From: a virus
Length of the DNA: 38,463 bases
Reading direction: 5' to 3' (one strand)
IMG/VR virus record: IMGVR_UViG_3300022926_000001
Coordinates: 1 to 38,463 of that record
The position numbers and the translations under genes were made by a program. The stretch's first letter is position 1. Each line of letters opens with the position of its first letter. Shown in pieces: positions 1 through 38,463 of the stretch. A model generated the notes under the pieces. The model searched no databases and had not been told where the DNA came from. It saw only the letters and a list, made by a program, of their open reading frames with translations.

Positions 1-105
1 ACCACTACAGTTACTGAAACGGCTACAATCACACCAACCACTACAGTTACTGAAACGGCTACAATCACACCAACCACTACAGTTACTGAAACAGCTACAA
101 TCACA
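1..105 (+). repeat. 36-base tandem repeat at the left end
   Basis: A unit lacking its first three bases, a full unit and a third unit with one change (G to A at 93), followed by diverged copies. The frame is the same as at the right end. The exact terminal direct repeat is 69 bases; extended to 105 bases it has one mismatch. Confidence 0.95.
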
Positions 106-957
106 CCAACAGCTACAGATACGGTAACGGAAACTACAACGATAACTCAAACAATAACCCATACTTCAACCTTTGATGAATGTTGTGGGGAGGTAAAAAA
201 TTTAATAGAAATCGTTAACACTAGTGATATAGTAGAAAGCGATAGAAGAACTGGAGAAGAAATATTAATTCAAAATATATCAAATCTAATGCAAGATTCC
301 TCTGTTTGTATTGGGGGGGTATCAAAATCAGTAGACCTTAAAACAGTAAACATTAAAGTAGGAAATACAGACCCAGCAAAAGAATTTTCTTTAGCCACGG
401 TAAAATTCGAGGGAAATCTTGATGATCAAACAATTTTTATTAAAAAGAGGTATGGAGATGTAAACTCTGGCACAGATCCAGCAGATCAATTTTTTAGCAC
501 AGATTCTACTCCCACCGAAACCATTAATCCATGTGGTTATGGATTTTGTGTAGAGTATACCCCTTGTCAAGAAGGAGACATTGATCCGTCAAGATGTATT
601 GACAGATTAGTTTGCAGTGGAGCTCTAGACATTGGAAATGTGCATATTGCTTTCAGGCCTGGACAAATCCCTCCTGAAGTTTTCGTAGATGTGGGAAGAT
701 GTTATCGCAAAGTAGGAGGGTCTCAAGCTAAAAATTGTAGTTTCTTTATTGATGACAATACAGGCTGCGGAGGAACTGGAGATAAATTTTTAAATGAAAC
801 ACAATTTAATAAAAATTTTGTTAAAAAACTAAATGATACCGTGGTTATCGCAGATGATTGCAATCAATGTTGTGCGTGCTCTCAGGATACAACATGTTTT
901 AGTTGCGACATACAATGGTCTGGAAACTCTGGAGATTGTGACGTCTCAAACCCTTGA
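1..957 (+). CDS. Thr-rich stalk, Cys-rich C-terminal virion protein (3' part)
   Basis: The frame is open from the first base, so this is the 3' part of a gene whose start lies outside or across the window join. The first ~57 codons are a Thr/Pro/Glu repeat with unit PTTTVTETATIT; the rest is a ~260-residue globular part ending in a cysteine-rich tail with NQCCACSQ and TCFSC. The same design, a threonine stalk with a Cys-rich tip, closes the 1213-residue tail protein further on. The frame matches the open frame that runs off the right end of the window, so the two may be one protein of roughly 470-490 residues, or two related genes. No enzyme motif is visible. The next gene starts 6 bases after the stop, and that neighbourhood suggests a head, neck or decoration protein. 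Function is inferred from composition and context only. Confidence 0.7.
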   Translation, partial: TTTVTETATITPTTTVTETATITPTTTVTETATITPTATDTVTETTTITQTITHTSTFDECCGEVKNLIEIVNTSDIVESDRRTGEEILIQNISNLMQDSSVCIGGVSKSVDLKTVNIKVGNTDPAKEFSLATVKFEGNLDDQTIFIKKRYGDVNSGTDPADQFFSTDSTPTETINPCGYGFCVEYTPCQEGDIDPSRCIDRLVCSGALDIGNVHIAFRPGQIPPEVFVDVGRCYRKVGGSQAKNCSFFIDDNTGCGGTGDKFLNETQFNKNFVKKLNDTVVIADDCNQCCACSQDTTCFSCDIQWSGNSGDCDVSNP

Positions 958-963
958 TGAAAA

Positions 964-1410
964 ATGTCAGATTTAATACCTAGCAATGATAAAATTAAAT
1001 ATGATAAAATATTTGATGATATCCATGATACTTTTGCTAGAGAGATAACTATTTTCAAGAAAGAGAAAAAAATTTTTATAGCAACCGATTCTACATATAA
1101 CGCTTTATACTCAAGAATAAAGAATCAGGCTGGATCAGATAAAGTAGTAGAAGTAATCAAGCTTAAAGCTAGAATAGCATATGCAGGAAATTTCGAGTTT
1201 TTGAGGCAAAATTCAGAAAATGAAATATTAGGTATAGATATACCTTCAGATCATATAAGGATAAAAGTAAACGAAGAGGGTTATAATCTTATTAGACAAG
1301 CTAGTGATATAGAAGTTGATGGAGAATTATTTAATGTTAATTCTGATGCTGCTAAATCTGGAATGTTTAGTGTGAAATACTATAATTTATTACTAAAAAG
1401 AAGAGGGTAA
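964..1410 (+). CDS. Putative head-tail connector protein
   Basis: A 148-residue protein with a charged helical N-terminus and a beta-rich C-terminal half. The C-terminal segment DGELFNVNSDAAKSGMFSV followed by YYNLLLKRR resembles the ending of small head-closure (stopper) proteins of siphoviruses, which seal the portal and bind the tail. That is a pattern match by eye. It is the first of three closely spaced genes ahead of the major tail gene, the usual place for connector genes. It starts 6 bases after the preceding stop and ends 1 base before the next start, so translation is probably coupled. It could also be another neck protein. Confidence 0.5.
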   Translation: MSDLIPSNDKIKYDKIFDDIHDTFAREITIFKKEKKIFIATDSTYNALYSRIKNQAGSDKVVEVIKLKARIAYAGNFEFLRQNSENEILGIDIPSDHIRIKVNEEGYNLIRQASDIEVDGELFNVNSDAAKSGMFSVKYYNLLLKRRG

Positions 1411-1411
1411 A

Positions 1412-2008
1412 ATGAATGTAAAAATTAACAAAACAGCTTTGAATAATATTGAAAATCAACAAGTTGGACCTATAGTTGGAAAAAAAATTGAGAAATCTTT
1501 AATTCAAAGCGTTCAAAAAGCCCAAAGAGAAATGATGCAGGAATTTGAAAGCCATCCAGTGACTAAAGAAATAGAATCAGGGCCAAACGGGTCAAATCAA
1601 AGTGGGACATTGGGTGGTTATGGCAATTTGTTTTCTTTCATAGGTTTTGAAAGTGGAATGAAGCCTATCGATCCACTTAGAAAAATAATTAAAAAGACTC
1701 TGGCGATTAGATCTGTACCAGCAAGCCAGAAATCTATAACACTAAAGTTTGAAGTTGAAGTGCCAGACAAGGAAGAGCTGTTTAAAAATTCTCCGATGCC
1801 ATGGCAAGAAGGTAGGAGCTGGGCAGAAGGAATTGAAAGAGGTATTTCTGGTTTAGGAAATTATATAAACAAACCAAGCTCTAGCAGTAGATCTTCACAA
1901 GGTATTCAAGCTGAAAATAAAATAAGAGGTGGGCAATTTAGAAATACGAAATATTTATCATCAATAATTAACAATTTCAAGAAAAATATTTTAAATTTTA
2001 TAAAATGA
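1412..2008 (+). CDS. Putative neck or tail-completion protein
   Basis: A 198-residue protein. The N-terminal half is helical and basic (KIEKSLIQSVQKAQREMMQEF), followed by a glycine-rich segment (SGTLGGYGNLFSFIGFESG) and a Ser-rich linker (SSSSRSSQG) before a basic tail. Size and position, second of three genes between the stalk protein and the major tail protein, fit HK97 gp10-like or other neck proteins. No signature residue proves this. Its stop overlaps the next start as ATGA, so it belongs to the same operon and is probably translationally coupled. Confidence 0.45.
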   Translation: MNVKINKTALNNIENQQVGPIVGKKIEKSLIQSVQKAQREMMQEFESHPVTKEIESGPNGSNQSGTLGGYGNLFSFIGFESGMKPIDPLRKIIKKTLAIRSVPASQKSITLKFEVEVPDKEELFKNSPMPWQEGRSWAEGIERGISGLGNYINKPSSSSRSSQGIQAENKIRGGQFRNTKYLSSIINNFKKNILNFIK

Positions 2009-2886
2009 AGACCTCTTTTGATCATGAATTATTGTCTAGTTTTTATCTTTGGTGTGAAGATAGGTTGGTTTATTTTGCAGAAGCTTATGAATCTGCAGTA
2101 AATCATACATTTAAATATGTAGACTCACTAGACGTTCCCGCTGATTACAATGGTTATTATAGCCCTTATAGACAATTTGTTTCTTCTTCAGATAAGTTTA
2201 ATGTCAATGATTTTGTTAATATCGAAGGAGCAAATATAAATGATAAAGACGGGATATATATTGACTACAACAGTGGTAGGGTCCTGGTAGACACCAAAGA
2301 TGCAAGGTTTGGAGCCAGCACAACATTGAATATAACAGGCGAATTTGCATACAAAACAGTAAATTTATATATAACAGACGATACAGAAGAAAGCGTAATA
2401 CTAAATAGCGATTTTATTATTTCTCCTACAAATCAAACATATCTACAAACGAACGGCGGGTTCTCTGAGAAGATTTATACTGTACCAGCAATGTTTATAA
2501 CATTAGAGAATTCAGAAAATGTGCCTTTTGCTATGGGAGGTATGGATTGTACGAAATTTTACATGAGGGCGGTGGTCGTTGCTGATTCAAATTATACATT
2601 AGATGGCGTGTTGTCTATATTTAGAGACTCTGCGCGAACCAGTTTTCCTTTGATTAATTATGAAGATTTTCCTTATGGAGAGTTTTCTCATATAAAAAAT
2701 CATCCTTATAAATATATAGATTTATCAAGAAACAGCTCAAAGTCAATATTTATAGACGAATCAAGATCTTCAAAATTAACAGATAGATCTAGAGAAAAAA
2801 TCACCTCCTCAAAAGATTATAAAATCGGGTTTTTAGACTTTGCGTTATCCATGCCAAGAATCCCAAGAGCTATTTTTAGTAGGTAA
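2005..2886 (+). CDS. Putative virion protein of the neck/tail terminator region
   Basis: A 293-residue protein with no recognised enzyme motif. It has a helical N-terminus (ELLSSFYLWCEDRLVYFAEAY) and a long beta-strand-rich body, and ends with the hydrophobic-basic stretch LDFALSMPRIPRAIFSR. The ATG overlaps the previous stop. It is the last gene before the gap ahead of the major tail gene, where tail terminator or neck proteins usually lie. The structural role is inferred from context; the family is not recognised. Confidence 0.45.
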   Translation: MKTSFDHELLSSFYLWCEDRLVYFAEAYESAVNHTFKYVDSLDVPADYNGYYSPYRQFVSSSDKFNVNDFVNIEGANINDKDGIYIDYNSGRVLVDTKDARFGASTTLNITGEFAYKTVNLYITDDTEESVILNSDFIISPTNQTYLQTNGGFSEKIYTVPAMFITLENSENVPFAMGGMDCTKFYMRAVVVADSNYTLDGVLSIFRDSARTSFPLINYEDFPYGEFSHIKNHPYKYIDLSRNSSKSIFIDESRSSKLTDRSREKITSSKDYKIGFLDFALSMPRIPRAIFSR

Positions 2887-2893
2887 AAATAAT

Positions 2894-2922
2894 TTCACAT
2901 TCATTGGTTTTTACTGTATATA
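2894..2922 (+). promoter_or_regulatory. Candidate promoter for the major tail gene
   Basis: TTCACA (one mismatch to TTGACA), a 17-base spacer and TATATA lie in the only sizeable gap of this block. The expected start would be near 2929, leaving a leader of about 20 bases. Just downstream, TTTATAA and TTATAAA form a 7-base inverted repeat, and TATAAATT (one mismatch to the T4 late promoter TATAAATA) ends one base before the ATG. Which element is used cannot be told by eye. Confidence 0.35.
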
Positions 2923-2948
2923 AGTTTATAACTTAAATTTTATAAATT

Positions 2949-4226
2949 ATGGCAACAGACAGAGTATTATATCAAAGCGAATCGTTATATGTAAGTAAAC
3001 TAGAAGGAACAGGTGCCGCCAGTGGTTCTGGTCAACTTATTGACTCAAACGACATAAAAGAAATTAACAGAGTGCAAGATATGAGTTACAATTTAGAAGT
3101 AACTCGTACTGATGTAAATGAATTTGGACAACTAGCTGCATTATCTAGAGAAGTCACAGAACCACCCACGGTTTCTTTAGATTTTTCTTACTATTTAACA
3201 GATGGTACTCAAGAGGATTTGTTAGGTTTTAACAGTAATGCAGCTGGGCAGTTTACTTTGTCTAACGCTACACCAATGACTAAAGATTTATTGACTGGAG
3301 ACGCAAACAACGATGAATTAAATTACTACATCGTTACTGTGCCAGAAGGAGAAGATGTGCATGGTCAATCATTGCCATTACCTGGAGGAGCAGCATCAGT
3401 AGCAAAAACAACTAATGGAGTAATCGCAGTTGGTAATGGCTTTGTGACAAGTTATGGAATTTCAGCCGCTGTTGGAGAACTAGCTACAGCAAGTGTATCT
3501 GTAGAAGCGTCCAACATTGTTTTTAAGAATGATCTTACTAGCCAGTTGCAAAACCCCTCAATTGACATTGAATCAACTACGGGAGGTAGGCTAGACAATA
3601 AGGTTGATTTTGCAGGTGTAGCGTCTACAGATGGAAATATTACGGTTGACGGACAAGAAGTTTTTGCTATCAGGCCTGGAGATATTTCTATAGATTTTGA
3701 TGCTAAAGGGTATTTAGGCGCCACCGAAGCTGGAAAACTACAGACTGGAGGAGCCATCCTGCCAGGTGTGAATGAAACAAAAACAAAAAGCTCTATTCAC
3801 GTACAAAATATTTCCCTAGATATACCAGTGTCTCGAAGCCCATTGAATAGACTTGGTAGCTTGTATCCATTTTCCAGAAAGGTTGATTTTCCTTTAAATA
3901 TGACATTGAGTGTTTCCGCATTGATGACCGAGTTTTCAGATGGAAGCTTAGATGAATTGTTGTGCGGCTCAGAAAAGGGTAGAGATATTGCAATCGTACT
4001 AAACACAAGATGTGGAGCAGCTAATGCAATGGTATTCATTATGAGAAATGCTATTCTTGACACCCAGGCTTTTTCAGCATCTATCGGGGACAATAAAACT
4101 GTCGATCTTACTTTCTCCTCTCAAGTTGGAGGAGCCAACGATAGTGAAAACGGAATTTTCTTAATTACAGAAGCTAAGAATAAAGTTGGAGCGAATGATG
4201 GAGTTCCTACAACTCCAACTCCTTAA
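2949..4226 (+). CDS. Putative major tail (tube) protein
   Basis: A 425-residue protein. The opening MATDRVLYQSESLYVSKLEG and the motif DMSYNLEVTRTDVNEFGQLA are typical of how phage tail tube proteins start. The rest is beta-rich, with alternating strands and a late section (SPLNRLGSLYPFSRKVDFPL) like the core of tube proteins. It stands between neck candidates and the tape measure block, and is the only gene here with both its own upstream promoter candidate and a strong terminator, as expected for an abundant virion protein. It is longer than many tube proteins, perhaps through an extra surface domain. It ends in TPTTPTP, another threonine-proline tail. Confidence 0.7.
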   Translation: MATDRVLYQSESLYVSKLEGTGAASGSGQLIDSNDIKEINRVQDMSYNLEVTRTDVNEFGQLAALSREVTEPPTVSLDFSYYLTDGTQEDLLGFNSNAAGQFTLSNATPMTKDLLTGDANNDELNYYIVTVPEGEDVHGQSLPLPGGAASVAKTTNGVIAVGNGFVTSYGISAAVGELATASVSVEASNIVFKNDLTSQLQNPSIDIESTTGGRLDNKVDFAGVASTDGNITVDGQEVFAIRPGDISIDFDAKGYLGATEAGKLQTGGAILPGVNETKTKSSIHVQNISLDIPVSRSPLNRLGSLYPFSRKVDFPLNMTLSVSALMTEFSDGSLDELLCGSEKGRDIAIVLNTRCGAANAMVFIMRNAILDTQAFSASIGDNKTVDLTFSSQVGGANDSENGIFLITEAKNKVGANDGVPTTPTP

Positions 4227-4241
4227 TATAAGAATTATATT

Positions 4242-4278
4242 AAAAAAAAACCTCAGGTTTCACGCCTGGGGTTTTTTT
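4242..4278. terminator. Intrinsic terminator after the major tail gene
   Basis: The stem CCTCAGG / CCTGGGG (one G-U pair) has a 7-base loop and is followed by seven T. An A-tract precedes the stem, so it could act in both directions. It starts 15 bases after the major tail stop codon. Confidence 0.85.
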
Positions 4279-4295
4279 GTGTAAATACACAAAAA
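4274..4295. repeat. 22-base palindrome behind the terminator
   Basis: TTTTTGTGTA and TACACAAAAA are perfect 10-base inverted arms separated by AA. The palindrome shares the T-tract of the terminator, so the two RNA structures exclude each other. It also contains the GTGTAAATA motif that recurs before other rightward genes. Confidence 0.7.
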
Positions 4296-4304
4296 GGTAA
4301 AAGG
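4295..4304 (+). promoter_or_regulatory. AGGTAAAAGG element, likely ribosome binding site
   Basis: The decamer AGGTAAAAGG ends 9 bases before the ATG of the next gene. The identical decamer stands before two more genes of the tail block. Its purine-rich end is Shine-Dalgarno-like. Confidence 0.55.
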
Positions 4305-4313
4305 AAAATATAC

Positions 4314-4598
4314 ATGAATAAAGATAAAGAACTCTTAGAGTTTCAAGTGGTCAGGTCAATCACGACGGTTTATAAAAATTGTTTAAATCTCATAGAAGGC
4401 CTACAGCAAGAGCATGACATACAATTTAGTAAACTTAAAAATTCTATACCTGAAAAAAAAGAACTATTAAGCCAAGCAGAATACTTAGATCGTGCTCAAT
4501 TTAACTTCTTAAGAAAAAAAATATTAGATTCTGGCAACGATGTAAAAAGAGAGTTAATTTCCTATATGGAAAATTTTGATATAAAAACAAAAAAATAA
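4314..4598 (+). CDS. Small helical protein, unknown function
   Basis: A 94-residue, highly charged and almost wholly helical protein (for example YKNCLNLIEGLQQEHDIQF), probably forming a short coiled coil. No family recognised. It has a good ribosome binding site (AGGTAAAAGG) and follows the terminator, so it opens the next transcription unit. The place between the major tail gene and the chaperone-like pair would suit a small tail assembly factor, but nothing in the protein shows this. Confidence 0.6.
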   Translation: MNKDKELLEFQVVRSITTVYKNCLNLIEGLQQEHDIQFSKLKNSIPEKKELLSQAEYLDRAQFNFLRKKILDSGNDVKRELISYMENFDIKTKK

Positions 4599-4607
4599 CT
4601 TTATAAT
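4576..4607 (+). promoter_or_regulatory. Candidate promoter of the sulfotransferase gene, leaderless type
   Basis: TATAAT stands exactly 6 bases (AAAGTT) before the ATG; TTGATA lies 20 bases further upstream. The arms AACTTTA / TAAAGTT (4597-4613) form an inverted repeat over the -10 box. No Shine-Dalgarno sequence is present. The leftward gene starting at 27241 has almost the same box (TATAAT, AAAGTA, ATG). Confidence 0.45.
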
Positions 4608-4613
4608 AAAGTT

Positions 4614-5336
4614 ATGGCTAAAATTTGTTTTAAAAAAAAATCAATTTTTTTTCATGTTCCTAAAAATGCAGGAACATCCCTAACTGTATTTTTCGGTCGG
4701 TGTGGGTGGCATACATTTAGGTACTCCCCAATAGACGGACCTTGTGACACAACAAGTCCTGATTATAAATACTCGAAAGGATGCTGCATTAGAGTGCGGG
4801 AAAACATGAAACAAATTGCAGCTCATAATGATTTAGAGAGAGCGCGGGGTAAAGCTATCCCATACTTTGCAAAAAACATTAATTCATCAGAACTTGAAAT
4901 GGTAAAAAAAATCGACCATAACACTTGGGATGATTTTTATAAATTTGCTTTTGTAAGAAACCCTTGGGATAGATTAGTTTCAGCTTGGAAAAACAGGGTG
5001 ACAAGCATAATAAGTTTTGAAAAGTTTATCGACACTCTGCCGTTTGATAAAAGCTTTACAGATGCTTATTGGCATACCATGCCCCAGTATGATCATTTGT
5101 ACGACGAACAAGGAAAACGATTGGTACAAGATATATTTAAGTATGAAGAGCTTGATGTGTATATGGACCACATTAAGTTAAAATTAGAATTACCAGATTT
5201 TCCTATTGATAAAAAATGGAATTCAAGCGGAGTAAGAAAGCATTACTCAGAATATTATACTAAAACTGAACAAATTGAAAAAGTAGCAAAAATTTACGAA
5301 AAAGATATAAATCAATTTAATTATAAATACAGGTAA
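4614..5336 (+). CDS. PAPS-dependent sulfotransferase (Sulfotransfer_2-like)
   Basis: A 240-residue protein with both PAPS-binding signatures: the 5'-phosphosulfate loop IFFHVPKNAGTSL at residues 11-23 and the 3'-phosphate motif FVRNPWDRLVSAW around residues 113-125, with Arg115 and Ser123 as expected ligands. Enzymes of this family move sulfate from PAPS to a hydroxyl, usually on a sugar. The acceptor is unknown. It sits inside the tail module between the major tail protein and the chaperone-like pair, an odd place for an enzyme, and has its own promoter candidate, so it looks like an inserted cargo gene. A second sulfotransferase domain lies in the fusion protein at 32994-34793, so the two may act on the same glycan. 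Motif recognition is strong; substrate and role are inferred. Confidence 0.87.
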   Translation: MAKICFKKKSIFFHVPKNAGTSLTVFFGRCGWHTFRYSPIDGPCDTTSPDYKYSKGCCIRVRENMKQIAAHNDLERARGKAIPYFAKNINSSELEMVKKIDHNTWDDFYKFAFVRNPWDRLVSAWKNRVTSIISFEKFIDTLPFDKSFTDAYWHTMPQYDHLYDEQGKRLVQDIFKYEELDVYMDHIKLKLELPDFPIDKKWNSSGVRKHYSEYYTKTEQIEKVAKIYEKDINQFNYKYR

Positions 5337-5340
5337 AAGG
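5322..5340 (+). promoter_or_regulatory. TATAAATA box and AGGTAAAAGG element
   Basis: TATAAATA (5322-5329), identical to the T4 late promoter consensus, lies in the last codons of the sulfotransferase. It is followed at once by AGGTAAAAGG (5331-5340), ending 2 bases before the next ATG. The decamer also carries the upstream stop codon. Promoter function is inferred. Confidence 0.4.
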
Positions 5341-5342
5341 TT

Positions 5343-6206
5343 ATGAAAATAAATGAAAAAAATATACTCTATTCCTTCTCTTTAAATTTAAATAGAGAAA
5401 TTGAAGAAGAAATAGAAAAGAAAACAAAACGCAAAAATAAAGAAACTGGAAAAGCGGAAGTGGTAACTTCTATAGAGAAAGTTAAGGTGGACAAAGAAGT
5501 TCCTTATAGGATAATTATTAAGAAGCCAAACAGGACTGAACTTGAAGAAGGAGATATGTTTTATAGTTTGGAGTTGAATAAGTTTATTAAAATGGGATTA
5601 CTTACAAAAGCGATGCTAGCTAAACAATACGGAAATCAAGGAGGTATATGGTCTGAAAAGGAACAAAAGATATATGCTGAATTATTATACAAAATGCATC
5701 AAAAGCAGTTGGAAGTTCAGCAGTTTTCAATATTCGGAGAAAATAATAGTTTATCTAATAGGCAACGAGAAAAATTAAACGAGTCAATCAGAGACTTATC
5801 TTTCTTAAAAAAAGAGTTAACTGAGTACGAAATGCTTCAAAACTCCTTGTTTGATCATACTGCAGATGTAAAAGCTAGAAATCGAGCTATAATGTGGTAT
5901 ATTTTAAATTTAAGTTATTTCCAAGAAGGCGAAGGCGAGGATAGACCTTTTGAAAAAATGTTTGATGGAGATGATTTTGAATCAAAATATGAATCCTATC
6001 AAGATAAGGAAGACTCAGAAGACGACTTGTATCAAAAGAGTATTGATAAAATTTCATCTATAATTACAATATGGTATGTTAGTGGAAATCAAGACTCTGA
6101 AAGTATAGAGGCAATCTTCGAAGAAATGAAAAGCACCCTCAAGGAAGATGAATCTTCAGAGGAAAATTTAGAAGAAAATTCAGAAGAAGAAAAAGGAAGT
6201 GAATAA
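5343..6206 (+). CDS. Putative tail assembly chaperone, first frame
   Basis: A 287-residue charged protein: a beta-rich start with a Lys/Glu insertion (EEEIEKKTKRKNKETGKAE), a helical middle and a very acidic end (DESSEENLEENSEEEKGSE). No family is recognised directly. The case for a chaperone is positional: it is the first of two overlapping genes just before the tape measure gene, the location of the G/GT pair in lambda-like tails. The second gene overlaps by 8 bases in another frame and lacks a well-spaced ribosome binding site, which fits production of a longer fusion by frameshifting. Confidence 0.5.
   Translation: MKINEKNILYSFSLNLNREIEEEIEKKTKRKNKETGKAEVVTSIEKVKVDKEVPYRIIIKKPNRTELEEGDMFYSLELNKFIKMGLLTKAMLAKQYGNQGGIWSEKEQKIYAELLYKMHQKQLEVQQFSIFGENNSLSNRQREKLNESIRDLSFLKKELTEYEMLQNSLFDHTADVKARNRAIMWYILNLSYFQEGEGEDRPFEKMFDGDDFESKYESYQDKEDSEDDLYQKSIDKISSIITIWYVSGNQDSESIEAIFEEMKSTLKEDESSEENLEENSEEEKGSE
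6190..6196 (+). other. Candidate ribosomal frameshift site
   Basis: In the upstream frame the codons are GAA AAA GGA over the run AAAAAGG. A Lys tRNA on AAA could re-pair on AAA (-2) or AAG (+1), and both moves enter the downstream frame, which is open from 6172. No classical -1 heptamer fits. Inference only. Confidence 0.35.
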
Positions 6207-7188
6207 TAGAGAAATATCTTTGATATTTCAAGAAATATGCGACGGCTTCTCTGTTTCAGAAATAAATTCTAAAAAAATTTATGTAAAACATTTAACATTA
6301 AAAGAATTTAATATTATTAACAATCTTTATGAAGATTATTATTCTAATGCTATAAGAAAACAAATTCCTAAAGAGGAAGATTTGTTTGAAAGTTTAAAAG
6401 AGACAGGTCAATGGACAGAAAAAGATGAAGAAAAATTATCTAACCAAGAGTTAGAAGTAAAAAATCTAAAGCAGACTTTACAAAAAGTATTTAGAGGATT
6501 TGAAAAAGAGTCTATATCAAAAAGATTAAAAGAAATTGAACCTGAATTTAAAAAATCTTTAGAGTTAAAAAAATCTTTTTTACGTGTTACAGCTGAACAC
6601 TACGCTGAAAAAAAAAGCAATGAAGAAGTGTTAAGACTGTGCACATTTAAAGATGCAAAATTAGAAGAAAATCTATGGACAGAAGAAGAGTTTCAGGATT
6701 TAGATTATTTTGAATTAAATAATTTTTTTAATTTGTATACACAAGCTATAGAAAAGCTATCGGATAAAAATATTATGCAGACCGCTCTTTTAAGTTCTTT
6801 TAAAAATTTAGCATCGATTTTCGATAAAGATTTGTCTAATTTTTTTAACAAGCCAGTCTTGCAACTAAGTTTTTACCAAACTAATTTATTAAATTACTCT
6901 AAAATGTTTCGGGCTATTTTTGAGAATAGAGAAATTCCGAAAGATATACAAGACGATGCAGAAAAAATCATTAACTTCATAGAAGAAACAGATGCGAAAA
7001 AGGATAAAGCCGAAAAGATAATTAAAAAATCTCAAGAATCAGATGGGTTTTCATTTGCAAAATTATCAAACGAAGAGATGAAGGATCTTGGTGTTGAAAA
7101 ACCTAAGGGTAGAGATATTCACAAAATAGCCGAAGAAAAAGGAGGGGAATTAACCATGGAGGACTTTATGAAAATGCATAAAAAATAG
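6199..7188 (+). CDS. Putative tail assembly chaperone, second frame
   Basis: A 329-residue, strongly charged helical protein ending in MEDFMKMHKK. The best start is GTG, with AGGA only one base upstream, which is poor spacing. There is no ATG between the frame's opening at 6172 and this point. Two explanations fit: weak GTG initiation coupled to the upstream stop, or +1/-2 frameshifting that joins both frames into a protein of about 620 residues, as in G/GT chaperones. The following gene is the tape measure protein, the expected client. Family assignment rests on synteny. Confidence 0.5.
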   Translation: MNNREISLIFQEICDGFSVSEINSKKIYVKHLTLKEFNIINNLYEDYYSNAIRKQIPKEEDLFESLKETGQWTEKDEEKLSNQELEVKNLKQTLQKVFRGFEKESISKRLKEIEPEFKKSLELKKSFLRVTAEHYAEKKSNEEVLRLCTFKDAKLEENLWTEEEFQDLDYFELNNFFNLYTQAIEKLSDKNIMQTALLSSFKNLASIFDKDLSNFFNKPVLQLSFYQTNLLNYSKMFRAIFENREIPKDIQDDAEKIINFIEETDAKKDKAEKIIKKSQESDGFSFAKLSNEEMKDLGVEKPKGRDIHKIAEEKGGELTMEDFMKMHKK

Positions 7189-7202
7189 TGTACTTAAAGT
7201 TA

Positions 7203-7212
7203 AGGTAAAAGG
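7203..7212 (+). promoter_or_regulatory. AGGTAAAAGG element before the tape measure gene
   Basis: This is the third exact copy of AGGTAAAAGG, ending 3 bases before the ATG. GTGTACTTA (7188-7196) lies just upstream and resembles the GTGTA motif found before other rightward genes. Confidence 0.5.
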
Positions 7213-7215
7213 AAA

Positions 7216-10200
7216 ATGAGTGTTATACAAATACCAACCAGTTCGACTGGATTTAAGGAAAGTATTATTAGAGATGCTAGAGCAGCTCAGGCTGCTGTAA
7301 ATAGGATGCAAATGACACCTCAGTTGAACCCCAAGGGGATGGTTCAACCGTTAGGTAAAATAACAAATGCTGCTAGTGAGTTTCAGAAATCTATGGACGC
7401 TTCTGCAGCTCGTGTTTTTGCTTTCGGAGCGGCTGTTGGAGTAATTAATGGAATATCCGATGCTTTTAAGGGTATGGTATTAGCAACCGCTCAAGTTGAG
7501 AAATCCCTAAAAGATATTCAAGTTGTAATGGAAGTTTCTGACCAAGCAATGAGAAAGTTTGGAGATGGATTATTTGATGTAGCTAGAAACACAGCAACAT
7601 CTCTGAAAGATGTCGCTGAATCGGCTACAGAACTAGCTAGGCAAGGTTTAAGCGCTGAAGAAACTTTAGCAAGAGTAAACTCAGCATTAGTGTTAAGTAG
7701 GTTGTCAGGATTAGACGCTGTAAAGTCAACAGAAACTTTAACAGCGGCAATAAACTCGTTTAATAAAGAGGGTATAACCCACGAGCAAATTGTTAATAGA
7801 ATGGCGAATGTTGATGCCGCCTTTGCTGTGTCATCAGCTGATTTAGCTGAAGCGATATCTAGAGCAGGAGCTGTTGCTCAGTCATCTGGAGTTTCATTTA
7901 ACGAATTATCGGCGGTGATAACCGCTGTTCAACAAAGAACAGCTAGAGGGGGGTCTGTAATAGGAAATGGATTTAAGAGTATATTTACAAGAATTAAAAG
8001 GAGTGGTGTTAGAGAAGCTTTGGAAGAAATTGGGGTAGCAACAAAAAATTTAGATGGATCTTTTCGTAGTGGAATGGACATAATATTAGATTATGCAAAT
8101 GTATATAAAACTTTATCAGATAGTCAGAAAGCTTATACATCCGAGCAATTAGCGGGGGTTTACCAAATTCAAAATTTACAAGCATTATTACAAGATTTAA
8201 ATAGTGGGTTCTCTATATACAATAAAGCTCTTGGTGTTGCGAATAATACAACAAACGAAGCTATACAAAGAAATGAACAGTTAAATACAACTTTGGATGC
8301 TTTGTTTAAACAAACAACGCTAAGCTCTCAAGAGCTAGCAGCTTCAATTGGAGACTTAGCCCTATCAGGAAACTTTAAAGAAATTCTAAAATTTCTAGAT
8401 AATTTAGCTCAAAAACTAAATTCTATTTTTTCTGAAGAGGGCGGGTCTGATGTAGCTAAAAATCTAATCAGAGGTATTGGTAGTTTTTTAACTGGACCAG
8501 GGTTAGTTATTTTAGGAGCTGCTTTTATAAAAATATTTGGGCTGGTAACAAAGTTCGCAAAAGAAGCCTTTGCGGATATACTAGGGTTAAATTCAGAAAC
8601 TAAAAGGCAGCAATCCTTACAAGCCGCAATTGGGCAAATATTAAGTTCAAATGCTGGAATTTATCAAAAAATACTTGCGGCGGGAAGCAATACAGCAAAA
8701 CAAGAGCAAATAATTTTAAACATTATAAAACAAGAAACCGCAGAGCGCTTAAAACAAGAAGCATTAATTAATAGAATTGCGGCTGGATCAAGACTAGCGG
8801 GTATTGGAGCTTCTGACGCTGGTTTTGTGCCTATGGGTAAAAGGCCCGCTAGAAATAAAGGGAAGAAAACACTTGGAATGGCCAGTGGCTTTTTGCCAGC
8901 TTTCGCTAAAGAATCAAGGGACATACATAAAGGGGTAGGGGGAGCCAGGAAAACTGACTCGCCAGTTTCAACAAAAATAAAAACGACCCCTGGGAGAACT
9001 GAAGACGTTGTGGTAAATACTGGAGAATGGATAGTTAGAAACTATGAGGGGTCGGGAGCTGATGCTGTTTTTAATCGAAATATGGCAAAAGCATATGGGC
9101 TTCCAAATGGTGCTCAAAAAGTAAATGCAGCCTCTGGAATAATACCAAACTTTTCAGGAGGTGGATTTGGGCATGGTAAAACAATTAGCTATACCGCTAG
9201 ACAGCTTGGTGCAAGTAGTAATACGGGAGCAACATCAAAAATAAGTAAATACGCAGACTTGAGTGATAAGTTTACTGGGAAAGTAAAAGTAGAAAGAATG
9301 CCGCAAAATAATTCGTATTTTGAAAAAAAGGCGGCTTCAATAAAAGATAAATTAATCCAGAGAGACCCCAGTCAAAAAGATGGACGAGTAAAGTACACGA
9401 TCAATCAAGATTATAAAAAATTTTTAGAGAGAAGATATAAAGGTTTGATAAACAATGGAGTTTACCGAGGAATTTTTACAAGTGCAGAGAATATAGCTAA
9501 TCAACCAGCATATTCTGGCAAACAGCCAGCAAAAATGAGAAACCTGTTTGGAAGTTTGGTGACTAAATCAAAAGGGTTAGTCGGAGAAAGTAAAGGTAGG
9601 TTCTATTTATCTGGCAGACCTGGTAATCAGAAAGCGTCATTCATACAAGGAAATGATCCTTTTGATATAAGTGTTGAGTCTATAAACTCAAGAGGTCAAA
9701 AAAGATTTAAAAAGTACGAGCAAAAAACCAAAAACGAACAAAATATTACCGCAGTCCTTAAAAAGGGCGCTTCGTCGTTTTTAGATAATTTAATAAATCT
9801 GCAAAAAAAATCTGGACGTAAAGTAATTGGGATAAAAGATGGTAATTTTCAGAATATTAACTTAACACAAGGTGCAGCTGCTATGTTCAGGGGTGGGTTA
9901 AACATGCTAGTTCCAAAAGATACAAAAGTTAGGAATTCCGCATTTAAGAAAGACGGGGAATATACCATCCAAAAAAATCAAGATGCTGGGCAAGGGCAAT
10001 TTGGCTTCCTTAATGCCTCAAGTGGTTATGTTCCTAACTTTGTTGATCGTAGAAATAGATATCAAAAAATAAAAGATGTTTTAGCTGATCCAGCTAATAA
10101 AAATATTAAATTTAATACACCAGCTTTTAAAAAATTAAACATTGAAACGGTTAAAAAAGGCATGGGTGGAGAATTTCAGAAGATGTGGTTGGAAAACTAT

Positions 10201-13200
10201 TTCAAGAAAGGGCTGTCGGGGGATTATAAAATGCTAATGAGAATGGGTTATGATCCAGACCAGCTTTTAAAACTAAGAAAGCATTACAAAAGAGGTGGAA
10301 AAATAAATATAAAAACTCTTTCCAGAGGTTTTATTCCAAACTTTGGCGGCTCATTATTAACAAGTCGTGGCGCTATAACAACCCAACAAATAAATAGACT
10401 AAAAGGTGGAAACCATATTAATAATAAAAAAACTGGAGAAAAACTTTATTTAAATCAATTTACTCCAGATGAGCAATCTGCAATTAAAGCATTTAAAGCT
10501 ACTAATAGTAAAGAGGTAATAGCTCAAAAAGAGCAACAAGCAAAAAAAGCAAAAAATCAATTGAAAACCATTGATGCCTCAAGGCAGGCGACAATGCTTG
10601 TTGCTACAAAAAATTTCAGGCAAAAAGTAGATACAACAACTCAATCAGGAGAAAATAAAGTCAGACTGAAATATAGAGTAGAAGGAATCAAGGATAAGAG
10701 AATAGGTAATCAAGAGACGGCGTTAAGAAATAAAGCTGAAAAGTTTATGCTAGACCAAGCTCATTTAACAGCAATGAAAATGGCTGGAACTGGAAAATTC
10801 GCAGCAAATACACCTATGCCCACTAAGGTTGCAAATGCTGGCAGTATAGGTTCTGCAGCTGGATCAATTTTTGAAACAGCCGTGCAATCACTTGGTAAAA
10901 ACTCATTGTTTACTAAAAATAATGCAACGTTTGATATTCAGGGGTTTCCTGATAACTCGTTAAAGAATTTATTTGGGTATTATAGTCCCTTTGCGGATGC
11001 AAAAATTGGACTAACCCCAGGAACTAAAGCAGATTTTAATAAAAAACTACTAAGTTTGCCAGAAATTAAACAGGAAATCACAGGAAAACAAAGGAGAGAG
11101 CAGGGAAGGGTAGCTTTAAAATCTAGGAAGAATTTATCGAAAGGGTACATACCTAGCTTTTCAAAATTTGCAGACTTTAGGGGTATGAGTGGGCTAGTGG
11201 GTGGTACAGCTTTAGCTGGTTTGTTCGCCGCTAATGCTCACGAAGGAATGGGGGATGACCCTGGAACAGCAGCGTTAATGTCTTCGCTTATGTTTGGAGC
11301 AGGATCCTTTGGGGGTATTAAATCTGGAGATAAATTGAAAAGCATGTATGAAAATGATTATAAACGATACAGCTCCAAAATAGGCAATGTAACATATGAT
11401 TTTCGTAAAAAAGACTATTTAGAATATAATAAATTAGCAAAAGATGTCAATCAAAGAATTAGAGCGGCAAACGAAAAATTAATATCTGTTTTATCTGGCA
11501 AGGCAGAAGGAGGAAATCTGGATGTATTAAATATAGAACAACAAATACAAGGGCTTAGAAAAGAAAAACAAGCTATAGATAAGAAATATATTCAAAAAAG
11601 CGCTGGAGTTAAATCTGCTAGAATGAGCCCAAAAATGATGTCATTAATGAAAAAATATGGAAGGAGGGGAAGACGTGGAAATATGTCCAAGGGTTATTTA
11701 CCAAACTATTCAAGTAAACCTTGGATGAGTAGCAAGCAATTTGCAAGATTCAGCGGAAGTGTTGGTAGATTTAACAAACATGTTGCTCAATCAAAAGCGG
11801 GGTCTATAACAAGCTCACCATTGAGATCTCCTGGCAGAGATAATTTGTTTTCATTTTCTAGAAGAAGGCAGGAAGAATCACTGGGAAATATAAAACAATA
11901 TATAAACTCAGATTTTTTTAGATCTTTAGATCCAGATATTCAATCAAGAGTTGTGAAGTTTTATAACAAAAGAATGTCTGGTTTTAAGAAAAATCAGCAG
12001 CCTGAGTATCTAAAGGACGATGCTAGATCTAACGCTAGAACGATGAATTTTGTAGGGGGTTATGTGCCAAATTATTCAAACCCTTTAATGGATGCCTTAT
12101 CTAGAGAAAAAGGAGCTTTAAGTGCTAGAGGTATTTCTTCTAGCGCTATAAGAGTGGAGCAGAGTGCTAAACTAAAAAGCTCGATGAATCCAGAAGGTTT
12201 GGCTGTCACGAATAAGATAGATGAGCCCTTGGGTGTTGACCAAGGCATATCGAGAGCAAAGAGAATGGGTATAGACCCTAAAACTCATGGAACGACACCA
12301 AATTTCGCTGTCCCGTTTTTACCTTTACTAAAGCCATTGGTAAGCGGTTTAGCTACTGCGCTTGCGTTTGGAATTGACCCACTAGTAAAAGCTCTTAAAA
12401 GCACAGGTAAGTTTGTTAAAAAACAAGGGTCAAAAACCATGGGAGGAATGGGAGAAATGGGTGCAATGGAAATGGGTTTCATGTTTGGCGGTCCGATGAT
12501 GGCAGAAATGTTGAAGAATGGTAGAGGTGAGGGACAATTGCCTGGATCAACAGGTGTACTAACAGATGCTCTAGAATATGGATCAATGGGAGCTCTTCTA
12601 GGTAAGCGGGGCATGCTTGCTGGTGCGGCTGGTGGTGCATTAGCGGGACTGTCAAGAATGTCAGAAAGAGATCTTCAAGTAGAAGCATTTGAAAAAATAA
12701 TAAAACAAAAAGAAAAATTAGATAAAACATTGCAAGATTCTCAAGCTATTCAAAATTATGCAAGTGGAGTAGTTGGATTAAACGAAGCTTTGAAAAAAGG
12801 AGATTTTGAAGGGGTTGCCAGAGCTCAAGATATGATTTATGAGGCTATGAGTAACGCAAGTGATCCAGAATTGATAAAGAGGCTTGGAGACTTACAAAAT
12901 TCATCAAAAACTGCTGAAGAAAAATTACAAGCTCTAAATAAAGAAATGGATAATCTAGGAAAAAGAGCGAACACGTTACAGGGTCTCATCGGAATTGCTG
13001 AAGATTTGCCAACAGAAAAAAGTTCTGGAGATAATTTAGGTCTAGTAGATAAAGCTCAAGAAGTAGTAGCTCAGACTGGAGCTAGGCTTTGGTCCGCGAG
13101 TAAAGATTGGTTCAATCTCGATTTTAGAGGTATGTGGAAGAGAGCATCTGAGGCGGGAAATCAGGTTGTGTCGAATAATAGCGATAGGGATGCTTTTAAT

Positions 13201-15621
13201 ACAGACGATGGGACTGGGAAAGAAAGAGCTGATAGTATCACAAAAAAACTATTAGGAGATATGAAGAATAGAATTAAAATGGAAGAAGAAGCAAGGGTTG
13301 CATCTAGATTGAGTGGATCGAGAACCACAAATAATTTAAAAAGCGATTTAAGTAGCACACAAAAACTTAGAGATTTATTAATTCAACAAGCTGAAAATGA
13401 GTCGAAAGGAATTATTGACTCAGAATCTTTAAAGAGAGAAATAAGAAACATGCAGAATTCAGATTTTCAATTCGGTGCTATTGGAGATAAAGTTAAAGAA
13501 ATCGCAGAGTGGGATATAGATGTTACTGATAAAATAAATTTATTAGACAAAGAAATTGAAAATTTAGGTAAAACAATAAATATAACCAGCGGATTAATCG
13601 GAAAGTCTCAAGAAGAGATTAAAAAGGGGATGAATACAGATATGTCAATTAAAGCAGCTGCAGAAGTTGTAAAAAACTTAAATATAGCTGAAAAAACCCA
13701 AAGAGAGCTTGAGCATTTAACAAGCAACCAAATTTCAGATCCGCTAGCAGAGTTTAAAGATCAAGATGATGTAAGATCAATTCAAAGATCTCAGACTATA
13801 AAAGCGTATAGTGGAGAAGATGAAGCAAGTACAAAAAGTTTAATGAACGAAATGGTTAACTCAAAAGTATTAAAAAATGCTTTAAGAGTAGCAGCTAATG
13901 AAGAATCTGAGAGAGCTAATACACTTGCTCAAACTTCAGTTTCGTCTGTAAGTCAACAATCAGAGCTTGAGAAAAACTCTAATAATGCATACAAAGCAGT
14001 AAAGGCTCAGTTCGATCAAATGAAGAACGCTCAAAAAGTTTTTGATGAAATGAAAACAAACTATCGTCAGGAATCTTCATTAAGAGACTTTCAAAGAGAC
14101 ACTAAATACCAAGCAAAAATAAGCGCGAACGATTTTATGAGTTCGAGAGGTTATCTTTCTGAGCGTGGATATGAAGATAGATCAAGCCAAATTCAAAAAA
14201 ATTCAGTAATTGAAAATCAATCGAACAAATTAAATGAGCAGTTATTAACTTTAGCAGACTCGTTTACAGATATGACTTCGTTATTTGACCCCTCAGCCTC
14301 ACAAAGAGCAGAGTTAGGATTAGGACAAGAATCTGACAGGAAAGGTCTTGGTAAATTTGAAGACGAAGAGCAGAAAAGGCTTAGAAATGAAAGTCAGCAA
14401 ATAGCAACCATTATGAAGCAGTTTGCTGCAGAAAATAAAGATGGAAATATAACTTTATCGGAAACCAAGGGGGTAATTGAGAAATTGAAGATGGTAGGAG
14501 AGAAAGGTAACTTGATAGCTCAAACCGCGTATAATTTAGAAAGAGCAAATGGACGAGAAACAATAGCTCAATTGAATAGAATTTCTTTAGAGGCTATGGC
14601 GGCCAAGGCTCAAGCAGCTAGTAATAGATTGGCTAGTCAAGGAGGTGCACTGCTTGGACCACAAGAGCGAAAAAATAATTCTGAATTAAGTATAGAAGGA
14701 GCTACTAAGATGGAGGAGATGAAAAAGACTGCTAGCGCTGTAACATGGGATTTAAAAGAGGGCAAAACACCATCTAACAATAGTGTGTTTGGGAACGGAT
14801 TGCCTGGTAATGCTGGCGATAACACGATAGGAGCGATGGGAGCTGAAGCTATTCATGCATTTAGAAAATTAGCTGACACGCTTGGCGTAAACGAAACAAT
14901 GTTTACAGGAATGAACGAAGATATGGCTAATTATATAGTAGCTTTAGAGAATGCAAATAATTGGTTCTCTGACTTACAAAAATTTGACCCACAATCAGCT
15001 GAAAAGCTAAAGCCAATTTTTGAAAAAATGAAAAGCAGAATGGATGAAGATTTAAAAATAACGCAAAATTTTGCTAAAAATTTACAAAATATAGCTGATA
15101 AAACAAATAATATAAACCCTAAAGACTTGAAAGACCCAATGGACAGATTAGGTCAAACGATATCAAATAAATTAGACGCTGGTATTAATATAACGAATAT
15201 AGAAGCTAGTATAACGACCCCCTTAACCTCAATAAAAGACGAGATAATAAACCAAACAGCAGAGATTATTAAACTACAAGAAGGAAATGGTGAAAACGAA
15301 GGAGAAGGTGATGGTAATGGAGGGGGCGAAGGGATAGATTTTAAAGAGCTAGCCGCATCAGTAACCACTTTTTCTGAATCTATAAATCAATTGGCGGATT
15401 TTCCAAAAACATTAATGGACACATTAAGAGAATTAGTAATCAAGCACGAAGTGACTGGTGGTATAAAATTTGATTTTAATTCTGATGTAGTAAGGGGGCA
15501 GTTAACTCCTGTAATGATGCAAACATTAAAAAACCTACTTCAAGATGGAATGATTTTAGATTACTTGGCAAATGCTTTGGCCCCAAGAATACAATTAAAA
15601 AACAAAACCGCACCTCAATAA
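7216..15621 (+). CDS. Tail tape measure protein with repeat-linked modules
   Basis: A 2801-residue protein. Residues ~50-360 look like the phage-tail minor/TP901-type tape measure core (AFGAAVGVINGISDAFKGMV, SATELARQGLSAEETLARVN, AVITAVQQRTARGGS). Hydrophobic segments near 417-445 and 1700-1830 fit the membrane-active parts of tape measure proteins. Residues ~556-1697 hold eight copies of a G-(Y/F/I/T)-x-P-(N/S/A)-(F/Y) motif separating distinct modules, two of which look like PD-(D/E)XK nuclease folds. Before the second copy, VVVNTGEWIVRNYEGSGADA is a conserved tape measure-like segment. Residues ~1830-2700 are coiled coil. Tape measure length sets tail length; at about 0.15 nm per residue the tail could exceed 400 nm. 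The protein scaffolds the tail tube and is probably ejected with the DNA. Confidence 0.93.
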   Translation: MSVIQIPTSSTGFKESIIRDARAAQAAVNRMQMTPQLNPKGMVQPLGKITNAASEFQKSMDASAARVFAFGAAVGVINGISDAFKGMVLATAQVEKSLKDIQVVMEVSDQAMRKFGDGLFDVARNTATSLKDVAESATELARQGLSAEETLARVNSALVLSRLSGLDAVKSTETLTAAINSFNKEGITHEQIVNRMANVDAAFAVSSADLAEAISRAGAVAQSSGVSFNELSAVITAVQQRTARGGSVIGNGFKSIFTRIKRSGVREALEEIGVATKNLDGSFRSGMDIILDYANVYKTLSDSQKAYTSEQLAGVYQIQNLQALLQDLNSGFSIYNKALGVANNTTNEAIQRNEQLNTTLDALFKQTTLSSQELAASIGDLALSGNFKEILKFLDNLAQKLNSIFSEEGGSDVAKNLIRGIGSFLTGPGLVILGAAFIKIFGLVTKFAKEAFADILGLNSETKRQQSLQAAIGQILSSNAGIYQKILAAGSNTAKQEQIILNIIKQETAERLKQEALINRIAAGSRLAGIGASDAGFVPMGKRPARNKGKKTLGMASGFLPAFAKESRDIHKGVGGARKTDSPVSTKIKTTPGRTEDVVVNTGEWIVRNYEGSGADAVFNRNMAKAYGLPNGAQKVNAASGIIPNFSGGGFGHGKTISYTARQLGASSNTGATSKISKYADLSDKFTGKVKVERMPQNNSYFEKKAASIKDKLIQRDPSQKDGRVKYTINQDYKKFLERRYKGLINNGVYRGIFTSAENIANQPAYSGKQPAKMRNLFGSLVTKSKGLVGESKGRFYLSGRPGNQKASFIQGNDPFDISVESINSRGQKRFKKYEQKTKNEQNITAVLKKGASSFLDNLINLQKKSGRKVIGIKDGNFQNINLTQGAAAMFRGGLNMLVPKDTKVRNSAFKKDGEYTIQKNQDAGQGQFGFLNASSGYVPNFVDRRNRYQKIKDVLADPANKNIKFNTPAFKKLNIETVKKGMGGEFQKMWLENYFKKGLSGDYKMLMRMGYDPDQLLKLRKHYKRGGKINIKTLSRGFIPNFGGSLLTSRGAITTQQINRLKGGNHINNKKTGEKLYLNQFTPDEQSAIKAFKATNSKEVIAQKEQQAKKAKNQLKTIDASRQATMLVATKNFRQKVDTTTQSGENKVRLKYRVEGIKDKRIGNQETALRNKAEKFMLDQAHLTAMKMAGTGKFAANTPMPTKVANAGSIGSAAGSIFETAVQSLGKNSLFTKNNATFDIQGFPDNSLKNLFGYYSPFADAKIGLTPGTKADFNKKLLSLPEIKQEITGKQRREQGRVALKSRKNLSKGYIPSFSKFADFRGMSGLVGGTALAGLFAANAHEGMGDDPGTAALMSSLMFGAGSFGGIKSGDKLKSMYENDYKRYSSKIGNVTYDFRKKDYLEYNKLAKDVNQRIRAANEKLISVLSGKAEGGNLDVLNIEQQIQGLRKEKQAIDKKYIQKSAGVKSARMSPKMMSLMKKYGRRGRRGNMSKGYLPNYSSKPWMSSKQFARFSGSVGRFNKHVAQSKAGSITSSPLRSPGRDNLFSFSRRRQEESLGNIKQYINSDFFRSLDPDIQSRVVKFYNKRMSGFKKNQQPEYLKDDARSNARTMNFVGGYVPNYSNPLMDALSREKGALSARGISSSAIRVEQSAKLKSSMNPEGLAVTNKIDEPLGVDQGISRAKRMGIDPKTHGTTPNFAVPFLPLLKPLVSGLATALAFGIDPLVKALKSTGKFVKKQGSKTMGGMGEMGAMEMGFMFGGPMMAEMLKNGRGEGQLPGSTGVLTDALEYGSMGALLGKRGMLAGAAGGALAGLSRMSERDLQVEAFEKIIKQKEKLDKTLQDSQAIQNYASGVVGLNEALKKGDFEGVARAQDMIYEAMSNASDPELIKRLGDLQNSSKTAEEKLQALNKEMDNLGKRANTLQGLIGIAEDLPTEKSSGDNLGLVDKAQEVVAQTGARLWSASKDWFNLDFRGMWKRASEAGNQVVSNNSDRDAFNTDDGTGKERADSITKKLLGDMKNRIKMEEEARVASRLSGSRTTNNLKSDLSSTQKLRDLLIQQAENESKGIIDSESLKREIRNMQNSDFQFGAIGDKVKEIAEWDIDVTDKINLLDKEIENLGKTINITSGLIGKSQEEIKKGMNTDMSIKAAAEVVKNLNIAEKTQRELEHLTSNQISDPLAEFKDQDDVRSIQRSQTIKAYSGEDEASTKSLMNEMVNSKVLKNALRVAANEESERANTLAQTSVSSVSQQSELEKNSNNAYKAVKAQFDQMKNAQKVFDEMKTNYRQESSLRDFQRDTKYQAKISANDFMSSRGYLSERGYEDRSSQIQKNSVIENQSNKLNEQLLTLADSFTDMTSLFDPSASQRAELGLGQESDRKGLGKFEDEEQKRLRNESQQIATIMKQFAAENKDGNITLSETKGVIEKLKMVGEKGNLIAQTAYNLERANGRETIAQLNRISLEAMAAKAQAASNRLASQGGALLGPQERKNNSELSIEGATKMEEMKKTASAVTWDLKEGKTPSNNSVFGNGLPGNAGDNTIGAMGAEAIHAFRKLADTLGVNETMFTGMNEDMANYIVALENANNWFSDLQKFDPQSAEKLKPIFEKMKSRMDEDLKITQNFAKNLQNIADKTNNINPKDLKDPMDRLGQTISNKLDAGINITNIEASITTPLTSIKDEIINQTAEIIKLQEGNGENEGEGDGNGGGEGIDFKELAASVTTFSESINQLADFPKTLMDTLRELVIKHEVTGGIKFDFNSDVVRGQLTPVMMQTLKNLLQDGMILDYLANALAPRIQLKNKTAPQ
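9154..10020 (+). other. Tape measure module A, possible PD-(D/E)XK nuclease fold
   Basis: Between the second and third GYVPNF-type motifs (residues 647-935) lies a module with Glu791 (VGESKGRFYL), Asp817 (DPFDISVES) and Glu835-Gln-Lys837 (KKYEQKT), in the order E, D, (D/E)xK of PD-(D/E)XK nucleases. A helix (KKGASSFLDNLINLQKK) and a strand (RKVIGIKDG) follow, as the fold predicts. Assignment is by eye. Confidence 0.4.
10345..11136 (+). other. Tape measure module C, likely PD-(D/E)XK nuclease fold
   Basis: Residues 1044-1307 hold GSAAGSIFETAVQSLGK with Glu1220, then ATFDIQGF with Asp1240, then SPFADAKIG with Asp1261-Ala-Lys1263. Helix Glu, strand Asp and D-x-K are all present, with suitable spacing of about 20 residues each. 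The match is better than for module A. Whether it is active or only a structural relic is unknown. Confidence 0.5.
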
Positions 15622-15630
15622 TAAATTTAT

Positions 15631-18600
15631 ATGAATTTTGATAATGTAAATATATTAGGAATATCATATCAAAATATTGATTTCGAATCTAATTACATAT
15701 TTCACAAAAAAAAAGCTATTACTTTAAGTGGAAATTTTTTAGACTTAGGAAACGATAGTGGGGTAAAAAATATTATTGAAGCTTATAGTGATTTAATTGA
15801 AATTGAAAATGCTTTAAATTTAACAGACTCATCTATAACCCATAATCTTCAGGAAATTTTTATTAATAGTGTTTCCTATGGAGAGGGAACTGTAGAAAGT
15901 ATTGCTATATCTGGAGAACATATACAGACAGCGGAGTTTCAAGCAACTTTGCTTTTTGTCGAAGAAGGAGATTTAAATAAAATATTTATATCCAAAAATT
16001 CTTCTAGTAGTGAAAGTTTTAATTCTTCAGGTTTAACAAATGAGGATTTGAAGTATTTAGATTCTTTTGATGAAAATTTCAATTTTGCAACTTCTGGATC
16101 TCAAAAATCTGTAAGTCATGAAATAAGCTGCACGTTTAAAAAAAGAAAATCTTTAATACCTTACAGAAAAAACGTATGGAGTAACTCCTCGATACAAAAA
16201 TCTAAGTTAAAAAACTTAAACAATAAGGGAAAAGGTTCTATTAAAGTTTTAGCTGGAGAAACCGCTAGTCATCAAATTTTTCTGGAATCTGGAGATTATA
16301 TATTAGAGCTAGAATACCTTGGGCAGGATTCGCCCATATGGGGCCAAGCAAGCGTGCAATGCGAAAGCAAAACAGAAAATCTACCAGATGTATACTCTCA
16401 TAGAGAAATAGAATTCAATGTAGATGTAGACAAGAATGTAAATATAAATTTAATCGCGAATAATACTATTAATACTTTTTTTGATAATATTAAACTGTTC
16501 AAGAAAAGTGAAATGCCTTTAGAGAAGGCGAGGCAATTTGTTAATTTTATTTTCTCAGAATCTCCAGAATACCCAATAATAAATGATCAATTTGGAGAAA
16601 ATTATTCAGATGTAAGTTTATACGAAAGGTTAAATTCAGAGGAGTCGTTTGACGGTATAAATAACTCATACTCTGTTGCTAAAAATCTACAGTATAACGA
16701 AACAGACTCTACAAAACAATACTCAAGGAGACTTTCCTCTTCTATTAATTTTGAAGGCAATGGGGTTGTTATTATCAGGGAGTCTATAGAAATTAAAATT
16801 TTAAGGGAGAAAACCGAAACAAAATTAAAAAATTTTTTACAGCTAGAATTAGCTGGGTCCAGGTCAAGAGGTCAAAATCTACTTGATGAATACAAGCAAT
16901 TAAATGTGGTAACATGTCCAACTCCAACAGCCACCGAGTTGATAGAGGATTTGTTTGGTTTTTCGGAATCTTTGAGCGTTGAATACGATTTCGATTCGGG
17001 CTTAGCAAATGCAGAAGTTTCTTATTCAAATGATCCAGACAATCAAATTTACTCAGGATCAGCTTTTAAGGTAACGCAATCTAGGTCGATTGAATTCAAT
17101 CAAGGGTTTGAGATTGTTAGGTTGTCTGGGGATATTATTGGCCAAGGCGACGATATTGATACTAAAAATCAAAACGCAAAGAAAGGCTTGCAGTTTATTG
17201 TAGAGAGCATAAACTCAACACTGAGAGAGATAGAGAGTAGATATAAATTAGATTATTATTCAACTCCAACGACAACCTCTACGGAAATAAAAACCAAGTT
17301 ACTAGAGACGAATAAAACTCTATCATTTAATGATGTAAGTGGAGCTATATCTTATTCTTACTCTTTTAGTAATGAGAGGGGGGTTTTTGATTTACCAGAA
17401 GATCAAAAAGACAGGGTTAAAAAATATGAAATTAAAATAGACCATCAAAATAGAATTAATTTATTCAATGAGTTTTCAATAAATTGCTTTAGAATAGCTC
17501 AAGTTATGGGAGACTTGTTTTCTCCAAAAGTTACAACAATAGAAATAACATTACAGGGCAGGAGTGGTACCACATTAGGAATTCTGAAACAAAGTGCTAT
17601 AAGTATATTAGAATACAAAAATTTGTTGTTTGGAGAAATATCAAAAGGTACAAAAGATGATATTATAAATAGTAATGAAAATAAATTTTTAGTAGACGAA
17701 AATTATTCTTATGACCCAACAGAAAATAGATTAAGCTACAGCAGGTCGATATTAGATGTATCAGATTGCCCGACTTCAAGTATAGGTAATGGATATCCAT
17801 GGACATACCAGGCAGATTTTGAAGAGCCGACGGAACCAACCAGAACCACCTTTGAGTATGAGCCTATAGAATATAACTTCGCTGAAACTCCGAGTGAAAG
17901 CGGGTTTAAATTAGATGCGGATGACTACGAACTAGAATACCCAGAGCCAACTTTAACAGATTTTATCTCTGAAGAGGTGCCGCCTCCTACATTTCTAGAA
18001 GCTCCAGTTGTTACTCGAACTAGTTATCCAGAAATCTCGCAAACACCAACGACCAGCGAAAGTCCAGAAGCTCAAGATACGACAGATAGAATAGTTGAAG
18101 TTTTCGTGCCTGAAAACTGGAATAAAACTATTAGCGAACTAGTTCCAGGGGGTACAATATTGTCAGGAAAAAGATGTTTCGATCAAAGTGGGGGGCCGAA
18201 TAATTTAATTGAAAATATTATCTCCACATCTTATGCTTTTTCAACAAAGGTTAAAGATTGCATAAGGGGTGGAGATGGTGAACCTTGGTACAGTTTCACA
18301 TTTTCTATACCAAGAGATCAAAGTTTTACTCCGCCGCACAGTGATAACTGTCAGTTTTTTCATGTGACAGTTCCAGATTTTTATGATGAAAATTTAAACT
18401 GTTTATTAAAGGAAAATGGTGTTTGCATAGGAGATAGTAGTAATTTAATTGGATATCACATTGCACCTGGAACTTTTATATATAGTAATTTATATAATAG
18501 TGAAACATTTATTATAGCCGCTCAAACATATAATAATAACCATCCTTATTTTTATAGAGGGGAAGTTGTTAATGGAGAAGTTAGTTTTCAGATATGTAAA

Positions 18601-19272
18601 GATGATAAAAGCGGAATAGTTAAAACTGAAGAGGTTATACAAACAATTTCAATACCATTTAACTCTGGTAAAACAGTAGCTCAAGAAATTATAGATGGGG
18701 TACAGGGTTGGCAAGCGGGTAAGTGTTACGAAACGATAGGTCTTAAAGATTGTAGTTCAGGGGTGAGATTTAATTTAAAAGACAAAAGATATTATAAAGA
18801 GGATGTTTTGGATAGATGTGGAGAGTTATCTTTTAATGATTTAGTAACAAATATTTATGTTAGAGAATTTTCATGCTCATCAACGGTATTAGATGAAAGT
18901 GTAATATATGATTACGAATCTCCAGTCACACCAACAGCTACAAAAACTGCAACAGTTACGGTTACACCAACAGATACAGTTACGGTTACACCAACAAATA
19001 CAATAACTACAACAGTTACTACTACAGAAACAGAAACAGAAACAGAAACAATAAATTGTACTGGTTGTTTTGCTTTTTACGATTTTAGTTTTGATGATTA
19101 TAGTAACACGAATTGTTTTGATAGAGTTCCAACTTGCTCAGATCCATGTGCGTGTTCGGTTATGGTAGATGATAATGGAGACACAGACGGACTATTTGGA
19201 GGGGGAACGGGGCCTACTGTATCATGTTGTCATGATATGGTAAAAGGAGATAATGATTGTAGTATGTGTTAG
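15631..19272 (+). CDS. Large distal tail protein with Thr stalk and Cys-rich tip
   Basis: A 1213-residue virion protein. It starts with a segment (NVNILGISYQNIDFE, DSGVKNIIEAYSDL) that resembles the start of the next gene product, followed by recurring beta-rich units such as YSRRLSSSINFEG, FKVTQSRSIEFNQGF and GAISYSYSFSNE. A Pro/Glu-rich linker (residues ~730-830) leads to a Cys-containing globular part, then a Thr/Val/Pro/Glu stalk (residues ~1098-1139, e.g. TVTVTPTDTVTVTP, TETETETETINC) and a cysteine-dense tip (CSDPCACS, VSCCHDM, DCSMC). It directly follows the tape measure gene, where distal tail and tail-tip genes lie. The tip could be disulfide-stabilised or metal-binding. No enzyme motif was seen; an adhesion role is inferred. 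Confidence 0.65.
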   Translation: MNFDNVNILGISYQNIDFESNYIFHKKKAITLSGNFLDLGNDSGVKNIIEAYSDLIEIENALNLTDSSITHNLQEIFINSVSYGEGTVESIAISGEHIQTAEFQATLLFVEEGDLNKIFISKNSSSSESFNSSGLTNEDLKYLDSFDENFNFATSGSQKSVSHEISCTFKKRKSLIPYRKNVWSNSSIQKSKLKNLNNKGKGSIKVLAGETASHQIFLESGDYILELEYLGQDSPIWGQASVQCESKTENLPDVYSHREIEFNVDVDKNVNINLIANNTINTFFDNIKLFKKSEMPLEKARQFVNFIFSESPEYPIINDQFGENYSDVSLYERLNSEESFDGINNSYSVAKNLQYNETDSTKQYSRRLSSSINFEGNGVVIIRESIEIKILREKTETKLKNFLQLELAGSRSRGQNLLDEYKQLNVVTCPTPTATELIEDLFGFSESLSVEYDFDSGLANAEVSYSNDPDNQIYSGSAFKVTQSRSIEFNQGFEIVRLSGDIIGQGDDIDTKNQNAKKGLQFIVESINSTLREIESRYKLDYYSTPTTTSTEIKTKLLETNKTLSFNDVSGAISYSYSFSNERGVFDLPEDQKDRVKKYEIKIDHQNRINLFNEFSINCFRIAQVMGDLFSPKVTTIEITLQGRSGTTLGILKQSAISILEYKNLLFGEISKGTKDDIINSNENKFLVDENYSYDPTENRLSYSRSILDVSDCPTSSIGNGYPWTYQADFEEPTEPTRTTFEYEPIEYNFAETPSESGFKLDADDYELEYPEPTLTDFISEEVPPPTFLEAPVVTRTSYPEISQTPTTSESPEAQDTTDRIVEVFVPENWNKTISELVPGGTILSGKRCFDQSGGPNNLIENIISTSYAFSTKVKDCIRGGDGEPWYSFTFSIPRDQSFTPPHSDNCQFFHVTVPDFYDENLNCLLKENGVCIGDSSNLIGYHIAPGTFIYSNLYNSETFIIAAQTYNNNHPYFYRGEVVNGEVSFQICKDDKSGIVKTEEVIQTISIPFNSGKTVAQEIIDGVQGWQAGKCYETIGLKDCSSGVRFNLKDKRYYKEDVLDRCGELSFNDLVTNIYVREFSCSSTVLDESVIYDYESPVTPTATKTATVTVTPTDTVTVTPTNTITTTVTTTETETETETINCTGCFAFYDFSFDDYSNTNCFDRVPTCSDPCACSVMVDDNGDTDGLFGGGTGPTVSCCHDMVKGDNDCSMC

Positions 19273-19280
19273 AATAAAAA

Positions 19281-20942
19281 ATGGGTAATGTCAAGATAGA
19301 ATACAACAACATTGATGTTTTCACTCAGCAAAACATTGGCACTCCTAATGTTTCTAGAAGTACTCAGTCTATAATAATGGGGGATATTAAGGGTGTAAAG
19401 GAGATTATTGAATTAGGTGGCGCTATACATGTAGAGGGGGATATTGCTGGTTGTGATTATTTGGGGGTCTTAAAAGACAAGCAGCAAGCAGTAATTAATG
19501 GATTCTCTGAAGATTATAAAAAATTAATAATAAAAGAAGATGGTTTAAATATACTGGAAAGAGATTTTTGTAAAGTATTAAACATAGATTTCCCAGACCA
19601 GAATTATAATAAAATTTTATATTATAATATAACTTTAGAGTGCTACGACGAGCTACTTCATAATGAATTTTATGGAATATCATCCCCTGCATATAATACA
19701 AATATTGTAAAGAACGAAGATGATACATATACTATAACTAGAAGTATAGCAGCCAAGGGAGAGAACACACAAGACGGAAATGCTGAAGGAGAAAACTCTA
19801 ACTCATTGAGTAATTCGTTGGACAATGCTATTAGCTTTGTTAATTCAATAAAAATTAAAAATGTAATTATACCAGAGGGTCTAGATTATTCAAATTTAAT
19901 ATTGGTAGAAAGTTCTGAACAAATTGATAGGTTTAAAAATTATTTTTCAATAAATGAAACGTATATAATAGATTCAAAAAATAGGGCGAATCAAGATGCG
20001 ATATATAGATATACAATGTCTAGAAATAAAAGTTTTGGTGGGGTGTCCAGTGTAGATTTTTCAGGAACAATAAAGTATGGAAAAGATTCGAATATAACAA
20101 ATGTAAGAAATATAATAAATAAACAAGAGGTTTTAGAAAAAATAAAAGAAGCATTTGGTGAGTCAAATTATAATAGCCACCCAAAGGCAATGGTTATAAA
20201 TGAAGACCAAAATGAAAAGATTATTTCTTTTATATTTAATTTTGATAATGATGATTCTTATGATGAGTGTGGAGTGGGAGAAATAATAAAAACATCTATA
20301 GAAGAGGGTGAAAATAGTATAGTTACAGTTTCTGTGGAAGGGGTAATAACTAAACTTGGACACTCGAATCAAAGATGGGAAGATGTTGAAAACCATTTCC
20401 TGAATAAGAATTATGATAGTTCAAGTTATAGTAGTTGGATACAAGAAATTGCACAAAAAAAAGTTAATAATATTTTTTTGGGAATAACACTAGCCTTAGA
20501 GCCAGAAACAAAAAATATAATAGAAAATAAAAAAGCGGGTGAGATTTCTTTTAATTATGTTTTCACAAATAAAGAAAAAGAAGATTTTAAAAATTTAAAG
20601 AAAAATGTTTCAATAAAAGATAGGGCTCCAAGATATGAAATTGGAATGAATTATGGAGGAACAATGGATAAGTATATAGTTACCAGGTCTGGGTTTCAGA
20701 AAGGGGTTGTTTCGGTATCATTAGATGGGGAATACACGAAATCGTCAAACGATGAAGAATTGGATAGATCTAACGCTCTTCAAGCACTAGCAAACGAAGC
20801 TAATTCAATTTTCACAGAAGTAGAGAGTTTGTTTTTTGGGGGACTAAGTGTTATAATGACTGAAAATTCAGAAAGATATAATATACATAATAATATTGCA
20901 TCTATATCAATGACTAAAGAATATTTTGATGATATTGTGTAA
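19281..20942 (+). CDS. Tail protein related to the preceding 1213-residue protein
   Basis: A 553-residue protein whose recurring units match the upstream protein: TYTITRSIAAKG, YRYTMSRNKSFGGV and YIVTRSGFQKGVVSVSLDGE parallel YSRRLSSSINFEG and FKVTQSRSIEFNQGF, and GEISFNYVFTNKEKEDF parallels GAISYSYSFSNERGVF. Both N-termini share a VK-(E/N)-IIE segment. The two are therefore probably duplicated tail proteins, this one lacking the threonine stalk and Cys-rich tip. The ATG lies 8 bases after the previous stop. Likely a subunit of the distal tail; the exact place is unknown. Confidence 0.6.
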   Translation: MGNVKIEYNNIDVFTQQNIGTPNVSRSTQSIIMGDIKGVKEIIELGGAIHVEGDIAGCDYLGVLKDKQQAVINGFSEDYKKLIIKEDGLNILERDFCKVLNIDFPDQNYNKILYYNITLECYDELLHNEFYGISSPAYNTNIVKNEDDTYTITRSIAAKGENTQDGNAEGENSNSLSNSLDNAISFVNSIKIKNVIIPEGLDYSNLILVESSEQIDRFKNYFSINETYIIDSKNRANQDAIYRYTMSRNKSFGGVSSVDFSGTIKYGKDSNITNVRNIINKQEVLEKIKEAFGESNYNSHPKAMVINEDQNEKIISFIFNFDNDDSYDECGVGEIIKTSIEEGENSIVTVSVEGVITKLGHSNQRWEDVENHFLNKNYDSSSYSSWIQEIAQKKVNNIFLGITLALEPETKNIIENKKAGEISFNYVFTNKEKEDFKNLKKNVSIKDRAPRYEIGMNYGGTMDKYIVTRSGFQKGVVSVSLDGEYTKSSNDEELDRSNALQALANEANSIFTEVESLFFGGLSVIMTENSERYNIHNNIASISMTKEYFDDIV

Positions 20943-20953
20943 ATACATATAAT
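20926..20953 (+). promoter_or_regulatory. Candidate promoter with TATAAT 7 bases before the ATG
   Basis: TTGATG, a 16-base spacer and a perfect TATAAT that ends 7 bases before the next start codon. GTGTAAATACAT overlaps the spacer (20937-20948) and matches the motif after the major tail terminator. No Shine-Dalgarno sequence is present, so the mRNA may be leaderless. Confidence 0.45.
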
Positions 20954-20960
20954 ATATATA

Positions 20961-23297
20961 ATGAGCTGCACATCAAAATATATAGAAACTTTCTGCACAA
21001 AATATCTAGGTTTGGGTTTAGATTTTTCTGGCGGATCATCTCCGACTATAGAGGTTACTTTAATAGGCCATCAATCCCCATCTGCAGCACAAATTGTGTA
21101 TGATCTAAAAAATATAGCAATCCCAATTGCTAGAACTACGGATTGGGATATAGCTTCAATTGAGCATATTAAGTCTTCATCTGGAGCTATAACCAAAGTT
21201 AAATTAGTTGATTCTATTTGGGTTAAGTATAATTCTATTTATGTTGCAGCTGGACAATTTAATGCATATGCGGACGAGGGTTACGTTTTAGGTAAAGAAT
21301 TTTTTAATGTAACTGGAATTGCAATAGGGAGATACGATAACATACAGAGAAGCGTTATGATGGCTGCAAGTGATTTAATAGCGAACTATCATGATTTAAA
21401 TAGCGGGACGCATTATATTAATAGTAATGGAGTTAAAGAGCAAAGACCACCAGGTATATCTGTTGAAAATTTTATTACAAATCATGCCCCAGGACTACCG
21501 AACCCTTTTGTTGAATTTGGGGAGTGGAATTATTATAGTGATGAGATTTTTAAGTTATTCCCAGTAAAAAATAGCAGGGGAATAACTGGAATTCATAATG
21601 ATAGCGGAACCGCTTTTGATGTTCTTTCTTCCTTAGGATCTAAGTTTGGTAAAATTTTTCATGCCAATAGTATATGGGGAGTTGGTTATGAAGATAATTT
21701 TAGCGACTATGGAAAACTGAGTGTTTTAACGGATGCTGGTATTGCTGTGCCAACTATAGCTATTCAATCATCTATATCTAAAGACTATGCTGCTGGCTAC
21801 TCAGCATCATTTATGAATATAACGAAAGCTCCAGGGAGATATGTTAGGGACCTTAGTAAAGCTAATACAACTATAGTTAATAATACTTTTAATAATAATT
21901 TCTCTGCTGCACCATCGGGTCAATATGAAAATGGTAAGGTGATGTTGGGAAGTAAATTAAATCTATCACCATATTACAAAGAAGATTCTTTAGCATGGAC
22001 TTTAATTAAAGATCATCCTATAATAGAAGCATATGGAACAGCACAATTAATTGCAAGTAATGCGGAAAGAATAGAGGGTGATGTATCAGATTTATATGGA
22101 GGAGTAGGAAAGGGAAGGGTTTGGTATAAAGGGGTAGAAGGCGTGACAACCACTGGAGATGCAATAGCAACCGCTAAATCGTCTTTAGGTATAGCGGAAA
22201 GCGATTATAGTTTTGATGATCAGGTAACAGCCTGGCAAAATGATGGAAGGTTTTGGTATGCCACAAGAGTTGATGGTAAGGATGTTACTGCAAATGGAGA
22301 AAGTTCAGATACTCTATATGGGCAAACTTTTGGGTTTGAGAATTTTGGAACAGCGTCAAGACCACTAGGTGCGAGATCATGGAATTTAGAAACAGCTGGT
22401 TCGGTATTTTATGTTCCGCAAAATACTCAAGCTGTAGAATTTGGATTTCCAACTAGTCAAGAAATGACTATAGGAACAATAACTGGAGGAAATTGTGTAA
22501 TGCTCGATTATGGAGCTGTTCCGTTTCCAGGGTCAGTTGGTTATGATACATCAACAGCTGGTCTTGAAAATTTTGTAGATTTTACAGCTAGTGTTTTAGA
22601 TTCAAATAAGACTCAATTTGGAGGCGTAGCTGCGATTGATTTGGGGGGATTAAGGCAAGAAGCTTTAAATTTACTAACATCCGTTCGAAACTCAATAAGA
22701 GCACAGGGCGCAAGGAGAGGTAGTCGAGGAGCTTATGCTTATTGGTCTGGAATTAAGGATCCAGAACTTTGGTATACGGGTGGGAAAAAAATTGTTGATG
22801 ATGATGGTAGGACAAAATCGGATTCATCTTTAAATTCTTCAGAACAGAAAAAGACTATAAATCAAAGTATAGCTGTTAATAGAAAATACAGTGGAACTAG
22901 ATGCTCTTTTGTTCCCAATAAAGGAGCCGCAAGATTAAATAGGCATATTTTTCATAATGTATCATCAATGTCTTGGTATGGAGGGTATTTAGCATACGAC
23001 TCTTATATTGATCATATAAAAATAATAGACGGTGGAAAAATTTATACTTTTCCATATACATCTGTTGCGGACTGCACAAATAGTATTTATGTGCCTTACA
23101 TTGAATCAATAAGCTTCACTCTAGAAAATGCTTTTTATCCTATAAATGAATTCACATATAAATATTTAGAAAGTTTAAATATTAGTGTAATAGATGGAAA
23201 GGTCACAAACCAATATAAATTTTCACAAAGATCATCTATACCAGACTTGAAAAATTTAAGATCTGTAGGGTTAAACCTTAAACAATTAATAAAATGA
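20961..23297 (+). CDS. Large tail/appendage structural protein
   Basis: A 778-residue protein without enzyme motifs or membrane segments. It is rich in Gly, Ser, Asn and aromatic residues with many predicted beta strands (VEFGEWNYYSDEIF, YGGVGKGRVWYKG), typical of tail-tip or fibre-like virion proteins. The C-terminal part (SFVPNKGAARLNRHIF, SMSWYGGYLAYDSY) is mixed alpha/beta. It has its own promoter candidate, and its last codons overlap the next ATG as ATGA. Its place in the distal-tail block suggests host contact. Family not recognised. Confidence 0.55.
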   Translation: MSCTSKYIETFCTKYLGLGLDFSGGSSPTIEVTLIGHQSPSAAQIVYDLKNIAIPIARTTDWDIASIEHIKSSSGAITKVKLVDSIWVKYNSIYVAAGQFNAYADEGYVLGKEFFNVTGIAIGRYDNIQRSVMMAASDLIANYHDLNSGTHYINSNGVKEQRPPGISVENFITNHAPGLPNPFVEFGEWNYYSDEIFKLFPVKNSRGITGIHNDSGTAFDVLSSLGSKFGKIFHANSIWGVGYEDNFSDYGKLSVLTDAGIAVPTIAIQSSISKDYAAGYSASFMNITKAPGRYVRDLSKANTTIVNNTFNNNFSAAPSGQYENGKVMLGSKLNLSPYYKEDSLAWTLIKDHPIIEAYGTAQLIASNAERIEGDVSDLYGGVGKGRVWYKGVEGVTTTGDAIATAKSSLGIAESDYSFDDQVTAWQNDGRFWYATRVDGKDVTANGESSDTLYGQTFGFENFGTASRPLGARSWNLETAGSVFYVPQNTQAVEFGFPTSQEMTIGTITGGNCVMLDYGAVPFPGSVGYDTSTAGLENFVDFTASVLDSNKTQFGGVAAIDLGGLRQEALNLLTSVRNSIRAQGARRGSRGAYAYWSGIKDPELWYTGGKKIVDDDGRTKSDSSLNSSEQKKTINQSIAVNRKYSGTRCSFVPNKGAARLNRHIFHNVSSMSWYGGYLAYDSYIDHIKIIDGGKIYTFPYTSVADCTNSIYVPYIESISFTLENAFYPINEFTYKYLESLNISVIDGKVTNQYKFSQRSSIPDLKNLRSVGLNLKQLIK

Positions 23298-23551
23298 CAA
23301 TAAATATATCTGCATCACCAGCAAAATTTTACCAACCAGATGGAGGGTTGGTTGAAATAAGTATGCTTGCCAATGGAGAATTAGTAAGAATGGAATTTGA
23401 TACTGGAGCTATAGTGTCTCAGGAATTTGTTGATTCTCAACCAGACAAGCCAGTATTAAAATTAAGAAATGTAGAGTGGTGCCACCCTGAAGATGGAACA
23501 TTATATCATGGTGTAATTCTAGCTACCGAGTTCTGGAAAGCTCCCAAGTAG
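23294..23551 (+). CDS. Small beta-rich protein, unknown function
   Basis: An 85-residue protein, mostly short beta strands, with RMEFDTGAIVSQEFVDSQP in the middle and LATEFWKAPK at the end. Translation is coupled to the upstream gene through an ATGA overlap, so the two are probably made in similar amounts and may interact. No family recognised. It could be a small tail subunit or fibre chaperone; nothing in the sequence decides. Confidence 0.55.
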   Translation: MTINISASPAKFYQPDGGLVEISMLANGELVRMEFDTGAIVSQEFVDSQPDKPVLKLRNVEWCHPEDGTLYHGVILATEFWKAPK

Positions 23552-23577
23552 AATTATTAATATTTAGTTAAATTTTA

Positions 23578-25119
23578 ATGTCTGGGTGTTGTAAACAATC
23601 TTCATTATGTAAGAAAGTAGCTGGTAGAAATATTAGTTATATCGGTGCAGACGCCCTTACTCAGCATCCAGAATATTCCAACAACCAATACTTGTCATCA
23701 AGGATGGAAACTAGTATAGGTATTAGTGGTGGTAGTTCAGGAGCGCCTATAGTTTATGATGTGGCGGCTATTAATGTTGAAGGATCCAATGGGTTTCTTG
23801 CTGCATGTGGACCAGGTGGAGTTGGGGGTAATTATAGTGTAACTAGACTAAATGCTGACGGTTCGCTAGGTTCGGGAAATGCGGGGGGCGGTCCATTAGA
23901 TGGAATACCAAAAGAAAGCACCAAGGGTGGTGGCTTTGATACTAGTTATAGATATGGATGGGATGGTTATACAGGAGCTTATGGTGTTTGTGCTTATAGA
24001 GACAAGGGATACTTTACGGCTTGGGGAGTGGGAGCTTCCTGGACGAATTTTAGTGGAGGCAGAGAAACGCCAATTATATCAATTGGCAGAGAAATAGTTT
24101 TTAAAGTCGCTACATTTAGTAATTATTTAATGGTTGGAACATGCGGATATTTGCCCCCTCCAGGAAATGTAGTTGAAGAACTTTGGACCTATTCAGCGGC
24201 TAGAGGTAGGGCTGCACGTTATGCTGGAACAAGTGGTTCGGTTTATGTTTACAATATAAATGACCTGATAGACTCAAACGGGGAACCTAAAAATAGTAAT
24301 CCAAGTCCGATTAAGGTATTAAATAATGTTAATCATGTAACATGTATGGCTGGCGGAGAAAATTATGGATTTTTTGGAACTAGATCTGGAGTAACAAAAG
24401 TTTCGGTTGAATATAACTCAGAGACTAAAAATTATCAAGTAGATTCTGTTGTTGTTGCTGGGGGATTATGTACTGGAATAGATGCCCTGGGTGATGATGT
24501 ATATAGCACTCATGCCGACGGATCTATTAATAAAAACGGAAGCAGTTTTCAATCAAGCGCTCCCTCATCCGCAAAAATATGTTACGACGATTTTTTAACT
24601 CAAAATTGTTTTGACTTTTTTACTCAGAAGCAGGGTAGGGGGTATTATTCTTTTATACCTTTTAGTTATACTAATCTAACACCTCAGACTAAACGTGACG
24701 TTTTTCCTATTTGTACTTATGCTGAAGTTAATAATAATACGGCTGAACAAGTGGGGAGTTTTCCGAGTGGTATTGGAGTTGGTGAAGATGGAACAGTGAT
24801 AGTTAGTTTTTTTCAGCAAGGTTTTAGTATTGATGGTGAGCATTATTCTGGGCTGATTAGTCAGCCAGTAAACTGCTCTGAGTTTAATAGGGATAAAGAT
24901 TCCGACCCGCCTAAAAACATTAATAGTGAGTATACTTTATCTTGCGGAGCGGTAGCTGTCGGATGCGGACAAGCATTTATTGCTGATTCCGTTCAATTTA
25001 CTTTAGGTGGGTGTGGTCCAGGTTGGTATAACCCTGTCCATGATATACCAAATAAAGATGAAATTATAAGATTAACTAAATTATGGGGGTACTCAGGTGG
25101 AGTAATAAAAATAGGATAA
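23578..25119 (+). CDS. Putative receptor-binding/adhesion protein, beta-propeller-like
   Basis: A 513-residue protein starting with a Cys cluster (MSGCCKQSSLCKK). The body has repeated strand-turn units rich in Gly and aromatics (FLAACGPGGVGGNYSVTRL, GSVYVYNINDLIDSN, GGENYGFFGTRSGVTKVSV, GLCTGIDALGDDVYSTHADG), like blades of a beta-propeller. It is the last gene of the structural run, the usual place for a receptor-binding protein. No lyase or hydrolase motif was seen. The propeller reading is by eye. Confidence 0.5.
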   Translation: MSGCCKQSSLCKKVAGRNISYIGADALTQHPEYSNNQYLSSRMETSIGISGGSSGAPIVYDVAAINVEGSNGFLAACGPGGVGGNYSVTRLNADGSLGSGNAGGGPLDGIPKESTKGGGFDTSYRYGWDGYTGAYGVCAYRDKGYFTAWGVGASWTNFSGGRETPIISIGREIVFKVATFSNYLMVGTCGYLPPPGNVVEELWTYSAARGRAARYAGTSGSVYVYNINDLIDSNGEPKNSNPSPIKVLNNVNHVTCMAGGENYGFFGTRSGVTKVSVEYNSETKNYQVDSVVVAGGLCTGIDALGDDVYSTHADGSINKNGSSFQSSAPSSAKICYDDFLTQNCFDFFTQKQGRGYYSFIPFSYTNLTPQTKRDVFPICTYAEVNNNTAEQVGSFPSGIGVGEDGTVIVSFFQQGFSIDGEHYSGLISQPVNCSEFNRDKDSDPPKNINSEYTLSCGAVAVGCGQAFIADSVQFTLGGCGPGWYNPVHDIPNKDEIIRLTKLWGYSGGVIKIG

Positions 25120-25123
25120 TTTT

Positions 25124-25154
25124 TTGAAATTAAATATTTATATATTATTATAAT
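25124..25154 (+). promoter_or_regulatory. Candidate leaderless-type promoter of the small membrane gene
   Basis: TTGAAA, a 19-base spacer and a perfect TATAAT, ending 7 bases before the ATG. The surroundings are almost pure A/T and carry no Shine-Dalgarno sequence. Confidence 0.45.
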
Positions 25155-25161
25155 ATATACA

Positions 25162-25512
25162 ATGACATTAAAACTTTTAGAAATATATATATTAGGATTT
25201 ATGTGTGCATTAAATTGGATATTTATATGGCAGACAACAACATTAAAATGCAAATTCGCAAAAATATGGCTCTTCTTAAGAAGAAAAAAAGCTATGATGT
25301 ACACTCCTGCAGACTTTGAAGAATACGCTTATAAAAATTGGAGTTTATTAGGAGAGCTTTTAACGTGCCCGATTTGTTATTCTCATTGGGTTAGTGGAAT
25401 TTTTTCTTCAATTATATGTTTTTATCTTGGTGGTGATTTTGCTATAGTCCCTTTTGCTTTTTTTACACAACCAGTATTAATATATTTTATATTAAGAAAG
25501 TATATAGGATAA
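25162..25512 (+). CDS. Small membrane protein, DUF1360-like
   Basis: A 116-residue protein with an N-terminal membrane segment (LEIYILGFMCALNWIFIW), a basic loop (FLRRKKAMMYTP) and a C-terminal hydrophobic half. The motif LLTCPICYSHWVSGIF, a CPxC followed by a tryptophan-rich hydrophobic segment, is typical of small DUF1360-like membrane proteins found in phages and bacteria. The role is unknown; membrane modification or superinfection exclusion would be possible. It ends two bases before the end of a convergent leftward gene, leaving no room for a terminator between them. Confidence 0.6.
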   Translation: MTLKLLEIYILGFMCALNWIFIWQTTTLKCKFAKIWLFLRRKKAMMYTPADFEEYAYKNWSLLGELLTCPICYSHWVSGIFSSIICFYLGGDFAIVPFAFFTQPVLIYFILRKYIG

Positions 25513-25514
25513 AA

Positions 25515-26282
25515 TTAATTATTTTTAATAATATTCAAAAGTATCCTAGCTTCTTTTGACGGAATGTCATCAAAGGAGTTCCAAGAAGAAGCTTCAGAGT
25601 TAACATAAGAATTAGAATTTTTTAGCATTAATAAATAGTCTTTGAAGCATTCAAAATTTTGACAGTTTATATTTTCTCTGCAAAATTTCTCTAAGGTTGA
25701 GTGTATAGAAAAAGAACTGTTGCTTACATTATCCTGAGTTTTACTTTGGTTTTCAGATGTGTCCATTTCGTCCATGCCAACAATATGAACATTTAAAAAA
25801 TTTCTTACACATCTAACAAAAGCTCTATTACAAGCAATTGTTTCTAAAAACTTTTTAGCGAAACTGCTGGTGTTATGAATAGTTGCATTAGCCATATCTT
25901 CAAACACAATAGGGTTATTACCCGTTTCATAATTAGCTATAAACTGAATAGAACAACTAACAGCCACATGGTCGTGCTCACATTTTACTGTTTCGTAAGA
26001 ACAGCTTGAAAAACCTCTAAGACGCGCGAGCTCCTTAATTCCACTAAGTTTAATTAGTAATTGGTGATCTTTTAATCCTTCTATTGTTTTAGGTAAAGGT
26101 TTATTGAATCTTTCAAACCAAAGTTTATTGGGAAACAAATGTTCTTCTTTAACCATAGCTCTCCAGTCAATAGAGCCGTCTTCATTAAATATATAATCAA
26201 CATTAGAAAGTAATCCAAAATCATTTCTAGTATATATTTCAGGCCCTGAAGTTTTAGAGGAATTTGTTTGTTTTTTTGTCAT
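25515..26282 (-). CDS. Possible single-strand annealing (Rad52-like) protein
   Basis: A 255-residue protein. The central part has a strand section (KCEHDHVAVSCSIQFIANYE) followed by a long helix ending in FLETIACNRAFVRCVRNFLN. This layout, beta-hairpins and then a helix rich in Ala and Arg with an R-x-F-x-R-x-(V/L)-R-x-F pattern, recalls the core of Rad52/Sak-type annealing proteins of phages. The C-terminal ~80 residues look disordered and then helical. It has its own promoter candidate (TTGACT), and an SSB and a possible second ssDNA-binding protein are nearby, which supports a recombination role. The family call is tentative; it could be another replication protein. Confidence 0.4.
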   Translation of the reverse strand: MTKKQTNSSKTSGPEIYTRNDFGLLSNVDYIFNEDGSIDWRAMVKEEHLFPNKLWFERFNKPLPKTIEGLKDHQLLIKLSGIKELARLRGFSSCSYETVKCEHDHVAVSCSIQFIANYETGNNPIVFEDMANATIHNTSSFAKKFLETIACNRAFVRCVRNFLNVHIVGMDEMDTSENQSKTQDNVSNSSFSIHSTLEKFCRENINCQNFECFKDYLLMLKNSNSYVNSEASSWNSFDDIPSKEARILLNIIKNN

Positions 26283-26289
26283 GAAAATT

Positions 26290-26319
26290 ATATTAACATA
26301 AATTCACTAAAGAAGTCAA
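26290..26319 (-). promoter_or_regulatory. Candidate leftward promoter, annealing-protein gene
   Basis: On the minus strand: TTGACT (26314-26319), an 18-base spacer and TAATAT (26290-26295), ending 7 bases before the ATG; a TATAAT overlaps it, 4 bases before the ATG. One of three leftward units that begin with TTGACT. Confidence 0.5.
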
Positions 26320-26852
26320 TCATTATTTTGAGATTTAATTTGTATGGATATCCTATGAATTAAAATCTTTTCTATAATTTTACTTAAAAGTTCTTTTACG
26401 ACTTCTATTTCACCTGGTTCAATTGGGATTTTAAAGGTATCTGAGCCATTACGCGTTATGGAAATACCAAAAGCTGGTAAAACCTGAGTTTTTTGCTCGA
26501 ATTTTTTAGAGTTTTTATTTAAATGGCTAACTTTAATTTCCTTATCCCAGGGAGATAACTTTATTGTTGTTTTATTTTCCCCGTATGTGTGAAAAGTGTT
26601 GTATTCGTATCTATTAGTGAGAGAGGATAGTATTGATCCACATTCAAATTCATTAAATTTTAATGTTATGTTTTTTTCTGGGTTGTTTCTGTTTTGAGAA
26701 AAACTGCCAGTTTTTGATTCTTCGTTCCAGTTGTACTGTTGGATTGCATTAATAAACAAGCAGGGTTCCTGATTTTTTTGTTGCACTCCGTACCTAAAGC
26801 TAAATGCGCAGCCTGTGTTTTTAGAATTTGGTTTGTATATTGATATGCTCAT
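26316..26852 (-). CDS. Possible ssDNA-binding protein of PC4/Whirly type
   Basis: A 178-residue protein with an N-terminal beta-sheet region (ISIYKPNSKNTGCAFSFRYG, CLFINAIQQYNWNEE), a central strand-turn section (NKTTIKLSPWDKEIKVSHL) and a C-terminal helix after FKIPIEPGEIEVVKELLSKI. Strands followed by one C-terminal helix, with aromatic and basic surface residues, are compatible with the PC4/Whirly fold of ssDNA-binding proteins, but no key residue proves it. It starts 2 bases after the upstream leftward gene, so both share one mRNA. The genes around it (annealing-like protein, SSB) agree with a DNA role. Confidence 0.35.
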   Translation of the reverse strand: MSISIYKPNSKNTGCAFSFRYGVQQKNQEPCLFINAIQQYNWNEESKTGSFSQNRNNPEKNITLKFNEFECGSILSSLTNRYEYNTFHTYGENKTTIKLSPWDKEIKVSHLNKNSKKFEQKTQVLPAFGISITRNGSDTFKIPIEPGEIEVVKELLSKIIEKILIHRISIQIKSQNND

Positions 26853-26854
26853 AA

Positions 26855-27241
26855 TTAAAAATCTATAGAGAATTTATTGCTTTGTTTTAATTTTTGTTTT
26901 ACTTCTTCTGGGTGTTTTGCCCCTTTTCTTTGTTTCGAATACTCTTTGAAATATTTTTGTTGAACTGGGTCTATTCCGCCGTTCATTGATTTTCTTTTAT
27001 CGGAAAGTTCTTTTGAGTAGTCTAGCATATCTCCGTAGGAACCTTTCATGTTGCCAGTTTTGTTTACAAAATGAGCGTTATCGAATGGATTTATGTTTGA
27101 GTCTGTATTTAGTTGAGGGTTAATCCATACTCTTTTCCATTTTAATCCAGAATCATCTATGTAAACATGTTCTTCATTCATAGACTGAACTAATTCTATG
27201 AATTCTTCTTTGCTAGGGTGTTTGTATACATAAACTGGCAT
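26855..27241 (-). CDS. FmdB-like small protein without zinc cysteines
   Basis: A 128-residue protein starting MPVYVYKHPSKEEFIEL, which resembles the MPxYEYxC opening of FmdB-type proteins found in many phages; here the zinc-ribbon cysteines are missing. The rest is polar with a Lys-rich, probably flexible end. I chose the ATG at 27241 over the upstream TTG at 27268 because the ATG sits 6 bases behind a perfect TATAAT and gives the conserved opening. It leads a two-gene leftward unit. The role is unknown; a regulatory function is claimed for some relatives. Confidence 0.55.
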   Translation of the reverse strand: MPVYVYKHPSKEEFIELVQSMNEEHVYIDDSGLKWKRVWINPQLNTDSNINPFDNAHFVNKTGNMKGSYGDMLDYSKELSDKRKSMNGGIDPVQQKYFKEYSKQRKGAKHPEEVKQKLKQSNKFSIDF

Positions 27242-27247
27242 TACTTT

Positions 27248-27276
27248 ATTATAAGATAAAAAAAACAAGAAGTCAA
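27248..27276 (-). promoter_or_regulatory. Strong sigma70-type leftward promoter, leaderless
   Basis: On the minus strand: TTGACT (27271-27276), exactly 17 bases, then TATAAT (27248-27253). Six bases (AAAGTA) separate the -10 box from the ATG, so transcription should begin at or next to the A of the start codon. This is the best promoter match in the window. Confidence 0.8.
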
Positions 27277-27297
27277 ATAAAAAGTGTAAGCATATAT

Positions 27298-28077
27298 ATG
27301 TTTATATTTTTTATAACTTTTTTATCAGCTTTGTCGATATCAATAATAGGTGGGTATTTTAGTATTATAGGTTTATCAACTATTTTTCCAGGATCTAAAA
27401 CTTCCGTAATTGTCATGGGGGCGGCTTTAGAAATAGCTAAGGTTATAGCAGTACTTTGGTTGCATGCAAATTGGAAAAAACCAAAAATAATTATTAAATT
27501 ATATTTAATATTTTCTATATTAACATTAATGGCTATTACGAGCTTGGGGGTTTTTGGTTACTTAAGTAAGGCTCATGTAGAACATCAGAATTTAGCAAAT
27601 GTGGAAAAAATACAAATAGAAACTATAGATGAGAGAATAAGAAAAGAAGAATTATTGATTAAGCAATACGAGGGAAGTATTAATACTATAAAAAAAGAAG
27701 AGAGCGAGCGAAAAAGAAGTAGTGAAGTTGAATTAGATAGGTCCGAGAGATTAATCGATTCAATAAACAAAAAAATGCAAAAAAGTATTGAAATCGAAAA
27801 TGAATCAATTAAGTCATTGAATGAAAGATTAAAAACTCTAAACTTAGAGGTTGAGGGTGTAGAAAAAAAGAACTCGGGTATTTTTAGTAATAAAAAAGAA
27901 GCTTTAAAAAAAGTACAAGAAAAACAAAAGGAAGAGAGGCGTTCCATACAAGAAGATATTGAATATCATAGGGGTAGTATAAAGAGAATTAAAGAGAAAC
28001 ACGAAAAAGAATATGAAGAGATAAAATCTTTCATGAACACTTTTGAACAAAAGAAAATAAAGATAACGACAATTTAG
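27298..28077 (+). CDS. Membrane-anchored coiled-coil protein (N-terminal part)
   Basis: A 259-residue protein with three membrane segments (residues ~2-26, 35-57, 64-89) and the motif SVIVMGAALEIAKVIAVLW, then FGYLSKAHVEHQN and a long charged coiled coil to the end. Phage homologues I recall run on from the coiled coil into a GPxKY segment and a C-terminal membrane helix with FDPLA. Here that end is encoded just downstream in another frame (28134-28424), so the gene looks split by a one-base frame change. GTGTAAGCATA lies 14 bases before the ATG. It probably forms a membrane complex; the role is unknown. Confidence 0.6.
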   Translation: MFIFFITFLSALSISIIGGYFSIIGLSTIFPGSKTSVIVMGAALEIAKVIAVLWLHANWKKPKIIIKLYLIFSILTLMAITSLGVFGYLSKAHVEHQNLANVEKIQIETIDERIRKEELLIKQYEGSINTIKKEESERKRSSEVELDRSERLIDSINKKMQKSIEIENESIKSLNERLKTLNLEVEGVEKKNSGIFSNKKEALKKVQEKQKEERRSIQEDIEYHRGSIKRIKEKHEKEYEEIKSFMNTFEQKKIKITTI

Positions 28078-28133
28078 ATAAAATTAACAACCTAAATAGT
28101 TTAATAAAAAAGTCTTTATTAGAAATTGAAGAT

Positions 28134-28424
28134 TTGCGGTTAAAGAAAAATAAACTAGGATCCGTGGTTATGAATCTAGAGTCTGAGATTGGACCTCTTA
28201 AATATGTTGTGGGGCTAATTAAGGATCTCGGGATAGCTCAAATAGACCCAGATCAAGCTGTTCGAATTATTATATTAATAATAGTTTGTGTTTTTGATCC
28301 TTTAGCTATAGTGCTTTTGATCGCGGCCCAGATTTCTTTTGGGGCTAAAACATGCAAGGAAAGTGTTGCTTACAAGAAACTGAAGTCCAGGGTTTTATTC
28401 TCACCATTCAGGGAAAGAGATTAA
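28134..28424 (+). pseudogene. Frame-shifted C-terminal part of the membrane coiled-coil protein
   Basis: This frame is open from 28047, overlapping the upstream frame by 31 bases, and continues its coiled coil (LDKINNLNSLIKKSLLEIE) before ESEIGPLKYVVGLIKDLG and the membrane segment IIILIIVCVFDPLAIVLLIA. There is no ATG near the top: TTG at 28134 or ATG at 28170 are the only starts if made alone. Either a one-base deletion or insertion split the gene, or the ribosome shifts by -1 in the A-rich overlap. The stop overlaps that of the convergent SSB gene. Confidence 0.6.
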
Positions 28425-28873
28425 AATTCAAATTCCTGTTCAAATTGATCAATTTCTTCTTCGGTATCAATAGGTGCATTTTCTTTAGGGGATGTTTTTT
28501 TGCTTTTTAAAGTTTTAGATTTGCTTTTGTTTTCGTTTTCTATTTTTTGCCCAAACTGAACTTTCCCGCAGTAACCATCTACATTAACGGTGAAGGTTGT
28601 GCAATTTATTTCTTCGCCGCTTTCAGTGTTCTTGGTATATTGCTTAGGTATGATAGATGCATTTGTAATAAAAACCTGAGACCCTTTCTTAAGCATCATG
28701 CATTTTTCCCCTTCCTTACCCCATACGTCTACATAAAAATATAAAGCAGATTCGTTGTGGGGATTGTTTACTGCGATTCTAAATTTTGCAACTTTAGTGT
28801 TTCCAGCTTGTTTGATTTCTGGATCGGCAACTAAATTACCAATGCAGTGAAATTGATTTAAGTAAAAAGCCAT
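28421..28873 (-). CDS. ssb: Single-stranded DNA-binding protein (SSB, OB fold)
   Basis: A 150-residue protein with the bacterial/phage SSB opening (MAFYLNQFHCIGNLVADPE), KFRIAVNN strands, FYVDVWGKEGEKCMMLKKG (the WG-x-x-A-E-like segment) and SQVFITNASI. After ~110 residues of OB fold come a Lys/Ser linker and an acidic end, EEEIDQFEQEFEF, which takes the place of the usual DDDIPF tip that recruits repair partners. It coats ssDNA in replication and recombination. Its ATG overlaps the stop of the sigma-like gene by one base, so it is the last gene of the leftward four-gene unit. Confidence 0.92.
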   Translation of the reverse strand: MAFYLNQFHCIGNLVADPEIKQAGNTKVAKFRIAVNNPHNESALYFYVDVWGKEGEKCMMLKKGSQVFITNASIIPKQYTKNTESGEEINCTTFTVNVDGYCGKVQFGQKIENENKSKSKTLKSKKTSPKENAPIDTEEEIDQFEQEFEF

Positions 28874-29460
28874 TATTTTTTTTCCTTTCTTATTTTTTCT
28901 ATATATTTATTATGTACATTTATACAACCTTGAACACTAAGATTCACTTTAGGGGATTGAGCTACAACACTCCAGGGCATTACGGTATTTTTTTCCCCAT
29001 CTAAATATCTCAGTTTAAATATTTCATAGAGTCGTAAATCTTTATTACCCTTTAATTTTTTTAAAAACTCTTCTAGGGCATCTTTTTTTTCTAGAGAAAT
29101 TATTGAAGTATTAGAACACGCAATATTGTTCAAGTCTTCTTGATCTATATTGACTTTTTTGGTGTTAGATTCTTTGTTTTTGTTATATAGGTTTAGGCAA
29201 AACCACTTTATTCTGCTAGCTAAATAAGTACTAAATTTAGCGCCTTTATCAGGTTTATAGTCTAGTACACATTCATATATAAAACTTTCCCTGTTTGGTA
29301 GGAAGTCATTTTGGTAAAAATGAAAATTTCCATACATGTATTTAGAGCACATTTTAAAAAAAATACCACTGTGTTTATCTAGTATTTTTCGAAAGTTTTC
29401 AGTCGTATTTATACCAGATTTAATCTCGTGTATTATTTTATTTTCGTTTGATTTTTTCAT
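28873..29460 (-). CDS. Sigma-like factor, possibly for late transcription
   Basis: A 195-residue protein. Residues ~57-93 hold the sigma region 2 pattern: YECVLDYKPDKGAKFSTYL followed by ASRIKWFCLNLYN, matching the KFSTYAxxWIRxxI core. The C-terminal part (LYEIFKLRYLDG, then SVVAQSPKVNLSVQGCINV and NKYIEKIRK) resembles a degenerate region 4 helix-turn-helix. Size and domain set recall T4 gp55-like late sigma factors. It probably directs host RNA polymerase to phage promoters; the recurring GTGTA or TATAAATA-like motifs before structural genes are candidate targets. It overlaps the dNMP kinase gene by 23 bases. Confidence 0.82.
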   Translation of the reverse strand: MKKSNENKIIHEIKSGINTTENFRKILDKHSGIFFKMCSKYMYGNFHFYQNDFLPNRESFIYECVLDYKPDKGAKFSTYLASRIKWFCLNLYNKNKESNTKKVNIDQEDLNNIACSNTSIISLEKKDALEEFLKKLKGNKDLRLYEIFKLRYLDGEKNTVMPWSVVAQSPKVNLSVQGCINVHNKYIEKIRKEKK

Positions 29461-29995
29461 TTAAAAATCCTTGTATAAATGGTATACCTTTAGAGTTGTC
29501 CCCCTCAAATGAACTCCAGCTTATTACATAATCCGAGTTTCTCTCTAAAGAAGGGGTGTAGGCTTCTTCTTCTGAGTTTATAGGCTTGAATCCATATCTA
29601 TTTATATGAACACAACAAGAATCTTTGAATTTATTTTTTAAAAATTCTTGTTCATTGGGATACCTAGTATCTGTTATGACTGATATAATTCCTTTGGTTT
29701 CATTTTTCTGAAGCTTAGGCTCTATGACTTTAATCCAAAAATTATTATCTATCTTCCTGCCGAGATCGGTACCGTATGCAACTAATAATGGTCTAACTAG
29801 TTCTTTCTCAATTGCCGTTGGGTTAAGTATATCTATATTAAATTTACGTTTAACTAAAGGTCTTAAGTCTTTTTTAATTTGATCAGCGAAAGCTAGTCTT
29901 TGAATTTTTAATTGGTAATCTTTCGCCTGAGACTGCAATAAAGAAAAAAATGTGTCTTTACCTGAACGTGCTACTCCTGATACTGCTATAATCAT
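29438..29995 (-). CDS. Deoxynucleoside monophosphate kinase
   Basis: A 185-residue P-loop enzyme: MIIAVSGVARSGKDTFFSLL gives Walker A GVARSGKDT at residues 7-15. IISVITDTRYPNEQEFLKN is the second conserved segment of phage dNMP kinases of the T4 gp1 type, which phosphorylate dNMPs to dNDPs. The neighbouring reductase gene makes dNDPs too, so both feed phage DNA synthesis. It starts one base after the end of the upstream small gene and overlaps the sigma-like gene, so these are one operon. Confidence 0.88.
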   Translation of the reverse strand: MIIAVSGVARSGKDTFFSLLQSQAKDYQLKIQRLAFADQIKKDLRPLVKRKFNIDILNPTAIEKELVRPLLVAYGTDLGRKIDNNFWIKVIEPKLQKNETKGIISVITDTRYPNEQEFLKNKFKDSCCVHINRYGFKPINSEEEAYTPSLERNSDYVISWSSFEGDNSKGIPFIQGFLNEKIKRK

Positions 29996-29996
29996 A

Positions 29997-30308
29997 TTAA
30001 GATGGTATTATTTTTTTGAATTTTTTAGAGAGATCATGTCTACCTATGTTGGATAATATATAAGGGGTTGAGAATATTTTACTATGATCTTGATTGAAAT
30101 TCACGCAAAATTTAGAGCAATTCAAGGAGATTATCGCTGGACTTAGCTTTAAATCAGCTCCTTCACTCTCTAGCATTAACTCCAATGCTTTGGATGCGGC
30201 CTCTTCATGATTTGAGGCTACAACTGATACTTCCCAATTTGCTGATGTTATAAAATATAAATTTTCAAAATCATTGGTGATCAATCTTGATATATTTTTT
30301 TTAGCCAT
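29997..30308 (-). CDS. Small conserved-type phage protein, unknown function
   Basis: A 103-residue soluble protein: NLYFITSANWEVSVVASNHEEAASKAL suggests a small beta-alpha fold, and LKLSPAIISLNCSKF resembles segments of short hypothetical proteins in T4-like phages. I chose the ATG at 30308 instead of the TTG one codon earlier; a -10 box ends 6 bases before it. It leads the leftward unit with dNMP kinase, sigma-like factor and SSB. Function unknown. Confidence 0.6.
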   Translation of the reverse strand: MAKKNISRLITNDFENLYFITSANWEVSVVASNHEEAASKALELMLESEGADLKLSPAIISLNCSKFCVNFNQDHSKIFSTPYILSNIGRHDLSKKFKKIIPS

Positions 30309-30314
30309 CAATAT

Positions 30315-30342
30315 AGGATATCAGTTTTTCTAAAAAAGTCAA
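30315..30342 (-). promoter_or_regulatory. Candidate promoter of the leftward four-gene unit
   Basis: On the minus strand: TTGACT (30337-30342), a 16-base spacer and TATCCT (30315-30320), which ends 6 bases before the ATG. Same layout as the promoters at 27248 and 26290, with a weaker -10 box. Confidence 0.5.
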
Positions 30343-30403
30343 GTTTTTTTTTAGAAACTCGTATGTATTTATTTATAAATTAACTTTTAAGTCTTTATAT
30401 ATC

Positions 30404-30421
30404 TTAATATATATATATTAA
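30404..30421. repeat. 18-base A/T palindrome in the divergent region
   Basis: TTAATATATATATATTAA is a perfect palindrome within a ~110-base nearly pure A/T stretch between the leftward unit and the reductase gene. Two TATATATCTT copies flank it. It may be a duplex-unwinding or regulator site; nothing more can be read from the sequence. Confidence 0.5.
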
Positions 30422-30468
30422 TATATTATATATATCTTGTTTTTTGATAACATATTAAAATATTTTAC

Positions 30469-30497
30469 TTGTAAAAACTTAAAGTTTTTGATATACT
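30469..30497 (+). promoter_or_regulatory. Candidate promoter of the ribonucleotide reductase gene
   Basis: TTGTAA, a 17-base spacer and TATACT, with TG one base before the -10 box (extended -10). The expected leader is about 33 bases and contains TTTGTGTA (30516-30523). Confidence 0.5.
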
Positions 30498-30536
30498 AAT
30501 TTTAGCTATCGAAAGTTTGTGTATGATAGTTGATTA

Positions 30537-32951
30537 ATGAATATGAAAATTAAAAAACGAAACGGCAGGTTAGAAGAATTTAATGTAGAAAAAATAAACG
30601 CTAGTGCTGAAAGAGCCTGCATTGGAATAGAGGATGTATCAGCTAGTGAGATTGTGCTAGACGCCCAATTACAACTATTCGATAAGATAACAACCAGAGA
30701 AATAGATCAAGCTCTAATCTTCTCTGCCCGCGAAAAGATTGAAAAAGAACCTAATTACTCTTTCGCTGCCGCACAGTTATTACTCAATACTTTATATAAA
30801 GAAGTTTTTAAGGAGGGTGTGGATTCCGATACGTTTAAACTTCAGTATAGAAAAAGCTTCATTCAAAACACAAAAAAATTAGTTAAGGAAAATAGGCTAG
30901 ACGAACGTTTACTCGATTTTGATCTTTCTTTCTTATCTGAAAATATAAAAATAAGACGAGATAAAAACTTAAAATACCTCGGGGTTCAAATTCTTTATGA
31001 TAGATATTTTCTTAGAATAGACGGCAAGATTCTGGAAGCTCCACAATCTTTTTTTATGCGTGTAGCCATGGGGCTTTCTATCAATGAGGATAATAAAAAC
31101 GAAAGAGCTGTTGAATTTTATAATTTAATTAGCCAGCAGCTTTATACCCCATCTACCCCAACTCTTTTTAACAGTGGAACTACTCATTCGCAGCTTAGTT
31201 CTTGCTATCTTAACACTTTTGACGATAGCATTGACGGTATCTTTGATGGTGCTTGGCAAGAAGCCAGAAAATCAAAATACGCTGGCGGTCTCGGTCTTGA
31301 TGTTACCCCTTTTCGTTCCACAGGTTCTCATATTGAAGGAACTAATGGTATTTCAAGCGGATTAGTTCCATGGCTTAAAATATACAATGATTTATTAGTT
31401 GCAGTAAATCAGGGCGGAAAACGCCCAGGTGCTGGTTGTGCCTACCTGGAACCCTGGCACTTAGATTATGAAGATTTTCTAAATCTTCGCAGGAACACTG
31501 GGGACGACAGGCTTCGCTGTCATGACATGAATACCGCTTCCTGGATTCCTGATGAGTTTATGCGTAGGGTTAAAAATGAAGAAATTTGGTATTTCTTTGA
31601 TCCTAAATACGCAGATCTTCATGATCGATTTGGCGAAGATTTCGATGCAAGATATAAAGAATTATGCAATCAAGCCGATGAAGGGTTAATACAAAACTAC
31701 AGAACAATTCCAGCTAAAGAACTATGGAAAAAGATGCTTAAAGTACTATTCGAAACTTCTCATCCTTGGAACACATTTAAAGATCCATGTAATATTAGAT
31801 ATACCAATCAACATGCTGGAGCCGTACGCAGCTCTAATCTTTGTACGGAGATCACCCTTCACACAAAACCATCTGAATACAAACAGGGTGAAAAAACTAA
31901 AATTGGAGAAACCGCTGTTTGTAATTTAGGTTCTATTAATGTATTGAATCACTTATTAGAAGATGGGGAGATAGATTTTGATAAGCTCAAACAATCTATT
32001 CATACTGCCGTCAGAATGTTGGATAACGTAATTGATATTAACTTCTACCCAACCAAAGAGTCTAGCAACTCTAATCTTAAAAATCGCCCAGTAGGATTAG
32101 GAGTTATGGGCATACACGACGTACTTCATGTTAAAAATATACCTATCGATAGCGAAGAAGCCATACATTGGAATGATTCTTTCTTTGAGTTTTATAGCAG
32201 GGAGGCTATTTTAGCTAGCTCAAAATTAGCAAAGGAAAGAGGTCCTTACGAAAATTTTGAAGGTTCTTTGTGGCACCAAAACATTCTACCAATAGATAGT
32301 TTCGATATTTTACATAAATACAGAAAATCAAAATTCAACAAGAAGGAGTCTTTAAACTGGTCAGAAGTGCGAGATTCAATAAAATCCCACGGAATGCGCA
32401 ATAGTAATGTTATGGCAATTGCCCCAACCGCCACAATTGGCTACATCAATGGTGTAGAACAAAGCATTGAACCTAATTTTTCCGTTTTATTTGTTTACGA
32501 AAATAAAAGTGGTAATTTTTACATCACCAATCCCCACTTCGTTAAAGACATGAAAGACAGGGGCTTATGGAATTCAGAAATTTCAAATTTAGTAAAAAAT
32601 TGTGATGGAGATTTATCTTTAATTGATGACTCTATACCAGAAAGCTTAAAAGAAAAATACAAAACAGCCTTCGATAGAGATATGTTCAAACTAATAGATT
32701 GCAATTCAGTTCGACAAAAATGGATAGATCAGGCTGTTAGCTTCAATCTCTACAATAAAACAACTTCATTGAAATATTTAAACGACATATACTTTCACGC
32801 TTGGGAGAAATGCTTAAAAACAACTTACTATTTAAGAAATCGTGCTGCTAGTAAAATTGAGAAGTCTTCTCAATCCGAAACAGAACCCAAAAATAATTCC
32901 TGCAGTATAGCAGCTAAAGCTCGTGGCGAAAGTTGCGAAAGTTGTCAATAA
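30537..32951 (+). CDS. nrdA: Ribonucleoside-diphosphate reductase large subunit, class I
   Basis: An 804-residue enzyme that reduces ribonucleotides to deoxyribonucleotides. Residues ~1-90 are an ATP-cone regulatory domain (MKIKKRNGRLEEFNVEKINA). Catalytic residues are in place: Cys223 (QLSSCYLN), Asn434, Cys436 and Glu438 (SNLCTEI), Cys462 (AVCNLGSIN), Tyr764-Tyr765 of the radical path (KTTYYLRN), and the C-terminal CESCQ shuttle cysteines. GKRPGAGCAYLEPWH is a family hallmark. No small subunit gene is present, although class I enzymes need one; it must lie elsewhere or come from the host. Base skew is nearly neutral, unlike the G-rich tail genes and the C-rich genes that follow. Confidence 0.97.
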   Translation: MNMKIKKRNGRLEEFNVEKINASAERACIGIEDVSASEIVLDAQLQLFDKITTREIDQALIFSAREKIEKEPNYSFAAAQLLLNTLYKEVFKEGVDSDTFKLQYRKSFIQNTKKLVKENRLDERLLDFDLSFLSENIKIRRDKNLKYLGVQILYDRYFLRIDGKILEAPQSFFMRVAMGLSINEDNKNERAVEFYNLISQQLYTPSTPTLFNSGTTHSQLSSCYLNTFDDSIDGIFDGAWQEARKSKYAGGLGLDVTPFRSTGSHIEGTNGISSGLVPWLKIYNDLLVAVNQGGKRPGAGCAYLEPWHLDYEDFLNLRRNTGDDRLRCHDMNTASWIPDEFMRRVKNEEIWYFFDPKYADLHDRFGEDFDARYKELCNQADEGLIQNYRTIPAKELWKKMLKVLFETSHPWNTFKDPCNIRYTNQHAGAVRSSNLCTEITLHTKPSEYKQGEKTKIGETAVCNLGSINVLNHLLEDGEIDFDKLKQSIHTAVRMLDNVIDINFYPTKESSNSNLKNRPVGLGVMGIHDVLHVKNIPIDSEEAIHWNDSFFEFYSREAILASSKLAKERGPYENFEGSLWHQNILPIDSFDILHKYRKSKFNKKESLNWSEVRDSIKSHGMRNSNVMAIAPTATIGYINGVEQSIEPNFSVLFVYENKSGNFYITNPHFVKDMKDRGLWNSEISNLVKNCDGDLSLIDDSIPESLKEKYKTAFDRDMFKLIDCNSVRQKWIDQAVSFNLYNKTTSLKYLNDIYFHAWEKCLKTTYYLRNRAASKIEKSSQSETEPKNNSCSIAAKARGESCESCQ

Positions 32952-32971
32952 TTATGTGTAATACATGTGTA

Positions 32972-32981
32972 TTTTTGTGTA
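32972..32981 (+). promoter_or_regulatory. TTTTTGTGTA element before the fusion gene
   Basis: TTTTTGTGTA recurs exactly at 4274-4283. Here it continues as CTTACATAAAG and lies 12 bases before the ATG; a second GTGTA stands 20 bases upstream. TTATGT and ACATAA form an outer inverted repeat. Possibly a phage promoter element. Confidence 0.35.
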
Positions 32982-32993
32982 CTTACATAAAGC

Positions 32994-34793
32994 ATGGCAA
33001 AATCTTTAAAAAAACAAAATAGAATATGTGTTTTCTACCCCTGTACTCAAAAAGAGTTAAAATCTGGGGATTTGTATAAATCTATTTCAAGAATCATTTC
33101 AAAAAAACCTTCTGAAAAATATTCTTTTGATTTATTTTTAATACTCGATAATTTACCTGAATCCGATTTTAATTTAAATAAAATACTTGATTTAGAGAAC
33201 ACCGTTTATCTCAATAAAATTTATACCCATAGTCTAAATCTTAGCGAGTCTGAAAATTTATATATAAAGCATTGGGACAGTAGATCTAGTCTACCCGAAA
33301 TTATACCTCCTCACGGCATAAGCTCTGGCCCCAACAACTCCTTTTACCAAAGCTTGTACTACCTCCTAGCCCATCCAAATCGCTACCAATACAGCCTCTT
33401 ATTAGAAACAGATATTCAGATTTTAAAAACAAAATGGCTAGACCATATCTTAAACTTCTGTCAATCTAATGAGTTTTCTATAGCTGGCTCTAAGTATAAA
33501 GGTATTCAAAAATGGCATAGAGTATTAGATTATAAAGATCACCTCAATGGAATAGCTATATATAATTTAAATAAAGATTTATATAAAATATTAAAATCTA
33601 GCGAGGATCATTTAATTAAATCGGTTAAAAGCGGCGTTCCATTTATTAATTTCGATATAGCGATAGATGAATGGCGAAGATCAGAAGAAGGATCCCGATT
33701 TTTTAATAACTCAAACAAGCTTATAGATACAAAATTTATAACTAACGCTAGCGACCCAGAAGATTCAAATTTAAGCAAGTTTAAAATTTTAAAACATTAT
33801 CCAGATACAATTATCCTTCATCACAAAACTAATTCTAGTAACTTCTCCTTCACATCTCAGGCTGTCTTACATAATATCGATTACTTAGACCCTAAAATAG
33901 AATTAATTAAAAAACTTTCAAAACCCTCGCTCAATAAGATTAATATTCCTATATTTTTTCATATACCAAAAAACGCTGGTACCTTCATTGAAAGTTTAAT
34001 TGCAAATTTATTAAGACGTTATAATAGACTTCACTTCCATTCGGAATATCCACGTGAATTAAGAATTACCATAAAGGGTTTAGAATGTTTTAATATATTT
34101 TTTATAGATTCAAAAAATATATTAGGTTTAGATAAAAGTATTGACCATATAGACTCAATTACTTATAGATGTGAAATTTCAGATGTTCCAATTGGTTTTT
34201 TTGATTCAATTTCGCCCTTCTCTATCACAGTCAATAGTAATGGATTCAGGCATTTTAACACTCTTTTCAATTTCTTTGATTCGAAATTTTATTCACTTAG
34301 GCCTTTCCTAGCCTTAAGAGATCCTCTTGATAGAGCTCTATCTTTATATGAATATAACAATTCCTTTGCTTCTTCTCACGACGAAAAGCATGGCTCCATT
34401 TCTTATAACACCTTCATAGAATACACTTCTAGCATGCAGTTCGAAGATGCCTGGATCATCAGAAACCTCTTAGATGTTAAAGACGAGCATGAAATCTCTG
34501 AAGCTATTTATGAAAAATTTTTAAAATTTATATCTTATTTTAATATCGTTTTCACGGAAGATTCTGATTTTCCCAGTAAAATAGGATCTTTATATGAAAA
34601 TATATACGATGGTTTATCCCCTCATCTAATTCCAAATTCCTGGCTTAAAGATACTCCACTTAATAAAAACGAAAATAAAAACAAAAAATTCTCTAGAGAA
34701 TCTTTGTCTGAAGACCATCTGCAAGTTTTTAATGAAAAATCTAAATTTGATTATAAGTTGTACAACAGTTTAAAATCTAAGTTTTTAGATTAA
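32994..34793 (+). CDS. Glycosyltransferase-sulfotransferase fusion protein
   Basis: A 599-residue protein with two parts. Residues ~1-300 look like a GT-A glycosyltransferase: a Rossmann-like start (NRICVFYPCTQ), the acidic motif YSLLLETDIQILK with Glu138-Thr-Asp140 in the DxD position, and a downstream FDIAIDEWRR segment. Residues ~315-599 carry the PAPS signatures: IFFHIPKNAGTFIESL (His323 to Thr330) and the 3'-phosphate motif FLALRDPLDRALSLYEY (Arg442, Ser450). A single chain that adds a sugar and a sulfate would make a sulfated glycan in one place. The gene begins the sugar cassette and is richer in C and T than the tail genes. The sulfotransferase half is clear; the glycosyltransferase half is a fold-level guess. 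Confidence 0.72.
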   Translation: MAKSLKKQNRICVFYPCTQKELKSGDLYKSISRIISKKPSEKYSFDLFLILDNLPESDFNLNKILDLENTVYLNKIYTHSLNLSESENLYIKHWDSRSSLPEIIPPHGISSGPNNSFYQSLYYLLAHPNRYQYSLLLETDIQILKTKWLDHILNFCQSNEFSIAGSKYKGIQKWHRVLDYKDHLNGIAIYNLNKDLYKILKSSEDHLIKSVKSGVPFINFDIAIDEWRRSEEGSRFFNNSNKLIDTKFITNASDPEDSNLSKFKILKHYPDTIILHHKTNSSNFSFTSQAVLHNIDYLDPKIELIKKLSKPSLNKINIPIFFHIPKNAGTFIESLIANLLRRYNRLHFHSEYPRELRITIKGLECFNIFFIDSKNILGLDKSIDHIDSITYRCEISDVPIGFFDSISPFSITVNSNGFRHFNTLFNFFDSKFYSLRPFLALRDPLDRALSLYEYNNSFASSHDEKHGSISYNTFIEYTSSMQFEDAWIIRNLLDVKDEHEISEAIYEKFLKFISYFNIVFTEDSDFPSKIGSLYENIYDGLSPHLIPNSWLKDTPLNKNENKNKKFSRESLSEDHLQVFNEKSKFDYKLYNSLKSKFLD

Positions 34794-34799
34794 TATAAT
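34794..34799 (+). promoter_or_regulatory. TATAAT box 6 bases before a GTG start
   Basis: A perfect TATAAT directly follows the fusion gene stop codon (overlapping its end) and is separated from the GTG by 6 bases, the spacing seen before four ATG genes. No clear -35 box. Confidence 0.35.
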
Positions 34800-34805
34800 T
34801 ATATT

Positions 34806-35162
34806 GTGCTTCCAGATTTTTTTTCCAACAAGAGTTTAATTTGTATATATTGCCCCTCTTTAAAGTTTTCTGACTTTAATATTTTAATTTCTCAAATTGG
34901 TAAAGTTTCATTTGAGCTTAAAAATTGTGAGTTTTTTATATCTTCACTAGATAAAAAAATAACTAAAAAACTATCCGAAATAAATTTTACCTTCTACAAA
35001 CCAGAAGATTACAATCTCCATGATCACGACTTTGATTACTTTATCACAACATCCTCTGACTCCAAAAACCTAAATCATGAAAATCTTAAAAAAATATTTT
35101 TTTTAAATGAATCTTCTTTTTCTTTTAAAATCTCCCCTGCCTTAATTAGTAGTTTTTTATGA
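34806..35162 (+). CDS. Short cassette protein, possible glycosyltransferase fragment
   Basis: A 118-residue protein with a GTG start. Its opening LICIYCPSLKFSDFNILIS resembles the start of the neighbouring fusion protein (RICVFYPCTQ), so it may be a truncated copy of that domain or a small accessory subunit. There is no catalytic motif. The stop overlaps the next ATG (ATGA), so the two are co-translated. Asp/His-rich residues 70-80 (YNLHDHDFDYF) are notable. Confidence 0.45.
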   Translation: MLPDFFSNKSLICIYCPSLKFSDFNILISQIGKVSFELKNCEFFISSLDKKITKKLSEINFTFYKPEDYNLHDHDFDYFITTSSDSKNLNHENLKKIFFLNESSFSFKISPALISSFL

Positions 35163-35992
35163 CTCAAAAAAGCTTAAGTATAATACTTTGCTCCAAAAAC
35201 GACAATTATTGCGGCAAATCAATTAAAAAACTAGAATTAATATTTAAGTACATCCATAAGTTTTCTAAACTTTTAAATCCACAAATTCTTTTTGATGTCA
35301 TTTTGGTCGACTGGGGATCTTCATTACCCTTATCCGAAAGCCCTATTTTAAATAACGCTGATTTTAATTTCGTTAATTTTTTGCATTTTAGTAAAGATTA
35401 TTGTGACCCATTAAACGGTGACTCCGAATACTCTCAACCCCACGCTCTAAATGAAGCGATTAATCACAGCTCTAATAACTTTTTTTTAAAAATCGACCAT
35501 GACACAATTATAGGCCCTTCTTTCTTTCATTGGTTTGATCAAAATTTAAATTTACCTAACTTAGCTTTTTCTTGCTCAAGAAATATTAATTACAATCAGC
35601 TGGAATCAATTGATGAAATTTTACTCAGTGATAATTTTCAAGATTTTAAATTAAGCGAAACCCAATACTGCTTTAATAAAAAATCAAATGAAAATTTCTT
35701 CCCCTTTTTTGGTTGCCAACGTGGTGTTTTATTTTTTTCTAAAAATGCGGCTCTTATCAATAACGGCTTTAATCAGGACTTAGTTTTTCAAAATTATCAA
35801 TCCATAGATTTCATAAATAGATTATTATACAAGTATAACATTTATAATTTAGGATTGAAATTAAACTTTGACTTTTACCATTTAGAACATCAACATAAAG
35901 ACGGGTTACACAGAATATCAAATTCTTTTCTATATAAAAATAATATTTTTTCACCTCAAAATAAAAATAGAAAATTAAAAAATAAATTATAA
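35159..35992 (+). CDS. Family 2-type glycosyltransferase
   Basis: A 277-residue GT-A enzyme: N-terminal SLSIILCSKNDNY, the substrate-loop segment HALNEAINHSSNNFFLKID, and the DxD-type metal motif Asp113-His-Asp115 (KIDHDTIIGPSFF), followed by FFGCQRGVLFFSKNAALINN and YHLEHQHKDGLHR. The fold transfers a sugar from a nucleotide donor to an acceptor such as a polysaccharide, teichoic acid or protein. No membrane segment is visible, so it is probably cytoplasmic. It overlaps the short gene upstream and shares the C-rich composition of the cassette. Confidence 0.8.
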   Translation: MTQKSLSIILCSKNDNYCGKSIKKLELIFKYIHKFSKLLNPQILFDVILVDWGSSLPLSESPILNNADFNFVNFLHFSKDYCDPLNGDSEYSQPHALNEAINHSSNNFFLKIDHDTIIGPSFFHWFDQNLNLPNLAFSCSRNINYNQLESIDEILLSDNFQDFKLSETQYCFNKKSNENFFPFFGCQRGVLFFSKNAALINNGFNQDLVFQNYQSIDFINRLLYKYNIYNLGLKLNFDFYHLEHQHKDGLHRISNSFLYKNNIFSPQNKNRKLKNKL

Positions 35993-36004
35993 TATATATA
36001 ATAT

Positions 36005-36937
36005 ATGAAAGTTTTAGTTACTGGTGGAGCTGGTTATGTAGGATCTGTTTTAGTTGGGAAATTATTAGAAAAAAATATCAAAGTTTGTGTTGTTGATAAT
36101 TTAATGTATGATAATGGCTTTACATTAATTCCTCACTTCAACAATCCTAAATTTCAATTCATTAAAGGTGATGTTAGAGACAAGTCCTTAATGAAAGATT
36201 TGGTTCATAATTTTGAATTTGTAATACATCTAGCTGCCATCGTTGGTTTTCCAGCATGCAGAAAAAATCCTCAATTAGCTAGAGAAGTTAATGTTCATTC
36301 CACCAAACATATATCTTCCCTACTTTCTCCAGAACAAGGTGTTGTTTACGCATCTACTGGTTCAAATTATGGCATCATTGAAAATCAAATATGCACAGAG
36401 GAAACACCGCTTAATCCAATAAGTCTATACGGTAAAACAAAAACAAAAGCTGAAGAAATTTTCCTCAATGAAAATGGGGCTGTAGCCTATCGTTTCGCTA
36501 CTGCCTTTGGTCTTTCCCCCAGAATGCGCTTAGATTTATTAATTAATGATTTTGTTTATCAAGCCATCAACAACAAAACTCTTGTAATGTTTGAAAAATC
36601 ATTCAAGAGAACTTTTATTCATGTTAATGACATGGCAGATAGCATTATTTACGCTATAGATAATTACGACAATATGAAGAACGACACTTATAATATTGGC
36701 GGGGATTTCAACAACTTCAATAAAGAAGAAATAGCATTAATGATTAAACAAAAAGTGGATTATTACTTACACTTTGCTGAAATTGGAGAAGACGAAGACA
36801 AAAGAAATTACGAAGTTTCTTATAAAAAAATAAACGACAAAGGCTTTGAAATCAAAACATCTGTTAAAGATGGCATAAATGAATTAATTAAAGCTGTTCC
36901 AGCTTTAGATAGTAGAAGTAAATATAAAAATGTATAA
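36005..36937 (+). CDS. NAD(P)-dependent sugar-nucleotide epimerase/dehydratase
   Basis: A 310-residue extended SDR enzyme. The cofactor loop is TGGAGYVG (residues 6-13), followed by an acidic strand end (CVVDNLMYDN), the HLAAIVG segment, and the catalytic Tyr142-x-x-x-Lys146 (LYGKTKTKAEE) with a Ser/Thr cluster in YASTGSNYG. FKRTFIHVNDMADSI and YNIGGDFNNF are family landmarks. It interconverts nucleotide sugars (UDP-glucose epimerase- or GDP-mannose dehydratase-like) in the cytoplasm. The substrate cannot be told by eye. It overlaps the next gene by 8 bases. Confidence 0.88.
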   Translation: MKVLVTGGAGYVGSVLVGKLLEKNIKVCVVDNLMYDNGFTLIPHFNNPKFQFIKGDVRDKSLMKDLVHNFEFVIHLAAIVGFPACRKNPQLAREVNVHSTKHISSLLSPEQGVVYASTGSNYGIIENQICTEETPLNPISLYGKTKTKAEEIFLNENGAVAYRFATAFGLSPRMRLDLLINDFVYQAINNKTLVMFEKSFKRTFIHVNDMADSIIYAIDNYDNMKNDTYNIGGDFNNFNKEEIALMIKQKVDYYLHFAEIGEDEDKRNYEVSYKKINDKGFEIKTSVKDGINELIKAVPALDSRSKYKNV

Positions 36938-37862
36938 AAAAATATTAATAACAGGAGGCTCGGGGTTCCTTGGTCGACAAATAGTTAACGAATGTAGTCA
37001 AGAATTCGAAGTTCTTGCTCCAAGAAGCTCTGAATTCAATCTTTACGATTATGAATCTACCTCTAATTTTATTAAAGAGCATAAACCAGAAGTGGTAGTT
37101 CACTCAGCTGCTTACTACGGGGGCTTAAATATTAATATTGAAGAGCCTGCCAACCTTTTTAGAAATAACACCATAATGACAGCAAACATTTATGAAGCCG
37201 CTGCTAAAAATGGTGTTAAAAAAGTTGTGGCTGTAGGTTCTGCATGTGCTTACCCAGGAGAAGTCGTCGGGGACATGAAAGAAGAAGATTTCTGGAGTGG
37301 CCCTATGCACGATTCTGTTATTGGATATGGTTCTTCTAAAAAAATCCAACTCATTGCTCAAAAATCCTACTTCCAGCAATACGGCTTACTTGGTAACCAC
37401 CTTTCTCTAACCAATTTATACGGAGAGCACGATGTTTTTCAAATTTACAGAGCTCATGTAGTCGCCGCCTTAATTAAAAGATTTTCCGACGAAATTAATA
37501 ACCCCTCTATAACAAATTGGGGTGATGGAAGTCCAGTTAGAGAATTTTTATATGTAAAAGACGCCGCAAAAGCGATCAAAATTTCTATCAATTCCGAGTC
37601 TGACCTCGAACCTATCAATATAGGAACTGGAGTAGGAACATCAATTAAAGAACTTGCTGATCTTACAGCTAAATATATGAACTACCAAGGAGAACTAAAA
37701 TGGGACACCTCTAAGCCTAACGGAGTCATGAGAAAAGTTCTCGATGTAACCAAGATGAAATCTAAATTTCCTGATTTTACACCTATTTCTTTCGAAGAAG
37801 GTTTGCGTCAAACAATTTCTTGGTATTTAGAAAATAAACAATCCGCAGATTCTAGATTATAA
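36930..37862 (+). CDS. fcl: GDP-fucose synthase-like SDR enzyme
   Basis: A 310-residue extended SDR enzyme: cofactor loop TGGSGFLG (residues 8-15), HSAAYYGGLNINIEEPANLF, VAVGSACAYPGEVVGDMKE, catalytic Tyr133-x-x-x-Lys137 (GYGSSKK), LTNLYGEHDVF and WGDGSPVREFLYVKDAA. The last segment and the NLYGxxD motif are typical of GDP-4-keto-6-deoxymannose epimerase/reductase (GDP-L-fucose synthase). A GDP-mannose 4,6-dehydratase would be needed upstream; the preceding SDR gene might do that or it comes from the host. The product would supply donor sugar to the glycosyltransferases of this cassette. A relative with another 6-deoxysugar product is possible. Confidence 0.8.
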   Translation: MYKKILITGGSGFLGRQIVNECSQEFEVLAPRSSEFNLYDYESTSNFIKEHKPEVVVHSAAYYGGLNINIEEPANLFRNNTIMTANIYEAAAKNGVKKVVAVGSACAYPGEVVGDMKEEDFWSGPMHDSVIGYGSSKKIQLIAQKSYFQQYGLLGNHLSLTNLYGEHDVFQIYRAHVVAALIKRFSDEINNPSITNWGDGSPVREFLYVKDAAKAIKISINSESDLEPINIGTGVGTSIKELADLTAKYMNYQGELKWDTSKPNGVMRKVLDVTKMKSKFPDFTPISFEEGLRQTISWYLENKQSADSRL

Positions 37863-37875
37863 AAAATTTCTTTTT

Positions 37876-37914
37876 CATGGAGGTTTTGTGTAAAAGTTTT
37901 TTACAGTCTCCATG
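37876..37914 (+). promoter_or_regulatory. Nested hairpin covering the start codon of the stalk gene
   Basis: CATGGAG (37876-37882) pairs with CTCCATG (37908-37914), and GTAAAA pairs with TTTTAC inside it. The outer stem buries the ATG at 37912 and the only purine-rich GGAGG nearby. GTGTA lies in the loop region. Also possible: a 15-codon frame from ATG 37877, MEVLCKSFLQSPCLI. Confidence 0.45.
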
Positions 37915-38463
37915 TCTAATATAAATATATTTTCTAGCGAACCTACAACTTTCTCTGGAAGTTTGTCTATTCCATCTGGAACCTCTCAAACTTTAAGTTC
38001 TGAGAGTTTTTTTATTGGTAAAAAACTAACACATTCATACATTTTTTTTGTAGAAAATTCTAGTAGCTCAGATGCAGTAGCCAGAGTTTGCGTTTCCAAC
38101 TTAAAAGATTTCTCTGTTTGGACTTGTATTTATACCGAAAAAATCGACCCGAAATCCTCCAAGAGTTTTTACTTTAATGATGTTTTTAACTTTGAATATA
38201 CAAAGATTGAATTCACATCTTCTTCTGGAGAATTAATTTTCAATTCTGTTCATAATCCTATATATAAACCTAAATCGTCTGGAAATTTTCCTGTTAATTT
38301 TTACACTCCTACAGAAACTTTTAGTGGTACCCCAACTCTTACCCCTAGCACTCCACCAACCACTACAGTTACTGAAACGGCTACAATCACACCAACCACT
38401 ACAGTTACTGAAACGGCTACAATCACACCAACCACTACAGTTACTGAAACGGCTACAATCACA
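37912..38463 (+). CDS. Thr-rich stalk virion protein (5' part)
   Basis: An open frame of 184 codons runs off the right end of the window. It begins MSNINIFSSEPTTFSGSL, continues as a ~140-residue Ser/Phe-rich beta-strand domain (SYIFFVENSSSSDAVARVC, SFYFNDVFNFEYTKIEF), then a Pro/Thr linker (TPTETFSGTPTLTPSTPP) and three identical 12-residue repeats PTTTVTETATIT. The frame is continued by the one open at position 1 if the window ends are joined. The Thr/Pro repeats resemble mucin stalks and could be glycosylated by the adjacent cassette. It is separated from the GDP-fucose synthase gene by a 49-base gap with a hairpin over the start. Confidence 0.7.
   Translation, partial: MSNINIFSSEPTTFSGSLSIPSGTSQTLSSESFFIGKKLTHSYIFFVENSSSSDAVARVCVSNLKDFSVWTCIYTEKIDPKSSKSFYFNDVFNFEYTKIEFTSSSGELIFNSVHNPIYKPKSSGNFPVNFYTPTETFSGTPTLTPSTPPTTTVTETATITPTTTVTETATITPTTTVTETATIT
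38356..38463 (+). repeat. 36-base tandem repeat at the right end (three identical units)
   Basis: Three exact 36-base units, each coding PTTTVTETATIT. The last 69 bases are identical to the first 69 of the window. Confidence 0.95.

Follow-up and report, generated by a model that had tools for sequence, protein, structure and literature searches.

The window (38,463 nucleotides, positions 1 to 38,463 of IMG/VR virus record IMGVR_UViG_3300022926_000001) carries, beside its ribonucleotide reductase (RNR) gene, a run of candidate glycosyltransferase (GT), sulfotransferase (ST) and sugar-nucleotide SDR genes that ends in a gene for a threonine-rich stalk protein (Table 1). From 32994 to 38463 all ORFs lie on one strand, with intergenic gaps of 12, -4, 12, -8 and 49 bp. 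The cassette runs directly into the stalk gene, as the sequence-only reading had stated, and no terminator-like site was seen in the 49 bp between the Fcl-like SDR gene and the stalk gene, using a scan that is weak because it yields fewer sites than shuffled sequence. The labels neck, tail and capsid used below are taken from gene order. The terminase matched a PHROG at 2.8e-24 and the portal did so weakly (0.0095); there was no informative Pfam or PHROG match for the 1213-aa protein, the capsid protein or the neck core.

Table 1. Features of the window and the basis on which each is described
Feature	Position	Strand	Basis or comment
Neck-stalk protein, C-terminal 318 aa	1..957	+	End of (T-x)n tract at 1-170, then Cys-rich part
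Sulfotransferase, 240 aa, PF03567 type, within tail module	4614..5336	+	Pfam, PHROG
1213-aa protein after tape-measure gene	15631..19272	+	Tail by position; (T-x)n and Cys-rich C-terminal extension
RNR large subunit	30537..32951	+	PHROG 9e-234; anchors variable glycan island
Probable GT-ST fusion, 599 aa	32994..34793	+	GT-like ~residues 1-290, ST-like 310-599
118-aa protein, function not assigned	34806..35162	+	34% to G004, 26% to G006
GT2-like glycosyltransferase, 277 aa	35159..35992	+	G006 relative matches PF00535, plus alignment
SDR1 resembling PDB 6vo6, 310 aa	36005..36937	+	phmmer 8.5e-90
Fcl-like epimerase/reductase (GDP-L-fucose synthase-like), 310 aa	36930..37862	+	NCBIfam GDPFucSynFcl, PDB 1bsv
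Second stalk protein (stalk2), 184 aa, open at window end	37912..38463	+	N-domain 37912-38310, then (T-x)n tract

The putative GT-ST fusion had no match in PHROGs or PDB and none that reached the cut-off in Pfam or NCBIfam, its one sub-threshold Pfam match being to DUF5338 (0.011). Its ST half resembles PF03567-type enzymes by profile-profile comparison alone (hhalign 96.5%, E 8e-10, 56 columns), having no match to PF03567 at the curated cut-off and none in PDB; since this link is remote, we describe the half as probably working like a PF03567 sulfotransferase and do not class it as a member. It carries the motifs HIPKNAGT and RDPLDRA, for which we assume PAPS-binding roles. The N-terminal half is a probable glycosyltransferase of an unclassified kind, assigned by motifs and context: the domain matched no NCBIfam or PDB family, gave one meaningless sub-threshold Pfam match in one of eight members, and so fits no known glycosyltransferase family in these three collections. 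The GT fusion profile showed no relation to that of the GT2 gene, and the AlphaFold model of the fusion was unusable (pLDDT 43.8). The fusion proposed by the sequence-only reading thus stands as an ORF and as a probable assignment, on weaker grounds than had been claimed. The second glycosyltransferase is likewise a sound ORF, whose family comes by way of the G006 relative (Glycos_transf_2, 7.7e-07) and not from a Pfam match of its own.

The GT profile matched 39 loci in 38 records, a count that takes in near-copies as well as seed loci that match by construction. ST is fused to GT at 20 of these loci and fused or nearby at 31, so that the two are paired across the set. Several ST genes are often present at a locus. 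No match to the fusion was found in 50,697 phage records, and the family, found in viral contigs, looks new. At L371 and L374 the GT-ST gene is followed by a same-strand protein with tail-fibre PHROG matches, and at L376 one small ST gene stands between the two (881-1263 aa across these three loci); L382 and L388 are arranged similarly, except that two small genes intervene and tail-fibre PHROG matches are lacking. Near RNR, the GT gene, the 118-aa gene and the GT2 gene stay together in this order in three lineages, the G006 version having a different strand arrangement and an inserted 338-aa gene, and the 8-bp overlap of the SDR1 and Fcl-like genes is common to two lineages. Such persistence and the frequent GT-ST fusion argue against unlinked genes, that is, metabolic cargo at a recombination hotspot with different targets, DNA bases or small molecules included; the contents of the RNR-side region do differ from relative to relative, as that explanation would have it, yet we consider it very improbable.

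Both SDR genes were borne out as sugar-nucleotide enzymes by Pfam Epimerase matches (6.8e-35 and 5.5e-42). SDR1 resembles PDB 6vo6, which we take to be Cj1427, an NAD-dependent sugar-nucleotide C4-dehydrogenase. The Fcl-like SDR matches GDPFucSynFcl at 1.8e-65, under that model's curated cut-off, and PDB 1bsv at 1.8e-49, with aligned and conserved Cys, His, Tyr and Lys that are presumably the catalytic residues of the epimerase/reductase. A gene for GDP-mannose 4,6-dehydratase (Gmd), missed by the sequence-only reading, lies in L025 (2502-3557), upstream of the capsid gene in the head module; over 8,656 bp this record and the window are 99.98% identical, and we take them as the same virus. The L025 Gmd is 85% identical to a G001 protein that matches Pfam at 3.4e-99, PDB at 6.1e-73 and TIGR01472 at 2.8e-90, the last under the model's curated cut-off; G004 and G006 had no Gmd-grade match. 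With Gmd and the Fcl-like SDR in one virus, a GDP-L-fucose route is present, and genes for making the donor, transferring the sugar and adding sulfate are all there. Given the resemblance of SDR1 to Cj1427, the sulfated deoxyhexose suggested earlier would be one option among sugars.

The second sulfotransferase, in the tail module, was upheld by matches to Pfam Sulfotransfer_2 (PF03567; 7.8e-16, 59.4 bits against a curated cut-off of 22) and the PHROG galactose-3-O-sulfotransferase (6.7e-11). It occupies the same spot in four of six stalk-clade loci and in none of the 35 stalkless loci covering that spot (two lineages), and its G006 homologue is 51% identical. That a glycan-sulfation module is encoded by the phage is well supported.

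In three tracts of the window (1-170, 18928-19049 and 38359-38462) every second residue is Thr. Among 33 related records, five each contained 71-3894 matches to this (T-x) pattern; the reversed control gave no match in the same five and a single match in each of two further records. The tracts are far beyond chance. The segment at 1-957, previously read as a stalk-type segment, does hold a tract, and L025 corrects its identity: it is the C-terminus of a separate 594-aa protein, encoded just downstream of the capsid gene (L025:7535-9319) and made up of a conserved neck-type core and a (T-x)n extension. This gene and the one at 37912 are different genes with a common 36-bp repeat at the contig break. 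The shared repeat at the window ends would allow an in-frame join and a circular genome, which we rejected because the sister record G001 carries two different genes. Orthologues of the neck core were found in 72 of 81 loci and the extension in ten of the 72, with L039 counted as lacking it although its neck gene is cut at the contig end and shows some T-richness. On the capsid tree (31 of 80 MCPs) the extension maps as one change (support 93/89). The 1213-aa protein also has the stalk-type segment ascribed to it, beginning at about residue 1100 (nt 18928-19071); a homologue in stalkless G011 (1087 aa) aligns with residues 1-1091 and stops there. Both tracts thus extend conserved proteins of the structural module. 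The full-length G004 relative of stalk2 has 889 aa, and the stalk2 N-domain is a predicted beta-sandwich (pLDDT 76) with only weak structural matches, which says little.

Among three close strains, Thr columns changed at 0-1 of 62-65 positions and interleaved columns at 11-43 of 62-65, in an alignment that itself favours T-to-T matching. Independently of any alignment, unbroken runs of 60-76 T-x units make dense Thr tracts, whose location in the particle is judged from gene order. Such conservation of every second Thr exceeds what a spacer needs. It argues against the idea that the enzymes modify the virion elsewhere (tail fibre, capsid or Cys-rich domain) and that the tracts, themselves undecorated, serve as spacers lengthening or stiffening appendages, although a regular fold might impose the same conservation. 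The same idea draws support from TxT tracts being widespread, mostly with no such enzymes nearby, and from the tail-fibre-like proteins that GT-ST precedes in L371, L374 and L376, which are non-TxT. On balance we think it unlikely. D[ST][AILVMT] is the Bacteroidetes-type O-glycosylation motif. Its counts, seven within the strict T-x runs of 14 ORFs and 57 in a whole 4048-aa G004 protein, give no support to host glycosylation of this type acting on the runs.

Comparisons of relatives drew on the best 80 of 363 MCP loci, 44 of which (records of at least 25 kb and seven close relatives) were searched for GT, stalk and Fcl; the 33-record counts cover 29 of those 44 and four records chosen for carrying GT-ST. 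Near-copies (for example L040/L022; L027/L041; L375/L376/L377/L134) count as separate loci. The order SDR1-Fcl-stalk2 is retained in G004 and its near-copy G013, where the stalk domain is only 39% identical and, in G004, 944- and 508-aa TxT proteins follow; this 206-kb relative holds about 24.6 kb of TxT DNA. Next to its stalks G004 has a GT copy cut down to a stub that lacks ST, an intact fusion lying elsewhere; tail-module ST is absent, as is a long tract in the tail-type protein. Since the stalk clade is a single clade, these co-occurrences amount to few independent events.

Further afield, an ORF with (T-x)>=10 lay within the fetched DNA at only three of the 39 GT loci, two more (L365 and L130) having TxT elsewhere in the record. 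A general TxT-enzyme association was tested and not found. None of the 50 further TxT viruses covered (from 68 T-frame TxT loci, which come from 80 stretches listed out of at least 120) had a PF03567 ST, versus one of 39 random controls (of 52, those of 14 kb or more); the same model matched 14 of the 33 family records. Cassette-like enzymes lay near TxT genes at one of the 68 loci, from the same 80 listed stretches, versus one of the 52 controls. Among 28 TxT-negative related records, ten carried a PF03567 ST and nine a true Gmd. Stalkless G020, G021, G022 and G025 have islands of Gmd or Fcl with glycosyltransferases beside RNR, G032 has no seed enzyme there, and G048 combines the fusion with a compact neck-type protein of 173 aa, its 56 kb containing no TxT tract. 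The earlier proposal of virion glycosylation is favoured within the clade by the tracts on structural-module proteins, the retained gene order and the clade-specific ST, and it finds no support as a general rule for the GT family or for TxT viruses at large. The sequence-only reading had named, as evidence against itself, cassette homologues that always lack stalk proteins and modify host surface glycans; homologues without stalks do occur, and modification of host glycans by them is not borne out either.

These stalkless islands, and GT loci that mostly lack TxT and often have several ST genes, are what one would expect if the enzymes instead remodelled the host surface, acting on LPS or capsule precursors at the cytosolic face to add a fucose- or heptose-like sulfated cap that blocks superinfection or re-adsorption, the stalk adjoining them through a shared variable region for appendages and glycans. 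PMC7029224 interprets in this way the glycosyltransferases that pelagimyophages carry within their tail-fibre region. Hydropathy predicted no membrane helix in the cassette and, among non-overlapping ORFs of at least 80 aa in G000, G001 and G004, this crude analysis found no integral-membrane flippase, polymerase or glucosyltransferase, nor any polytopic glycan-assembly protein in the 206 kb of G004. This speaks against a host-surface target, although soluble glycosyltransferases could still act on precursors, and so does the restriction of the tail-module ST to the clade that has the stalks. We regard such a target as a serious possibility while doubting it. As a hint of the host, one 3.1-kb contig falls in a Flavobacteriaceae MAG, which is too weak to use.

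Our preferred reading, at a probability of roughly 0.4, is that a cytosolic phage module makes and sulfates glycans, most likely to decorate protruding proteins of the phage's own virion, with the stalk a plausible acceptor. Gmd and the Fcl-like SDR would make GDP-L-fucose, and the Cj1427-like SDR may supply a second GDP-sugar. Two soluble glycosyltransferases would load sugar onto the Thr residues of (T-x)n stalks on the neck-type, tail-type and separate stalk proteins, and the ST half of the fusion together with the tail-module ST would add the sulfate groups; the outcome would be a dense coat with negative charge. In this scheme we infer the virion location of the proteins, the glycosyltransferase activity, the transfer of sulfate and, most of all, which molecule is the acceptor. 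A broader proposal, of a new phage glyco-sulfation system in which large uncultured phages pair an unclassified GT family, fused to or near ST, with genes for appendages, and which in this clade builds a sulfated mucin coat on the stalks of neck- and tail-type proteins, we hold to be somewhat unlikely.

In chloroviruses we know of no sulfotransferase fusion and no (T-x) acceptor. Passages of PMC4691112 describe PBCV-1, a eukaryotic giant virus and in this unlike the phage, as having its own GMD/GMER and virus-coded glycosyltransferases for autonomous glycosylation; the likeness is that the virus itself encodes a GDP-L-fucose pathway for its own glycans, the phage being known here from genes alone. 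In the openly accessible literature we found no paper joining phage sulfotransferases with virion glycosylation, phage sulfotransferase AMGs with the virion, marine phage sulfotransferases with fucose, or glycosylation with Thr-rich repeats of phages. Freeman et al. 2023 reportedly described virion glycosylation in mycobacteriophages. Citing earlier work, passages of PMC12894461 and PMC13313380 report a phage-coded glycosyltransferase and glycosylated mycobacteriophage virions, the former finding no virion glycosylation in its own ten phages; our phage likewise encodes probable glycosyltransferases, but these descriptions, by which we set the systems apart, mention no donor-synthesis or sulfation module. 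Pelagimyophages and cyanomyophages, likewise compared by description, are large marine phages whose LPS-related genes, glycosyltransferase and sugar-nucleotide genes among them, share a variable region with tail fibres, but sulfotransferases have 0 occurrences in the main text of PMC7029224. In Campylobacter jejuni, Cj1427, a GDP-heptose C4-dehydrogenase, and Cj1428 are GDP-heptose modification enzymes according to passages of PMC10680097, and the pairing of a C4-dehydrogenase-type with a reductase-type SDR recurs in the phage; there, however, the target is the capsule, and the second phage SDR best matches E. coli GDP-fucose synthetase.

If the preferred reading is true, phages would be covering their own particles with a sulfated, mucin-like coat of a kind otherwise tied to animal mucus, and such a coat would bear on phage diffusion, adsorption or receptor evasion. 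Even with a host-surface target, the putative GT-ST fusion is an enzyme family worth characterizing. The TxT extension, gained one time on a conserved protein, offers a clean natural comparison.

The cassette runs directly into a gene for a stalk protein, that is, one with a tract in which every second residue is threonine (TxT or (T-x)n), as the sequence-only reading had described. No terminator-like site was found between the cassette genes or before the stalk gene, in a scan that yields fewer sites than shuffled sequence.

Cassette genes and other features of the window
Feature	Position	Strand	Gap to preceding gene (bp)	Match
Capsid-adjacent protein, end	1-957			
Tail-module sulfotransferase	4614-5336			
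Tape-measure-like protein, 2801 aa	7216-15621			
ORFs of 259 and 96 aa	27298-28424			
Ribonucleotide reductase (RNR)	30537-32951			
Fusion protein, 599 aa, first cassette gene	32994-34793	+		
118-aa protein		+	12	
GT2-like protein, 277 aa		+	-4	
First SDR (SDR1)	36005-36937	+	12	6vo6
Second SDR (Fcl-like)	36930-37862	+	-8	NCBIfam, 1bsv
Stalk protein (stalk2), cut by window end	37912-38463	+	49	

Both SDRs are clearly identified by their matches: the second resembles Fcl (1.8e-65 to NCBIfam GDPFucSynFcl, below the model's curated cut-off; 1bsv, 1.8e-49), and the first matches 6vo6 (8.5e-90), which we take to be Cj1427. Cj1427 is described in PMC10680097 as a GDP-manno-heptose C4-dehydrogenase. 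The proposed fusion of a glycosyltransferase (GT) with a sulfotransferase (ST) held in part: no family scores above cut-off for the 599-aa protein, only profile comparison relates its C-terminal half to PF03567-type STs, and its N-terminal half was called a GT from motifs and context. The module would most likely act in the cytosol, making a GDP-sugar, transferring the sugar and sulfating it. A sulfated deoxyhexose, as first suggested, is compatible with Gmd (L025:2502-3557, in a record of the same virus) plus Fcl, but in the related contig G004 the SDR1-Fcl pair is retained and nothing scores at Gmd grade, so the donor may instead be a heptose or another GDP-sugar.

Virus-coded GDP-fucose synthesis is already described for chloroviruses (PMC4691112), resembling the route predicted from the Gmd and Fcl genes of this virus. 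Glycosylated phage virions were reported by Freeman et al. 2023, as cited in PMC12894461 and PMC13313380; PMC12894461 itself saw virion glycosylation in none of its own ten phages. Relative to these systems, the apparently new element is the GT-ST fusion, for which tblastn found no match in 50,697 phage records. The family's capsid protein also has no match in those records, yet 363 IMG/VR stretches encode a relative, indicating a common, uncultured phage family.

Comparison with the sister contig G001 (80,842 bp), whose fusion protein is 89% identical, and with L025 (99.98% identity over 8,656 bp) showed that the stalk-type segment at the window's start is the C-terminal part of a protein whose gene comes just after the capsid gene, and that stalk2 is a different gene. 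Capsid, neck and tail labels follow gene order next to the terminase, which PHROG matches clearly, the proteins themselves having no informative family match. The neck-type core (151-255 aa in extension-free loci) was present in 72 of 81 loci searched, and in 10 of these 72 it is extended by a (T-x)n tract (one cut locus is ambiguous). On the capsid tree, a single change is enough to account for the extension (support 93/89; the tree holds 31 of 80 proteins, those 80 being the best of the 363). The 1213-aa tail-type protein shows the same pattern of an extension on a conserved protein, as the 1087-aa homologue in stalkless G011 covers residues 1-1091 and then stops; the G004 homologue (1067 aa) lacks a long tract though inside the stalk clade, and the G007 alignment is limited to residues 3-851. 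Across three close strains, 0-1 of 62-65 threonine columns changed versus 11-43 of 62-65 interleaved columns. G004 (206 kb), which looks near-complete by gene order, has seven T-rich ORFs and a borderline eighth; its TxT DNA totals 24.6 kb, of which 19.2 kb forms one block with several frame changes (G004:C1:145482-164700), which could be one giant repeat gene disrupted by assembly errors or a set of separate genes. G004 also encodes a partly T-rich protein of 4048 aa (G004:C1:130263-142409), whose C-terminal part has a GDSGS motif resembling that of trypsin-type proteases.

For the stalk clade, we put at roughly 0.4 the probability that the module modifies protruding virion proteins, TxT stalks first, which makes these its most likely target. 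Membrane helices are predicted in none of the cassette proteins. The order SDR1-Fcl-stalk2 is retained in G004 and its near-copy G013 despite 39% stalk-domain identity. Between window and G004, the SDRs and RNR are 79-85% identical whereas the GT, GT2, 118-aa protein and stalk are 34-43% identical, so that transferases and stalks diverge together. The tail-module ST is in place in 4 of 6 stalk-clade loci covering the spot (two lineages; absent in G004) versus 0 of 35 outside the clade.

Host surface glycans are a nearly as likely target. The GT profile matches 39 viral-contig loci in 38 records; 20 of these loci carry the ST as a fusion, 31 have one either fused or close by, and 3 have TxT. 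PF03567 STs occur in 0 of 50 viruses picked only for TxT tracts (50 of 68 loci, from 80 listed of at least 120 stretches) versus 1 of 39 random viruses. The GT-ST module is therefore not a stalk-specific device in general, and the proposed co-occurrence of stalk and cassette is supported by gene order and the tail-module ST but not by these wider counts. PF03567 STs were found in 4 of 5 TxT-positive and 10 of 28 TxT-negative records (the latter including four chosen for GT-ST); for true Gmd the corresponding counts are 1 of 5 and 9 of 28. Gmd lies at the portal spot in 5/10 stalk-clade and 3/66 other loci, and is thus neither required for stalks nor restricted to them. Stalkless G020, G021, G022 and G025 have islands with Gmd or Fcl plus GTs beside RNR; stalkless G032 has no seed enzymes there.

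Gene neighbourhoods elsewhere suggest a possible link of GT-ST modules to appendages. The GT-ST gene is followed by a protein with tail-fibre PHROG hits in L371 and L374, and also in L376, where a small ST gene stands in between. The arrangement in L382 and L388 is similar, except that two small genes intervene and there are no tail-fibre PHROG hits. In the large phages L373, L378, L381, L385, L386 and L389, 4-7 ST-like ORFs lie within about 18-21 kb surrounding the GT gene.

Upstream of its head module, the sister phage encodes a subtilase (L020:7557-8738; Pfam S8, 3.7e-43). The 259- and 96-aa ORFs correspond to one 375-aa membrane/coiled-coil gene in G001 (69113-70240), apparently split by a frame break. 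Tape-measure size is a rule-of-thumb guide to tail length, and the 2801-aa protein, named by position and size, therefore points to a very long tail.
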